Assembly (NCBI GenBank): GCA_003576845.1
Contig: QEVJ01000019.1
Coordinates: forward strand, 1 to 55,159
Direction of reading: 5' to 3'
DNA from: Planctomycetota bacterium
GTDB lineage: Bacteria; Planctomycetota; Planctomycetia; Pirellulales; PLA5
Length of the DNA: 55,159 bases
This document shows, piece after piece, positions 1 through 55,159 of the stretch. The notes below the pieces were generated by a model. The model did no database searches, was not told where the DNA came from, and was given only the letters and a program-made list of their open reading frames with translations. The position numbers were made by a program, and so were the translations under genes. Within the stretch, counting starts at the first letter, position 1. Each line of letters begins with the position of its first letter.

Positions 1-93
1 GAGTGTCTCCTATTCGAAGGTTTCGCAAATCCTTCCAATAGAAGCGCTGGCCTGATCCCTTTCATAGATTTAAAGCATTCTGGGGACATACCA

Positions 94-864
94 GGGGACG
101 GGAGTCTTTTCTCCGCCGCTCCCTTCTGCTAAACTCCGCCCATGCCGCGCCGCGCTCGTTCCATCGTCGGGGGTTACGCCTATCACGTGCTCAATCGCGC
201 GAATGGGCGATTGCGGCTGTTTCGCAAGGATGCCGACTTTGCCGCGTTCGAGAACTTGCTCGCCGAGGCCCACGAGCGCGTCCCTCTGAGAATACTCGCC
301 TACACCGCGATGAGCAATCATTGGCACTTCGTCGTCTGGCCCAAACGCGGCCGCGACGACGAGGTATCCGAGTTCTTTCGCTGGTTCACGCTCACGCACT
401 CGCAGCGCTGGCACGCCCACCACGGCACGTCGGGCATGGGCCACGTGTATCAGGGCCGCTTCAAGTCATTTCCCATCGCCGCCGACGAGCATCTGCTCGC
501 CGTTATTCGGTACGTCGAGCGCAACCCGCTCCGCGCCGGGCTCGTCGCGCGGGCCGAAGACTGGCGGTGGGGAAGTTTGCGTCGCCGAGTGCGCGGAACG
601 ACCCACGAGCGGGCATTGCTCGCCGACCCGCCAACGCCGCTGCCCCGCGAGTGGACGCGTTACGTCAACGAACCGCAGACCGAGGCGGAACTGGCCGCGC
701 TGAGGGCATGCATCGCGCGCGGCCGGCCCTTTGGCGGCGAACGCTGGACGGAAAAGGTCTCCGCCCAACTCGATTTGCAGAGCACGCTCCGCCCCCGCGG
801 CCGTCCGCGCAAGGACGCCGACATCGTGAACGACTAACATCCGCCAAAAAAGACTCCCGTCCCC
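94..864 (+). mobile_element. RAYT-type element bounded by 17-bp perfect inverted repeats
   Basis: The word GGGGACGGGAGTCTTTT lies at 94-110 and its exact reverse complement at 848-864, enclosing one transposase gene. Single-gene IS200-like/REP-associated transposases are often bounded by such ends, so 94-864 is a plausible mobile unit. The next gene's ATG (869) begins 4 nt beyond the right repeat, so insertion has replaced whatever once lay upstream of it. A second GGGGAC word sits at 82-87. True ends may lie a little outside the repeats, and no target duplication was identified. Confidence 0.6.
142..837 (+). CDS. REP-associated tyrosine transposase (IS200-like, Y1_Tnp)
   Basis: This is a single-domain HUH nuclease of 231 residues that nicks and joins single-stranded DNA at hairpin ends. 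The family signature is visible: the HUH pair NHWHF (H60, H62) and the nucleophile helix RYVERNPLRAGLV with the candidate catalytic Tyr at 124. The length and basic C-terminal tail (PRGRPRK) fit the RAYT branch rather than classical IS200 TnpA of about 150 residues. RAYTs are domesticated transposases associated with REP palindromes, and this window contains several REP-like palindrome families, although none matches the ends of this element. The ATG start gives MPRRARSIVGGYAYHVLNR, the usual N-terminus. The frame is intact. Confidence 0.93.
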   Translation: MPRRARSIVGGYAYHVLNRANGRLRLFRKDADFAAFENLLAEAHERVPLRILAYTAMSNHWHFVVWPKRGRDDEVSEFFRWFTLTHSQRWHAHHGTSGMGHVYQGRFKSFPIAADEHLLAVIRYVERNPLRAGLVARAEDWRWGSLRRRVRGTTHERALLADPPTPLPREWTRYVNEPQTEAELAALRACIARGRPFGGERWTEKVSAQLDLQSTLRPRGRPRKDADIVND

Positions 865-868
865 TTTT

Positions 869-1261
869 ATGCGAGAGCAACTGACGCTCCTGCACCTCTG
901 CCTCGCGCCGCTCGTCGCCGCGGCCGTGTTGCAGGTCCAAGGAGACCGCGTCGTTGTTCCCCTCGTCGATATCGCGCTCCCCACCGTCTGTTGGTCGCGG
1001 CGGTGGTTCGACGTGGCGTGCCCCGGGTGCGGCTTGACCCGCGGGCTGGTCAGCGCCATGCACGGCGACTTCCCCACGGCGTGGCAATACAACCCGGCCG
1101 TGTTCGTCGCGCTCGCAACGCTCGTGTATCAAGCCGCCTTCCGCGGGATCCAAGTATGGCGCCTCTGCACCAACCGCCAACCGCTGCAACGCGGCAGCGG
1201 AGCGTGCCTGTTCTGGGCCGCGCTCGTCGCGATGTTCGTCCAATGGGCCTGGCCGCGATGA
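869..1261 (+). CDS. DUF2752 membrane protein
   Basis: A 130-residue integral membrane protein. The family's hallmark CPGCGLTRG is present at about residues 50-58, and hydrophobic segments lie near residues 8-25, 70-88 and 105-125. DUF2752 proteins are small inner-membrane proteins of unknown biochemical role, common in Planctomycetota and Bacteroidota. The ATG lies only 4 nt past the right inverted repeat of the upstream RAYT element and no Shine-Dalgarno is visible, so the native promoter and leader may have been displaced. Its TGA overlaps an ATG at 1258 in the frame of the next gene. Function unknown. Confidence 0.8.
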   Translation: MREQLTLLHLCLAPLVAAAVLQVQGDRVVVPLVDIALPTVCWSRRWFDVACPGCGLTRGLVSAMHGDFPTAWQYNPAVFVALATLVYQAAFRGIQVWRLCTNRQPLQRGSGACLFWAALVAMFVQWAWPR

Positions 1262-1327
1262 CGCGCTCCCCCAACGCGCTCGCAAAGACTCTGTACGCAC
1301 CCGAGCACGCAGCCGATACTGGTATTC

Positions 1328-1365
1328 TCCGACCCCTGACCCCCGACTCCCTGACCCCCGCGCGC
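1328..1365 (+). repeat. C-rich short-word leader abutting the start codon
   Basis: A quasi-periodic run of CCCTGACCCC and CCCGACTCC words ends 6 nt before the ATG at 1366. It belongs to a family seen directly upstream of at least four other starts in this window (5107, 32841, 47353 and minus-strand 41074). It has no purine-rich Shine-Dalgarno. Confidence 0.6.
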
Positions 1366-2646
<1,281 letters not shown>

Positions 2647-2721
2647 TCGGTAAGCCGCACCGAGCCATGCGGTTCTGAATCGGCCCTCGAAACGTTAAAT
2701 CGAGCGATAGGACGGGACGCA

Positions 2722-3198
2722 ATGGACGCACCGCATTCGCCACCGCCGCCAGCCGCCGCCTCGCCCAACAACGACGCCGAGCATCTGCGGCTCCTCTCGA
2801 TATTCCACTACGTCTGCGCCGCGGTCGTGGCCGTCTTTTCCAGCTTCTTCCTTCTCCACGTCGCGATGGGCATCGCCATCCTCCAGGGCAACGAAACGTT
2901 CTGCGGGGCCTTCCAGCATGGTGTAGCGCCGTTCGGGCACGACCAAAGAATCGTCGGCTTGATGTTTCTCATGGCGGGCAGCTTCGTCGTGCTGTCCGGT
3001 TGGGCCTTTGCCGCACTGCTGGTCCTCGCCGGCCGATTCCTTGCCCTCCGGCGCCGTCGCATCTTTTGCATCGTGATCGCCGCACTCGCGTGTACCTTCA
3101 CTCCTTTCGGTACGGTCCTCGGCGTGTTCACGCTCGTTGTCCTCTTACGCCCGAGCGTCCAAGCCCTGTTCGAGGCGCCAGACCGCATGCAAGCGTAA
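2722..3198 (+). CDS. Small membrane protein, first of a tandem paralogue pair
   Basis: A 158-residue membrane protein. A Pro/Ala-rich cytosolic N-terminus leads into the motif DAEHLRLLSIFHYV (residues 19-32), followed by hydrophobic segments at about 28-55, 80-105 and 112-135 and the tail FGTVLGVFTLVVLLRPSVQALF. The same start motif and tail recur in the next gene, so the two arose by duplication. Proteins with the AEHLRLLSIFHYV motif are frequent uncharacterised planctomycete membrane proteins. The ATG is preceded by GGACGGGACGCA, a possible weak ribosome site. Function unknown. Confidence 0.75.
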   Translation: MDAPHSPPPPAAASPNNDAEHLRLLSIFHYVCAAVVAVFSSFFLLHVAMGIAILQGNETFCGAFQHGVAPFGHDQRIVGLMFLMAGSFVVLSGWAFAALLVLAGRFLALRRRRIFCIVIAALACTFTPFGTVLGVFTLVVLLRPSVQALFEAPDRMQA

Positions 3199-3313
3199 TC
3201 GGCTCGACCCAATGCGCACCACCGGCGCGTGGCGGATATACTTAACTCGTCCAAGTCGCGCATGCGCCGTTCCGCTGGCCAAGGACCGTTTCGTAAGCAC
3301 AAGGACCAACGCC

Positions 3314-3907
3314 ATGGAAACTCCCCAAAACCCGCCAATCTACGCGCAGTCCGCCGGACTCCCGGCCGATCAGGACGCCGAACATCTGCGGTTGCTCTCC
3401 ATCTTCCACTACGTCTATGCCGGCGTCACGGCCTTCTTCGCATTTTTCCCGCTCATCTACGTGGCGATGGGAATCGCCCTGATGTCGGGCCAAGTTTCGT
3501 TCGACGAAATGGCCAAAGACGCCGCCGGAAAGCAACAGGCGCCGCTCGCCCCCGCGCCAGGCAACGGCATCGACAAAAACCCGCGCCCAGACGACGCCGC
3601 GAAGGGCGACGAACTCACCAGGAAGCAACTCAAAGAATTCGACGACAACGCCCGCGTATTCGGAATGCTTATAGCCGGCGTCGGCTCCGCCTTCGCCCTG
3701 CTCGGCTGGATCTTCGCCGTGCTCGTCGCCGTCGCCGGCCGCAAGCTCGCCAAGCGCCGCGGCCGCACCTTCTGCATGGTCATTGCCGCCCTCTGCTGCC
3801 TGATGGTTCCATTCGGCACGATCCTCGGCGTATTCACGCTCGTCGTTCTCTCGCGCCCCAGCGTCCAAGCCCTGTTCGCCGCGCCGCAGCGCATGCAACC
3901 CTGGTAA
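3314..3907 (+). CDS. Small membrane protein, second tandem paralogue
   Basis: A 197-residue paralogue of the preceding gene, sharing the motif DAEHLRLLSIFHYVYAG near residue 22 and the C-terminal FGTILGVFTLVVLSRPSVQALF. It differs by a polar insert of about 50 residues (roughly 70-120, rich in Lys, Asp and Pro) between the first and second hydrophobic blocks, where the first paralogue has a short Cys/His-containing loop. The ATG at 3314 was preferred over an in-frame upstream start at 3137, which lies inside the end of the previous gene. Function unknown; the divergent loop suggests different partners. Confidence 0.72.
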   Translation: METPQNPPIYAQSAGLPADQDAEHLRLLSIFHYVYAGVTAFFAFFPLIYVAMGIALMSGQVSFDEMAKDAAGKQQAPLAPAPGNGIDKNPRPDDAAKGDELTRKQLKEFDDNARVFGMLIAGVGSAFALLGWIFAVLVAVAGRKLAKRRGRTFCMVIAALCCLMVPFGTILGVFTLVVLSRPSVQALFAAPQRMQPW

Positions 3908-4137
3908 ACGCGAACCGGCGCCACGAAACCTATACTTTGCCAGCCGCAAATCGCATAGGTTGTAATCTTGTAGGTCAGGCCAAGCGGCAAACGACGTTCC
4001 ATCATCGAAACGCTCGACCCGCGCCGGCCTGACACGCTATTCCCGTCGCGCCCGACATCGCCGAACGGCATCCGCGCGCCATCGCCAACGAACGCCGCCT
4101 TCCGAATCCAATCCTCAAGCCATCTGGAGACCAATCC

Positions 4138-4995
4138 ATGAGACTCCACTTCGCCTGCGCCGCGCTCCTCGCCGCCAACATCTTCGCCGGCCTCGTCGCC
4201 CCCGCCGCCGCCCAATCCAAATCCACCGACATCGAACCGGCCAAGGGCATGAAGTTCCAAATCGTCGGCCTGCAAGTCAGCAAACCGCTCCCCCGCGCCG
4301 ACAAGAAAGAAAACCAGTTCCAGATGCCGCAAAGCTCGATGTTCGGTTCCCCGGGCGTGGAGATTCACTTCCTCGTCACCGACTCTGAACGCGCCATCCT
4401 CGGCATCGACGACAAAGCATCCAAGGTCAAGTGCACCGACGACAAAGGCACGGACCTCGGCAAGCAAGAAAAGGAAAACCGCTTCGGCTTCGGCTCGCGG
4501 CCGTTCTCCTCGCGCGAAACCCCGGACAACGTCGCCACGATCGTCGAACTCCATCAACCCAATCTCCCCGCCGCCGGCGCGACGAAGATCCTCGTCGACG
4601 GCGAGCTCGTCCTCCGCTGCGGCACGGGCGAAGTCGTCGTCGACCAGAAAGACATCGCCCTCAAGCCCAAGACCGCAGTCAAAGCCGGACCCGTCGAATT
4701 TGAGATCGTCGAAGCAAAGGACGAAGACTTCGGCGACTCGAAGTTCATGATCGAAATCAAGTCCGACAAGTCCTTCGACGCCATCAAAGAACTCGAATTC
4801 CTCGACGCCGCCGGCAAACCGATCAAAACCCAAAACATGGGCACGAGCAGCTTCGGCGTATTCGGCAAAATGACCTACCAACGCAGCATCGGCCTCGCAC
4901 AAAAAGCCGACAAGGTCACCCTCCGCATCAAACACTACAAAACCATCGAGTCGATCAAAGTCCCGCTCAAACTCGAACTCGGCGTCGGATTCTAG
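4138..4995 (+). CDS. Exported protein of unknown function
   Basis: A 285-residue secreted protein with a clear Sec signal peptide (MRLHFACAALLAANIFAGL...APAAAQ, cleavage expected after AAAQ near residue 26). The mature part is soluble, Lys/Asp-rich and looks like two beta-rich halves: about 35-160 (KGMKFQIVGLQVSKPL..., EIHFLVTDSERAILGID) and 175-280 (GPVEFEIVEAKDEDFGDSKFMIEIKSDKSF). TGGAG lies 8 nt before the ATG and supports the start. I do not recognise a named family. It sits between the membrane paralogues and peptidase T, all on the plus strand. Confidence 0.7.
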   Translation: MRLHFACAALLAANIFAGLVAPAAAQSKSTDIEPAKGMKFQIVGLQVSKPLPRADKKENQFQMPQSSMFGSPGVEIHFLVTDSERAILGIDDKASKVKCTDDKGTDLGKQEKENRFGFGSRPFSSRETPDNVATIVELHQPNLPAAGATKILVDGELVLRCGTGEVVVDQKDIALKPKTAVKAGPVEFEIVEAKDEDFGDSKFMIEIKSDKSFDAIKELEFLDAAGKPIKTQNMGTSSFGVFGKMTYQRSIGLAQKADKVTLRIKHYKTIESIKVPLKLELGVGF

Positions 4996-5017
4996 AACCG
5001 GCGGCAACGGAGTAGTT

Positions 5018-5106
5018 TGTAAGTGGGCAGTGGGCAGTGCACAGTTAACTGCCCACAATCCACTGCCCACTGTCCACTCCCCGAATCCCGACCCCCGAAT
5101 CCCATC
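5018..5106 (+). repeat. Inverted pair of AGTGGGCAGT words followed by a C-rich leader
   Basis: AGTGGGCAGTGGGCAGTG...ACAGTT (from about 5022) faces AACTGCCCACAATCCACTG...CCACT (to about 5089). The arms can pair into a long imperfect hairpin turning at GTTAAC. A CCCCGAATCCCGACCCCCG leader follows and ends 3 nt before the peptidase T ATG. The CCACTGCCCAC words recur at about 12217-12244, 36787-36823 and 37256-37266. Confidence 0.75.
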
Positions 5107-6348
5107 ATGTCCCAAGACCGCCTCCTCGACCGCTTCCTCCGCTACGTTGCCATCGACACGACCGCCCGCGACGACGCCGGCTGCTATCCCAGCTCGCCCG
5201 GCCAACTCGAACTGGGTCGCCTGCTCGTCGACGAGCTTCGCGCGATGGGCCTCGCCGACGCCGCGCAAGACGAACGCGGCATCGTCACGGCCACCGTTCC
5301 CCCGTCGAGCGCGGCGAACCGCAACGCCCCGCAAATCGCCTTCAACGCCCACGTCGACACCTCGCCCGAAACGACCGGCAAAAACGTCCGCCCGCAGGTC
5401 ATCCGCAATTACGCCGGCGGCGACATCCCGCTTAAGGGCGACGCCCGCCGCGTCATCCGCGTCGCCGACAACCCGGAACTGGCCGCGCTCCACGGCAAAA
5501 CGCTCGTCACCACCGACGGCACGACGCTTCTGGGCGCAGACGACAAATCCGGCGTCGCCGTCATCATGGAAGCCGCCCACCGTTGGCTCGAAAACGGAGC
5601 CCTGCCCCGCGGACCCGTGCGGCTGCTCTTCACGTGCGACGAAGAAATCGGCCACGGCGTCGATCACGTCGACCTCGCCAGGCTCGCCGCTGCCGCTTGC
5701 TACACGCTCGACGGTTCCGCCGCCGGCGAAATCGACGTCGAAACCTTCTCTGCCGATCTCGCCACGATCAAAATCACCGGCGTCAACATCCATCCGTCCA
5801 TCGGCAAAGGCCGCATGAAGAACGCCCTCCGCGCCGCGGGCACGTTCCTCGCCCACCTCCCGCCGGAACTCTCGCCCGAATGCACCGACGGCCGCCAAGG
5901 TTTCTTGCATCCCTACACGATCGACGGCGGCGTCGCCGAGACGACGATCCGCATCCTCATCCGCGACTTCGACGCGCACAACCTCGCCCGCCACGCCGAA
6001 ATCCTCCGCCGCGCCGCCGCCGACACCCGCGAAGCCCATCCCGGCATCCAGGTCGACGTGCGCATCGCGAAACAATACCGCAACATGGCCGACGGCCTCG
6101 CCCGAGAACCCCGCGCCGTCGCCTATGCCCAGGCCGCCTACGAAAAACTCGGCATCGCCCCCAAGCTCACGATCATCCGCGGCGGCACCGACGGCTCCCG
6201 CCTCACCGAACTCGGCCTCCCCACGCCCAACCTCTCCACCGGCGAACACAACCCGCACTCGCCGCTCGAATGGACCTGCCTCGAAGAAATGGAGCAAGCC
6301 GTAAACGTCGTCCTAAAAATCGCCGAAGTCTGGGCAGAGCGACGCTGA
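5107..6348 (+). CDS. pepT: Peptidase T (M20B tripeptide aminopeptidase)
   Basis: A 413-residue zinc aminopeptidase that releases the N-terminal residue of tripeptides in the cytoplasm; the length matches PepT (about 410). Key M20 motifs are present: NAHVDTSPETTG (H82, D84), the PepT-specific GGDIPLKGD region, LLGADDKSGVAVIMEA, the catalytic-Glu/metal block CDEEIGHG and the late STGEHNPHSPLEW metal His region. The ATG at 5107 was chosen because the in-frame extension to 5023 is only translated repeat DNA. No Shine-Dalgarno is visible; the start follows a C-rich leader directly. It is followed by a hairpin and a convergent gene. Confidence 0.93.
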   Translation: MSQDRLLDRFLRYVAIDTTARDDAGCYPSSPGQLELGRLLVDELRAMGLADAAQDERGIVTATVPPSSAANRNAPQIAFNAHVDTSPETTGKNVRPQVIRNYAGGDIPLKGDARRVIRVADNPELAALHGKTLVTTDGTTLLGADDKSGVAVIMEAAHRWLENGALPRGPVRLLFTCDEEIGHGVDHVDLARLAAAACYTLDGSAAGEIDVETFSADLATIKITGVNIHPSIGKGRMKNALRAAGTFLAHLPPELSPECTDGRQGFLHPYTIDGGVAETTIRILIRDFDAHNLARHAEILRRAAADTREAHPGIQVDVRIAKQYRNMADGLAREPRAVAYAQAAYEKLGIAPKLTIIRGGTDGSRLTELGLPTPNLSTGEHNPHSPLEWTCLEEMEQAVNVVLKIAEVWAERR

Positions 6349-6350
6349 AC

Positions 6351-6400
6351 CGCATTTCACGCCGCTGGAAAAGCCAGCAGTGGCGCCCGCGCGAAATGCG
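6351..6400 (+). terminator. Nested hairpin after pepT
   Basis: CGCATTTC (6351-6358) pairs with GAAATGCG (6393-6400), enclosing GCCGCTGG and CCAGCAGTGGC around an AAAAG turn. It starts 3 nt after the pepT stop and lacks a T-tract, so it is a candidate transcript-end hairpin or REP-type palindrome rather than a textbook intrinsic terminator. An AAATGCGAAATGCAAAGTG word repeat follows directly. Confidence 0.45.
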
Positions 6401-6639
6401 AAATGCAAAGTGAAGAATGGGCACTGTCTTAAGACTTTGTTGCCGACGGGTCGGGCAATTCCAGCCGCAGCATCGTCAGCCCCCAATGCAAGTCAATCAT
6501 CACGGCGACGACAAGTTGCGATCATAGTCCAAACCGTACCAACTACCGCGCTCGCCGAGACGGCCACGTAGAACGACGAAGAACGTTGGGGTGGCATGGC
6601 TTGTTTTCGGTATTTACCAGTGCGCGCATCGTAGCCGAC

Positions 6640-7191
6640 CTAAGTGGGGCAATCCGGTTCCTGATCGGCCTCTCGCGGAAAGTCTGCTAAGGCGCGTCGC
6701 GGCCGCCTCAAAGCACCGTTGTCAATTAACTCTCGGTCAAGCGATTCTTGCCACCCATCATTGGTGTAGGGCAGGTGTTGCTGTACCTTGACCTTCCCTC
6801 GCTCGATACGGCAGACTTGCACCCATGCTTCCGTGATGTGCACCACGGAATTGAGCGGTGCAATGTCTCCCCACTGATCAAAAAAGGACTTGAGGCGAGC
6901 TAGCGTCGTCATTCCGTCACTGACGGTGAAGTGCTTTTGGCAGTCGTTTCCGACGATCACAATTCCGTGGTGCTGTTCGGAAAGTTGTTGAGCATGTTGG
7001 TCTGCAAAACGCCCGTCGAACGTTAGCAGAACGCGGCCCAATGGTTGGCAGGCGGCAAAGACCTCTGGATCGGTGGCCGTATCCGGCAACCCCAACGCAT
7101 GAAATCGGTAGAGGTTAACGATTCCTTCGTCAATGCACCGCCGCGCCAGCTTCTTTGAGTCCGAATTCTTATCGAGCTGGTAGGCGATCAC
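6640..7191 (-). CDS. DUF5615 PIN-like protein (toxin-like)
   Basis: A 183-residue protein whose first two thirds resemble DUF5615 PIN-fold proteins: acidic start (YQLDKNSDSKKLARRC), GRVLLTFDGRFAD with the conserved Asp cluster at about 58-64, and HHGIVIVG at about 76-83. DUF5615 proteins are usually partnered with DUF433 antitoxin-like proteins, as here. The C-terminal 60 residues are unlike the compact family form. The GTG start at 7191 lies inside the upstream DUF433 gene (23-bp overlap), implying coupled translation. RNase activity is inferred from fold only. It lies in a visibly lower-GC island. Confidence 0.7.
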   Translation of the reverse strand: MIAYQLDKNSDSKKLARRCIDEGIVNLYRFHALGLPDTATDPEVFAACQPLGRVLLTFDGRFADQHAQQLSEQHHGIVIVGNDCQKHFTVSDGMTTLARLKSFFDQWGDIAPLNSVVHITEAWVQVCRIERGKVKVQQHLPYTNDGWQESLDRELIDNGALRRPRRALADFPREADQEPDCPT

Positions 7192-7591
7192 GTGAGAAGT
7201 CTCTGTTGAAGGCTAATGAAAGCGCTCCGAGCAAAGAAACCAGCTTCTCTTTTTCAATATCGAAATCGTCGGAAATATCGCTCAGGCACAGGTCATCCGC
7301 AAGCTCAGCAAGGACTGTGCTAACGGGCATCCTCGTGCCACGCACTACGGGAACACCGCCGCATATGTCGTGATTTACAGTCACGGCATCCGCAAGCCGG
7401 GCGACGGCAGTCTGGAGCGTTTCGCGAATCCAAGCTTTACGCGAAAAGGTATCCTCCGCCACGCCAAAATCAATCGTCGGCTCGATTCTAATACCGGGCT
7501 CCGGCGGCGCAAATCGAGAAACGACCTGAACGCCAGGAATCTCCTGGGCAGAAATCCCGTATTCCGGCAGGAAATAGTATCGCTCACTCAT
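7169..7591 (-). CDS. DUF433 protein (antitoxin-like)
   Basis: A 140-residue protein with the DUF433 signature GGVPVVRGTRMPVSTVLAEL at about residues 79-98, followed by a helical LCLSDISDDFDIEKEKL segment. DUF433 domains are winged-helix-like and act as antitoxin or DNA-binding partners of PIN-like proteins. The N-terminal 70 residues (YYFLPEYGISAQEIPGVQVV) are an extra domain. The ATG at 7591 is preceded by GGAGCACAAAA, a good ribosome site, and begins 12 nt after the stop of the next upstream minus-strand gene, so the three genes form one unit. Confidence 0.78.
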   Translation of the reverse strand: MSERYYFLPEYGISAQEIPGVQVVSRFAPPEPGIRIEPTIDFGVAEDTFSRKAWIRETLQTAVARLADAVTVNHDICGGVPVVRGTRMPVSTVLAELADDLCLSDISDDFDIEKEKLVSLLGALSLAFNRDFSRDRLPAR

Positions 7592-7603
7592 TTTTGTGCT
7601 CCT

Positions 7604-8308
7604 CTACTCGTTGGTATCTTCTTGAGGAACAACGGGGTTCATGTCAGCTTTGGCGAGGAGTGCCTTTATGGCCGCCGCCTTTTCCTCAGCCCGAATGCAC
7701 TGTCGCTTTAGTTCGGCAACATCGGCCGCGTCTAGGGCGTATTCGGTTCGCGATTTTGACCCTCCAGAACTGTGGTCTATCAACAACTTGTGAATCACGA
7801 TTGACTTAACTACGCTTGTGGCGTCCGTACGAAACACGGGGCGAACGTCAGTTATGATTCGAGAGGAATTCAGCACGCGCTGGTGCGCATAGGTCAACTC
7901 ACTGACCTTATTCAGAAGCGTGAGCGGATGATCGAGCGTCAATTCCTCAATGGCGGCCGAGACGGCTGGCTTAGCAGCGAGCCATTTCTCTCTGCATTCT
8001 GTGCGCCACTCTTCGAGGTTCTTGCGGTCGATCGCCTCAGTCACTAGGTCGAAAAAACTGGTGGGGCCGACTTTCATCGACGTGGCGATGTGATGAAAGT
8101 TCATCAGCGAGCGGATAACCGGCGTGACTTCCTGATCGGCCAATCCAGTCTTGTCGGAGACCCACTCAAAGATGTCCTGAAAGGCGTCCAACAGCGGGGC
8201 GTCGCGCAGCGCAACCAGAACCTTTCCAAGAACATCAGGATGTCGTGCAATAAAAAAGACATCTCTAGCGGCGTAATCCGAGACCTCGATGACTCTCTTG
8301 TTCGCCAT
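7604..8308 (-). CDS. Unknown protein, first gene of the DUF433/DUF5615 island
   Basis: A soluble, mostly helical protein of 234 residues beginning MANKRVIEVSDYAARDVFFIARHPDV. It has a central FHHIATSMKVGPTSFFDLV segment and a Lys/Glu-rich probable coiled-coil C-terminus (AELKRQCIRAEEKAAAIKALL). No motif I can name is present and there are no membrane segments. The ATG at 8308 was chosen; an upstream TTG (8359) in the same frame is less likely. It lies 12 nt before the DUF433 gene on the same strand and shares its lower GC, so it was probably acquired with the pair and may be a third component. Confidence 0.6.
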   Translation of the reverse strand: MANKRVIEVSDYAARDVFFIARHPDVLGKVLVALRDAPLLDAFQDIFEWVSDKTGLADQEVTPVIRSLMNFHHIATSMKVGPTSFFDLVTEAIDRKNLEEWRTECREKWLAAKPAVSAAIEELTLDHPLTLLNKVSELTYAHQRVLNSSRIITDVRPVFRTDATSVVKSIVIHKLLIDHSSGGSKSRTEYALDAADVAELKRQCIRAEEKAAAIKALLAKADMNPVVPQEDTNE

Positions 8309-8587
8309 TGCAATACCCCACAAGCAAGGCCATCTGCGAGAACCTTCTGGCTCGGCCAAGACTCTTGAATCGCTGGGAGATCACGACATGCCCAGTTTCT
8401 ATCCACGGAGAGATGGGATTATCCCCCCGGAAATGCGCAATTATAGCTCGCCTCAGGACCCTGTCGATACGGGCTAGCCGTAACCCCTTTTGTCGTTATG
8501 GTTTCCGCCTCTAAGCAGTCCGCGATAGCGTCCGCCGGTTGATGACCGGGTGCCGCGCACAACTGGGCCTTCGGTGTTCCGCAAAGC

Positions 8588-8637
8588 CGCATTCTTCATT
8601 TTTCATTCTGCCTTTTGCATTCTCGCATTGGTACTCC
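8588..8637 (-). repeat. Single arm of the AAATGCAAAA word-repeat family at the ATPase C-terminus
   Basis: Read on the minus strand this is AATGCGAGAATGCAAAAGG, then CAGAATGAAAAATGAAGAATG. It is the same family as the inverted pairs at 16059-16161 and 34892-35005. The ABC ATPase frame runs into this arm and stops at its TGA (8605-8603). Confidence 0.75.
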
Positions 8638-9289
8638 CGCCCGCCCCCGGCGTCGCATCCCGTACCGCCCCATCCTCCAGCCGCAGCCACACGTCCGCCA
8701 GCCGCTCCGCTTCGCCGCGATTGTGCGTTACGTGCAGCGCCGTCACGCCCGTCTCGCGTTGAATCCGCTTCAAGAGTTCGATCATCTCCTGCCGCGATTC
8801 GTCGTCGAGCGCGCTGAGCGGCTCGTCCAAACACAAGATCGCCGGCCGAAACGACAGCGCCCTGCCGAGCGCCACGCGCTGCGTCTCACCGCCCGATAGC
8901 CCGACCACGCCCCGCGCGAGCAAGTGCTCGACGCCCACCTTCGCCGCCAGCTCCGCCACCCGCGCGTCGCGCTGCGCTCGCGTCCAGCCGCGAATCTCCA
9001 ATGCAAACTCCAAGTGCTCGCGCACGCTCATCGACCGGAACAACGCCCCGTCTTGCGGCACGAACCCGATCCCGCGCTCCGCCGCCTTGAGCCGCGTCAC
9101 GTTCTCGCCCGCAAGTCGAATCTCGCCGGCCACGACCCGCTTGAGTCCGCAAATCGCTTCCAGAATCGTCGTCTTGCCCGAGCCGGTCCGCCCCATGAGC
9201 ACGGCGTATGCCCCGCGCGGCACGTGAAACGACACGCCCGAAAGCGAAAACCCGCCCGACACGACGCCGACGTCCGCCAGCTCGATCAC
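8603..9289 (-). CDS. Molybdate/tungstate-type ABC transporter ATP-binding protein
   Basis: A 228-residue ATPase that powers import with the upstream permease. It shows Walker A GRTGSGKTT, the Q-loop region FVPQDGALF, signature LSGGETQRVALGRAL, Walker B ILCLDEPLSALD and the switch His in HVTHN. It lacks the C-terminal TOBE/Mop domain of ModC and so resembles the short tungstate/molybdate ATPases. The GTG start at 9289 has GGGAGG upstream and overlaps the permease stop by 4 nt (GTGA), showing coupling. The last residues (about NARMQKAE) and the stop codon are encoded by an intergenic word repeat, so the native C-terminus has been replaced or extended. Confidence 0.85.
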   Translation of the reverse strand: MIELADVGVVSGGFSLSGVSFHVPRGAYAVLMGRTGSGKTTILEAICGLKRVVAGEIRLAGENVTRLKAAERGIGFVPQDGALFRSMSVREHLEFALEIRGWTRAQRDARVAELAAKVGVEHLLARGVVGLSGGETQRVALGRALSFRPAILCLDEPLSALDDESRQEMIELLKRIQRETGVTALHVTHNRGEAERLADVWLRLEDGAVRDATPGAGGSTNARMQKAE

Positions 9290-10185
9290 CCGAGTGCCCT
9301 CCCAGACAAATCGCGATGCCCGAACACCCGCACGACGACCAGCACCACCACGGCGATCAGCACCATGCCGAGCGAAATCGTCACCGCCCCGATCAAGTCG
9401 CCCACCGAAAATTGCAGGAACACGCTCGTCGGCAACACTTCCGTCCGCTTCGGCGTTGCCCCGGCAAACACCAGCACCGGCCCGAACTCGCCCAGCGATC
9501 GGGCCCACGTCACGGTCGCCGCCGCCAGCAATCCGCCCCGCGCCTCCGGCAACACGACCCGCCAAAACGCTTGCCCCCGCGTGCAACCGAGCGTCAGCGC
9601 GACCTCTTCCTTGCGAAACGGAATCTCGTCGAACGAGAGCCGCATCGCCCGCACGGCAAACGCCGCCGCCACCAGAAACTGCGCCAAAATCACGCCCGGT
9701 ATCGCGTACGGAAACTCGACGGGCATCGCCAGCTCGATCCCCGTCCGCTCGGCAATCCACGCCGACACGATCCCGCCCGTCTTGAACAAGATCAACAGGC
9801 TCACGCCAATGACGAGCGGCGGCAGCACGATCGGAATGTCCAGAATCGCGTCCAACAGCGCCCGCCCGCGAAACTTGAACCGCGAAAGCAAATACCCGAT
9901 CGGCACGGCCACCCACAACGACAACACGGTCGTCGCCGTCGACGACAACACGCTCAGCTTCGTCGCGTACCAGACCTCTTCCGAAACGAGCACTTGCCGC
10001 ACCGCGTCGCCGTGGCCGTGCCCAATCGTTTCGATGGCCACGAACGCCACATCGGCCAGCAGCGTGATCAAAATCAACGCGACATACGACCCGCCCAGCA
10101 GAATCAGCCCCAAATAAAACGGCCAATCCGCCCCCACGCGACGCCGCGGACCCTCGGGCAACTTGGCAGAAGACGGCACAGACAT
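9286..10185 (-). CDS. Molybdate/tungstate-type ABC transporter permease
   Basis: A 299-residue inner-membrane permease with about six membrane helices and the binding-protein-dependent transport domain. The EAA-like loop facing the ATPase is FRKEEVALTLGCTRGQAFWRVVLPEA at about residues 206-231, and LDIPIVLPPLVIGVSLLILF is the characteristic ModB-type helix. The start MSVPSSAKLPEGPRR (10185) was chosen. An in-frame ATG at 10230 would begin almost at the edge of a long inverted word repeat. It overlaps the ATPase by 4 nt, and the binding-protein gene lies upstream on the same strand. Confidence 0.85.
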   Translation of the reverse strand: MSVPSSAKLPEGPRRRVGADWPFYLGLILLGGSYVALILITLLADVAFVAIETIGHGHGDAVRQVLVSEEVWYATKLSVLSSTATTVLSLWVAVPIGYLLSRFKFRGRALLDAILDIPIVLPPLVIGVSLLILFKTGGIVSAWIAERTGIELAMPVEFPYAIPGVILAQFLVAAAFAVRAMRLSFDEIPFRKEEVALTLGCTRGQAFWRVVLPEARGGLLAAATVTWARSLGEFGPVLVFAGATPKRTEVLPTSVFLQFSVGDLIGAVTISLGMVLIAVVVLVVVRVFGHRDLSGRALG

Positions 10186-10221
10186 CGGCGGTCGCAACGT
10201 ATGAAAACCGGGCACGCGGAG

Positions 10222-10349
10222 AAGTTTCAAGTCTCAAGTCTCAAGGTTCAAATAAGGTTTAAGGCCGAAGGCTCGTTCGAGGCTCGACTGAACTTTGTGC
10301 CTTCGACCTTAGGCCTTATTTGAACCTTGATACTTGAAACTTAAGACTT
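10222..10349 (-). repeat. Long inverted pair of CAAGTCTCAAGGTTCAAATAAGG words
   Basis: Left arm from 10222 (AAGTTTCAAGTCTCAAGTCT then CAAGGTTCAAATAAGG) faces a right arm ending at 10349 that is its near reverse complement. The arms are about 50 nt with scattered mismatches and a loop of about 25 nt containing CGAGGCTCGACTGAA. It sits between the binding-protein and permease genes of one operon. Confidence 0.85.
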
Positions 10350-10384
10350 CCACCACCCGTCGTTGCGGCCCAATTATCGGCCAT

Positions 10385-10493
10385 GAGTCTCAAGGTTCAA
10401 ACAAGGCGCAAGGTCAAGGTTCGAGGCTCGACTGAACATTGCGCCTTCGACCTTAAGCCTTATTTGAACCTTGATACTTGAAACTTAAGCCTT
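10385..10493 (-). repeat. Second copy of the CAAGGTTCAAATAAGG inverted pair
   Basis: GAGTCTCAAGGTTCAAACAA... (10385) faces ...TTATTTGAACCTTGATACTT (to 10493), with the same loop word GAGGCTCGACTGAACATTG as the copy at 10222-10349. It lies 13 nt from the stop of the binding-protein gene (10506). The two copies form a tandem of hairpins within the operon. Confidence 0.85.
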
Positions 10494-10505
10494 CCCACCC
10501 GCTGG

Positions 10506-12026
10506 TCATCGCCGCTTGGTCAACGCCGCCTTCCACCCAAACCCTTGCTCCTCGAACCGCTTTCGCGACGCTTCCGCCGAGAGCGCGTCCAAGAGCCGCC
10601 GCGTCAAGTGCGGATACTTCGACTGCCGCGCCACCGCAATCGGCTGCACCGCCGGAGCGACCGCTTCCGCGATCGGCACGATCTCGACGTCGTCCACCGC
10701 CCGCCGCGCGTTCACTTCATACACCACAATCGCATCGAGCAGCGAATCGCTCCCCTTCGGGCCTTGCAACTGCGTCACCAGCATATCCGCCGTCGGCAAC
10801 TGTGTCCGCACGTTCTTCATCACCGCGTCTAGCAAGCCGTGCCGCGCCAGCAAGTCCTCGGTCAGCGCGCCGAGCGCGCTCTGCTTCGCGTTCGCCACGC
10901 CGATCTTGAGCCCATCGCGCGCCAAGTCGGCCAATTTCGTAATCCGCTTCGGATTCCCCTTGGGCACGCCAATCACCATCCGCGTTTCGCTCACGGCGAC
11001 CGGATCGAGGAACAAATCCGACACCTGCGACATGAACGACACGTCGCACGCAAAATACGCATCCGCCTCGCCCCCCGCCTTGAGACTGCTCGTCAAGATG
11101 CCGCAGCCGTTGAAGTTGCGGTCGATGGTCACGCCCTCGCGCTGCTCGAAATCGTCGAGCGTCTTCGTCACCGCCTGCCGCAGAATCCCGCCCGACATCA
11201 GCTTCAACCGCGGCACGTCCGCCCACGCATCGCCGTCGATCACCTGATACCCATACTTCGCAAAGTGCGTTAGCCCGCGATCGCGCGCCGTCAGATACCG
11301 GGCAAAGTGCAGCGCCCGCGTCGGCCGCTCGCTCGTCTTCATCACCCCGATCGAAATGTCGAGCAGCGCGTTCATTTCCTTCGGAATCGCAATCGCCATC
11401 AACTCCGGATGCTGCGCGACCGTCCCGTCGAGCAAGATCGCCGCGTCGATCGTCCCCAGCTTCAAATCGTTCGCGAGCTCCTGCACCGTCGGCTTGAACA
11501 CGCCGCGCTTCTCGACCGCCACCTTCACGCGGTCCCACAACCCAGCCTTTTCCAGAATCTGCCTCGCCGATTTCCCAATCGCCGGCCCGTCCGGATTCCC
11601 CAGCCCAATCCGCAATCCCTCGCCCAACAGCGATTCCAACCCATCGATCGTCAGCTTCGAATCCTTCCGCACCGAGATCACCGGCCACTGCACGGCCACG
11701 TCCAGCCGCTCCGCAATCGCCCCTTTCTCGTAAGCCGTGTTGACGTAGCTCGCGTCGGCGCCCATAAACAGGTCGCCCTTCTCGCCGGCCAGCACCTTCG
11801 CCATCAACTGCCCCGACCCGCTCGGAATCACGTCGACCCGCACGTTCGGAAACTCTTCCTGATACGCCGCGATCGTCTCCCGCACGGGATCGCGCAGCCC
11901 CGCCCCGTACAAAAGCAAAATCGTCTCGCGCTCCTCCGACGGCGCGCTCGGTCGCTGCAGCGCCAGTCCAATCGCCGCCAGAATCGCCACCGACGACAGC
12001 AACACGGTGATAAACTTCGGCTTCAT
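10506..12026 (-). CDS. Tandem two-domain substrate-binding protein of the molybdate/tungstate-type ABC transporter
   Basis: A 506-residue extracytoplasmic protein made of two consecutive ModA-like binding domains instead of the usual single one (about 250). One N-terminal hydrophobic helix (residues 5-24) without a lipobox suggests a membrane anchor or uncleaved signal. Domain 1 spans about 35-262 (LLLYGAGLRDPVRETIAAYQ, IPSGSGQLMAKVLAGEKGDLFMGAD). Domain 2 spans about 273-500 (LKLMSGGILRQAVTKTLDDF, FNGCGILTSSLKAGGEADAYFACD). Both keep the GAG/SGG and oxyanion-loop patterns, in diverged form. The ATG at 12026 has GAGGGG 3 nt upstream. The ligand (molybdate, tungstate or another oxyanion) is inferred. 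Confidence 0.82.
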   Translation of the reverse strand: MKPKFITVLLSSVAILAAIGLALQRPSAPSEERETILLLYGAGLRDPVRETIAAYQEEFPNVRVDVIPSGSGQLMAKVLAGEKGDLFMGADASYVNTAYEKGAIAERLDVAVQWPVISVRKDSKLTIDGLESLLGEGLRIGLGNPDGPAIGKSARQILEKAGLWDRVKVAVEKRGVFKPTVQELANDLKLGTIDAAILLDGTVAQHPELMAIAIPKEMNALLDISIGVMKTSERPTRALHFARYLTARDRGLTHFAKYGYQVIDGDAWADVPRLKLMSGGILRQAVTKTLDDFEQREGVTIDRNFNGCGILTSSLKAGGEADAYFACDVSFMSQVSDLFLDPVAVSETRMVIGVPKGNPKRITKLADLARDGLKIGVANAKQSALGALTEDLLARHGLLDAVMKNVRTQLPTADMLVTQLQGPKGSDSLLDAIVVYEVNARRAVDDVEIVPIAEAVAPAVQPIAVARQSKYPHLTRRLLDALSAEASRKRFEEQGFGWKAALTKRR

Positions 12027-12597
12027 CGGCCCCTCGTCCCCGTTGCCAATCGCTCGATCCAAGCGCACACCACACCCGCTCGCGGCCGCGCCGCACACGG
12101 AATCCCAGGTAGGTTATTGAACAAACTCCTGGGAAATCCCAGGGTTAACGTTCAAAAACTCCCTCGCTCGGGCCACCACTCATGCGGCGTTGTCTTCGCT
12201 CCCTCCCTGGACGCTGCCCACTATCCACTGCCCACGATCCACTGCTCCCTCCTCGCTGCCAACCCAAACGCCAGCCTACCCGATTCGCCGCCCCTTTTCC
12301 ACCAACTTTTTTACACCTACGCAAACAATTTTCCGCCCACCGCCCCTCCTTCCCTGCTCACCCGGAACGTCCCCGAATCCCGACCCCGACTCCCCCGCGA
12401 TCCCCTCGCAATGGCCGGTCGCCGACAATCTCCCCGAATGCCCGCTGCAATAGTTGCGGACGACCCATCGCCCGAATAGCATGGAACCTAACGGCCCGAT
12501 GCGTCGTCGGAAGCGTCGGTCGTTGCGCAAATCGCGTCAACATCGCGCGTGTTTCCCGCGCTGACCCGGTTACTTCTTGTGCGAGGAATCCTCAGCC
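12027..12597. other. Divergent intergenic region with a palindrome and word repeats
   Basis: This is the spacer between the minus-strand transporter operon and the plus-strand SHD1 gene. It holds the palindrome at 12128-12143, a CCACTATCCACTGCCCACG word repeat at 12217-12244, and a low-complexity C/T-rich stretch at about 12270-12400 with CCCCGAATCCCGACCCCG. No coding sequence is convincing. Promoters for both flanking genes should lie here, but no clear -35/-10 pair was seen. Confidence 0.5.
12104..12143. promoter_or_regulatory. Palindrome CCTGGGAAATCCCAGG with an upstream half site
   Basis: CCTGGGAAATCCCAGG (12128-12143) is a perfect inverted repeat about a 2-nt centre. A further TCCCAGG half site is at 12103-12109, 18 nt before it. 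It lies about 100 nt upstream of the transporter operon start. An operator for an oxyanion-responsive regulator is possible, but it is not the Escherichia coli ModE consensus. Confidence 0.35.
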
Positions 12598-14253
12598 ATG
12601 CGTCAAATCGCCAGAGTGATTTTGGTCTGGACGGTCGCGGTCGTGATGCTCGTCGACACGGCCACCGCCTGCCGGCTGTTCGGCCGGATGCGTCGTTGTC
12701 GGCCCGTTTGCTGCGAACCGTGCCCGCCGGCTCCTTCCTGCCACGGCGCCGCGGCCCATGCGGAAGCGACCCCGCCGACTCCGCCGGTCGAGACCCAAAA
12801 GCCGCCCATGAGCGAGCAGCCGCCGCTCGAACAGCCCAAGCTGCCGCAGGATGCGCCGCCGGCCGATAAACCCGCGGACACACCTCCCGCCGACGCCCCG
12901 AAGCCCCCGCCGGAAACGACCACACCCGACGACATTTTTGACGCCCCCGCGGAAAAACCCGCCGACGCGCCACCGGCCGATGCTCCGCCCGCAGACAAGC
13001 CCGCCGACACCCCGCCGGCCGACGCGCCCAAGCCCGAAACCCCCGACGATCTGTTCGGCGACACGCCGGCCACAACGCCTCCCACCGATACGCCCCCCGC
13101 GGACAAGCCAGCCGACGCGCCGCCCGCCGACGCGCCTCCCGCCGAAACGCCCGACGACATCTTCGGCGACGCACCCAAGCCCGCCGAAACCCCCGCCACC
13201 GAGACGCCAGCGGCCGAGACGCCAGCGGCAGAGTCGCCCGCAACCGAGACGCCGCCCGCCGACGCCCCGGCCGAAACGCCCACGCCCGAAGCGCCCGCGG
13301 ACAAGCCCGCCGACGCCCCAGCCGACGACATTTTCGGCGACAAACCGGCCGACAGCGCGGCGCCCACGACTCCGGCCGAAGAAATGCCAGCCGACGACGC
13401 CACCGCCGCAACCCCCGATGCCGCAACATCCGATCCCGCCGCCCCGGACATCGAATCCGACGAGTCGGGCGATATCGTCAACGATCAGCCCACCATCGAC
13501 GACCTGTTCGGCGACGGCACCGAAGGTTCCGCCCTCCGCGACGCCGCCCCCGTCGGCGAACCGCCCGCCGCTGAAGCACCGGCTGCTGAAATACCCGCCG
13601 CCGAGCCACCGGCCGCGGAAGCGCCGCCCGCCGACGATTCTCCCGCCGAAAAGGCTCCGGCCGAAGAACCCGCGCCCGACCCCGACGACCTGTTCGGCGA
13701 TGCCAAGGGCGACACGCCCAAGTTGAAGCGCGGCCTCGGCGCTCAGTCGCCAAAAGCCGCCGCGCCGCAACCCGAGCCGAATCCGACCCAGGTCGAACCC
13801 CTCGCCGCTCCGCCCGCCGGCAACGCTTCGTCGCCCCCGTCCGGCAAACGCACGAAAGTCGACGACCTGTTCGCCCCAACCGACGAAAACAAGTCGGACG
13901 CGCCTGCGCGCGAGTCGTCGGTCGCCGCCGCCCCGTCCACCGCCATTCCCGGCATTGCCCCGGCAATCCCCGTCGCCATTCCCCCGGCGGTCGCAGCAAC
14001 CCCGGTCCGCCCCGCCGCCGCCGCGCTCCCCATGCGGGTCGACGGCGCCATCCGCGACTGGAAGGACGACACCGGCGCCTACGGCATCCGCGGTCGCCTC
14101 GTCTCGATCCTCGACGGGAAAGCCCGAATCCAGAAGACCACGGGCAAGTACACCACCGTCCCGTTCGAGCGCCTGAGCAAGTCCGACCTGGAATACGTCA
14201 AGACCCTCGCCGCGGCCGGTGGCGTCGACCTGTCGATCGCCCGCGCGAAGTAA
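12598..14253 (+). CDS. SHD1 (SLA1-homology) protein with a Pro/Ala/Asp/Glu-rich repeat region carrying DD[LI]F motifs
   Basis: A 551-residue protein. The N-terminus (residues 1-25) is a signal or anchor helix followed by a Cys-rich segment (CRPVCCEPC). Residues about 50-450 are low-complexity P/A/E/D/T repeats. Within them the word DD[LI]F occurs seven times, at about residues 111, 150, 186, 243, 301, 363 and 422; five copies extend to DD[LI]FGD. The C-terminus (about 480-551) is an SHD1 domain: RDWKDDTGAYGIRGRLVSIL...VPFERLSKSDLEYVKTL. In yeast Sla1, SHD1 binds NPFxD endocytic signals; planctomycetes encode many SHD1 proteins of unknown role. The ATG at 12598 has GAGGA 10-14 nt upstream. Location in the envelope is inferred. 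Confidence 0.75.
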   Translation: MRQIARVILVWTVAVVMLVDTATACRLFGRMRRCRPVCCEPCPPAPSCHGAAAHAEATPPTPPVETQKPPMSEQPPLEQPKLPQDAPPADKPADTPPADAPKPPPETTTPDDIFDAPAEKPADAPPADAPPADKPADTPPADAPKPETPDDLFGDTPATTPPTDTPPADKPADAPPADAPPAETPDDIFGDAPKPAETPATETPAAETPAAESPATETPPADAPAETPTPEAPADKPADAPADDIFGDKPADSAAPTTPAEEMPADDATAATPDAATSDPAAPDIESDESGDIVNDQPTIDDLFGDGTEGSALRDAAPVGEPPAAEAPAAEIPAAEPPAAEAPPADDSPAEKAPAEEPAPDPDDLFGDAKGDTPKLKRGLGAQSPKAAAPQPEPNPTQVEPLAAPPAGNASSPPSGKRTKVDDLFAPTDENKSDAPARESSVAAAPSTAIPGIAPAIPVAIPPAVAATPVRPAAAALPMRVDGAIRDWKDDTGAYGIRGRLVSILDGKARIQKTTGKYTTVPFERLSKSDLEYVKTLAAAGGVDLSIARAK

Positions 14254-14449
14254 CCGCAAGAAACGTGGCCTCCTAGGCCAAACGAACTGCCCATATCGGC
14301 GACGCGACCCGAGCCTCTCGCTCCTCGCGTCGCCGCTTTCTGCGCCCGCCGAATTCCATCGCGACGCCGCCGCTGCGCGACGCTATCCTTCACAAAACTC
14401 GCGATCCATCACAAGCGCCACGCGCTTCACGCCTCGCCAAACCATTGCC

Positions 14450-15193
14450 GTGCCGCTCCCGTCCCCCATCTTCGATCGCCTCCCCTGGCTGCCCTACGTT
14501 CTGCCGCTGGCGGTCTTTCTCGGTCTCACGCCGCTCGAACCCTCTGCGGCCGGCGAAGAAACCTCGTGGCTGCCGCTCGCCGCCGAACATTACCCGCTCG
14601 TCTACACGGCCAAGATCGTCGCCGTCGTCGTCGCGCTGATCCTTTGCTGGCCCGCCTATCGCCAGTTCCCCTTCGCGATCACGCCGCTCGGCCTCCTGGT
14701 CGGACTCGTCGGCGGCGCAATCTGGATCGCGCTCTGCCGCGCCGACTTCGAGCAGCAAATCTTTCCCGCCGTCGGACTCGGCAGCCTGTTGGAAAACGGG
14801 GCCCGCGCCGCTTACAACCCGCTCGACGCCCTCGCCGACAATCCGGCCTGGATGTACGCCTTCCTCGCCATCCGCTTCGCCGGCCTCGCGCTCGTCGTGC
14901 CGGTCATCGAAGAGTTCTTCCTCCGCGGTTTCTTGATGCGGTTCGTCACCGCCACCGATTGGGTCAAAGTTCCCTTCGGCACGGCCAGCGGCGCCGCCAT
15001 CCTCGTCGGCACCGCGTTCCCGCTCCTCTCGCATCCGCTAAGCGAAGCCTTCGCCGTCGTCGTCTGGTTCTCGCTCGTCACCTGGCTCATGCTCCGCACC
15101 CGCAGCATCTGGGACTGCGTCGCCGCCCACGCCGTGACCAACCTCACGCTCGGCATCTACGTCGTCGCCACCGGCGATTGGCAACTCTGGTAA
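14450..15193 (+). CDS. CPBP-family glutamic-type intramembrane protease (CAAX protease-related)
   Basis: A 247-residue polytopic membrane protein of the CPBP/Abi family. The catalytic EExxxR-type motif is EEFFLRGFLMRF (about residues 154-165). A later His motif is AFPLLSHPLSEAF, and the C-terminal Asn/His motif is AAHAVTNLTLGIYV. The arrangement resembles the CAAX-related proteases that accompany exosortase/PEP-CTERM systems; two PEP-CTERM proteins lie about 28 kb away in the window, but no exosortase is seen. No ATG is available near the first helix, so the GTG at 14450 (VPLPSPIFDRLPWLPYVLPL) was chosen; the upstream in-frame sequence is not protein-like. Confidence 0.8.
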   Translation: MPLPSPIFDRLPWLPYVLPLAVFLGLTPLEPSAAGEETSWLPLAAEHYPLVYTAKIVAVVVALILCWPAYRQFPFAITPLGLLVGLVGGAIWIALCRADFEQQIFPAVGLGSLLENGARAAYNPLDALADNPAWMYAFLAIRFAGLALVVPVIEEFFLRGFLMRFVTATDWVKVPFGTASGAAILVGTAFPLLSHPLSEAFAVVVWFSLVTWLMLRTRSIWDCVAAHAVTNLTLGIYVVATGDWQLW

Positions 15194-15417
15194 GCGCCCC
15201 GGTCGGGCCATTCCATTCGTTCGCGCTCGTGGCGTCGCCCGACGGCGCGCCATCCGCGTTTCAGCGCGGCATGTCCGCCCGCCCGCCGCCCGCCCCGCCG
15301 GCCCGTGAGAAAAAACTTCCGGCAAAAGCTAGCACGGCATCCTCTGTTGGGGTATGACTAGAAGCGTCCCGCCATGTCGTTCCACGTCTCCAACGGTCTT
15401 GTCGCGGGGTTGATGTC

Positions 15418-16050
15418 ATGACCATTCGCTTGCTGATCGCCGACGATCACGAAGTCGTTCGTTCCGGGCTCAAGACGCTCCTCGCCGGCGCCGACATCGA
15501 AGTCGTCGCCGAAGCTGCCACCGGCGGCGAAGCCCTCCGCCTCGTCGCCGAACGCAATCCCGACGTCGTCCTCCTCGACATTCGCATGCCCGACGGCGAC
15601 GGCCTCTCCGCGCTCCAGCAACTCAAACAGGACCATCCCAAACTGCCCGTGCTCATGCTCTCGACCTACGACAACCCGACGTACGTCTCCCGCGCTGTCT
15701 CGCTCGGCGCAAGCGGATACGTCCTCAAAGGCTCGGGCCGCGAGAAGCTCATTCAAGCCATTCAATCCGTCGCCGAAGGCGAAGCCACGTGGACCCGCGA
15801 AGAAATGCGCCGCATGACGGGCGCAATGGCCGCCCCCCGCGCCGCCGGCGATCTCGAAGCCGCCCTCACCCAACGCGAGAACGAAGTCCTCACGCTGCTC
15901 GCCCACGGTCTGACCAACAAACAGATCGCCGAACGCCTCGGCATCAGCTACGAAACGGTCAAAGAACACGTCCAGCACGTCCTCCGCAAAATCGGCGTCG
16001 CCGACCGTACCCAAGCCGCCGTCTGGGCAGTCCGCAGCGGCCTCGCCTGA
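15418..16050 (+). CDS. NarL/FixJ-family response regulator
   Basis: A 210-residue two-domain transcription regulator. The receiver spans residues 3-118 with acidic pair DD9-10, phospho-acceptor D54 (VVLLDIRMP), switch Ser in MLSTYD and conserved Lys in YVLKGSG. The LuxR-type helix-turn-helix is at about 145-205 (LTQRENEVLTLLAHGLTNKQIAERLGISYETVKEHV). No histidine kinase is adjacent, so it is an orphan here. No strong Shine-Dalgarno precedes the ATG (GGGGTTGATGTC). An inverted word repeat begins 8 nt after its stop and separates it from a convergent gene. Confidence 0.92.
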   Translation: MTIRLLIADDHEVVRSGLKTLLAGADIEVVAEAATGGEALRLVAERNPDVVLLDIRMPDGDGLSALQQLKQDHPKLPVLMLSTYDNPTYVSRAVSLGASGYVLKGSGREKLIQAIQSVAEGEATWTREEMRRMTGAMAAPRAAGDLEAALTQRENEVLTLLAHGLTNKQIAERLGISYETVKEHVQHVLRKIGVADRTQAAVWAVRSGLA

Positions 16051-16058
16051 GCAACGGG

Positions 16059-16161
16059 GGAAATGCAAAAAGGCCAAATGAAGAACGCAAAATGAACCCG
16101 CGCGCGGCAACCGGGCCATCGTAGTTCATTCTGCATTCTTCATTTTGCCTTTTGCATTTCC
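16059..16161. repeat. Inverted pair of the AAATGCAAAAGGCAAAATGAA word family
   Basis: Left arm 16059-16097 (GGAAATGCAAAAAGGCC...AAAATGAAC) and right arm 16124-16161 (GTTCATTCTGCATTCTTCAT...GCATTTCC) are near-perfect reverse complements over about 38 nt with a 26-nt GC-rich loop. It fills the gap between the convergent stops at 16050 and 16167, so it could end transcription in both directions. Confidence 0.88.
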
Positions 16162-16166
16162 GCGAG

Positions 16167-16463
16167 CTACCCGCCCGCCGGACGCACGATCTCTCCGTCC
16201 GGCTGCATCACGCCAACCTTCGTCCCTTCGGCCGCGCGCCGCGCATCGCGCAGCGCCTCGCGGTTCGTCATCGCCACATACACCGGACCGGCACGCTTGC
16301 CCAACTCGGCGATCGCGTCCACAACCGTCGCCGAAGTCGCCACGACGATCGTTCCGATCTTCGCCGCAATCTCGACGGAATGATCCGTCGGAGTTGCTCC
16401 GTAGCGCAGCGCGATCCGATTGATCGTGGCCGTCAGCGCTTTATTACGACGCGAAGGACTCAT
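16167..16463 (-). CDS. Small protein of unknown function
   Basis: A 98-residue soluble protein beginning MSPSRRNKALTATINRIALRYGATP. It contains alternating hydrophobic stretches (GTIVVATSATVVDAIAELG) and ends TKVGVMQPDGEIVRPAGG. I recognise no family. The ATG at 16463 was chosen as the point where protein-like sequence begins; the frame stays open upstream to about 16901 but that part is Arg/Ser/Cys-rich and unconvincing. Its stop is 6 nt from an inverted word repeat. No Shine-Dalgarno is evident. Confidence 0.5.
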   Translation of the reverse strand: MSPSRRNKALTATINRIALRYGATPTDHSVEIAAKIGTIVVATSATVVDAIAELGKRAGPVYVAMTNREALRDARRAAEGTKVGVMQPDGEIVRPAGG

Positions 16464-17164
16464 GGCAGAGCGACAAGGAACGGGCTGCCCGCGCGCTCCG
16501 GCGGATACGCGGCAGCAGGGGAAACAAAGACGACGCCTGGCCGTGGACTGCGGCCAACCCCCGCCCCACGCTGCCCCTGGGACAATGTTCGGGACCTCGA
16601 TGGGGCCCCGCTGTGAAATGACGGCCTCTCCGGCTCCCATCTTGCGGCGGAACTCGCCCCAAGTCAAGTAACCGTGGGGATATTCTCGCCGACGTGTTGT
16701 CAGATCCTGATTTCCGCGTTGCGTTCCACTGCTGCTTGTCCAGAAGTGAGAGCTGCGGTTTGGCGCTGCTTCGCGAATCACACGGCCGGACCAGTAACGC
16801 CCCAATTCCTCCCGAACCGCCGGTCCGCAGGCAATGTCAAATCTCAATACCGCAGAAGCTCGGGTAATCGTCGCCATCGAATGCGCCCGCCCGGCCGCCA
16901 CATTTCGTTAGCCCGCAACGATTTACAGCGACCTTCCCCACGCGACAATCGGCCGATAAAATAGCCCGTTTCGCGCGACGGATCGACGTAGGCTTGCCCA
17001 CGGACTAACCCGTGAGCTATCCGACGATTTAACCGCCAACGCAACGCAAAGCCCGCCACAACCGCGCACAACGACGTTCCACAGGGTCCCCCGCCACGCG
17101 CCGCCCGCTGCGAAAGCGATCGCCGCTCGTTTCCATCCTTACCCGAATTCCCCCGATCCATTTC
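16464..17164. other. Region without a convincing gene
   Basis: About 700 nt upstream of aspS. Several short frames cross it, but none has protein-like composition or a ribosome site. The minus-strand phrase YLTWGEFRRKMGAGEAV (about 16610-16680) looks like a fragment of a small coding sequence and may be a remnant. No repeat of the word-repeat families was seen. Confidence 0.4.
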
Positions 17165-18964
17165 GTGCAACCTACCCATCTGCGCACTCATACGTGCGGC
17201 CAGCTCCGCGCCGCCAACATCGGCGAGACCGTCACGCTCTGCGGCTGGGTCGACACCCTCCGCGACCACAGCGGCGTCCTCTTCGTCGACCTCCGCGACC
17301 GTTACGGCAAGACCCAAATCGTCTGCGGGCCGGAAAGCGGCGCCGACAACGTCGAACTCTGCCGCACGCTCCGCTCGGAATACGTCGTCCGTGTCACCGG
17401 CCGCGTCGCCCATCGGCCCGAAGGAACCGTCAATCCCAAACTCGACACGGGCGAGATCGAAATCCGCACGGCGAAGCTCGAACTGCTCAACAAGAGCCTC
17501 ACGCCCCCCGTCTCGCCGTCGCAGCGCGAGCTTCCGGGCGAAGACTTGCGGCTCAAGCACCGCTATCTCGATCTCCGCCGCGCGGAGATGCAGACGGCCC
17601 TCGTCCTTCGCCACCGGATCGTCAAGGCCATGCGCGACTATTTCGACGAGCAGAACTTCGTCGAAATCGAAACGCCCGTCCTCGGCCGCAGCACGCCCGA
17701 AGGCGCTCGCGACTACCTCGTCCCGAGCCGCGTGCATCCCGGCAAGTTCTACGCGCTCCCGCAGTCGCCGCAGCTCTACAAACAAATCCTGATGATCGCG
17801 GGCTACGACCGCTACGTGCAGGTCGCCCGCTGCTTTCGCGATGAAGACTTGCGCGCCGACCGCCAGCCGGAGTTCACCCAGCTCGACCTCGAAATGGCCT
17901 TCGTCGACGCCGAAGACGTGATCGCCGTCATCGACGGGCTTGCCGCACGGCTTGCGAAACAGATCCTCGGCCTCGACGTGAAGCTGCCGCTGCCGCGCAT
18001 GACCTACGACGAAGCCATGGAGCGGTTCGGCCACGACGCGCCGGACTTGCGGTTCGGCCTGGAAATCGTCGACGCCACCGACCTCGCCGCCAAAACCGCT
18101 TTTCGCGTGTTCCGCGGCGCCGCCGATGCCGGCGGGCGCGTCCGCGGCCTCAACGCCAAAGCGGCCGCCGCGAAGTATTCCCGCAAAGACATCGACGAGC
18201 TGACCAACTACGTCGTGCAGAACTTCGGCGCCAAGGGCCTCGCCTGGTTCCGCGTCGAGCCGGACGGTTCGCTCTGGTCGCCGATCGCCAAGAACATCGA
18301 GCCGGAAGTCCTCGCCGCAATCGCCGAACGCATGCAGAGCGAGCCGGGCGATTTGCTGCTGTTCGTCGCCGACAAGTTCGAGGTCACGTGCAAGGCGCTC
18401 TACGGCCTCCGCAAACGGTTCGGCGAAGAACTCAAGCTCTACGACCCAAAGTCGATGCACTTCTCCTGGGTTGTCGAGTTTCCGATGTTCGCCCCCAACG
18501 AAGAAACCGGCGAACAAACTGGCAGCTGGGCCGCGATGCACCATCCCTTCACCGCCCCGCGCGACCGGGACGTCGCCCTGCTCGCCACCGATCCCGGCAA
18601 GTGCCGCGCGAAAGCCTACGACCTCGTCATCAACGGCAGCGAAGCCGGCGGCGGCACGATCCGCATCCACGACAACGCGGTCCAGCAGCAAGTCTTCGGC
18701 CTATTGGGCCTCTCTCCCGAGGATGCCCGCGACCGCTTCGGCTTCCTGCTCGATGCGTTACAATACGGCGCGCCGCCCCACGGCGGAATCGCCCTCGGCA
18801 TCGACCGCTTCGTCATGCTCTTCGCCGGACTCGACAACATCCGCGACTGCATGGCGTTCCCCAAGACGCAAAAGGCGACGGACCTGATGACCGAAGCCCC
18901 CGGCGCCGTCGAACCGCGACAGTTGCGCGAGTTGTCGATCAAGAGCGAAGTCAAGCCGACGTGA
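17165..18964 (+). CDS. aspS: Aspartyl-tRNA synthetase, non-discriminating type by signature
   Basis: A 599-residue class IIb synthetase of the bacterial form. It has an OB-fold anticodon domain (about 1-110, GWVDTLRDHSGVLFVDLRDRYG), class II motif 1 (RHRIVKAMRDYFDEQNFVEIETP), motif 2 (QVARCFRDEDLRADRQPEFTQLDLEM), the GAD insertion (about 290-430) and motif 3 (GIALGIDRFVMLFAG). Residues H35 (RDH) and G87 (RPEG) fall at the positions where non-discriminating bacterial AspRS have His and Gly and discriminating ones have Leu and Lys, so it may also charge tRNA-Asn with Asp. The GTG start at 17165 gives the expected N-terminus. Confidence 0.96.
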   Translation: MQPTHLRTHTCGQLRAANIGETVTLCGWVDTLRDHSGVLFVDLRDRYGKTQIVCGPESGADNVELCRTLRSEYVVRVTGRVAHRPEGTVNPKLDTGEIEIRTAKLELLNKSLTPPVSPSQRELPGEDLRLKHRYLDLRRAEMQTALVLRHRIVKAMRDYFDEQNFVEIETPVLGRSTPEGARDYLVPSRVHPGKFYALPQSPQLYKQILMIAGYDRYVQVARCFRDEDLRADRQPEFTQLDLEMAFVDAEDVIAVIDGLAARLAKQILGLDVKLPLPRMTYDEAMERFGHDAPDLRFGLEIVDATDLAAKTAFRVFRGAADAGGRVRGLNAKAAAAKYSRKDIDELTNYVVQNFGAKGLAWFRVEPDGSLWSPIAKNIEPEVLAAIAERMQSEPGDLLLFVADKFEVTCKALYGLRKRFGEELKLYDPKSMHFSWVVEFPMFAPNEETGEQTGSWAAMHHPFTAPRDRDVALLATDPGKCRAKAYDLVINGSEAGGGTIRIHDNAVQQQVFGLLGLSPEDARDRFGFLLDALQYGAPPHGGIALGIDRFVMLFAGLDNIRDCMAFPKTQKATDLMTEAPGAVEPRQLRELSIKSEVKPT

Positions 18965-18998
18965 CCCCAAGCGAACGCGAGGGTGTACCACCGCAACC

Positions 18999-19214
18999 AT
19001 GCGTATCGACACTCAAATCGAATTGGCGGAACTGACGGCAAAAGCCGACGCCGCATTTCGCCTGGCGGGCGAGAAAGTAATCGACCGAGCCAAGCGCTAC
19101 AAGACTTCCGTCGTCGTTTGGAAAGACAACGACGTGCACGAAATCCCGTATGAACAATTGGACTCGATCGACTTAGGTCGTGCCGCCGAGTCTCCGATTT
19201 CGCATCACGATTAG
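18999..19214 (+). CDS. Small protein of unknown function downstream of aspS
   Basis: A 71-residue protein starting 34 nt after the aspS stop. An amphipathic helical start (IELAELTAKADAAFRLAGEKVIDRAKRYKTS) is followed by a strand pair VVVWKDNDVHEIPYEQL. The layout (helix, then 'kTsvVVwkDg.v.eip') resembles short antitoxin-like or regulatory proteins, but there is no partner gene, so no function is assigned. It probably shares the aspS transcript. Confidence 0.6.
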   Translation: MRIDTQIELAELTAKADAAFRLAGEKVIDRAKRYKTSVVVWKDNDVHEIPYEQLDSIDLGRAAESPISHHD

Positions 19215-19264
19215 GCCAGGGTTTTTTCGACGCGATCTTCGCCGCATTTGAGGACGGAGCCAGG

Positions 19265-20104
19265 ATGACGTACCAAACCGTTCGAATTCGCCAAGGCCTG
19301 TTGTGTGCCGCCGTTCTGTCGATCGCGTGCGGCTGCAATCGGCAACAGCCCGAACCGGAGCGCCGACAGGCTGCCGCCGAAAAGGAGTCCGTGCGTCGCC
19401 CGGCAACAAAGCCGCCCACTTCGCCCGCGCCCGCGAACGAATCGCATCCCGACACGCCGGCGCATCCCGCCGTGTCCGACCGCGTCGGGCCGGAAGCCGA
19501 ATCGCCGCCGGGCGATACTCCACCGAGCGACTCGCCCAAACCCGCAGAGACGCCCGACAATCCCGCCGACGCCGCCATCGCCAAGCCTGCTCCGCTCGTC
19601 TCGCCCCCCGGCGCGCTTCCGTCCATTGCCCTCACGGCCGCCCATCGCGCGACCTGCAAGGTCTTCGCCGGCGACACGCTGCCTCCCATGTCGCTCGTCG
19701 ATCTCGACGGCGCGCCCGCCCCGCTCGACAAGCTTTTCGGCGAGCGGCTCACCATCGTCCTCTTCTGGCAACATACCGATCCCGACGCCGTCGAGGCCGT
19801 CGACGACATGGCCTCGCTCGTCCTCAAATCCTACGGCAAACGCGGCGTCCGCGCCGTCGCCATTCACGTCGGCCCGGCCACCGACGAGGTCAAGGCGATC
19901 GTCCAGCGCGACCAGGTGACGTATCCCGTGCTCGTCGACGCCGACGGCGCCGCGCTCGCCCAAGTCGCCGCCGACGTTCGCGGCCTCATGCCCCGCATCT
20001 TCCTCGTCGACGCGACGGGCCGCATCCTCTGGTTCGACATCGAATACTCCCGCACCACTCGCCGCGACCTCGATCTCGCGCTTCGCTTTCTCACGCGGCA
20101 GTAA
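19265..20104 (+). CDS. Thioredoxin-fold (redoxin-like) lipoprotein without catalytic cysteines
   Basis: A 279-residue exported protein. The N-terminal hydrophobic segment ends in a lipobox-like SIAC (C22), suggesting lipidation, followed by a Pro/Glu/Ala-rich linker (about 25-120). Residues 130-275 form an AhpC/TSA-like thioredoxin fold: FAGDTLPPMSLVDLDGAPAPLDKLFGERLTIVLFWQHTDPDA...RIFLVDATGRILWFDIEY. Where redoxins have a CxxC or peroxidatic Cys after the FW strand, this one reads WQHTDPDAV, so it is not a conventional thiol enzyme. GGAG precedes the ATG. Its TAA overlaps the next ATG by one base (TAATG). Confidence 0.78.
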   Translation: MTYQTVRIRQGLLCAAVLSIACGCNRQQPEPERRQAAAEKESVRRPATKPPTSPAPANESHPDTPAHPAVSDRVGPEAESPPGDTPPSDSPKPAETPDNPADAAIAKPAPLVSPPGALPSIALTAAHRATCKVFAGDTLPPMSLVDLDGAPAPLDKLFGERLTIVLFWQHTDPDAVEAVDDMASLVLKSYGKRGVRAVAIHVGPATDEVKAIVQRDQVTYPVLVDADGAALAQVAADVRGLMPRIFLVDATGRILWFDIEYSRTTRRDLDLALRFLTRQ

Positions 20105-21180
20105 TGCGCATCTTCGTGTTCGAATCCCTGTCGGCCGGTCCACTCGCGTCGGATTCGGTCGGCGACGATCCCGCGGCGCTCGCTGGCGAATCGCTCGCCC
20201 GCGAAGGTTGGACGATGCTCCGCGCGCTGGCCGTCGATCTCGCCGCGATCGACGGCATGAATGTCGTGTCGATCGTCGCCGACCCGCTAAGGCGCGACTC
20301 CACGACCAAGCGCTGGCAGATCGAACGCGCGTCCACGCCAGTGGATCGCACGGAACGCTTCGACCACTGCGCAGCCGCCGCCGACGCAACCATCCTCATC
20401 GCGCCCGAAATCGACGGCCAGCTCGCACGCCTCGCGCGGCGCGTCGCCGACGTTGGTGGAAAGCTGCTCGGACCGTCGATCGAATCCGTCGAACTCGCAA
20501 GCGACAAACACCGCACTGCGACGCTTCTCGGATCTCGCGACACTCCGGTCCCTCGCGGAACGCTCCTCGAACCCGGCCCGCTCGACCGCGCCGCGCTCGC
20601 CGAGTTTCCGTTTCCTGCCGTCGCGAAACCGCTCGACGGCGCCGGCTCGTTCGGCGTGCAACTCGTGCGCTCCGCCGACGAGCTTGCCGCCAGCCCGCGA
20701 CCCCGGCGGCTCGAAGCGTTCGTGCCCGGCGTCGCCGCGAGCGTCGCCGCGCTCTGTGGTCCGAGCGAACGCCGCATCCTGCCCCCCTGCACCCAGCGAC
20801 TCTCCACCGACGGCCGCTTCTCCTATCTCGGCGGAACCGCGCCTCTGCCTCCGCAGCTTGCCGAACGTGCGAAATCGCTCGCGGCGCACGTACTCGCCGC
20901 CCTCCCCGGCCTCGCCGGTTACATCGGCATCGACCTCGTGCTGGGCGAGCGCGCCGATGGCAGCGCCGACGCCATGATCGAAGTCAATCCGCGTCTCACC
21001 ACCTCCTACGTCGGCCTCCGCCGGCTCGCCGAGTCCAATCTCGCCGCCGCACTCGTGCAAATCGCCCTCGGCCGCGCGGCCGATGAGTTGAGGTTCCGCC
21101 CCGGCAGAGTAGAATTCGACTGCCGCGGCGCCGCGAAATACTTCGAGCTTCCCGAGAGCGACTTCGTCGAACGGACGTAA
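20104..21180 (+). CDS. mfnD: MfnD-like ATP-grasp ligase (tyramine-glutamate ligase family)
   Basis: A 358-residue ATP-grasp enzyme. Family members join L-glutamate to tyramine in methanofuran synthesis and occur in bacteria with tetrahydromethanopterin-linked C1 genes. Visible features are the N-terminal IFVFESLSAG, the ATP-binding block FPFPAVAKPLDGAGSFGVQLV (about 177-197), the central LEAFVPGVAASVAALC and the metal-binding motif MIEVNPRLTTSYVGLRRL (about 291-308). It overlaps the upstream lipoprotein gene by 1 nt and is followed 24 nt later by the hydantoinase-like gene, giving a tight operon. The exact bacterial substrate is inferred from archaeal work on this family. Confidence 0.8.
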   Translation: MRIFVFESLSAGPLASDSVGDDPAALAGESLAREGWTMLRALAVDLAAIDGMNVVSIVADPLRRDSTTKRWQIERASTPVDRTERFDHCAAAADATILIAPEIDGQLARLARRVADVGGKLLGPSIESVELASDKHRTATLLGSRDTPVPRGTLLEPGPLDRAALAEFPFPAVAKPLDGAGSFGVQLVRSADELAASPRPRRLEAFVPGVAASVAALCGPSERRILPPCTQRLSTDGRFSYLGGTAPLPPQLAERAKSLAAHVLAALPGLAGYIGIDLVLGERADGSADAMIEVNPRLTTSYVGLRRLAESNLAAALVQIALGRAADELRFRPGRVEFDCRGAAKYFELPESDFVERT

Positions 21181-21204
21181 GCGGCTCCTTTCGGAGATCG
21201 TGCG

Positions 21205-22233
21205 ATGACCTGGTTGGCTTTCGACATCGGCGGCGCGAACATCAAATCGGCCGACGGCATCGCCTTCGCCGAATCGCGCTCGTTCGCCATGTGGCAAAGG
21301 CCGCAATTGCTGGTCGACACGCTCCGCGCGATGATCGCCGAAGCGCCGCCGGCCGATCACCTGGCCGTCACAATGACCGGCGAGCTCGCCGATTGCTTCG
21401 CCACGAAGACCGAGGGCGTGCTCCACATCCTCGCCGCGGTCGAGAAGGCCGCGGACCGCCGCCATACGCGGGTGTATTGCTCGGATGGCACGCTCCGCGC
21501 GATCGAAGCCGTCCGCCGCACGCCCCTCGCCGCCGCGGCCGCGAATTGGCACGCCCTCGCTCGCTTCGCCAGCCGATTCGCCAAACAGGGTCCGGCCCTG
21601 CTCATCGACGTCGGCACGACGACGACCGATCTCGTGCCGCTGGCGGATGGCGTCATCGCCGCGGCGGAAAACGGCGACGGCAGCCGCTCGGACACGCACC
21701 GCCTCATTGCCGGCGAAATGGTCTACACGGGCGTGGAGCGCAGTCCCGTGTGCGCGGTGGTCGGCGCGATCCCGTACCGCGGCAGGCAGTGCCCCGTCGC
21801 ACAAGAACTCTTCGCCACGACGTGGGACGCCTACCTTACGCTCGGCGAACTGCCCGAGGAGCCGCTCGCCGCGCACACGGCCGACGGCCGTCCGGCGACG
21901 AAGTCCGCCGCCCGCGATCGCCTCGCCCGCGCCATCTGCGCCGATCGCGAGTCGTTCGACGAAACCGACGCCTGCGCCGCCGCGGAAGCGATCGTCCAAG
22001 CCCAAACGGCAAAAATCGGCCTCGCCCTGGCCCAGCAGGCGAGCCGCATGAAATCGCCGCCCGCCACCGTCATTCTCTCCGGCCTGGGCGAATTCCTCGC
22101 CCGCCGCGTGCTCCAAAGGGCAAAGTTCAGCCCCACGATCGTTTCGCTGTCGGAAAAGCTCGGACCCGCACTCTCCGTCTGTGCGCCGGCACACGCCCTC
22201 GCCGTAATCGCCCGCGAGGAATCGCAGCAATGA
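21205..22233 (+). CDS. mfnF: MfnF-like protein (hydantoinase/oxoprolinase-like, H4MPT-linked C1 pathway family)
   Basis: A 342-residue protein of the hydantoinase-A-like family found in tetrahydromethanopterin-linked C1 clusters. The archaeal homologue condenses the furan and tyramine-glutamate halves of methanofuran. ASKHA-type phosphate loops are visible: LAFDIGGANIKSA at residues 4-16 and ALLIDVGTTTTDLVPL at about 131-146. Late motifs are VILSGLGEFLARRVL and the C-terminal LAPALS-like segment. GGAG lies 8 nt before the ATG. Its stop overlaps the next gene by 4 nt (ATGA). Confidence 0.82.
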   Translation: MTWLAFDIGGANIKSADGIAFAESRSFAMWQRPQLLVDTLRAMIAEAPPADHLAVTMTGELADCFATKTEGVLHILAAVEKAADRRHTRVYCSDGTLRAIEAVRRTPLAAAAANWHALARFASRFAKQGPALLIDVGTTTTDLVPLADGVIAAAENGDGSRSDTHRLIAGEMVYTGVERSPVCAVVGAIPYRGRQCPVAQELFATTWDAYLTLGELPEEPLAAHTADGRPATKSAARDRLARAICADRESFDETDACAAAEAIVQAQTAKIGLALAQQASRMKSPPATVILSGLGEFLARRVLQRAKFSPTIVSLSEKLGPALSVCAPAHALAVIAREESQQ

Positions 22234-22862
22234 GCGCCGCAAAGAGCGCCGCCGCGAATTGCTTGCTGCGCGTCGTCAAGCTCGGCGGCAGTTTGCTCGC
22301 CCTCGACGACTGGCCGCGGCGTCTGCTCGCCTGGCTGTCCGAACAGCCCCCCGCCGCGAACGTCCTGATCGTCGGCGGCGGAAAGCTTGCCGATTGCCTC
22401 CGCGACTACGATCGCCGCTTCGCCCTCGGCGAAGAAGCCGCCCACGAACTCTGCATTCAAGTCCTCAGCCTGCACGCCGAACTGGCGACGACCTTGCTCG
22501 GTCGAATCTTGCCCGACGTCCGGCTCGTTCGCACCACGCGCGAAATCCAGGCCCTCCGCGGTAAGCCGCCCGCCGAGAATGGGCTCGCCGTGCTCGACCC
22601 GCATTCCTTCCTCTGCGACGAAGAGCCGCATCTAAGCGGCACGCGGCTCCCACACACCTGGCAAGCCACAACCGACTCGATCGCCGCCCGCCTCGCCGAA
22701 TGCCTCGCGGCCGACGAACTCGTCCTCCTCAAATCCGCCCCGCCGCCGGACGGCCCATGGCACGATTACGTCGATCCACATTTTCCATTCGCCGTGCAAC
22801 GTGTATCCAAAACCCGGTTCGTCGACCTGTTCCGAGCCTCTAAATGCGAGGTCTCGACTTGA
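22230..22862 (+). CDS. mfnE: MfnE-like amino-acid-kinase-family phosphotransferase
   Basis: A 210-residue amino acid kinase fold protein. MfnE phosphorylates the aminomethyl-furan phosphate intermediate in methanofuran synthesis. Signatures are VVKLGGSLL (about 15-23), NVLIVGGGKLADCLRDYD (about 43-60), the central HPHSFL-like LDPHSFLCDEEP and WQATTDSIAARLAECLAADELVLLKS near 150-175. The ATG overlaps the stop of the mfnF-like gene (ATGA), so the three mfn-like genes are co-translated. A promoter for the next unit lies immediately after the gene. Confidence 0.8.
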   Translation: MSAAKSAAANCLLRVVKLGGSLLALDDWPRRLLAWLSEQPPAANVLIVGGGKLADCLRDYDRRFALGEEAAHELCIQVLSLHAELATTLLGRILPDVRLVRTTREIQALRGKPPAENGLAVLDPHSFLCDEEPHLSGTRLPHTWQATTDSIAARLAECLAADELVLLKSAPPPDGPWHDYVDPHFPFAVQRVSKTRFVDLFRASKCEVST

Positions 22863-22888
22863 CAATTTTGTCACGTTGGCGTATGCAT
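22859..22888 (+). promoter_or_regulatory. Promoter with an overlapping palindromic operator upstream of the nucleotidyltransferase/HTH pair
   Basis: A perfect -35 TTGACA (22859-22864), a 17-nt spacer and a -10-like TATGCA (22882-22887) lie just before the ATG at 22894, so the transcript would be nearly leaderless. The inverted repeat TGACA-ATTT-TGTCA (22860-22873) covers the -35, a natural target for the HTH protein encoded by the second gene. The -10 matches only TAT of the consensus. Confidence 0.5.
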
Positions 22889-22893
22889 TCATT

Positions 22894-23463
22894 ATGGGAC
22901 ACGCTGGACTGCTGCCCGAGTTCACGAGCGACGGATTGTTGCCGCCCGACGACTACGAACTAACGCTCGAGCAACTCGCGTCCTCCGTGCTTGTTCGCGG
23001 CCCGCGAGACATCGATCGCTATCCCCATTGGGACGCCGTATGGCGAGGAAGGCTGGTTGAGAACCTTGGCATTCTCGTGTGCCAGTTGCGGAAAGTCGGC
23101 GTGGCTGCGATCTATGTCGATGGTTCGTTTGCCGAAGACAAGGACCGCCCGAACGACATCGACGGATACTTCGAATGCGAGCTAGCTCGCTTGGCAAGCG
23201 GCGAACTGGAGCGGGAGCTCAACCTGCTCGATCCGCACAAGGTTTGGACATGGGACCCGGCAGCCGGACGAGCATTTCGAGGCTATCCCAAGAAGCAATT
23301 GCCGATGTGGCACGTCTGTCGAGTCGAATTATATCCGCATTACGGGCAACTTTGCGGGATTCGCGACGCGCACGGACACGACCTTGAGTTTCCGGCGGCA
23401 TTTCGGCGTTCCCGGCGCGACGGAAAGCCGCGCGGAATCGTGAAAATCGGAGAAGCCCCATGA
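22894..23463 (+). CDS. DUF6932-like nucleotidyltransferase-fold protein
   Basis: A 189-residue protein resembling DUF6932. It opens LLPEFTSDGLLPPDDYELTLEQL (residues 5-27), has a central helix pair (RLVENLGILVCQLRKVGV), and then IYVDGSFAEDKDRPNDIDGYFEC (about 73-95), the nucleotidyltransferase GSF...D.D metal motif. Proteins of this type are commonly encoded next to Xre-type regulators in toxin-antitoxin-like or defence modules, as here. The ATG at 22894 follows a promoter so closely that little 5' leader is possible. Its stop overlaps the next gene's ATG by 4 nt. Toxic or AMP-transferring activity is a hypothesis. Confidence 0.7.
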   Translation: MGHAGLLPEFTSDGLLPPDDYELTLEQLASSVLVRGPRDIDRYPHWDAVWRGRLVENLGILVCQLRKVGVAAIYVDGSFAEDKDRPNDIDGYFECELARLASGELERELNLLDPHKVWTWDPAAGRAFRGYPKKQLPMWHVCRVELYPHYGQLCGIRDAHGHDLEFPAAFRRSRRDGKPRGIVKIGEAP

Positions 23464-23906
23464 TTCGCAACGAAACCGAATACCGGCAATCCGTCGAGCG
23501 AATCGGCGAGGAGGCGAAACGCATCGCTGCCGAGCGTGCAAAGCTGAGAGAGCTAGGCTATTCCAAGGACCAGGTCAAGCGAGCGATCGATCCGCTCCTC
23601 TCATTTCACGAACAACTGAAGGAAGAGGTAGCCAGCTACGAACGCCTCATGCGCGGAGATTTCGACGAACTCTGCAACTTCGACGGCGTTGGACGCCTAC
23701 TGATCGCACTGCGAATTGCCCAAGGCGTTTCTCAACGCGAACTCGCCGAACGGCTCGGCGTTCACGAGTCGCAGGTCTCCCGCGACGAGCGCAACGAGTA
23801 CCACGGTGTAACGGTCGAACGCGCCGGTCGCGTGCTCGGCGCATTGGGAGTCGAGCTGCGCAGCGTCGTCGAAGCGGTGGAAGCGATCGAAAAGACGCCC
23901 GCGTAG
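23460..23906 (+). CDS. Xre-family HTH protein paired with the nucleotidyltransferase-like gene
   Basis: A 148-residue regulator. The N-terminal half (1-75) is a charged coiled coil (EYRQSVERIGEEAKRIAAERAKL, LLSFHEQLKEEVASYERL). The C-terminal half (80-140) is a cro/C1 helix-turn-helix: LLIALRIAQGVSQRELAERLGVHESQVSRDERNEYHGVTVERAGRVLGALG. The ATGA overlap with the upstream gene indicates coupling. It is the likely autorepressor at the TGACA/TGTCA palindrome upstream of the pair. Confidence 0.82.
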   Translation: MIRNETEYRQSVERIGEEAKRIAAERAKLRELGYSKDQVKRAIDPLLSFHEQLKEEVASYERLMRGDFDELCNFDGVGRLLIALRIAQGVSQRELAERLGVHESQVSRDERNEYHGVTVERAGRVLGALGVELRSVVEAVEAIEKTPA

Positions 23907-24030
23907 CGCCGCGTCAAAAGTCGAGAATCGGGGCGGCACGCGCGGCTTGTCCGCCTGGGAGAGTCGACGACGGAGCGTCCCGACCGGCTTGCCGACGTGT
24001 TCGCCCGTGAGCAAGCTCAGCAATCAGCGA

Positions 24031-24687
24031 TCACGGCGCATCCGCCGTCCGTTCCAGCGTCCAGCCCTGCGGTCCGACGACGAACTGGTGCGTCCCGTCG
24101 TAGATCGGCGCGACCGCCGCGCCAAAATCGCCGCCGCGGTGAAACCGAACGACCCACGCGTCGCCCCCCGACAACGTGCGACGCTCGCCCGGCCCGAGCT
24201 CAACGAGCTCGCCGTTCACGATACACCGCACGGCCAGCCCGTTCGTCGCCGGGTTGACGAGCGCCGGCGCCGCGACCGCGGGTTCGACATCGTCCGCCTT
24301 GGAAGCGGGACCGACTGTCCAGATCGAGGATGCGGGCAAGGATGCCGACGGATCGACCGGCAGCGTCGGTTCCGCCGCGGGGGATGTCGGCTCGATCGCG
24401 AACGTCGGCATCGCGGCGTCTTGGACGCTTTGCTCGACCGCGTCCGCCAAGGACGAATCCGGCGTCGGCGAATCGGTTGCCGCCGCGGGATCCGTTGGCG
24501 CGGAGTTCTCGACGTTCGGTTCCTCGGCCGCGCTCGTGGCGGAGGCGACCTGCTCGCCGTCGGCCTCGCGCGAAAAATCGACGGTCCCCGCCACCGCCGC
24601 GAACGCCACGGCGTTGCCGATCTGGAGCAATCCGACCAGCTTCCACGACCACGTTTTTTTCGTGCCCCGCGAAACGGCAAGCGACAT
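24031..24687 (-). CDS. Membrane-anchored protein with an Ala/Pro/Asp-rich linker, unknown function
   Basis: A 218-residue protein with a short basic N-terminus and one hydrophobic helix (KLVGLLQIGNAVAFAAVAGTV, about 17-37). A long low-complexity A/S/D/P linker (about 40-140) follows, then a compact C-terminal domain (about 145-218: NGLAVRCIVNGELVELGPGERRTLSGGDAWVVRFHRGGDFGAAV...). The C-terminal part looks beta-rich, like a small extracytoplasmic domain. The ATG at 24687 has GGA at 9-11 nt upstream. It follows the PilZ gene by 26 nt on the same strand and is probably co-transcribed. No named family recognised. Confidence 0.65.
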   Translation of the reverse strand: MSLAVSRGTKKTWSWKLVGLLQIGNAVAFAAVAGTVDFSREADGEQVASATSAAEEPNVENSAPTDPAAATDSPTPDSSLADAVEQSVQDAAMPTFAIEPTSPAAEPTLPVDPSASLPASSIWTVGPASKADDVEPAVAAPALVNPATNGLAVRCIVNGELVELGPGERRTLSGGDAWVVRFHRGGDFGAAVAPIYDGTHQFVVGPQGWTLERTADAP

Positions 24688-24713
24688 GGCATGTTCCTCA
24701 AACAACGGGACGT

Positions 24714-25517
24714 TCAGGACGACGCTTCGCGCGACCACCACCGAGACATCGTAAGCCACCCGGGCCGCGACGCCGCGCTCGCCGCAGCGACCGGCTCGGC
24801 ATCCGCCGGTCCGCATTCGTCGGCAATGATCGACTTGTAAAAGTCGATGATCTTGTTGACCGTCTGGCTCATGTTCGTGCCGGTGAACATGCAGCCGACG
24901 AGATAGCCTTCCGGCGTGCGCGTCAGCCAGCGAACTTCGCCCGTGAGCTTGACCTGGCAATCGCGCTCGTTGACTTGGAGTTGAACGCGGCTGCCGATCG
25001 CGGCCGGCGTGGTCGAGCGAACGCAAAAACCGCCGTACCCCAGATCGGAAAGCTCGATTTCCGGCGTCCGCCGCCCCCCTTCCCAAACGGCCGAAGCGGA
25101 GAGCAGCACGGAATGTCGCATGTGCGAACGCCGCGTGAGCCAACCTGCGTCTACCCAAGCGTCGAGCGCGTCGATCGGCAGGGCTTCGGCAAACACGCAG
25201 CCGGTGAGCCACGACGACGGCGTCTCGGCCGCGCGGATCGTCCGCACGATGGCCGCGATCCGCAGCGACAGGTCGCGGTCGAGGCACCTCAGGTCGAGGC
25301 CCACTGTTTCGTCGTACCGGAGCATCGACGGCGCGACGATCCGCACCCCGCCATACGAGGTCGTCGGCGGATGGCAGCACGACACGTCCACGAGCAACGC
25401 CCCGTCGACGTTCGTTTCGGCGCCATGACGCTCGACGCGGACTTCGATCGGCCGGTCCGGCGCGGCAAAGTACCAGAACTGCCGGGGAAGCTGGGCGTTG
25501 GGCGTCATCGTCGACAT
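24714..25517 (-). CDS. PilZ-domain protein
   Basis: A 267-residue cytosolic protein. The N-terminal half (about 20-120) looks like a YcgR-N-type domain (SYGGVRIVAPSMLRYDETVGLDLRC). The C-terminal half is a PilZ domain with the RxxxR motif in RRSHMRHSVLL (about 139-149) and DLGYGGFCVR at the (D/N)xSxxG position, where the Ser is Gly. It ends with a helix and Trp-rich tail. PilZ domains bind cyclic di-GMP; the substitution may weaken binding. AGGAAC precedes the ATG at 25517. The neighbouring receiver-type gene is divergent. Confidence 0.75.
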   Translation of the reverse strand: MSTMTPNAQLPRQFWYFAAPDRPIEVRVERHGAETNVDGALLVDVSCCHPPTTSYGGVRIVAPSMLRYDETVGLDLRCLDRDLSLRIAAIVRTIRAAETPSSWLTGCVFAEALPIDALDAWVDAGWLTRRSHMRHSVLLSASAVWEGGRRTPEIELSDLGYGGFCVRSTTPAAIGSRVQLQVNERDCQVKLTGEVRWLTRTPEGYLVGCMFTGTNMSQTVNKIIDFYKSIIADECGPADAEPVAAASAASRPGWLTMSRWWSREASS

Positions 25518-25880
25518 GCACGTTCCTCGCTCTGCAAGAATAACCCACACTGCGGACCGCTGCGGCCGACTGTCGGCGAGAATCGCTCGCAGACGCATTG
25601 CGTCGCGCCGCCTGCGCCGGCGAGCGCACCTACGTACGCGTCGCTCCGACCGGCGAAGCGGTGGGATTATTCCACCCGCGCCGAATGTGCGGCCGCCCCC
25701 CACAGCCGCGCCTTCCCAATGTGGGAATGCCGTCAACACTCGCCCGCCAATGGACCGCGAGAGAATTCTATGTTTCAGCGGCAACCCATCTTACGCCCAC
25801 GCGACGCAGGGCCCGCCGGTCCACGCGAAAGTACGCGCCACCGCCGATCACACTCCGTTCGCATTACCGAGAACCGCACT
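25518..25880. other. Divergent intergenic region
   Basis: The spacer between the PilZ gene (minus) and the receiver gene (plus). The frame of the plus-strand gene is open through it, and an ATG at 25769 with GAGAG upstream is an alternative start, but the codons to 25880 (His/Arg/Pro-rich) look non-coding. No clear promoter pair or repeat was identified. Confidence 0.4.
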
Positions 25881-27272
25881 ATGGCGAGCGCCGACTATCA
25901 AACGGCTTTGAAAAACGGCATCGACGCCGCCCGCTCGGGCAGCCGGATGATGGCCCGCCTGCACTTGCTCAAAGCCGCGGACCTCGCCCCGCAAGACGTG
26001 GCCGCCCCCTTGTGGCTCGCCTGGGTCGCGGAAACGCCCGCCGACGCCCTCGCCCACCTCGACGAAGCCCTCTCGCGCCAAGGCGATCATCGCCTGGCCC
26101 GGCTCGGGCGACTGTGGACGCAACTCATGCAGGAGTTCGACCCGTCGCGCGACTACTCGCAGTGCGATCTCGGATACCTCCGCGACGCACGCGGCGAATC
26201 ACCAGCCGGCCAAACCACCGCGCCGAACGTAGAACAGGTGGATGACGTCGCACAAACGCAGCGACTAAGCGGGCTGACGATCGTCGAACGTCGCGAGAAG
26301 AAACCGCGTCACGCCGACGACGCAAACGACTCGCAGGCGAGCGCGCCGCCCGGTGGCTCCGAGCCGGAACGACACGCTCCCCTCGAGCCGCTCGACTTGA
26401 CGCGAACCGTGCGAATGGATCTCCTCCAGCGCGAGCGGCCCGACGAGACCGATGAGCCATCACCGGCCCTAACGTGCGTATTCTCGCCCAAACAAACCGC
26501 GCCGCAAACCACGCCCCAAGACAACGTCGCGGATGAGCCCGCGCCGTCGCCGGCCGCCGGCGAGCCGTCGACGACGCAAGGCGTGCACGACGAACTCCCC
26601 TCGACCGGCACGATTCGCCTCGACCCCAACGCCGTCAAGCGGGCGCTGGCCGAAACGGTGATCGCCGAGATGATTTCGCCCGAGTATGCCGCCCCCGTGC
26701 CCGGCGCCGTCGGGGAGGGCGCGGCAGAGGATACTGCCGAGCCGGAACACGACGCCCAACAGGTCGCCGCCGCCGCGTCGATTTCCGATTCCGGCACGGC
26801 GCCGCCGCGGTTCGATGCCTATACCGAACCGCCCAAAGCCGCACTGTCGCCCGATGACCGCGCGCGCGACAACGACAACGCCGCACAGCCGGCAAACGGC
26901 CCGCGGGTACTCATCGTCGACGACAGCCCGACCGTCCGAAAGCTCGTAACCGCGACGCTCGAAGCCCAAGGCTATCGCGTAGCGTGTGCGGCGAGCGGTT
27001 ACGAAGCGGTCGAAATCCTCGCGCACGCGACGCCCGATGCTTTAGTCATCGAGGTCGACCTGCCGCGCCTCGACGGACTGCACCTCTGCAAACTGCTGCG
27101 CAGCAACGACGCGACCCGCCAGACGCCAGTCATCTTTCTTACCCGCCGCAACGGAACCATGGACCGCATGCGCGGCAAAATGGTCGGTGCCACGGCCTAT
27201 CTGACAAAGCCGTTCCGCTCGCTGGCCCTGATCGAGGAAATGACGGCCTGCTGCCCGGTCGGCCGGAGCTAG
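25881..27272 (+). CDS. TPR-like/receiver-domain protein with Glu at the phospho-acceptor site
   Basis: A 463-residue cytosolic protein. Residues 1-90 form a TPR-like helical domain (SADYQTALKNGIDAARSGSRMMARLHLLKAADLAPQD..., PLWLAWVAETPADALAHLDEALS). Residues about 95-335 are a disordered Asp/Glu/Pro/Gln-rich linker. Residues 340-463 form a CheY-like receiver: RVLIVDDSPTVRKLV (D347, D348), then DALVIEVDLPRLDGL, where E391 occupies the normal phospho-Asp position, then VIFLTRRN and the conserved Lys in AYLTKPFRS. Similar linker-receiver proteins accompany gliding, pilus or chemotaxis systems. The ATG at 25881 was preferred because the protein-like sequence begins there. Confidence 0.8.
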   Translation: MASADYQTALKNGIDAARSGSRMMARLHLLKAADLAPQDVAAPLWLAWVAETPADALAHLDEALSRQGDHRLARLGRLWTQLMQEFDPSRDYSQCDLGYLRDARGESPAGQTTAPNVEQVDDVAQTQRLSGLTIVERREKKPRHADDANDSQASAPPGGSEPERHAPLEPLDLTRTVRMDLLQRERPDETDEPSPALTCVFSPKQTAPQTTPQDNVADEPAPSPAAGEPSTTQGVHDELPSTGTIRLDPNAVKRALAETVIAEMISPEYAAPVPGAVGEGAAEDTAEPEHDAQQVAAAASISDSGTAPPRFDAYTEPPKAALSPDDRARDNDNAAQPANGPRVLIVDDSPTVRKLVTATLEAQGYRVACAASGYEAVEILAHATPDALVIEVDLPRLDGLHLCKLLRSNDATRQTPVIFLTRRNGTMDRMRGKMVGATAYLTKPFRSLALIEEMTACCPVGRS

Positions 27273-27745
27273 CAGCGGCGGCTGATCGACTTTCATCGGC
27301 GGGGGTATCACTGTCTCGGCGGGGGTGCCACTGGCTCAGCCAGTGCCGTGTGCATAACCCGGCGCGGCTGCCACTGGCTCGGCGGGGGTACCACTGGCTC
27401 GGCCAGTGCCCTGTCCAGAACCCGCTCACAATCATCGCGCGCAATATGGGAATACGCGGTACCGACTCGGTCTATCCTGCGGAGAAAGCGAGTCGCCACC
27501 GCAGCACGGGCCGAGCCAGCCGAGCCACTGCCACCCCTTCGACCCATTGCCATTCCGCCGCTGCTGAGGAAAATGCTGTCGCATTCGCGGCCAGAACCTG
27601 ATACACGGTAGTTGGCGCGTGCCCCTTCCGCACGAACGCTTGACTTTTTTCTTGCCACGCGCCAGGATCGAACCGCGGGATACCCCGCCCCAAGCTGGTT
27701 GCCAAGGGGCAGCTCGGCAACTTCACATCCAGGAGACACACCGCG
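27273..27745. other. Intergenic region with REP-like palindromes and the repeat-protein leader
   Basis: The first half holds the CACTGGCTCAGCCAGTG palindromes described separately. The second half (about 27430-27730) is unique sequence with a possible TTGACT -35 at about 27640 but no good -10. AGGAG ends 12 nt before the ATG at 27746 and fixes that start. No coding sequence is convincing. Confidence 0.5.
27296..27415. repeat. REP-like palindrome cluster CACTGGCT-C-AGCCAGTG
   Basis: Complete palindromes lie at 27329-27345 (CACTGGCTCAGCCAGTG) and 27392-27408 (CACTGGCTCGGCCAGTG). Half copies preceded by CGGCGGGGGT lie at about 27295-27318 and 27372-27390. Spacing is about 63 nt. The arrangement resembles a REP/BIME cluster, a substrate type for RAYT transposases such as the one at 142-837. 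Confidence 0.8.
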
Positions 27746-28930
27746 ATGTCGCAGCACAAGCTTCACCCAAACCTCTCGCGCGGCACGCGCCGCTTGGCCG
27801 TCGAACAACTCGACGCCCGATTGTGTCTGGCCGCCGATCCCGTCTTTGACGCCGGCGTGCTCACGATTGCCGGCTCACGCGAAGCCGATACGATTCTCGT
27901 CCGCGACAACGGCCGCGGCGTAGTGACGGTCGAAGACGGCGACACCGGCGACACCTCGGAATTTCGCGAAGTGACGCGGATCGTCATCGACGCCTCGGCC
28001 GGCGACGACACGATTCGCGTCGCGCGCCGCGGCGGCGATTCGCCCATCGCCGAATTGGAAATCCTCGCCGGCGAAGGCGACGACGACGTGGTCGTAGGTC
28101 TGCTGCTGCCGGCCGTGCAGAAGGTCCGTGAAGCGGCCGCACGCATGAAAGTCGACCTCGGCGATGGAAACGATCAGTTTCGAGCGCACGTCTCGGGCAT
28201 CGGCAACGTCGAACTCGACCTGACGGCCGGCGACGGCGACGATCAGGCGCTGATCGGACTGTTGCTCCCCGCGGTGCAAAAAGTTCGCGAGGCCGCCGCC
28301 AGGATGAATCTCGATCTCGGCGCCGGCAACGACCAGTTGAACGTCCACGGCCTGGGCGTGAGCCAGCTCGACCTGGATATCGCTGCCGGCGACGGCGACG
28401 ACGACGTGGGCGTCGGGCTGCTCGTGCCGGCAGTGCAGAAGGTTCGTGAAGCCGCCGCTCGGATGAGCGTCGACCTCGGGGAAGGCGGTGATCGCTTGCG
28501 GCTCAATGCGGCCGGCGTCGATTCCGTCGATCTCGACGTGCTCGCCGGCGAGGGCGACGACGAGGTCGTTGTCGGCTTGTTGCTCCCCGCCGTGCAAAAA
28601 GTCCGCGAAGCCGCGGCACGCATGAACATCGACCTGGGCAGTGGGAACGACCAATTGCGCGTGAATGCAACGGGCGCATCGCAAGTCGATCTCGACATCG
28701 CCGCCGGCGACGGCGACGACAACGTGTTGATCGGCCTGCTCCTGCCCGCCGTGCAAAAGGTCCGCGAAGCCGCGGCACGATTGCACGTCGATCTCGGCGC
28801 AGGCGCCGACACGCTCCAGATCCGCCAGCGCGGATACGAAACGTTCGAGACCGACATCGTTTCGGACGAAATCGACGAAGTCGAACTTCCGCGTGCTCCC
28901 CGCCAACCGACGCCCGGCCGGCGACGCTAG
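27746..28930 (+). CDS. Surface-type protein with five 53-residue repeats alternating RTX-like acidic turns and a pilin-type helix
   Basis: A 394-residue protein. The N-terminus carries the planctomycete export/anchor motif RGTRRLAVEQLDARLCLAADP (about 13-33). Residues 35-110 are beta-rich with Asp/Gly turns (SAGDDTIRV). The core is five units of exactly 53 residues: acidic turn AG[DE]GDD, then [VI]GLLLPAVQKVREAAARM, then DLGxGNDQ, then a beta segment LDxxAGDGDD. The helix starts at residues 119, 172, 225, 278 and 331. That helix is the one following the hydrophobic N-terminus of planctomycete DUF1559 pilin-like proteins, but the prepilin leader is absent here. The GNDQ and GDGDD turns resemble calcium-binding RTX repeats. 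AGGAG supports the ATG. Function unknown; cell-surface location inferred. Confidence 0.82.
   Translation: MSQHKLHPNLSRGTRRLAVEQLDARLCLAADPVFDAGVLTIAGSREADTILVRDNGRGVVTVEDGDTGDTSEFREVTRIVIDASAGDDTIRVARRGGDSPIAELEILAGEGDDDVVVGLLLPAVQKVREAAARMKVDLGDGNDQFRAHVSGIGNVELDLTAGDGDDQALIGLLLPAVQKVREAAARMNLDLGAGNDQLNVHGLGVSQLDLDIAAGDGDDDVGVGLLVPAVQKVREAAARMSVDLGEGGDRLRLNAAGVDSVDLDVLAGEGDDEVVVGLLLPAVQKVREAAARMNIDLGSGNDQLRVNATGASQVDLDIAAGDGDDNVLIGLLLPAVQKVREAAARLHVDLGAGADTLQIRQRGYETFETDIVSDEIDEVELPRAPRQPTPGRRR
28100..28783 (+). repeat. Five tandem 159-bp coding units with the LLLPAVQKVREAAARM helix
   Basis: The 48-nt helix segments start at 28100, 28259, 28418, 28577 and 28736, a constant 159-nt spacing. 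The amino acids are nearly identical between units (changes only L3 to V in copy 3 and the final M to L in copy 5), while codons differ at many third positions, for example CTGCTGCTGCCG, CTGTTGCTCCCC and TTGTTGCTCCCC. This indicates old duplications held by selection on the protein. Confidence 0.9.
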
Positions 28931-28993
28931 TAGCTACGCAGCCTCCACGGCGCAGCCGTTGGTCGCGACCCAATTTCGTTTCCATCATCCTTT

Positions 28994-29080
28994 CGTGATT
29001 TCGCACTTTCGCGCTTTCGCGATTGGCAAAGAGACGTCCGAGGAAGCGAAGATCTGCAGCGTTAGTAGTCCAGACCACCG
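28994..29080 (+). repeat. CACTTTCGCGCTTTCGC leader element, copy A
   Basis: CGTGATTTCGCACTTTCGCG begins at 28994, followed by GATTGGCAAAGAG...GAAGCGAAGAT and then CCGATG at the methyltransferase start. A second copy of the whole leader, not only the TTTCGC words, precedes the gene at 48817 (48716-48816). Confidence 0.75.
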
Positions 29081-30589
29081 ATGACCGACGAGAGCAACGG
29101 CGCGCCGGACGGCTCGCTCGGCTACGACGAGCTGCCCTATCCGAGCGCGCCGTATCCTTATTCGCACTGCGATCATCTGGCGATGGTCGCGCGGCTCTTC
29201 GGCATCGCGGCGGCGGACGCGCGACGCTGCCGCGTGCTCGAAGTCGGCTGCGCGGACGGAGCCAACCTGATCCCGATGGCCCTCGTCCTCCCGGACAGCC
29301 GGTTCGTCGGAATCGACCTTTCGGAGCGTCAAATCGGCACGGGCCGCGAGGTTATCGCGCGGCTCGGATTGCCCAACGTCGAACTGCATCGCCGCGACCT
29401 GTCGGACTTCGGCGCCGACGAAACGTTCGATTACATCATCGCCCACGGCGTCTTCTCCTGGACGACGCGCGACGTGCAAACTCGGTTGCTGGACCTCTGC
29501 CGCCGTCGCCTGGCGCCGCAGGGCGTGGCGTTCATCAGCTACAACGTCTATCCCGGCTGGCAGCGGCAAAAGGCCATTCGCGAGTGGCTCCTCGAATCGA
29601 CGCGCGGCGTCGACGGCGCGGCCGCAAAACTCCACGCGTCGCGGCGGTTGATGGCTCGCCTTCGCGGGCTGCTCGGCGAGCGGGAAAACGAGTTCTCGGA
29701 CGTCGCCGCGCTGCTCGAACGCCTCGAAGCCTGGAACGACGGGTACTTGCGGCACGATCTGCTCGAAGACAGCAACGAGCCGCAGTATTTCACCGAGTTC
29801 GTCGAGCGGCTCGCCGAGCACGGACTCAAGTTTTTCGCCGAAGCGGACGTAGCGAGCATGGCCGGCGCCGACCTGCCCGCCGGACTCGCCGACCGTGCAG
29901 CTCGGCTCGGCGCCTCGCTCGTGGCCCGCGAACAACTTTACGACCTGCTCGCCAACCGGGCCTTCCGCCAGTCGCTCGTTTGCCGCGAGGAATGCCCCAC
30001 GCTCGAACGGCTCGACCCCGCGGCGATCGAGTCGGCGTATGTCGTAAGCACGCTCAAGCGGCGACCGATGCGCGAGAATGATGTTGCGCCGTCGGACATT
30101 TGCCGCTTTGCGTCGCGCGGCACGTTCGCCGTAGACGTCGACGATCCGCGGGTCGCGGCCGCTCTCGATCGATTGGCACAAGCGTGGCCGGGCGGCGCAT
30201 GGTTCGCCGACCTGATTTCCGGCATGGACGTCGAACCGAACGTCCTCGCACCGTCGCGGCAAACCTTGGCGCGAGTTCTGCTGGCCGGCTTCGTCGAGCG
30301 GGCCGTCGAGTTACACTCGATTGCCCCCGCCGCGGCGAGCCGAATCTCCCCGCGGCCGGAAGCAAGTCCCCTTGCGCGGCTCCAAGCAGAGGCAGGGCCG
30401 CTCGTGACCAATCTCCGGCACGACGTAGTTCGCCTCGACGACCCGGCCCGGCAGATGATCGCCTTCGTCGACGGGACAAACGATCGGGCGGCGCTGGAGC
30501 AGCGGAAACGGCAGTTATCGCCCGCAGACGCGATGAGCATGGACACGCTGCTCGCCTACTATCTTCGAGCCGGACTGCTGTGGTCGTGA
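29081..30589 (+). CDS. SAM-dependent methyltransferase with regulatory domain (protein-lysine methyltransferase-like)
   Basis: A 502-residue protein. Residues 15-205 form a class I methyltransferase: post I-type N-terminal YDELPYPSAPYPYSHCDHLA, motif I VLEVGCADGANLIPMA (53-68), acidic motif II GIDLSERQ, and motif IV DYIIAHGVFSW. Residues about 210-300 match the methyltransferase regulatory domain (NEFSDVAALLERLEAWNDGYLRHDLLEDSNEPQYFTEF), and the rest is a winged-helix-like C-terminal part. This architecture is shared with the Rickettsia outer-membrane-protein lysine methyltransferases. It starts 150 nt after the helix-repeat protein on the same strand, whose repeats each carry an invariant Lys. 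No clear Shine-Dalgarno; the leader is a repeated element. Confidence 0.82.
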   Translation: MTDESNGAPDGSLGYDELPYPSAPYPYSHCDHLAMVARLFGIAAADARRCRVLEVGCADGANLIPMALVLPDSRFVGIDLSERQIGTGREVIARLGLPNVELHRRDLSDFGADETFDYIIAHGVFSWTTRDVQTRLLDLCRRRLAPQGVAFISYNVYPGWQRQKAIREWLLESTRGVDGAAAKLHASRRLMARLRGLLGERENEFSDVAALLERLEAWNDGYLRHDLLEDSNEPQYFTEFVERLAEHGLKFFAEADVASMAGADLPAGLADRAARLGASLVAREQLYDLLANRAFRQSLVCREECPTLERLDPAAIESAYVVSTLKRRPMRENDVAPSDICRFASRGTFAVDVDDPRVAAALDRLAQAWPGGAWFADLISGMDVEPNVLAPSRQTLARVLLAGFVERAVELHSIAPAAASRISPRPEASPLARLQAEAGPLVTNLRHDVVRLDDPARQMIAFVDGTNDRAALEQRKRQLSPADAMSMDTLLAYYLRAGLLWS

Positions 30590-30791
30590 GCATCTAGCAC
30601 GCGGCAACCCGGCGGATGCGAGCGCGGCGCAAAGGTTTGCTGCGTTTCGTGTTACGCCGCGGCGATTCTGCCGCGCCGAGTCGTTCTTTGCGGCTACCCG
30701 GTTGCCAGCGGGTCGGCCAATCCGGAGAATGATAGGTGTGAGCCGAGCAACAATCGTCCGCTGGACCCGTTCATCCTAACCGAGCACGCTT

Positions 30792-31361
30792 ATGGCTCCT
30801 CCCGCCGCCGCGACGCAATTGACCGCCGAACAGGAAGCGGCGCTCGAAGAATGGCGCCTGCTTTGCCAGACGCTGGAACGGGCGCAGGGCGACCACCTCG
30901 TGCAAAACTGCCGCGAGAAATATCAATACGCCAAAACCTACATGGTCTATGGCCGCGAGCTCGACCACACCGCCATCGAAGTCAAGCAAGCGGCGATCCG
31001 CGGCGACTATTCCTTCTTCACCGACCGCGGCATCAGCGTCCACTGCATGACGCCGCTCCTGGCCGACCACATGATGAAGGCTTGGCGCGTGTCCGTCGCC
31101 TCGAAGCGGGCCTTCGTCGCCGACATGTTCATGAAGCGGTTCGGAGAGGACATCGAAGAGTTCATCGGCACGCCGCACAACGCCTCGCGGCTCATCATGG
31201 CCGTCAGCTTCGACCAGCGCGACGCCATCCAGGGCCTCGCCGCGTGGACGCAAAACAAGCTCGCCGCCGCCGAAATCTCGCAACTCCGCGCCGACGTGTT
31301 GCACCTCCGACAGCAAATCGAACAACTAAGCCAGTTCATCCACGAACGCCTCGGCAAGTGA
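30792..31361 (+). CDS. Unknown soluble protein with a C-terminal coiled coil
   Basis: A 189-residue helical protein. It begins MAPPAAATQLTAEQEAALEEWRLLCQTLERAQG. The middle is compact and aromatic (YQYAKTYMVYGRELDHTAIEVKQAAIRGDYSFFTDRG), and the end is a heptad-like coiled coil (AEISQLRADVLHLRQQIEQLSQFIHERLG). There are no membrane segments. No family recognised. Its stop is 9 nt before the ATG of the Hint-domain gene, so the two may be co-transcribed, although the downstream gene differs in base composition. Confidence 0.65.
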   Translation: MAPPAAATQLTAEQEAALEEWRLLCQTLERAQGDHLVQNCREKYQYAKTYMVYGRELDHTAIEVKQAAIRGDYSFFTDRGISVHCMTPLLADHMMKAWRVSVASKRAFVADMFMKRFGEDIEEFIGTPHNASRLIMAVSFDQRDAIQGLAAWTQNKLAAAEISQLRADVLHLRQQIEQLSQFIHERLGK

Positions 31362-31370
31362 TTGGTGAAT

Positions 31371-32768
31371 ATGCGCCGGAGATATGTCGTCGCTGCAATT
31401 ACGCTGGCCATCGTGCTAATTGTTGGCGTATTGTCGATGCGACGACGGCAGCCCGCCGAGCTTCCCGAACGCGATCCATCGCCAATCTCGACGAACGCGC
31501 CGACCTCGAAGGACGTCGGGCAGCAATTTGCGATGCTCGTGCCGCCGCAACAGCGGGCGACGAGCAAGCCGGATGCAAACGGTCTAGGGGGAATGCTACG
31601 CCCCTTGTTGACTCACGTCGCTGTGGGCGATCCCGTACAAATTGCATTGCATTGGGCGAAATCATCGGGACCAATGGATCGATGGGAACCGATCCTGCGC
31701 TACGATCGCAAGGGGGCGTTTCTTCGCCGCGCAACCTTGAATTCGATGAGGTTCAGCGTGACATCACCAGATGGAGCGCTGACGGTGTTACAACCGAACA
31801 TCTCATTGAGCGGTGAAGAAGCATATTCGCCCGGTCTCGATTACCGGCCGACGTACATTCTCACTCTGACACCTGACGGAATAGCGGATTATGTCGGATA
31901 CAATTTCGAAAACGACAAAGTTCGCAAGCACGAGGGACCGTGGCAAAAACCGCCGCGCACCCTATTCGACCAGCCAGGGGTTTATGACATTCGAGTAACC
32001 GGCGCGATCGTGCGTAAAGATGCGGAGCCAATCCCATTTGAAACGCCCTCAATCAAGATTCAGGTCGCGCGAACTGGTCTCGCCACACAGGCCGAACTCA
32101 AGCGGATCGCCTTAGACGCGATTCGACAGAAGCGGCCGGACGTCCAATTGGACGAATCTAGCGCGATGCTAATCGAGGATGACGCCGGCAATCGCCGTGT
32201 GCGAGTGATCGGATCTTCGGCAGTTTACGCTTGGAACCTTCCTGAGTACTGGGTGACTCTAAGTGCTACCGGATCAAGACCGTCGGTTAAGGAGCAGATG
32301 TTTTCGACATGTATCGCAAGGGGGACGGTCGTTTCGACCCTCGCAGGCGATCGGCCTATCGAGAGTCTGCGAATCGGTGAGTCGGTGTGGGGATACGACA
32401 TAATGAATGGCGTTAAAGTGCGTACCGCCGTCCGGTCCATCCGGCATGGCGTGGCGTCGAATATCCTCGCTTTTCACGACACGTTGTTCGTAACGCCGAC
32501 GCATCCGGTCTTTTCCGCAGGGACGTGGAAGTCGGCGTCAGACGTGTCGGCCAACGATTTGCTTCTAACGGACGACTTGCGGCATATTTCGGCGGGGCCG
32601 TTGGAGAGTCGGTCCGACGTCACGGAAGTTTACGACCTCACCGTTGACGACCCACACAACTTTTTCGCCGGCGGGTTTCTCGTCCATAATAAGAGCCGAC
32701 CCTATTCGCCACGCATCGACGATATTTGGTACATTCTCTGGCCCGATGAACTGCAAGTGACGAAGTAA
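31371..32768 (+). CDS. Membrane-anchored protein with a C-terminal Hint (intein-like) domain
   Basis: A 465-residue protein with one N-terminal membrane helix (RRRYVVAAITLAIVLIVGVLSM, about 3-24). An extracytoplasmic region of about 290 residues without a recognised domain follows. The Hint domain spans 314-440: it starts at C314 in STCIARGTVVSTLAGDRPIESL, contains the block-B-like TPTHPVFS, and ends LTVDDPHNFFAGGFLVHN with H439-N440. The next residue is K441, not Cys, Ser or Thr, followed by a 24-residue tail. This fits bacterial intein-like domains that cleave rather than splice. The gene is visibly lower in GC than its neighbours. The ATG at 31371 was chosen over TTG 31362. Confidence 0.8.
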   Translation: MRRRYVVAAITLAIVLIVGVLSMRRRQPAELPERDPSPISTNAPTSKDVGQQFAMLVPPQQRATSKPDANGLGGMLRPLLTHVAVGDPVQIALHWAKSSGPMDRWEPILRYDRKGAFLRRATLNSMRFSVTSPDGALTVLQPNISLSGEEAYSPGLDYRPTYILTLTPDGIADYVGYNFENDKVRKHEGPWQKPPRTLFDQPGVYDIRVTGAIVRKDAEPIPFETPSIKIQVARTGLATQAELKRIALDAIRQKRPDVQLDESSAMLIEDDAGNRRVRVIGSSAVYAWNLPEYWVTLSATGSRPSVKEQMFSTCIARGTVVSTLAGDRPIESLRIGESVWGYDIMNGVKVRTAVRSIRHGVASNILAFHDTLFVTPTHPVFSAGTWKSASDVSANDLLLTDDLRHISAGPLESRSDVTEVYDLTVDDPHNFFAGGFLVHNKSRPYSPRIDDIWYILWPDELQVTK

Positions 32769-32802
32769 CGTCGGTGAACTTGTCGAGAGCGTCCATTCGC
32801 CA

Positions 32803-32840
32803 AACCCTAGTCCCCAACCCCCGATCTCCGGCCCCCGTTC
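32803..32840 (+). repeat. C-rich leader abutting the histidine kinase start
   Basis: CCCTAGTCCCCAACCCCCGA then TCTCCGGCCCCCGTTC ends at the ATG of the histidine kinase. It is the same family as the leaders before 1366, 5107, 47353 and minus-strand 41074. No Shine-Dalgarno. Confidence 0.65.
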
Positions 32841-33911
32841 ATGGCCCGCCGATCACTGAAATTTCCCATCACGCTCGGCGTGGTGATGATCGTGCTCGTG
32901 GTCGTCCTCGCGGTCGGCTGGGTCGTCGTCAATGTCTTTAGCGCGGTTCGCAACGAAGGCGAAGCAGGACTTTATTGGTCGTTGCTTGCCGTCGGTTCGA
33001 CGCTGCTCGCCCTGATCCTGGTCGGCGTCATCGTATATCTCGTGCTGTCGATCAAAGCGATCAATCTCAACCGACGGCAGTCGAATTTCATCGACTCGGT
33101 GACGCATGAGCTTAAATCGCCGATCGCGTCGCTCAAGCTGTATCTGCAAACCCTCAGCCGGCATCAGGTGAGTCCCGAGGAACAGGCCGATTTCTGCCGC
33201 TTCATGCTCGACGACGTGGCTCGGCTCGAACGGCTGATCAACCACGTGCTCGACGCGGCGCGGCTCGAACACGGCGACGTCGCCCGCGCGACCGGAAACG
33301 TCGATCTGGTCGAGATTCTCACGGAGTGCGCCGACGTGGTGTGCCAGAGGTATCGCATTCCGCGGAACACCGTGCGAATCGACGCGGCGCCGCTCGACGC
33401 GCGACCGGCCGCGATTCGCGCCGACCGGCACGACCTGGAACTCGTGTTTCGGAACCTGCTCGACAACGCGGTGAAGTACGCCGGCGATCCGCCCGAGATC
33501 TCCGTCGAGGTGCGGCGCGTCGAGAAGGGACGGACATCGAAACCGCGGGCAGGTGATTCCGGCGATCGGGTGTTGATTAGCGTGACCGACAACGGGCACG
33601 GCATTCCGCGGGCACTGCATCGAAAAATCTTCGGCCGGTTCGTGCGGCTCGGATTGGAACTCGAGCGCAAGAAGCCCGGCACCGGCTTGGGCCTGTACAT
33701 CGTGCGCACCATCGTGCGTCAGCTTCGCGGCGACGTGCGCGTGCGCGAACGAAGCGGCGCCGCCGGCACGATCTTCGAAGTCGAACTGCCCGAGGCCGAC
33801 GTTTCGACCGACCTCGAAAGCGGATCGACGCGGCAGGCGACCGCCATGAGCGCGTCAGCCAGCACGCCCGCGAGCGAGCCGCCGCACCCCGTGGAGACCG
33901 CGCGGCTATGA
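32841..33911 (+). CDS. Sensor histidine kinase (HisKA/HATPase_c)
   Basis: A 356-residue membrane kinase that phosphorylates the partner regulator encoded next. Two membrane helices (about 10-34 and 46-70) flank an external loop of only about 12-15 residues, so it has an intramembrane-sensing layout without HAMP. The H-box is SVTHELKSPIASLKLYL with H89. The ATP domain shows the N-box FRNLLDNAVKYA, G1 VTDNGHGIP and G2 KPGTGLGLYIVRTIV. The C-terminal 40 residues are Ser/Thr/Pro-rich. Its stop overlaps the regulator ATG by 4 nt (ATGA). The start follows a C-rich leader without a Shine-Dalgarno. Confidence 0.93.
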   Translation: MARRSLKFPITLGVVMIVLVVVLAVGWVVVNVFSAVRNEGEAGLYWSLLAVGSTLLALILVGVIVYLVLSIKAINLNRRQSNFIDSVTHELKSPIASLKLYLQTLSRHQVSPEEQADFCRFMLDDVARLERLINHVLDAARLEHGDVARATGNVDLVEILTECADVVCQRYRIPRNTVRIDAAPLDARPAAIRADRHDLELVFRNLLDNAVKYAGDPPEISVEVRRVEKGRTSKPRAGDSGDRVLISVTDNGHGIPRALHRKIFGRFVRLGLELERKKPGTGLGLYIVRTIVRQLRGDVRVRERSGAAGTIFEVELPEADVSTDLESGSTRQATAMSASASTPASEPPHPVETARL

Positions 33912-34639
33912 CCCACATCCTCGTCGTCGAAGACGAAGAACATCTCGCCGTCGGCATCAAGTTCAATCTCGAAGCCGAGGGCTACCGGGTCACCGCCGTG
34001 GGCGACGGCCCTTCCGCACTCGAATCGATCGAACGCAACGGCGTCGACCTCGTGATCCTCGACCTGATGTTGCCGGGCATGAGCGGATATGCCGTCTGCG
34101 AAAAGCTTCGCCAGGCCGGCAAGACGCTCCCCGTCTTGATGCTCACCGCCCGTACGCTGGCCGAAGACCGCAAACGTGGCTTCGACGTGGGCGCCGATCA
34201 GTACATGATGAAGCCCTTCGATCTCGACGAACTCATGAGCCGCGTGAAGAATCTGCTGGCGCGGCACGGTTCGGCGAATGGCAGCGCGACGCGCCCCGTG
34301 TCGAGCGGCGCGATCCGACGGTTCGGCCGCGCGGAAGTCAACTTCGACACCTTCGAGGTCACCGTCGCAGGAACTCCCGTCAAGCTCACGCAGCTCGAAA
34401 TGAAGTTGCTCCGCTACTTCATGGACCGCGAAGGCCGGGTCATCTCGCGCGACGAGTTGCTCGAAAACGTCTGGGACATGCCGGGCCATCTCTACACGCG
34501 CGCCCCAGACCAGTTCATTCGCCGGCTACGAAAGACGTTCGAGGAGAACCCAGCCCAACCGCGGCACTTTCTGACGATCCGCGACGCAGGATATCGGTTC
34601 GTCAGCGGCGGCGAAAAGAGGTTGGAGGTTGGAGGTTAG
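33908..34639 (+). CDS. OmpR/PhoB-family response regulator
   Basis: A 243-residue DNA-binding regulator. The receiver spans 1-118 (VVEDEE, acidic D9; phospho-acceptor D52 in VILDLMLPGMSG; MLTAR; conserved Lys in YMMKPFDLDEL). The winged helix spans about 135-235 (LTQLEMKLLRYFMDREGRVISRDELLENVW, FIRRLRKTFEENP..HFLTIRDAGYRFV). It is translationally coupled to the upstream kinase. The last residues KRLEVGG and the TAG stop are encoded by the GAGGTTGGAGGTT word repeat that begins at 34619, so the native end has been overwritten or extended. Confidence 0.94.
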   Translation: MTHILVVEDEEHLAVGIKFNLEAEGYRVTAVGDGPSALESIERNGVDLVILDLMLPGMSGYAVCEKLRQAGKTLPVLMLTARTLAEDRKRGFDVGADQYMMKPFDLDELMSRVKNLLARHGSANGSATRPVSSGAIRRFGRAEVNFDTFEVTVAGTPVKLTQLEMKLLRYFMDREGRVISRDELLENVWDMPGHLYTRAPDQFIRRLRKTFEENPAQPRHFLTIRDAGYRFVSGGEKRLEVGG

Positions 34640-34709
34640 AGGTTGGAATAGAATTGCAATGAAAACTCCTCGAATCGTCTCCAACCTCTAACCTCTAACC
34701 TCCAACCTC
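34619..34709. repeat. Inverted pair of GAGGTTGGAGGTTAGAGG words
   Basis: Left arm 34619-34648 and right arm 34680-34709 are reverse complements over 30 nt with one mismatch; the 31-nt loop is AT-rich. The stop codon of the response regulator (34637-34639) lies in the left arm. A related single arm is at 55029-55061. Confidence 0.9.
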
Positions 34710-34769
34710 TCGACTGCCCCTTTGACGCCCGACCCGCCAGCCCGTACAAATAACGATCCGGCCGAAGCG

Positions 34770-34887
34770 TTTCGGCCGCCGATGAGGGGCCCCCGCGATG
34801 GGGCACTGTGAACCGGGTCAGGCCTTAACCGGAGCAGCCCTAAGCAGCTCGTCCTTTGTGCGACGGGCCTCTCATCCGCGGCCGAAA
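34770..34887 (+). ncRNA. ffs: Small signal recognition particle RNA (4.5S type)
   Basis: The conserved SRP core is visible: GTGAACCGGGTCAGG (34808-34822) on one side of helix 8, and GGAGCAGCCCTAAGC (34831-34845) on the other with the AGCAGCC signature. The ends pair strongly: GATGAGGGGCCC (34781-34792) with GGGCCTCTCATC (34865-34876, one G-U), extended outward by TTTCGGCCGCC/GGCCGAAA to about 34770 and 34887. The position directly upstream of dnaX-ybaB is the classical location in many bacteria. The apical loop reads CCTTAACCGG instead of the usual CCGGAAGG type. It pairs with Ffh in membrane protein targeting. Confidence 0.88.
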
Positions 34888-34891
34888 GCAC

Positions 34892-35005
34892 GCAAAATGC
34901 AGAATGCAGCATGAAAAACGAAGAATGAGCGTCCGCCATCCGCGGACGCGCTGCGCGACGGTTCCTCCGCATTTTGCATTCTTCGTTTTGCCTTTCGCAT
35001 TTTGC
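34892..35005. repeat. Inverted pair of the AAATGC/GAATGC word family upstream of dnaX
   Basis: GCAAAATGCAGAATGCAGC...AACGAAGAATG (34892-34926) faces GCATTTTGCATTCTTCGTTT...GCATTTTGC (34969-35005). The loop contains a further perfect hairpin GTCCGC-CATCC-GCGGAC (34931-34947). It ends 6 nt before the dnaX ATG, replacing any Shine-Dalgarno. Same family as 16059-16161. Confidence 0.85.
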
Positions 35006-35011
35006 CATCTC

Positions 35012-36754
35012 ATGTCCGACGCACCCCCGACTTCGACCGTTCCCGAACCGGCCAACCCCGGCCAGTACGTCGTCATTGCCCGGCGATACCGCCCGCAATC
35101 GTTCGACGAGCTGATCGGCCAGGATCACGTTCGCCGGGCGATGGCCGGGGCAATCGAGTCCAACCGCATCGGTCACGCCTATCTCTTCACCGGCGCGCGC
35201 GGCGTCGGCAAAACCTCCTCCGCCCGCATTCTCGCCAAGTCGCTCAATTGCATCCACGGCCCGACCGCCACGCCCTGCAACGAGTGCGAAATCTGCCGCG
35301 ACATTTCCGCCGGCGCGGACGTCGACGTCCTCGAAATCGACGGCGCCAGCAACCGCGGAGTAGACGAGATCCGCCAGCTTCGCCAGAACGTCGCCGTCCG
35401 TCCGAGCCGGGCCCGCTTCAAGATTTACATCATCGACGAAGTCCACATGCTCACCCGCGAGGCGTTCAACGCCTTGCTCAAAACGCTCGAAGAACCGCCC
35501 GAGCACGTCAAATTCATTTTCTGCACGACGGAGCCGGAAAAGGTTCCCATCACGATCCACTCCCGCTGCCAGCGATTCGACTTCGCCGGTATTCCCACCG
35601 CCGCGATCGTCGACCGGCTCGCGTCGATCTGCGAGTCGGAAGGCATCAACGCCGAACGCTCGGCGCTGGAGATCATCGCCCGCCGCGCTGCCGGCTCGAT
35701 GCGCGACGGACAATCGCTCCTCGAACAAGTGCTCTCGTGCTGCGGAACGGAATTGACCGCCGAGCATTTGCATCGTCTGCTTGGCACCGCCTCGGGCAAG
35801 CGGTTCGAGCAGTTGGTCGCGTGCCTCGTCGATCGCGATGCGGCCGATTCGCTCGCCCAGCTCGACGGCGCGGTCGCCGAAGGCGCCGACGTCGGACAGT
35901 TGCTCGAGCAGTTGCTCGGCTACTTTCGCGACGTGATGGCCGCCGGCGTCGGTTGTTCGGCCGCGTCGTTCTTGCACGCCACAAGCGGCGACGAGCTGCG
36001 CGTCAAAGCGGCCGCGCAGCAACTGGGCTTGGAAACCGTGCTGGCGATCATGCAGATCGTCGACCAGACACTCGCGCGAATGCGGCAGAGCACGCATGGC
36101 CGGACGCTCGCCGAAGTGGCGATCGTGCGGATCTGCAATCTCGAAAACCTCGAAGACCTGGCCACGCTCGCCGCGGCCGTCCGCAGCGGCGCGGTCTCGG
36201 CCGCCCCGCCCGGTGGTCAGCGCTTGCCGCCGCCTCGCCCGACTGCCGCGCCGCTAACTTCGCCGAGCTACGAGCAAAAAAAAAACGTAGTTGAATCGAG
36301 CGGCAACGGTCAGGCCGCCACCCCCAGCGACGAGCCGTCCCCCGCACCCGCCGAGCCGGTCGAGCTCACCGCCGAAAACGTGAGCGCAATCTGGCAGCAG
36401 GCGCTCGACGGCATCACCGACATGGTCGCCGACCAGGCCGCGCTGGCCGACAGCGTATCCCTCGCCGCTCCCCGGCGGGTGGTCGTCCGATTCGCCTGGA
36501 AATACAATTCGTGCAAGTTGTCGTGCGAGCGGCCCGACAAAGCGGCGATCCTCCAGCGGCGACTGGCCGACGTCGTCGGCGCGCCGGTGCAACTCGAGTT
36601 TGCCGTCGACGAACCGACGAACGAGTTGGCCGCAAGTGCCCGCGCCGCACCCTCGCGGCCGCGAACGGCCGAACGAGCAAACCATCCCTTCGTCCGCCGC
36701 GCGATGGAACTGTTCGGCGCATCGAGCATCCGTGTCGACGAACCACCGTCGTAA
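35012..36754 (+). CDS. dnaX: DNA polymerase III subunit tau/gamma with an A10 slippage run
   Basis: A 580-residue AAA+ clamp-loader subunit. Domain I-II features are FDELIGQDHVRRAMAGAI, Walker A GARGVGKTSSARIL, the zinc Cys cluster C..C..C (NCIHGPTATPCNECEIC), DEVHMLT and the arginine-finger region SRCQRFDF. Domain III is about 240-370, followed by a Pro/Ala/Ser linker and a tau C-terminal domain. The linker contains ten consecutive A (36276-36285). Gaining one A gives stop TGA at 36292-36294 (product of 427 residues); losing one gives TAG at 36288-36290. This matches programmed gamma production in other dnaX genes. The ATG at 35012 was chosen because protein-like sequence starts there; no Shine-Dalgarno is visible. 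Confidence 0.95.
   Translation: MSDAPPTSTVPEPANPGQYVVIARRYRPQSFDELIGQDHVRRAMAGAIESNRIGHAYLFTGARGVGKTSSARILAKSLNCIHGPTATPCNECEICRDISAGADVDVLEIDGASNRGVDEIRQLRQNVAVRPSRARFKIYIIDEVHMLTREAFNALLKTLEEPPEHVKFIFCTTEPEKVPITIHSRCQRFDFAGIPTAAIVDRLASICESEGINAERSALEIIARRAAGSMRDGQSLLEQVLSCCGTELTAEHLHRLLGTASGKRFEQLVACLVDRDAADSLAQLDGAVAEGADVGQLLEQLLGYFRDVMAAGVGCSAASFLHATSGDELRVKAAAQQLGLETVLAIMQIVDQTLARMRQSTHGRTLAEVAIVRICNLENLEDLATLAAAVRSGAVSAAPPGGQRLPPPRPTAAPLTSPSYEQKKNVVESSGNGQAATPSDEPSPAPAEPVELTAENVSAIWQQALDGITDMVADQAALADSVSLAAPRRVVVRFAWKYNSCKLSCERPDKAAILQRRLADVVGAPVQLEFAVDEPTNELAASARAAPSRPRTAERANHPFVRRAMELFGASSIRVDEPPS
36276..36285 (+). promoter_or_regulatory. A10 slippage/frameshift site in dnaX
   Basis: The codons CAA AAA AAA AAC contain ten consecutive A in an otherwise GC-rich gene, between residues 422 and 425. 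Both alternative frames terminate within 3 codons (TAG at 36288, TGA at 36292). The site sits at the border between the clamp-loader domains and the tau-specific domains. Confidence 0.75.
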
Positions 36755-36861
36755 ACCACGAGTCGCGGGCTAGCGAAGCCGCGCACCCTGCCCACTCTCA
36801 ACTGCCCACCGCCCACTCTCTCCACCAGCTCCGCTTGCGCCAAATCCCTGGAGTTCTCGCC

Positions 36862-37224
36862 GTGTTCAAAGGTCTCGCCAACATCGCCTCGCTCGTCAAA
36901 CAAGCCCAGCAAATGGGCTCGAAGCTCCAAGGCATCAACGAGGAACTCAAAGCCAAGCGCGTCACCGGTTCGGCCGGCGGTGGGCTGGTCGAGGTCGAAG
37001 TGAACGGCCTGGGCGAAGTGCTCCGCGTCCGCATCGACCAAAAGCTCGTCGACCAGCAGGACCGCGAGATGATCGAAGACCTGCTCCCCGCCGCCACGAA
37101 TCAAGCGATCGCCAAGAGCCGCCAGCTCCACGCCGACGCAGTCAAGGCAATGACCAGCGGCATGGACATTCCCGGCCTCGGCGAAGCGCTCGAAAGCATC
37201 CAGCAAAACCCGCCGCCGCAATGA
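36862..37224 (+). CDS. ybaB: YbaB/EbfC nucleoid-associated protein
   Basis: A 120-residue DNA-binding protein that acts as a dimer on the nucleoid. Family features are MFKGLANIASLVKQAQQMGSKL at the N-terminus, RVTGSAGGGLVEVEVNGLGEVLRVRID in the middle and the helical DREMIEDLLPAATNQAIAKSRQL. The GTG start at 36862 has GGAG 9 nt upstream. It follows dnaX as in the conserved dnaX-ybaB-recR order, but recR is absent; an ABC exporter operon follows. The spacer before it carries CCACTGCCCAC-type words. Confidence 0.92.
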   Translation: MFKGLANIASLVKQAQQMGSKLQGINEELKAKRVTGSAGGGLVEVEVNGLGEVLRVRIDQKLVDQQDREMIEDLLPAATNQAIAKSRQLHADAVKAMTSGMDIPGLGEALESIQQNPPPQ

Positions 37225-37381
37225 ACCGGGCAAGATACATCGCGATCACCCCGCCGTCCACTGCCCACCCAACGTGAACATCGGCCGCGCCCGAAGGCAC
37301 TTCTGGGCCCCTCAGTGAAACCTCCGTGGCCTCTCTGTTAAGACGAACCGTGTTGATGTCCGCGGGACCCGGAGCCGAGTC

Positions 37382-38467
37382 ATGCCAATCTTCGACCAGG
37401 GCTATCAACACTGGTCCGGCCAACTGTCGGGACACGCTTGGCGATGGCTGGCAGTGACGCGGCACGGCGTGCGCGTGGCGATGGCCAATCGACTGCTCCG
37501 CGTGCTGTTGCTTTTGGCCTGGATGCCCGCAGCGAGCTTGGCGGCGGCGCTCTGCATTTGGGGACTGTTGGAGCAGAAATCGAGCGCGATCGCGTCGCTC
37601 CTGCCGCTGTTGGACTTCATCGACCCGGCAATTCTGGCTGACCCCCGAAAATACCGCGTCGAAATCTGGACGATCTGCTACCACTACTTCCTTTCCATCG
37701 AGTTGTACGCGTCGATGGTGATGATCGTGCTCGTCGGGCCGAATCTGATCAGCCAGGACCTGCGCTACAACGCCTTGCCGCTCTACCTTTCGCGCCCGCT
37801 GCGGCGGATCGACTACTTCCTCGGCAAGCTCGGCGTCATCGTCACCGTGCTGTCGCTCGTGACGGTCCTGCCCTCGGTCTTCGCCTACATCCTCGGGCTG
37901 TTGTTCAGTCTCGATCGGTCGATCGTCGGCGACACGTTTGGCCTGCTGCTGTCGAGCGTGGCGTTCGGGCTGGTCGTGTGCGTTTCGTCCGGAATGGTCA
38001 TTCTTGCCCTGTCGTCGTTGTCGCGCAACTCGCGGTACGTTGCCTTGCTGTGGCTGGGACTATGGCTCGTTGGCGGCGCAGTGTCGAGCGTGCTCCACAC
38101 GATCGACTACGACGAGCGGGCACGAGCCACCCGACGACAGGAAGTCCATCCGGACGGCTACGTCGTGTACGTGCACGACGAGCCCGCCCGGCGCGCACAA
38201 GAAAAGAAAGACGCCTCGAGCAACTGGCGGCCGCTCGTTTCGTACACGTCGAACCTCGCCCGCATTCAAGAAGAGCTGCTCGGCACGAACGCCGCGTGGG
38301 AACGCCTCGCAAGCGTGCTCCCGGAGTTTGCGCGGGATCGGTTCGTGCGCGACTTCTTGGAGCCATCGTATCCGTGGCAGTGGTCGGCCGGTGTGCTCTT
38401 CGGACTATTCGGACTATCGGCATGCATTCTCCACCGCAGGGTCAAGTCGCTCGACCGGCTGAAGTGA
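37382..38467 (+). CDS. ABC-2 type transporter permease
   Basis: A 361-residue membrane protein with about six hydrophobic segments: about 35-60, 105-125, 150-180, 190-215, 220-240 and 335-352. It includes an ABC-2 permease phrase, NLISQDLRYNALPLYLSRPLRRIDYFLGKL. An external Arg/Glu-rich region (about 245-325) separates the last two helices. It is translationally coupled to the ATPase gene through a GTGA overlap and is paired with a second permease beyond it, forming an exporter of unknown substrate. GGAG precedes the ATG. Confidence 0.85.
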   Translation: MPIFDQGYQHWSGQLSGHAWRWLAVTRHGVRVAMANRLLRVLLLLAWMPAASLAAALCIWGLLEQKSSAIASLLPLLDFIDPAILADPRKYRVEIWTICYHYFLSIELYASMVMIVLVGPNLISQDLRYNALPLYLSRPLRRIDYFLGKLGVIVTVLSLVTVLPSVFAYILGLLFSLDRSIVGDTFGLLLSSVAFGLVVCVSSGMVILALSSLSRNSRYVALLWLGLWLVGGAVSSVLHTIDYDERARATRRQEVHPDGYVVYVHDEPARRAQEKKDASSNWRPLVSYTSNLARIQEELLGTNAAWERLASVLPEFARDRFVRDFLEPSYPWQWSAGVLFGLFGLSACILHRRVKSLDRLK

Positions 38468-39390
38468 CCGCCGTCGTCGCCTTCCACGAGGTCTCCAAGT
38501 GGTACGGCAACGTCATCGGAATCAACAAGCTGTCGCTCGAAATCCGTCCCGGCGTGACCGGACTGCTCGGTCCCAACGGCGCCGGCAAGTCGACGCTGCT
38601 GCAACTGGCGACCGGGCAACTGCGGCCGAGCCAGGGAACCGTCCGCGTGCTCGGAGAGGAGCCGTGGAACCACGCCGCGCTCAACCGGCGGATCGGACTC
38701 TGCCCGGAGCAGGATGCGTTTTATGAATGGATGACCGGTTGGGACTTCGTCTACACTTGCGCGCGATTGAGCGGCATGACCCGCCGCGACGCGCATGGGT
38801 CGGCCCAGGAAGCGATCGCCGCGGTCGGCATGATCGGCAAGGAGCGGCGGGCGATCCGCGGCTATTCCCGCGGAATGCGGCAGCGGATCAAGCTCGCCCA
38901 GACATTGGTCCACCGGCCCGACGTGCTGTTTCTCGACGAGCCGCTCACCGGCACCGATCCGGTCGCCCGTCGCGACTTGATGGACATCATCCAGCGCCTC
39001 GGCCGCGAAGGAAAAAGCGTGCTCGTCTCCAGCCACGTGCTGCACGAAGTCCAATCGCTCACGCCGAACATCGTGCTCATCAACCGTGGGCGGCTCGTCG
39101 CCGAGGGACACGTGCGCCAGATTCGCGACCTGATCGACCAGCACCCGCACCAGATCGTCGTCGAGTGCCGGGCGTATCGCCAACTCGCCGGCCGAATGCT
39201 CGCCTGGGACGATGTCGAGGGCGTCCGCGTGCTCGAAAGCGGCCGCGGCGTGATGGTCGAAACCCGCTCGCCCGACGCGTTCTATAGCCGCCTGCCCGCG
39301 CTCTCGCTCGAAGACGGTCTCGCGATCGAGGCGGTCTATTCCGACGACGACAATCTCGAAGCCGTGTTCAAGTATTTGGTGAATGGATGA
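38464..39390 (+). CDS. ABC transporter ATP-binding protein (ABC-2 exporter)
   Basis: A 308-residue ATPase of the CcmA/NatA-like exporter class: Walker A GPNGAGKST, Q-loop LCPEQDAFYEWMTG, signature YSRGMRQRIKLAQTL (Gly-Met variant typical of exporters), Walker B VLFLDEPLTGTDP and the switch H in SSHVLHE. The C-terminal 80 residues form the usual extra domain. The GTG at 38464 overlaps the permease stop; an ATG at 38422 inside the permease gene is an alternative start adding 14 residues. It ends in an ATGA overlap with the second permease gene. Confidence 0.92.
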   Translation: MTAVVAFHEVSKWYGNVIGINKLSLEIRPGVTGLLGPNGAGKSTLLQLATGQLRPSQGTVRVLGEEPWNHAALNRRIGLCPEQDAFYEWMTGWDFVYTCARLSGMTRRDAHGSAQEAIAAVGMIGKERRAIRGYSRGMRQRIKLAQTLVHRPDVLFLDEPLTGTDPVARRDLMDIIQRLGREGKSVLVSSHVLHEVQSLTPNIVLINRGRLVAEGHVRQIRDLIDQHPHQIVVECRAYRQLAGRMLAWDDVEGVRVLESGRGVMVETRSPDAFYSRLPALSLEDGLAIEAVYSDDDNLEAVFKYLVNG

Positions 39391-40340
39391 CGACGCCTGC
39401 CGCCGCGACCTCCGAATCTTCGCACGCTGCCTCGACGACAGGCGCCGCGACCGCGCGGACCGGCTACGCCTTCTCGCGATTCGGCGCGCTTTGGACGCTC
39501 TTCGCGCTCACGCTCCGCCAGCACGTCCGCGGCAAACGCTGGATGATCATGGGCGTGCTGTTCCTCCTGCCCGCCGGCCTGGCGATCTTGATCCGGTCGA
39601 CGACCAACGAAATCTACACGGTCGTGCCCGAGTTCCTCCTGGCGTGGATGTTCATTCCCCAGGTGCTCTTGCCGCTCGTCGCGCTGGTCTACGCCTCGGG
39701 CATCATCCAGGACGAGCAGGAAGAGCAGACGATCACCTATCTGCTCATGCGGCCGACGCCGAAATGGGCGATCTATCTCGTCAAGCTCGCCGCCACGCTC
39801 GTGACGACCTCGGTGCTCGTCGCGCTGTTCACGGCAATCACCTATGCGGCGATCTTCGTGGGCATCGACTATTCCGCCGATAATGCCGCCAAAACGATCG
39901 ACCTCGCCGCGGCAACCGACCGCTGTCTCACGACGATCGGAATCCACGTTCTCGCCGTCGTCGCCTATTCGTCGCTGTTCGGTTTCTTGAGCATCATTAC
40001 CCGGCGGACGCTGGTGATCGGCATCCTCTATATCGCGCTCATCGAAGGCATCACGGCGAACATGCCGTTCGGCATCCGCCTCGGAACGGTCATCTACTAC
40101 ACGCGGCTCATTGCCTATCGGGCGATGGATTTCGTCATCCAACACCGCATGGGCCGCGTGGAGAACCTCTCCGCCGAGGCGTGGCAGTTCGACCTGAAAA
40201 AGGACCCGCACCTCTTGGAACATCCCGACACGGCGACGTGCCTCAAGACGCTGCTCATCGCCAGCGCCGCCTTCGCCGTGCTGGCGGCCTGGCAATGCGC
40301 CCGGCGAGAGTTTCACGTCAAGACGCCGGAGAAGGAGTGA
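39387..40340 (+). CDS. ABC-2 type transporter permease, second subunit
   Basis: A 317-residue membrane protein with about six helices. The ABC-2 signature YASGIIQDEQEEQTITYLLMRPTPKWAIYLVKLAATL is at about 109-145. The N-terminal 30 residues are a Ser/Thr/Ala-rich tail. Together with 37382-38467 it would form a heterodimeric export channel driven by the ATPase between them. The start is fixed by the ATGA overlap with the ATPase gene. Confidence 0.88.
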   Translation: MTTPAAATSESSHAASTTGAATARTGYAFSRFGALWTLFALTLRQHVRGKRWMIMGVLFLLPAGLAILIRSTTNEIYTVVPEFLLAWMFIPQVLLPLVALVYASGIIQDEQEEQTITYLLMRPTPKWAIYLVKLAATLVTTSVLVALFTAITYAAIFVGIDYSADNAAKTIDLAAATDRCLTTIGIHVLAVVAYSSLFGFLSIITRRTLVIGILYIALIEGITANMPFGIRLGTVIYYTRLIAYRAMDFVIQHRMGRVENLSAEAWQFDLKKDPHLLEHPDTATCLKTLLIASAAFAVLAAWQCARREFHVKTPEKE

Positions 40341-40370
40341 CGTGCCTGCGACTCCCAATAGATCGAGCGT

Positions 40371-40868
40371 TCACGCATTCGCCATCGCCTGCGCATACAT
40401 CCACAAGAACGGCAAGGGTATGAGAGCGAACACGAGCACGCCCGCGAGTACCCACAACGATTCATAACGGAAAGTGAGCCAAGTACCCAGGGCGACGACG
40501 GAAAGCCAGGCAAGGAAAGAGTCGGTCCACGTCGTGCCGAGTAACACGAAATGCGGGAGACACACGAGGTTCTCGAACGCCGCGGGATCCTCACCGAACA
40601 CGAGACCGAGCCACGGCCCGGTGAGCACGAGGGTCGTCGCGAGGGCTAACGCGACGATTACGAAAAGCGACTCGCCGGTCGTCGTGGGATAAGTTCGCAG
40701 CGTTTCGCGGGCGAGTACGAATCCGGCAATCACCACCAACACGCAGACTCCATTTGGCCAGAGAAGGCCAACCAAAATGATCGCGAATAACCGGCGGATT
40801 AGACGCCGGTAGACGATCGCGTTCCTGTCTTCCCACGACTTGTCGGCGACAGCGTGCATGATGTCCAC
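40371..40868 (-). CDS. Small polytopic membrane protein, unknown function
   Basis: A 165-residue protein with four strong hydrophobic segments: about 27-50, 66-88, 105-125 and 135-160. It has a short polar N-terminus (MDIMHAVADKSWEDRNAIVYRRLIRRL). No conserved motif recognised. It is convergent with the ABC operon (31-nt gap) and follows a 58-residue membrane gene on the same strand (29-nt gap), so the two may be co-transcribed. An in-frame Met at residue 4 is an alternative start. Confidence 0.65.
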   Translation of the reverse strand: MDIMHAVADKSWEDRNAIVYRRLIRRLFAIILVGLLWPNGVCVLVVIAGFVLARETLRTYPTTTGESLFVIVALALATTLVLTGPWLGLVFGEDPAAFENLVCLPHFVLLGTTWTDSFLAWLSVVALGTWLTFRYESLWVLAGVLVFALIPLPFLWMYAQAMANA

Positions 40869-40897
40869 GCTATTGTGGCGACCTCACTGATCGCGAA

Positions 40898-41074
40898 TCA
40901 CTGATCGCGAAACACGTACATCAATCCCAGCGTCGCCCCGACGAGCGCCGCGCCGGCGATGGCGATGGGGATGATCTCGCTCCCTTGAATGCCGCGGCCG
41001 CTATACGTGACGTACGCGAAAATCGCCGTCACTGCCGCGCCGCCGGCAAGGATAAGAGTTTGTTTGACGTTCAT
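40898..41074 (-). CDS. 58-residue two-helix membrane protein
   Basis: A short reading frame translated by hand from the minus strand: MNVKQTLILAGGAAVTAIF...YSGRGIQGSEIIPIAIAGAALVGATLGLMYVFRDQ. Two hydrophobic helices (about 6-22 and 34-53) are separated by a polar loop. The start follows a C-rich leader (41080-41124) of the type found before 1366, 5107, 32841 and 47353, which supports real translation. The stop lies in the duplicated word CACTGATCGCGAA. Unknown function. Confidence 0.65.
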   Translation of the reverse strand: MNVKQTLILAGGAAVTAIFAYVTYSGRGIQGSEIIPIAIAGAALVGATLGLMYVFRDQ

Positions 41075-41079
41075 GGAGC

Positions 41080-41195
41080 AGGGGGTAGGGGTCGGGGATC
41101 AGGATTCGGGAGTCGGGATTCGGGGAAAAACGCCGCTACGCGGCCTTTTCGTTTATCGCTCCTCGCTCATCAATCATCACTCATCACTAGCTCCA
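41080..41195 (-). repeat. C-rich leader plus CATCACTCATCACT words
   Basis: Minus strand: CCCCGAATCCCGACTCCCGA then ATCCTGATCCCCGACCCCTA to the start at 41074. Next to it, 41162-41195 reads CATCAATCATCACTCATCAC on the plus strand, another short-period word family, ending against the aminotransferase stop at 41197. Confidence 0.7.
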
Positions 41196-41196
41196 C

Positions 41197-42483
41197 TCAA
41201 CCGCTCTTCGCCACCTTCCTGGCCTGTTTTTTCGCCGCCGCCTGCTCCAGACATTTGCCGATGCACCGCACGGCCTGGCGCAAGCGATTTTCGTTCTCCA
41301 CCAACGCGAGCCGCAAATACCCTTCGCCCGCCTCGCCGAAACCCGCGCCGGGACTCACCGCGACGTTGCCCTCTTCGAGTAGCTTCGTCGCGAACTCGAG
41401 CGAACCCATCTTGCTCGCCCACGGCTCGGGAATCTTCGCCCACACGAACATCGACGCCCGCGGAGGCGTCAAATTCCAGCCCAAGCGATTGAGTCCGTCG
41501 ACCAGCACGTCGCGGCGTCGCTGATACACCTTCGCCTGAGCTTCCACCTGCGCATCCGTGTGCCGCAGGGCGACGATTGCCGCGATCTGAATCGGCGTGA
41601 ACATCCCGTAGTCGTAATAACCCTTGATCGTGGCCAGCGCCCGGACCATCTCCGCGTTGCCGACGCAGAACCCGACGCGCCAGCCCGCCATATTGTAGCC
41701 CTTGCTCATCGTCGTGAACTCGACGCCCACGTCCTTTGCCCCCGGCGCGGCCAGGAAGCTCGGCGTCTTATACCCATCGAACGTCACGTCGGCATACGCC
41801 AGATCGCTGATCACCATGAAGCCGTACTTCTTGGCGAGCTTCACCACGTCGACGTAGAACTGCGGCTCGATCGTGACCGTCGTCGGGTTGTGCGGATAGT
41901 TGAGAATCACCAGCTTCGGCTTGGGCCAAAGGTGCTGGCAAGCGTAGGCGATATTCGACAGATATCGCTCGCTGTCCATCACGTCGAGCGTCACCGCATT
42001 CGCCGACGCGAGATACACGCCGTACAGATGGGCCGGATACGACGGGGCGGGAACGATCGCCGTGTCGCCCGGCCCCAACAGCGCCAGGCACATGTGGCTG
42101 AAGCCCTCCTTCGAGCCGAGCGTAACGATCGTTTCGCGTTCCGGATCGAGCCGGACGCCCCATTGTTTCAAATACTTGGCGGCGACTTCGCGGCGCAAGC
42201 TCATCAAACCCGTCGCAGGAGCATAGCCGTGGTTCTTCGGATCGCGGGCGGCTTCCGCCAGCTTCTCGACGACAATGTCGGCCGGCGCGTCCGACGGATT
42301 GCCCATCCCCAAGTCGATCACGTCGATGCCCGCCCGCCGCTTCTCGTACTTGACCTGATTGATGCGGGCGAAGAGATAAGCCGGCAGCCGCTTCACGCGG
42401 TCGGATACGTCGATCTTGAAGGGCCTGGCCGCCTCGCGCGGCTCGACGCTGTCGTGAACGGGACTGTCTTGATCGTGGCTCAT
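41197..42483 (-). CDS. Aminotransferase class I/II, AlaC-like (glutamate-pyruvate type)
   Basis: A 428-residue PLP-dependent transaminase. Motifs are [16 protein letters not shown] (about 48-63), [21 protein letters not shown] and the PLP Lys in [15 protein letters not shown], then the carboxylate-binding Arg region [14 protein letters not shown] near the C-terminus. The sequence is closest to the AlaC/LL-diaminopimelate-aminotransferase-like group that converts pyruvate and glutamate to alanine and 2-oxoglutarate. The ATG at 42483 was chosen; the in-frame TTG at 42531 is poor. No strong Shine-Dalgarno. The C-terminus is Lys/Ala-rich ([16 protein letters not shown]). Confidence 0.88.
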
Positions 42484-42596
42484 GGAGGCTATCGACACGC
42501 GGCCGGCGGGAAAAGGTTCGCTACCTCCCAAGATACCACGCCAGGCAACGCTCGGGAAAGGCAGTGGATATTGGGTCGTGGGCAGCTATGACGTCC

Positions 42597-42672
42597 CGTA
42601 GCGGAAGTCGCAAGACTTCCGGGAAACGCCGGAACACTCCGTCGCATCGGAAGTCGTGCGACTTCCGCTACG
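42597..42672. repeat. REP-like double palindrome GCGGAAGTCGCAAGACTTCC
   Basis: CGTAGCGGAAGTC (42597-42609) pairs exactly with GACTTCCGCTACG (42660-42672). Inner hairpins GGAAGTC-GCA-AGACTTCC and CGGAAGTCG-TG-CGACTTCCG lie at each end. The stop codon of the minus-strand PEP-CTERM gene (42670-42668) is inside the right end. This is a different family from the palindromes at 27296-27415 and 51094-51162. Confidence 0.85.
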
Positions 42673-44233
42673 AATCGCAGCGGTGGAAAATGCGACGGCC
42701 GGCGACGAATGTAAAGGCGGCAGATACCGCCAGCGCTATGCCTGCCGGTTCCGGCACGACCTCGTATCGGGCGATCAGTTGCGCATTGAAGCTCAAGTCC
42801 AAGTCCGCCGCCGAAAACTGGTGGACTTCGACGGCCAGAACGTTCCCGCGCGCTCGCAGCAGGTCGGGCGGAATCGCGACGTAAACGAAAAAGTCTTCGT
42901 CGGGATCGGCCAGCGCCGTTCCCGTGGCATAGGTGTTGTACGCCGCCGTGGGCGAAAGCGTGGCGTCGCGATAAATCTGCACGCCGTTGAGATAAACGGC
43001 CGCGGCGTCGTCGCGCTGCAAACCGAGCGTCAATTCCTGAATCCGGTGCGGGCTCGCCGCGTCGAACGTATGCCGAAAATACTTCGTCGCGTCGTTGCTC
43101 GATACGCACGTCGCCACCGGGCCGCAGCGGATCACCGTGCTTTCGTCCGCGTCGCCGTAGCCGAACTCCGCGAGACCCTGCGGCCAGGCGCTGTCGTCGA
43201 AAGCCCGCTCGCGCCAAGCCGTGCCCTGGTTCGAACCGTCGGCCTGATACTTCCAAATCGCCTTCGGCGGAATCAAGGCCGACAACTGCGGCGACGACTC
43301 ATATCGAAAGAACTCGCGGCTTTCGCCCACCACGAACAGCGTCTTGTGGTCGGGTAGTATAGTGAGGCCCTCGATCTGCGTGCCGGGCAAATCGCGCCAC
43401 CCGCGGACTTCGCCGTTAAGTCCGATTTCGATGACTCGCCGGCTTTCGTGACTCAAGACGAGCAGATTGCGCGAGACGGGATCGAATTGCGCGTCCGAAA
43501 CGTCGACCGCCACGCTCGTGAGCGGAAACGTCGACGCGCCGTGGGCCACGGACGGATTGAACAGCACGCTCGCCAGCCCGCTGCGTTCGACCGCGAATAT
43601 GTTGAGGCCGTAGTCGCCGGGCGTGCCATTCGCCTTTTCCTTCGTCAGATAGAACCGATCGAGCAGCGGGTCGTAGGCGATCCCTTCCATGCCCACGTTG
43701 TCGCCCGTCGGATTAAGCGCGCCGCGGCTCGGATCGTCGGGAAACAGGTCGGGCCGGATGATGTTCGCCGCCGGCAGCGATGCCTTGCTGATCGACGTCG
43801 TGGTCGGCGCAATGGTCAGAATGCTAATGTGCGATATCTTCTCTTCGAGAAAGCCGAACTGGTTGCCACCCATCCACACGATGCCTTCGGCGTCGTCGAA
43901 ACCGGTCGTCGTGATTGTCCGGCGATACGTGCCGCTCACATCGAATTCATAAATGTGCGAGACCCCGTTGTCGACGACGAACAGGCTGTTCGTCACCGGG
44001 CTGTACGTCACGCCCGAAAAGTTGCCCGTGGCCGGCGGATTGGCGATCGTCATCCGCGGGCGCGACGTAATCAGGTGGTACGGGTCCGCGAACATCGAGC
44101 CGGGCAGCGGCGTCTGCGCCCCGGCCTGTGCCGAGAGCGCGACGAGCGTGCAGGCCGTCGCCAATGCAGCCGCGAACCGCGGGAAATGCACGAATCTGCC
44201 GAGAGCATGCGACACGAACCGGCGCGCGAACAT
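42668..44233 (-). CDS. PEP-CTERM protein with SdiA-regulated-type beta-propeller
   Basis: A 521-residue exported protein. The signal peptide region (about 18-42) ends near SAQAGAQTP. Residues 50-310 form a propeller-like domain of the SdiA-regulated/esterase-like type (FSGVTYSPVTNSLFVVDNGVSHIYEFD, DDAEGIVWMGGNQFGFLEE, VGMEGIAYDPLLDRFYLTKE). Residues 330-485 form a galactose-binding-like domain (AIWKYQADGSNQGTAWRERAFDDSAWPQGLAEFGYGD). The C-terminus is a PEP-CTERM sorting signal: VPEP, a hydrophobic helix and RR. An exosortase would process it at the membrane. It starts 1 nt after the upstream gene's stop (TGATATG). Its own stop lies in a REP palindrome. Confidence 0.85.
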   Translation of the reverse strand: MFARRFVSHALGRFVHFPRFAAALATACTLVALSAQAGAQTPLPGSMFADPYHLITSRPRMTIANPPATGNFSGVTYSPVTNSLFVVDNGVSHIYEFDVSGTYRRTITTTGFDDAEGIVWMGGNQFGFLEEKISHISILTIAPTTTSISKASLPAANIIRPDLFPDDPSRGALNPTGDNVGMEGIAYDPLLDRFYLTKEKANGTPGDYGLNIFAVERSGLASVLFNPSVAHGASTFPLTSVAVDVSDAQFDPVSRNLLVLSHESRRVIEIGLNGEVRGWRDLPGTQIEGLTILPDHKTLFVVGESREFFRYESSPQLSALIPPKAIWKYQADGSNQGTAWRERAFDDSAWPQGLAEFGYGDADESTVIRCGPVATCVSSNDATKYFRHTFDAASPHRIQELTLGLQRDDAAAVYLNGVQIYRDATLSPTAAYNTYATGTALADPDEDFFVYVAIPPDLLRARGNVLAVEVHQFSAADLDLSFNAQLIARYEVVPEPAGIALAVSAAFTFVAGRRIFHRCDS

Positions 44234-44234
44234 A

Positions 44235-45557
44235 TCAATCGACCACGTGTGGGGGTGGATTGCCATCTTCGCGAAGTGCGACGACGGCCGAGTCATTGCC
44301 TGCATCGCACGCTAGCGGTGCGCGTGCGCAGGTCCTTCCGCCACCCCACGGAAGCCGTTCCTTTACGTTGCTGCGAAATCGGGCCGCGATTATCAGAGTC
44401 GCCCCCGCCGCAAAGAGCAGGCCCACGCTTGCCGGCTCGGGCACGAGGGCGATCGACGCCGACATTTGCAGGTCGAAGCCGAGATCGGAACTCCCCGCGT
44501 TGTCGTTGTGTACCGAAACCGCGAGAAAGTTCGTTCCGGAACGCAATGCGGCCGGGTCGAGCAAGATCGAAAACGTGCTCAGTTCCGTGCTGACGCCGTT
44601 CACCGCGACGTCTGCGGCCAGCGCGCGATACGTGTCATTGGCGCCGGCGGCGATGTTGTGGACGGCTACCAACTGGCCGTTGAGATAGACGAACGCGCCG
44701 TCGTCGGCCAAGATGTCGATCGACAGCGTCCGCACGAGCGAGGCGTTCTCGATCTCGAACGTCGTCGTGAAATAACCGGTGTACCGGCTGCCGGAGGGCG
44801 GCGTGCCGATATTCGTCACCAGCGGCTTGAGGTCGATCGTGCCGTAGCCGAGCGGCGACGGACGCGGGGTCGAGAACGCGGGTCCGTTGTACGATCCATC
44901 GTTCTTGAACCACGTCGCGTGAAAATCCGGATCGGTCGTCGCTGGATCGACGTTGTTGAGCGGATGCAAATACCGCCACGACTGGCCGAATGCGACCGGC
45001 GTGGCGAAGTTCAGGTCGGCGGGCTTGATCACGTCGTTGAATTGCAGCGAGTCGATGCCGTCGAAATCGGCCGAAGGCATGAACACCACGCGATGAAACG
45101 GTTTGCCGGTGAGCCGCACGCGCTGGGCGTTCGTGCCGGTGACGAGCGCCAGTTGCGCCCCGGCGATATCGTAGGCCTGGACCATCCACGGTCCGAGGTG
45201 ATCGCCGTCGGCGATGGAAAACGACACGTCGTCGGTCACCGCTGACAAACCGTCGGCAGGCGACCGGAACCGCATCGTGATCGCCGCGTCGGCGTTGCCG
45301 CCGGCGGGAGTTTGGCTGGCGTAAAGCCAATCGGGCTGAGTGTCGGCAAACGACGACGGCCCAAAGACGAACAGGCCGACGCCGCCGGTAAGGAGCACGC
45401 CTTGATTCGTGTATCGACTGGGCGCGACGGGCCGAACGCCCGTGCCGCCGAGATCGTCGAAGTTGATGTGTTGAACCTGGGCGCGCGCGGTATCCGCCAG
45501 CGCGAGCGCACCAAAAGCCAACCCTATCGACAGAACCTGCCGCCAGAAACCTCGCAT
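44235..45557 (-). CDS. PEP-CTERM protein with a C-terminal extension
   Basis: A 440-residue exported protein with signal peptide MRGFWRQVLSIGLAFGALALADTARAQ. The N-terminal part (28-185) is beta-rich (VQHINFDDLGGTGVRPVAPSRYTNQGV, like CHU/PEP-CTERM exported proteins). Residues 190-370 are a galactose-binding-like module related to that of the next gene (FSTPRPSPLGYGTIDLKP, LADDGAFVYLNGQLVAVHN). A PEP-CTERM signal VPEPASVGLLFAAGATLIIAARFRSNVK follows, but the frame continues for about 40 more residues (LPWGGGRTCARAPL...HVVD). The signal normally ends the protein. The two PEP-CTERM genes form an operon. Confidence 0.82.
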   Translation of the reverse strand: MRGFWRQVLSIGLAFGALALADTARAQVQHINFDDLGGTGVRPVAPSRYTNQGVLLTGGVGLFVFGPSSFADTQPDWLYASQTPAGGNADAAITMRFRSPADGLSAVTDDVSFSIADGDHLGPWMVQAYDIAGAQLALVTGTNAQRVRLTGKPFHRVVFMPSADFDGIDSLQFNDVIKPADLNFATPVAFGQSWRYLHPLNNVDPATTDPDFHATWFKNDGSYNGPAFSTPRPSPLGYGTIDLKPLVTNIGTPPSGSRYTGYFTTTFEIENASLVRTLSIDILADDGAFVYLNGQLVAVHNIAAGANDTYRALAADVAVNGVSTELSTFSILLDPAALRSGTNFLAVSVHNDNAGSSDLGFDLQMSASIALVPEPASVGLLFAAGATLIIAARFRSNVKERLPWGGGRTCARAPLACDAGNDSAVVALREDGNPPPHVVD

Positions 45558-46118
45558 CTCTTGCCTCGTGACGAATCGAACGACAACCCGTGGAAACTCA
45601 CGCGATTGGTTTCGTCACTGGCAAGTTTGGGCGGCAAGAGATGGAGAATTGAGGGAATGTCCGCACGGCGCGGACGCTACCCCTTGATGTCGCGGGGCCG
45701 AAAGACCCTCACGCAATCCTAACAGTCTAATCAACCAAAGGCAAAATGCAAGCAAACGGTGTCGCTGCCGAAATTTGAGAGCGCCGTCGATAGCCAACGG
45801 CGAGATTTCCGGCGGCTTGTTGGCGGCAATCGGACGGGATAGAATCCACCAAGTACGGGATTTGCGGCCGCTTGCAGCCAGAATCTGCTAAAGTGCCACC
45901 GTAGCGCCCCCGCGCCGGATTGCCGGCTTGGTTTGCCCGTAAGGTTTTTCGGGGTGTGGCGGTTTAACTTCGGATCGTCGTCAGGCCCGCCGCACCCGCG
46001 CGTTGCGCGCTATGCGGCTTCTTTTTTGGCCTCGGTGGCCGATGGGCCGCGTTTTGCCCCCAACCGTTCCCCGGCGAGCGAGTTGCTTGCCGGCGCACCC
46101 AGCGCTTGGGCCGACTTC
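45558..46118. other. Intergenic region upstream of the Cys/Met PLP enzymes
   Basis: The divergent spacer between the PEP-CTERM operon and the first PLP gene. The PLP gene's frame stays open back to 45933, but that stretch lacks family sequence. CGCCGTCGATAGCCAACGGCG (45782-45802) forms a hairpin, and GGAAATCTCGCCG-like words surround it. A methionine- or SAM-responsive leader would be plausible for these enzymes, but no riboswitch class was recognised. Confidence 0.4.
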
Positions 46119-47315
46119 ATGGCAGACACCACTTCCCAGCCGTCCCGCCCCGGCTTTTCGACGATCTGCGTCCACGCCGGCGAAGCCCGTCAGAAGCCCG
46201 GCGACGCCATCACCGACGCGATCTTCTGCGCATCGACCTACACGTTCCCCAACTCGCAGGCGGTCATCGACTTCATCGAGCAGAAGCAACCCCGCGAGGA
46301 GTACGGCCGCTACGGCAATCCGACGGAAAAAATCGTCGAAGCCAAGCTCGCCGCCCTCGACGGCGGAGAAACGGCACTGCTGTTTGCCAGCGGCATGGCG
46401 GCAATCGTCGGCCTGCTGATGGCGAAGCTCAACGCCGGCGACGAAGTCGTGTTCTTCGACGAATGCTACCACCGCAGCCGCGAATTCTGCGCAAAGCACC
46501 TCTCGCGGTTCGGAGTCGTCACGCGGCAAGTCCCCGCCTGCGATTACGAGGCGATGGAGCGTGCCATCTCCCCGGGCAAGACGCGGCTCTTGATCAGCGA
46601 GTCGCCAACCAACCCGCATCTGAGTTGCGTCGACCTCGAACGCTTCGCGGCGATCGGCCGGCGGCACGGCGTCGAAACGCTCATCGACGCCACGCTCGCC
46701 ACGCCGTACAACCTCCAGCCGCTCGCCGCCGGCGTCGACTACGTGCTACACTCGGCCACGAAATACCTGGCCGGGCACAACGACCTCTTGGCCGGTGTGC
46801 TGGTCGGCTCGGCCGAAAAGCTCGAACCGGTCCGCAAGCTCCGCGGGATCATGGGCGCCATCAATTCGCCGCACAACATCTACCTGCTCGAACGCGGCCT
46901 CAAAACATTCGAACTGCGGATGCAGCGGCACAACGAAAATGGCCTCGCCGTCGCCCGGTTTTTGGAGAACCATCCGCGGGTGGAAAAGGTCTACTATCCC
47001 GGACTCGAATCGCACCGGCACCACGAAGTCGCCCGGCGGCAGATGCGGGGCTACGGCGGGCTGGTCACGTTCCTGGTCAAAGACGCCGACTGGCGGGCAA
47101 CGGCCGACATCGTCGACCGATCCCGAATCCCCAGAATCGCCCCCAGCCTCGGCGGCGTCGAGTCGCTCATCGAACAGCCGCTCGTGATGAGCTACTACGA
47201 ATGCACGCCGGAGCAACGCCAGCAGTTCGGCATCCCCGACAACATGATCCGCCTGGCGTGCGGGATCGAGAATGCAGAAGATCTGATCGAAGATCTGCGG
47301 CAAGCACTCGGATGA
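46119..47315 (+). CDS. Trans-sulfuration PLP enzyme (cystathionine gamma-synthase-like), first copy
   Basis: A 398-residue Cys/Met-metabolism PLP enzyme. Motifs: ITDAIFCASTYTFPN, EEYGRYGNPTEKIVEAKLAALDGGETALLFASGMAAI (the tetramer-contact YGRYGNPT), the substrate/PLP Asp region LIDATLATPYN, the PLP Lys in HSATKYLAGHNDLLAGVLVG, and the C-terminal SLGGVESLIEQP. The second gene is a paralogue, so the two may divide synthase and lyase (or sulfhydrylase) duties in methionine/cysteine interconversion. Specificity cannot be read from sequence alone. The ATG at 46119 (MADTTSQPSRPGFSTICVHAG) was chosen where family similarity begins. Confidence 0.88.
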   Translation: MADTTSQPSRPGFSTICVHAGEARQKPGDAITDAIFCASTYTFPNSQAVIDFIEQKQPREEYGRYGNPTEKIVEAKLAALDGGETALLFASGMAAIVGLLMAKLNAGDEVVFFDECYHRSREFCAKHLSRFGVVTRQVPACDYEAMERAISPGKTRLLISESPTNPHLSCVDLERFAAIGRRHGVETLIDATLATPYNLQPLAAGVDYVLHSATKYLAGHNDLLAGVLVGSAEKLEPVRKLRGIMGAINSPHNIYLLERGLKTFELRMQRHNENGLAVARFLENHPRVEKVYYPGLESHRHHEVARRQMRGYGGLVTFLVKDADWRATADIVDRSRIPRIAPSLGGVESLIEQPLVMSYYECTPEQRQQFGIPDNMIRLACGIENAEDLIEDLRQALG

Positions 47316-47352
47316 ACCGTTTATCCCGTCCCCAGTCCCCAGTCCCCGCTCC

Positions 47353-48513
47353 ATGCACTTCCGCACTCGCGCCATCCACGTCGGCAACTCCCGCGACCCG
47401 CAGACCGGCGCCGTCGTGCCGCCGCTGCACCTTGCCTCGACCTTCGTCCAGCCCGGCGCCGGCGTCTGGGGCGAGTACGACTACACGCGCAGCGGCAATC
47501 CGACCCGGGCCGCCTTCGAGCGAACCATCGCCGACTTGGAATCGGGCCTGGGAGCGCTAGCCTTCGCCTCCGGCATGGCCGCAACGCATGCCGCCACGAT
47601 GCTGCTCTCGGCCGGAGACCACGTATTGGCCGGGTCCGACATCTACGGCGGCACGTTTCGCCTGCTGCACAAAATCTGCAACCGCGCGGGCATTGCCGTC
47701 ACGCTTGCCGATTCGACCAACCTAAACAAGTTCGCCGCGGGATTTCTCCCAAAGACCAAGCTCGTCTGGATTGAAAGCCCCGGCAATCCACGAATGACGA
47801 TCACCGACATCGCCGCGTGTGCCAAACTGGCCCACGAGCACGGGGCGTTGCTGGGCGTCGACAGCACGTTTGCCACGCCCGTGCTGACGCGGCCGCTGGA
47901 ACTCGGCGCCGACATCGTCATGCACTCGGCCACGAAATACATCGGCGGCCACAGCGACCTGCTCGGCGGCGTGCTCGTCGTGCGCGAAAAAGAACTGCGC
48001 GATCGGTTGTACTTCATCCAAAATGCGACGGGAAACGTCCTCGGCCCGTGGGAATCGTACCTCGCAAGCCGCGGACTCAAAACGCTCGAACTCCGCGTTC
48101 GGGAGCAGTGTTGCACCGCCCAGAAGATCGCCGGATTTCTGGCTGCCGACCCGCGGGTCGAAGCGGTGTTGTATCCGGGCTTGCCGACCCATCCGGGACA
48201 CGACCTCGCCCGGCGGCAGATGGACGGCGGTTTCGGGGCCATGCTCAGCTTTGCCCTCAAGGGCGATTTTCAAGCCGCCAAGCGGATGTGCGAAAGCACG
48301 AAGCTGTTTCAACTCGCCGTGAGCCTCGGGGCGGTCGAGTCGCTCATCGAGCAGCCCGCGTCCATGTCGCACGCCAGCTACGACGCGGCCGCACGGGCGG
48401 AACACGGCATCACCGATAACCTCGTGCGGCTTTCCGTTGGCCTGGAAGCATTCGAGGATTTGCGCGACGATCTCGATCGGGCGATGACGGCGGCGCTTGC
48501 GACCAATCTTTAA
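47353..48513 (+). CDS. Trans-sulfuration PLP enzyme (cystathionine gamma-lyase/synthase-like), second copy
   Basis: A 386-residue paralogue of the preceding enzyme. It opens MHFRTRAIHVGNSRDPQTGAVVPPLHLASTF, then EYDYTRSGNPTRAAFERTIADLESGLGALAFASGMAATHA, GVDSTFATPVLTRPLELGADIVMHSATKYIGGHSDLLGG (PLP Lys in SATKYIGGH) and VSLGAVESLIEQPASMSHASY. The SLGAVESLIE.PA.MtHa ending is typical of gamma-lyases and synthases. The start lies directly after a C-rich leader (GTCCCCAGTCCCCAGTCCCC), like four other genes here, and lacks a Shine-Dalgarno. It is 37 nt downstream of the first copy. Confidence 0.9.
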   Translation: MHFRTRAIHVGNSRDPQTGAVVPPLHLASTFVQPGAGVWGEYDYTRSGNPTRAAFERTIADLESGLGALAFASGMAATHAATMLLSAGDHVLAGSDIYGGTFRLLHKICNRAGIAVTLADSTNLNKFAAGFLPKTKLVWIESPGNPRMTITDIAACAKLAHEHGALLGVDSTFATPVLTRPLELGADIVMHSATKYIGGHSDLLGGVLVVREKELRDRLYFIQNATGNVLGPWESYLASRGLKTLELRVREQCCTAQKIAGFLAADPRVEAVLYPGLPTHPGHDLARRQMDGGFGAMLSFALKGDFQAAKRMCESTKLFQLAVSLGAVESLIEQPASMSHASYDAAARAEHGITDNLVRLSVGLEAFEDLRDDLDRAMTAALATNL

Positions 48514-48816
48514 GCGGGTTCGTTTTTTTTAGCGCAGAGAGGGCGCGGAGGATTCGCAGAGGGCGCAGTGCCGCCTTCTCGCCGCGGGCAAGTGGTGTTT
48601 TGAAAAACGGAGACGCGGAGGCACGGAGAAAGTGCAAAAGGCAAAATGAAAAATGCAGAATGACCGCGGTAGATCCGTTTCCAGCCCCACGTTGCCGGAT
48701 TTCCACGGTTTATTTCGTGATTTCGCACTTTCGCACTTTCGCGCTTTCGCGATTCGCAACGAGTCTTCCCGGGAAACGAAGATTCAGAGCGCTCGCAGTG
48801 CAGAGGAGAGTCGCCG
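48514..48816. repeat. Cluster of four short-word repeat families
   Basis: In order these are: AGCGCAGAGAGGGCGCGGAG and CGCAGAGGGCGCAG (about 48531-48570); GGAGACGCGGAGGCACGGAG (48609-48628); GTGCAAAAGGCAAAATGAA then AATGCAGAATG (48631-48661, one arm of the AAATGC family); and the TTTCGCACTTTCGC leader (48716-48760) homologous to 28994-29080. No gene is present. Confidence 0.8.
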
Positions 48817-50319
48817 ATGAACTTTCAGCGAGCGATGGCGTCCTGCGGTCTCATTGGCGGCATTGTGATTCTGGGCTGCGTCTGCTTCCATGCCACTGCT
48901 CGTGCGCAAGAGCCGGCGATCGATTGGGATCGGATGAAGGAAATCGCGCCGCGGGGATACGTCTGCTATCGCCCTGCGGAATCGCCGAAGATCGACGGCA
49001 AGCTCGATGACGCCGCGTGGAGCGCTGCGCCGTGGACGGAGGAATTCGCCGATATCGAAGGACCGGCCAAGCCCAAGCCCCGCCATCGCACGCGGGCGAA
49101 AATGCTCTGGGACGACGAGCACTTCTACGTCGCCGCGCATCTCGACGAGCCGCACGTCTGGGCGACGCTTGCCGAGCACGACGCGGTCATCTTCCACGAC
49201 AACGACTTCGAGGTGTTCATCGACCCCAACGGCGACAACCACGAATACTTTGAGCTGGAACTCAACGCTCTCAATACGACGTGGGATTTGTTTTTGCCCA
49301 AGCCATACAAGGACGGCGGCTCGGCGGACAATTCGTTTGAGTTTGGGGGTATGAAAACGGCCGTCCATGTGCAGGGGACGCTTAACGACCCGCGGGACAA
49401 GGACGAAGGCTGGTCGGTCGAGATCGCGATCCCGTGGTCGGCAATGCGGAAGTTCGCGCGACGCCCCGCGCCGCCGCGCAACGGCGACCAGTGGCGCGTG
49501 GATTTCTCGCGGGTCGAGTGGGAACACGAAATCCGCGAAGGGAAGTACGCGAAAGTCGCCGGCAAACGCGAGGACAATTGGATCTGGTCCCCGCCGGGAT
49601 TCGTCGACATGCACCGGCCCGAGCGGTGGGGCTTCGTGCAGTTTTCGACCGAGAAGCCGGGCACGACGAAATACGCCCCGCCGCGGGAACTCGCCGCCCG
49701 CGATGCGCTGATGGAGGTTTACCATCGCCAGAAAACGCACCACGCGAAACACAAACGCTGGGCCGCGTCGCTCGATGAGCTGGGTGCCAAGAAACCAAGC
49801 GACGAATCGGTGAAGTCGCTCTCCCTGGAACTTTCGCCGGATGGTTTCCTGGCAACGGCTGTCGTGGCGCTGCCCGACGGCGTGGAACAACGCTGGCACA
49901 CGCAGCACGACTCGCGGCTTTCGACGAGCGACTCGACCGACGAGCAAGCGGCCGCGATCGAAGCCGTGCTTTACGATCAGGCCGACGCCTGGAACCGCGG
50001 CGACATCGACGCCTTCATGCAGGGCTATTGGAAATCCGACAAGCTGTCGTTCAGCTCCGGCGGCAAGGTCACCCGCGGCTGGCAGGCGACGCGCGACGGC
50101 TACAAACAGCGTTATCCGACGCGAGCGGCGATGGGCAAGCTCAAGTTCTCGCAACTCGAAGTCATGCCGCTCGGCGAGGATGCCGCGCTCGTCCTCGGCA
50201 ACTGGCATCTCGAACGTGATGCTCCGGTCGGCGGCAACTTCTCGCTCGTCATGCGAAAAATCGAGGGCCGCTGGGTCGTCATTCACGATCACACGTCGCG
50301 AGCGGAGGCGGCGAAGTGA
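48817..50319 (+). CDS. Exported CBM9-like / SnoaL-like fusion protein
   Basis: A 500-residue exported protein with a signal peptide ending near ATARAQEP (residue 31). Residues 50-290 match the carbohydrate-binding family 9-like domain: PKIDGKLDDAAWSAAPWTEEFADIEG, RAKMLWDDEHFYVAAHLDEPHVWA, NDFEVFIDPNGDNHEYFELELNALNTTWDL and GWSVEIAIPWSAM. Residues about 375-495 form a SnoaL/DUF4440-type alpha-beta domain: EAVLYDQADAWNRGDIDAFMQGYWKSDKLSFSSGGKVTRGW...WHLERDAP..GNFSLVMRKIEGRWVVIHDHTS. The combination is unusual. GGAGAG precedes the ATG and the leader is the repeated TTTCGC element. Confidence 0.82.
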   Translation: MNFQRAMASCGLIGGIVILGCVCFHATARAQEPAIDWDRMKEIAPRGYVCYRPAESPKIDGKLDDAAWSAAPWTEEFADIEGPAKPKPRHRTRAKMLWDDEHFYVAAHLDEPHVWATLAEHDAVIFHDNDFEVFIDPNGDNHEYFELELNALNTTWDLFLPKPYKDGGSADNSFEFGGMKTAVHVQGTLNDPRDKDEGWSVEIAIPWSAMRKFARRPAPPRNGDQWRVDFSRVEWEHEIREGKYAKVAGKREDNWIWSPPGFVDMHRPERWGFVQFSTEKPGTTKYAPPRELAARDALMEVYHRQKTHHAKHKRWAASLDELGAKKPSDESVKSLSLELSPDGFLATAVVALPDGVEQRWHTQHDSRLSTSDSTDEQAAAIEAVLYDQADAWNRGDIDAFMQGYWKSDKLSFSSGGKVTRGWQATRDGYKQRYPTRAAMGKLKFSQLEVMPLGEDAALVLGNWHLERDAPVGGNFSLVMRKIEGRWVVIHDHTSRAEAAK

Positions 50320-50497
50320 GCGGCATTGAGGTCGTGGGCGGTATGGCGCTCTGGCGTTTCGAGGGGCGATTCCGCTCGGCGGGCGCATTGCCCCCGGTGT
50401 ATTCACCGGTGGCTAATTGGACTGGGGGCTATATGGGGTGGTACAATTTCGCGCGTGTCGGGTGCTTCGTTCGACCATCTCTGAGGAGTGTACCGCC

Positions 50498-51019
50498 ATG
50501 ATTTGTCGCGTCGCATTGAATCTCTTGGTCGTTGTTCTGCTTGCCGGAGCGGCCGCCGCGCAGGACTTTCCACAGCCCGGAAAGGAGCATGTTCACCTCA
50601 AAAAAATGGAGGGAACCTGGGACGCGGTGTTGGAGATGCAGGGCCAGAAATTCAACGCCGAAGCGACATACAAGTCGATCTGCGGCGGCATGTGGATGGC
50701 CAACGAATTCAAGGGCGACTTGGGCGGCGTCGCCTATACGGGCCATGGACTCGATGGCTACGACCAAACGAAGAAGAAGTACGTCGGCATCTGGGTGCAG
50801 TCGATGACGAGCGCGCCCATGCACTACGAGGGAACGATGGACGACAAGGGCGTCCTCACGATGACCGGCACGCACACCGGCCCCGACGGCAAGCCGGAGA
50901 ACTTCAAGAACACGACCGCTTGGAAGGACAAAGACCACTTCACGTTCAAGATGTACATGGTCCCGGCCGAGGGCGGGGAACAATTGGCGTTTACGATCGA
51001 GTACACGCGGAAGAAGTAA
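50498..51019 (+). CDS. DUF1579 exported protein
   Basis: A 173-residue exported protein. The signal peptide MICRVALNLLVVVLLAGAAAAQ is followed by a lipocalin-like DUF1579 domain: EHVHLKKMEGTWDAVLEMQG, the conserved CGGMWMANEFKGDLGGVAYTGHGLDGYDQTKKKYVGIWVQSM, and EGTMDDKGVLTMTGTHTGPDGKPENFKNTTAWKDKDHFTFKMYM. The family is widespread in soil and planctomycete genomes and has no defined activity. GAGGAG lies about 10 nt upstream of the ATG. It follows the CBM9-like gene by 178 nt. Confidence 0.87.
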   Translation: MICRVALNLLVVVLLAGAAAAQDFPQPGKEHVHLKKMEGTWDAVLEMQGQKFNAEATYKSICGGMWMANEFKGDLGGVAYTGHGLDGYDQTKKKYVGIWVQSMTSAPMHYEGTMDDKGVLTMTGTHTGPDGKPENFKNTTAWKDKDHFTFKMYMVPAEGGEQLAFTIEYTRKK

Positions 51020-51093
51020 CCGGGCAGATCCCGGCCCGGCGCGAACCCGCCGCCATCCCGGCGGGTCCGTATCTTGCGGGTTGCACCGATCCT

Positions 51094-51162
51094 GTGGGAG
51101 GCGAATCCCTTCGCCGACCCAGGCGCTAACCGGCGCCATCGGCGAAGGGATTAGCCTCCCAC
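51094..51162. repeat. Hairpin repeat GTGGGAGGCGAATCCCTTCG
   Basis: The 24-nt arm 51094-51117 pairs with 51139-51162 with a single mismatch. The 21-nt loop contains GGCGC-TAACC-GGCGCC, which can form a nested hairpin. It is a third REP-like palindrome family; a weaker relative (GCGAACGGATTCGCCTCCCG) is at 53963-53982. It lies between the DUF1579 gene and hflX, where it may end the upstream transcript. Confidence 0.85.
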
Positions 51163-51244
51163 GGGAATCTCGCCCGGAGTTACCGCCGGCGCGATCCGCC
51201 ATTGACGCCCTTGCGTATAATGAGGGTGTGACACGGACCTTACC

Positions 51245-51260
51245 AGGAGTCTGACGTATC
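51245..51260 (+). promoter_or_regulatory. Ribosome binding site 8 nt before an in-frame ATC upstream of hflX
   Basis: AGGAG (51245-51249) has ideal spacing only to the ATC codon at 51258-51260. That codon is in the hflX frame with no stop before the gene. The annotated GTG at 51306 has no Shine-Dalgarno. See the finding on hflX initiation. Confidence 0.45.
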
Positions 51261-51305
51261 GCTACGGACCTCAATCGAACGGAAAGCGTCGACAACGAAC
51301 GCGCG

Positions 51306-52601
51306 GTGCTCGTCGGCGTCGTCCTCACCGACCGAGCCGACGCGCGGGCGGCCCTAGACGATCCTTTGGAAGAGCTGGCCGGGCTGGCGGAATCTGCCGG
51401 GGCCGACGTCGCCGGGCGGATCGTGCAGCGGCGAGCCCAGCCCGACGTGACCTTCTACCTCGGCAAGGGCAAGGTCGACGAACTGCGGCAGCTAGTCGTC
51501 AGCGAAGAGGCCGACGTCGCCCTGTTCGACAACGACCTCAGCCCAGGGCAAAAGCGCAACCTCGAAAAGGAACTCAAGGTCAAGGTGCTCGACCGCACCG
51601 AGCTGATCTTGGACATCTTCGCCACGCGGGCCCGAACGCACGAAGCTCGCCTCGCCGTGGAACTGGCCCAGCTCGAATACGCCCTGCCGCGGCTCAAGCG
51701 GATGTGGACGCACCTATCGCGAATCAAGAAGGGGATCGGCATGCGCGGTCCCGGCGAAAAGCAGATCGAAGAAGACCGCCGGATTGTCGAGCGGCGGATT
51801 CGCGACTTGCGCGAGGAACTCCACACGATCGAGCGCCGCCGCGAGCGGCAGGTCGCCTCGCGCCACGACCGGCTCACGATCTCGCTCGTCGGGTACACAA
51901 ACGCCGGCAAGAGCACGCTGCTCAACAAGCTCACCGGTTCGGACGTGCTGGCTATGGATCGCCTGTTCGCCACGCTCGACACTCGCACCCGGCGATGGCA
52001 ACTGCCGGGTTGGGGACCTGTGCTGCTCAGCGACACGGTGGGGTTCATTCGCGACCTGCCGCACCAGTTGATCGCCAGCTTCAAGGCGACGCTCGAAGAG
52101 ACCCGCCAGGCGGACCTGTTGCTGCACGTGGCCGACGCCAGCAGCCCGGACGTCGTCCATCAGATCGCATCGGTTTACAGTGTGCTCGAGGAGTTGCACG
52201 TCGAAGCGAAGCGGACGCTGCTCGTGCTCAACAAGGTCGACGCGATTGACGAAGGCGCCGTCCACCGGCTGCTGGATCGGTTCCCGAACGCCGTGGCGAT
52301 CAGCGCCCGCAGCGGATACGGCTTGGACCGCCTGGCCGCGGTCGTAAGCGAGTCGCTTACCGACGGCTTTCTCGACCTCGACATCGAAACGAGCGTCGAC
52401 AACGGCAAGCTCCTCGCCTATCTCGCGTCGCACGGCGAAATCCGCTCGAAGCGGTTCGGCGACGAACGGGTCGTCATCCACTGCCGAATGCCGGCCGAGC
52501 ATTTCGGCCGCATGGACAAGACCGGCGCCGTTATTCGGCAGCACGCGAACGGCTCGGCGAATGGTAATGGGCAGGTGGTCAGGCAAGCGGTGAACGAGTG
52601 A
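51306..52601 (+). CDS. hflX: GTPase HflX
   Basis: A ribosome-associated GTPase of 431 residues from this start. The N-terminal HflX domain has FYLGKGKVDELRQLV and DLSPGQKRNLEKEL, then LIL-DIFATRARTHEARLAVELAQLEYALPRL and GPGEKQIEEDRR. The G domain shows G1 GYTNAGKST, G3 DTVGFIRDLP and G4 NKVD. HflX splits stalled or inactive ribosomes. The N-terminal family block ERAVLVGV begins right at or before this GTG, and the in-frame upstream codons read IATDLNRTESVDNERAVLVGV from ATC 51258, which looks like the normal HflX N-terminus. The true start is therefore probably upstream and non-canonical. Confidence 0.93.
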   Translation: MLVGVVLTDRADARAALDDPLEELAGLAESAGADVAGRIVQRRAQPDVTFYLGKGKVDELRQLVVSEEADVALFDNDLSPGQKRNLEKELKVKVLDRTELILDIFATRARTHEARLAVELAQLEYALPRLKRMWTHLSRIKKGIGMRGPGEKQIEEDRRIVERRIRDLREELHTIERRRERQVASRHDRLTISLVGYTNAGKSTLLNKLTGSDVLAMDRLFATLDTRTRRWQLPGWGPVLLSDTVGFIRDLPHQLIASFKATLEETRQADLLLHVADASSPDVVHQIASVYSVLEELHVEAKRTLLVLNKVDAIDEGAVHRLLDRFPNAVAISARSGYGLDRLAAVVSESLTDGFLDLDIETSVDNGKLLAYLASHGEIRSKRFGDERVVIHCRMPAEHFGRMDKTGAVIRQHANGSANGNGQVVRQAVNE

Positions 52602-52610
52602 TGACTGCGG

Positions 52611-52652
52611 CCGATTGGTGAATAGAAAGTGGTGAATTGAGAATAGTGAATG
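52611..52652 (+). repeat. TGGTGAATTGAGAATAGTGA word repeat containing the GNAT start
   Basis: GATTGGTGAATAGAAAGTGG then TGAATTGAGAATAGTGAATG. A short-period family built on GTGAAT/GAATAG words; its last ATG (52650) is the start codon of the GNAT gene. The same opening GATTGGTGAATA occurs before the Hint-domain gene (31360-31371). Confidence 0.65.
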
Positions 52653-53138
52653 GATTCGGCGATTGCGATCGTTGAGGCGGATCTTTCGCGCGAGGATCAT
52701 CAGCGCGACGTGGTGGCGATGGTCGACGCGTATGCCCGCGACCCGATGGGCAACGACGGGCCGCTTTCGGACGACGTTTACGACCGACTCATCGACGGCT
52801 TGCGCGGGCATCCGACGACGCTCGTCTATCTGGCCTACGCGGGCGGCGAAGTGGTCGGCATTGCGACCTGTTTCGTCGGTTTCTCGACGTTCTACGCCCG
52901 GCCGCTCGTCAACATTCACGATCTCGGCGTCGTGCCGGCGTTTCGCGGCCGCGGCGTGGGGCGAGAACTGCTCGCGGCCGTCGAAGCGAAGGCCCGCGAA
53001 CTCGGCTGTTGCAAGATTACGCTCGAAGTGCTCAGCGACAACGTCCGGGCGCGTGCGATCTACGAACGGGCCGGGTTCGGTCCCGCAGTCTACGGCGGCA
53101 ACACGAGCGGGACGCTGTTCTACGCGAAAGTGCTGTAA
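52650..53138 (+). CDS. GNAT-family N-acetyltransferase
   Basis: A 162-residue acetyl-CoA-dependent acetyltransferase. The N-terminal helix region DHQRDVVAMVDAYARDP is followed by the strand VVGIATCFVGFSTF, the acetyl-CoA pyrophosphate loop VVPAFRGRGVGRELLAAVEAKA (Q/RxxGxG/A as RGRGVG at about 97-102) and the C-terminal GCCKITLEVLSDNVRARAIYERAGF. Many relatives have unknown small-molecule or protein-amine substrates. The start codon is part of a word repeat and there is no Shine-Dalgarno beyond GTGA words. Confidence 0.9.
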   Translation: MDSAIAIVEADLSREDHQRDVVAMVDAYARDPMGNDGPLSDDVYDRLIDGLRGHPTTLVYLAYAGGEVVGIATCFVGFSTFYARPLVNIHDLGVVPAFRGRGVGRELLAAVEAKARELGCCKITLEVLSDNVRARAIYERAGFGPAVYGGNTSGTLFYAKVL

Positions 53139-53176
53139 CTCGCGCGACGCGTCCCCGTCGATCGCAGGGTTGAAAG

Positions 53177-53345
53177 CATCCGCAGATGTCGCCGATGGGC
53201 ACAGATAAGAATGACCGAAAGGTCCTACCGATGACGCATTCGATTATCATTGCCCCTTCTTTATGAAATCGAACGCTGCGTGCCGATAGCGAGAGCGCAT
53301 CGGAATTGCGGCGTTTTCTGCGCCAGTCTGCGACATCTGTGGATG
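53177..53345. repeat. Inverted pair of CATCCGCAGATGTCGC words between convergent genes
   Basis: Left arm 53177-53213 (CATCCGCAGATGTCGCCGAT...CAGATAAGAATG) and right arm 53314-53345 (TTTTCTGCGCCAGTCTGCGA...CATCTGTGGATG) are imperfect reverse complements about 100 nt apart. The unit has an 8-10-nt period (CGCAGATGT, CGCAGACTGG). It lies between the GNAT stop and the thpR stop. Confidence 0.8.
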
Positions 53346-53363
53346 AACTGCATTCCGCGCGTC

Positions 53364-53942
53364 TCAGCCGGTCAGTTCCGCGCGTTCGAGGGCCTCGTAG
53401 ATCGGGCCCTCAGGCCGCAGTTCGCTGCTGAACAGGACGACCTCGTCGACTTCCATCGAGCCGCCCTCGAATCCGGCGTTTCCAGCGAGCAGTTCTCCCA
53501 AGGCCTCTTGAGCGGGACCGCCGTTGCGGACGCGGCCGATGGTCAGGTGCGGCTCGTACCGCCGGCCTTCGCGGCGAAAGCCGATCTTCGTCATCGCGGC
53601 GTCGACGGCTTCGGCAAGGGACACGAGGCATTCGCCGCCCGCGCCGGCGCCGAGCCAAAGCGTTCGGGGACGGGCGGCGTTGGGAAACGCTCCGGCGCCG
53701 GCGACCTCCATGCGAAACGGCGCCACCGAACGAGCCGCCTCGGCCAAGGCCCGGCAGATCTCGGCCAAATCCCGCGGGTCCACGTCGCCGAGAAACTTTA
53801 CCGTCCAGTGCAGGTTCTCCGGCGCAACCCACTTGACCTCAGCCGCGGTTGCCGCCCGGGTGAGCCGTTTGGCAAGCTTTAACGCCCGGCCGACGACGTC
53901 GGGCGGCGTTTCGACGGCGATGAAGGTCCGCAATTTGGCCAT
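53364..53942 (-). CDS. thpR: RNA 2',3'-cyclic phosphodiesterase (ThpR/LigT)
   Basis: A 192-residue 2H phosphoesterase. Both catalytic HxTx motifs are present: HWTV at H45/T47 (ENLHWTVKFLGDV) and HLTI at H132/T134 (YEPHLTIGRVRN). The N-terminus MAKLRTFIAVETPP and the C-terminal LFSSELRPEGPIYEAL match the family. It hydrolyses RNA 2',3'-cyclic phosphates to 2'-phosphates, an RNA-repair or tRNA-processing activity. It is convergent with the GNAT gene across the word-repeat pair. Confidence 0.93.
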   Translation of the reverse strand: MAKLRTFIAVETPPDVVGRALKLAKRLTRAATAAEVKWVAPENLHWTVKFLGDVDPRDLAEICRALAEAARSVAPFRMEVAGAGAFPNAARPRTLWLGAGAGGECLVSLAEAVDAAMTKIGFRREGRRYEPHLTIGRVRNGGPAQEALGELLAGNAGFEGGSMEVDEVVLFSSELRPEGPIYEALERAELTG

Positions 53943-54435
53943 GTGATCTGTCGTGCTAATCAGCGAACGGATTCGCCTCCCGCGATTTCGGGAAAACCGT
54001 TACGCCGCGCGTGGCGATCGTGGCGAATGCGCCGGCGACCATCTCCGCCGGCACACGCGAATCGCGCCGCGGCGAGTCTAATCCTTTCGCGGCGGCGTTT
54101 CAAACGACGCTTCGCAAACCTCGGCACGAGCCGCACAACCACCCCGCGCCAGGCGCAACAACCGCTGCCGGCGGCGTTTACCGCCGCCGTCGGTACGCCG
54201 ATTGCGTCGCGGTTGTGCGGGCTTTACACGTGGTGACAGCATCGCGTTTCTTCATGGAATTCGCCGCAAATTCTAGTCGATGCAACTGTCAGCCAACCGC
54301 CGCGCCGAAGCGGAAACTTTACCCATATACACCGACCGCACCGAGCAAAACCGTCACTCCGAACCGGCCCTCGCCGAAGCAGCAAGTCGGCGCGGGTCCT
54401 CAGGCGGCCAACGAAACAGGGGAAGGAGCCATCCG
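53943..54435. other. Intergenic region upstream of csrA
   Basis: About 490 nt between divergent thpR and csrA. A GCGAACGGATTCGCCTCCCG word (53963-53982) is related to the hairpin at 51094. The rest has no convincing gene. GAAGGAG lies 7 nt before the csrA ATG. A promoter for csrA is expected but was not identified. Confidence 0.45.
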
Positions 54436-54648
54436 ATGCTCGTTCTATCTCGACAGCGCGACGAAAGCATCATTATCGGCGACAACGTCGTCGTGACCAT
54501 CGTCGACATCCGCGGCGACAAGGTGCGGCTGGGCATCGAAGCCCCGAAGGAAGTGCCCGTCCACCGGCAGGAAGTCTACGAAGCGATCCGCCGCGAAGCA
54601 CAAAAGGCCCGCAACGACGCGGACGCGGCGGCCGGCGACGCCAAGTAG
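54436..54648 (+). CDS. csrA: Carbon storage regulator CsrA/RsmA
   Basis: A 70-residue RNA-binding translational regulator, full length for the family (about 60-75). The conserved LVLSRQRDESIIIGDNVVVTIVDIRGDKVRLGIEAPKEVPVHRQEVYEAI is complete, including the RNA-contacting R6 and the GIxAPxxxxVxRxEV block near 33-49. It recognises GGA motifs in mRNA leaders. GAAGGAG gives a strong ribosome site and itself contains GGA words. Alone in its transcript as far as seen. Confidence 0.96.
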   Translation: MLVLSRQRDESIIIGDNVVVTIVDIRGDKVRLGIEAPKEVPVHRQEVYEAIRREAQKARNDADAAAGDAK

Positions 54649-54673
54649 ACTCGTTGCGCTCGCCGCGTCGTTC

Positions 54674-54722
54674 TCCAAACACAGAGAACACAGAGGCGAT
54701 GCACAGGGGGCACAGTGAAAGC
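54674..54722 (+). repeat. CACAGAGAACACAGAGGCG word repeat
   Basis: AACACAGAGAACACAGAGGC then GATGCACAGGGGGCACAGTG, a single arm of the ACACAGAGG family (period 8-10). The same family in the opposite sense occurs at 37322-37341 (AAACCTCCGTGGCCTCTCTG), and a related one at 48531-48570 and 48609-48628. Confidence 0.75.
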
Positions 54723-54727
54723 CCCTG

Positions 54728-55024
54728 CTACGGCGCCGCCAGGTGCGAGACGGGCGGTGCGAGCCGGCGAAGCTGCGAATACTCGTCGAGCGTCACCGTC
54801 GTCAGCTCGCCGTCGTCTCGTTGCAGCACGATCAAGTCGCTAAACACCTTATCGTCGCCGCTGCGGCGAAAGTGCAAGCTGTGCCGCCGCCGCTCCGTTC
54901 GCACGACCGTTCCGACCGTCGTCGTCGTCCAGCGCTTCAGCCCAACCTTGACCTCATGGACCAACTCAACGCGATCCCCACGCCGAAGCTCGTCAAACAA
55001 CGCTAACGTCGCGTTCGCGGACAT
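54728..55024 (-). CDS. Conserved small protein of unknown function
   Basis: A 98-residue protein: LALFDELRRGDRVELVHEVKVGLKRWTTTTVGTVVRTERRRHSLHFRRSGDDKVFSDLIVLQRDDGELTTVTLDEYSQLRRL. The composition suggests a small beta-barrel (SH3/KOW-like) with a strongly basic edge. The phrases 'RGDRVELVHEVKVG' and 'DDKVFSDLIVL.RDDGELTTVTLDEY' appear to be a conserved planctomycete family without a name I can give. It is convergent with csrA. The ATG at 55024 follows TTAGCG-type sequence without a clear ribosome site and lies beside a GGTTAGAGG word repeat. Confidence 0.72.
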   Translation of the reverse strand: MSANATLALFDELRRGDRVELVHEVKVGLKRWTTTTVGTVVRTERRRHSLHFRRSGDDKVFSDLIVLQRDDGELTTVTLDEYSQLRRLAPPVSHLAAP

Positions 55025-55159
55025 GGAGAATAGAGGTTAGAGGTTGGAGATTAAGGGTTAGGTAACAGTTTAGCCGTCTGAAGTTCGTATTGTCGGTTTG
55101 TGGGGTGTTCGTTTATGACATGGCTCATTGACAGAACTTGGTCGAGTGAGCCGTGGTAT
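55025..55159. repeat. End of window: GAGGTTAGAGGTTGGAG word repeat, no gene
   Basis: 55029-55061 reads AGAGGTTAGAGGTTGGAGAT then TAAGGGTTAGG, a single arm of the family at 34619-34709, directly upstream of the minus-strand small-protein gene. The remaining 100 nt are lower in GC, with no supported feature. Confidence 0.6.

Follow-up and report, generated by a model that had tools for sequence, protein, structure and literature searches.

Results

The dnaX gene and its surroundings

The window, by which we mean the whole stretch of 55,159 nucleotides analysed here, carries a gene of 66% GC whose product is assigned by both NCBIfam and Pfam to DnaX, DNA polymerase III gamma/tau, with a TIGR02397 score of 448 bits against an equivalog cut-off of 250 (Table 1). 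Directly 3' of dnaX lies a gene of the YbaB/EbfC family, a gene order that is often seen. The intergenic DNA upstream contains an inverted pair of heptamer repeats, GAGGTTG/GAGGTTA, which give 293 overlapping hits genome-wide compared with 84 for a reversed control pattern. A second family of repeats with 7-nt periodicity, built of GCARAAT/GMARAAT units, occurs at four places in the window, and the copy that precedes dnaX makes up an inverted repeat together with positions 34970-35005.

Table 1. Features of dnaX and its neighbourhood, with positions in the window
Feature	Position	Strand	Basis
Heptamer repeats GAGGTTG/GAGGTTA, inverted pair	34618..34647 and 34680..34709		
GCARAAT/GMARAAT repeats	8590..8618, 16127..16155, 34892..34927, 48641..48662		
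dnaX, full-length tau, 580 aa	35012..36754	+	TIGR02397 dnaX_nterm 448 bits; NF004046 483.9 bits; Pfam DNA_pol3_gamma3, DNAX_ATPase_lid
Clamp-loader core, residues 24-391, domains I-III	35081..36184	+	AlphaFold2 high confidence; match to E. coli gamma 1jr3
Disordered linker, residues 401-443	36212..36340	+	pLDDT <50 at 413-443; conservation 0.20-0.25
A10 slippage run (putative), codons 422-425	36276..36285	+	A9/A10 at the same site in 95/114 class members
TAG, 425-426 aa product	36288..36290	+	Stop for run readings of A9 and A12; near stop conserved in frame
TGA, 426-427 aa product	36292..36294	+	Stop for run readings of A11 and A8, and for ribosomes shifted by -1; near stop conserved in frame
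Tau-specific C-terminal domain, residues 448-580	36353..36751	+	AlphaFold2 pLDDT 87.5; 4iqj_M; DnaX_C in relatives
YbaB/EbfC family gene	36862..37224		

Structural modelling divides the protein into a core, a linker and a tail. In a fold search with the AlphaFold2 model the core matches E. coli gamma (1jr3) with a Z score of 36.6 over 358 residues, and it would be common to tau and the predicted gamma. Protein conservation falls to its lowest in the linker (0.20-0.25 among 95 relatives), the extreme N-terminus excepted, and the residues encoded by the run, 422-425, fall in the middle of its low-confidence part. The tail was modelled alone for the fold search, as the full-model search covered the core only, and the E. 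coli tau domain (2aya/5fkv) was among its top matches, but weak. The best profile match of the tail is chain M of 4iqj, named DNA polymerase III gamma/tau (E 1e-6), and Pfam DnaX_C, which finds no match in the window's own DnaX at E 0.01, is matched by 10 of the 28 aligned relatives. The profile match, the DnaX_C domain of the relatives and the weak fold matches together indicate that the tail is the tau-specific polymerase-binding domain. A product truncated at the run is thus predicted to retain the clamp-loader ATPase core and to lack the polymerase-binding domain of tau.

The A10 run and its predicted products

The run stands in the codon context CAA AAA AAA AAC GTA GTT. Computed products show that a reading of A10 gives the protein of 580 residues, that A11 gives one of 427 residues ending in EQKKKRS before the TGA, that A9 gives one of 425 residues ending in EQKKT before the TAG, and that A8 and A12 give 426 residues each. 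A preliminary description of this DNA had placed an A10 run at positions 36276-36285 of dnaX, at the junction of the clamp-loader and tau-specific parts, with a product of 427 residues ending at TGA 36292 after one extra A and a stop at TAG 36288 after one A fewer. The coordinates are right on re-reading of the sequence, the computed lengths and stops agree, and the AlphaFold2 model and domain layout confirm the linker position. A sequencing error in the run length, which the same description had named as a possible refutation, is unlikely because A10 recurs at the corresponding position of a separately assembled genome from the same genus (79% protein identity), within the different flanks GAGC-A10-TAACCTAG and with immediate stops in both frames.

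Long homopolymers are few in the window's genome (7.05 Mb in 289 contigs), with 12 distinct A/T runs of at least nine nucleotides and four of at least ten, and an ORF check of the 11 other long runs found no clear case of a second coding slippage site. Since the protein reads QKKN at this place, however, synonymous-codon shuffling of the window's dnaX regenerates the run in 6% of shuffles, so this gene taken alone is not decisive and argues only weakly that the run is beyond chance.

Conservation of the run across the class

Conservation of the run in relatives, a check put forward in the preliminary description, extends through the class, where 95 of the 114 dnaX genes keep A9 or A10 at the site and 24 of 26 families bear the run. 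Within the window's order, for which 88 dnaX genes were surveyed, in most cases a single gene from each genus, 72 genes have the run (A9 in 44, A10 in 28), while A7 and A8 occur once each, 14 genes have six or fewer and none has A11. The other orders of the class have it in 23 of 26 genes. Examples are Aporhodopirellula aestuarii (L202) and Schlesneria (L205) with A10, Gemmata sp. IIL30 (L203) with A9, and a Pirellulales metagenome-assembled genome (L204) with A9 and a site sequence nearly that of the family f8 loci, a likeness that makes Pirellulales the probable order of the window. With a median of 12 overlapping A9 hits per genome on both strands, the chance of such a run in a stretch of 600 nt is about 0.05%, so that 95 of 114 is overwhelmingly beyond chance. 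Beyond the class the run is patchy, with single A9 runs in metagenome-assembled genomes of Verrucomicrobia (L212), Ignavibacteria (L225) and Bacteroidetes (L262).

A run of at least nine is absent from 19 of the 114 relatives, through repeated losses that fall mainly in families f17 (L037, L038, L040, L045 and L090, for example) and f7. None of these 19 has a convincing replacement homopolymer or an obvious substitute site. In these relatives, therefore, gamma would be either dispensable or made in another way. Two genomes, G030 and G043, each have two dnaX matches on different contigs, which may be paralogues or reflect mixed assemblies.

Among the 95 run-bearing genes the run is found in all three codon phases, and on the tree its phase must have changed at least 20 times and its length 23 times among them, besides 15 changes in whether the run is present. 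The varying phases and the poor conservation of the encoded linker indicate that selection acts on the nucleotide run itself. An amino-acid constraint as the cause of the run is rejected on the same two grounds.

Stops in both alternative frames

The distance from the run to the next stop was compared with that at control positions elsewhere in these genes and with that in synonymous shuffles. In the frame entered by an extra A, a stop lies within five codons in 80% of cases, against 13% at control positions and 27% in shuffles; in the frame entered by a missing A, the corresponding values are 66%, 15% and 27%. The distance is below expectation in 24 of 24 families for each frame (p = 6e-8 each). 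Where the extra-A frame has a near stop, the missing-A frame has one too in 64% of cases, versus 14%. The enrichment of near stops in one frame is independent of that in the other. The double stop had been taken in the preliminary description as a sign of a site tuned for slippage in either direction, and the class-wide run together with near stops enriched in both frames supports such tuning. The arrangement is indeed present and enriched, but it is not new, being the one known from Thermus (PMC5009743).

Relatives with split frames or other candidate shift sites

In four relatives, L335 from the window's order, L315 and L325 from one family of another class, and L279, dnaX is split between frames, the zero-frame ORF ending 7-10 codons after the start of an A10 run. 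One extra A restores the tau domain in these genes (E 2e-19 to 9e-14), and one A fewer does not restore it in any of the four. Gamma being their zero-frame product, a shift at the run, by slippage or by a -1 shift, must yield tau. Assembly error may lie behind single cases.

Three genes of family f27, from another class of the phylum (L277, L333 and L334), have a dnaX that is devoid of the A run and carries a conserved GGGAAAAGCCTGA, at which a -1 shift on G_GGA_AAA passes a TGA to give products of 449-486 residues ending in HxLVRRARELF; the tip of the window's tau, HPFVRRAMELF, is similar. We regard G_GGA_AAA as a candidate ribosomal -1 frameshift site in f27 dnaX. The frame-split dnaX of L332 (family f62) has A7 only, in GGA AAA AAA GGC TGA, with a tau-like C-terminus in an overlapping ORF in the -1 frame, and here a ribosomal shift seems likelier than slippage.

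Discussion

The most probable reading of these results, to which we give a probability of roughly three in four, is that the A10 run in the window's dnaX is a programmed transcriptional-slippage site, and that a shorter clamp-loader protein is probably produced beside tau in these bacteria through stutter of RNA polymerase on the run. RNA polymerase would realign on A10 and produce dnaX mRNAs with varying numbers of A; those with A10, or with three more or three fewer, would be translated into full-length tau of 580 residues, and those with other numbers would meet TGA or TAG a few codons on and encode a gamma-like protein of 425-427 residues. The sequences themselves show the run, its stops, the domain layout, the conservation through the class and the excess of stops in both frames; we infer that slippage is frequent enough to be useful, that it takes place in transcription and not on the ribosome, and that the gamma product is functional. 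Closure of both alternative frames would matter if the length of the run in RNA varied up and down. A purely -1 ribosomal shift needs a stop in one frame only, and the bidirectional stops, together with the variable phase of the run, therefore favour RNA polymerase. A variable direction of shift is also treated by Antonov et al. (PMC3711429) as the mark of transcriptional realignment.

The main rival to transcriptional slippage is a programmed -1 ribosomal frameshift of the E. coli kind, in which ribosomes would slip on A_AAA_AAA and stop at the TGA, giving the product of 427 residues only. The heptamer A_AAA_AAA does occur in frame within runs, so some -1 shifting is possible; the stop constraint is tighter in the extra-A frame (80% within five codons), and all the frame-split relatives need the extra-A direction, which a -1 shift also gives. 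Against this stand the stops of the opposite frame, which are strongly enriched too (66% vs 15%, in 24 of 24 families), and a run length set at 9-10 although 6-7 would suffice for ribosomes. Nor are the usual companions of such a site in evidence: in-frame A_AAA_AAG is found in 16 of the 95 run-bearing genes and is not in the window's CAA AAA AAA AAC, an upstream Shine-Dalgarno-like motif shows no enrichment across the 95 genes (8% vs 9% in the control), and no downstream hairpin is enriched among them, the folding being slightly weaker than in the control. The window's genome, moreover, encodes both tRNA-Lys(ttt) and tRNA-Lys(ctt), with anticodons UUU and CUU, one each for AAA and AAG, a combination that has been proposed to promote polymerase slippage in Thermus (PMC5009743). 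We therefore consider ribosomal frameshifting unlikely as the explanation of this site.

The remaining explanations are less probable again. The run might encode a useful lysine-rich motif of the linker, such as a site of protease cleavage or of contact, with its DNA form incidental and the stops serving to limit the damage of accidental slippage; the encoded residues are usually KK, and the 6% of synonymous shuffles that contain A10 fit such a view. Yet lysine elsewhere in these dnaX genes is written more often as AAG (969 codons) than as AAA (608) while A9/A10 stays unbroken, the run occupies three phases with varied residues, and damage limitation leaves the retention of the run unexplained, all of which makes a lysine motif quite improbable. 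A contingency locus, at which A9 and A11 variants of the DNA itself would turn tau off in part of the population, draws on the fact that a coding homopolymer of 9-10 is a typical hypermutable tract and that relatives show both lengths 9 and 10. Loss of tau, however, is expected to be lethal from what is established about the replicase, nearly all assemblies are tau-open and the frame-split ones retain a second frame that codes for tau; we hold such phase variation to be very improbable. A chance run with no function is conceivable in a single gene, as the window's gene alone would not exclude it, and 19 of the 114 relatives are without a run, but the class survey, with the run in 95 of 114 genes where about 0.05% is expected for each, contradicts it, and it is the least credible explanation of all.

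The architecture of the site is of the Thermus thermophilus type and not of the E. coli type. The dnaX of T. thermophilus (A9; Larsen et al. 2000, as described in PMC1088944, PMC5009743 and PMC3711429) likewise has an unbroken A9/A10 in one tau-encoding ORF and, in the accounts of PMC1088944 and PMC5009743, nearby stops in both other frames; a gamma-like product, predicted in the window, that lacks the C-terminus of tau and two lysine tRNAs are further points in common. The comparison with Thermus slippage drawn in the preliminary description thus holds for run, stops, domain layout and tRNA-Lys pair, as far as sequence can tell. The two differ in that Thermus belongs to another phylum and has its run seven-eighths through the gene against about three-quarters in the window, and in that the planctomycete run, a putative slippage site, is kept across a whole class. 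The comparison with E. coli frameshifting does not fit: the A-rich site at the boundary of core and tau, the functional outcome and the size of gamma (431 residues in E. coli, 427 predicted here) are alike, whereas the A_AAA_AAG, Shine-Dalgarno and stem-loop elements are missing here and stops are present in both frames. A two-ORF dnaX with A10, described by Antonov et al. (PMC3711429), has the same kind of run and resembles the frame-split L335, L315, L325 and L279; in the window, by contrast, tau lies in a single ORF and slippage would shorten the product instead of lengthening it.

We found no report of slippage in planctomycete dnaX in the open-access papers searched; the main text of Antonov et al. 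(PMC3711429) names no planctomycete for dnaX, though their supplementary list of species may include some. What is new here is the class-wide extent and the nucleotide-level tests, the type of slippage site being known. The importance of gamma has been debated for decades. According to a 2012 review, most bacteria besides enterobacteria and Thermus have no dnaX frameshift signature and may make no gamma (PMC3290774). That a whole class retains a putative slippage site closed in both frames implies that gamma is under strong selection in bacteria in which none would have been expected. A lineage-wide site that depends on the run also offers a clean test, as a synonymous break would remove only gamma, and the relatives constitute a large natural data set of recoding sites that arise, change direction and are lost. 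More tentatively, and at rather less than even odds, slippage-made gamma may be an ancestral, selected trait of Planctomycetia, in which orthologues have switched between tau by default and gamma by default through changes affecting the run or its immediate flanks, and elsewhere in the phylum some lineages have exchanged it for the ribosomal -1 site G_GGA_AAA. If so, the ratio of tau to gamma in these bacteria would be set by RNA polymerase itself.
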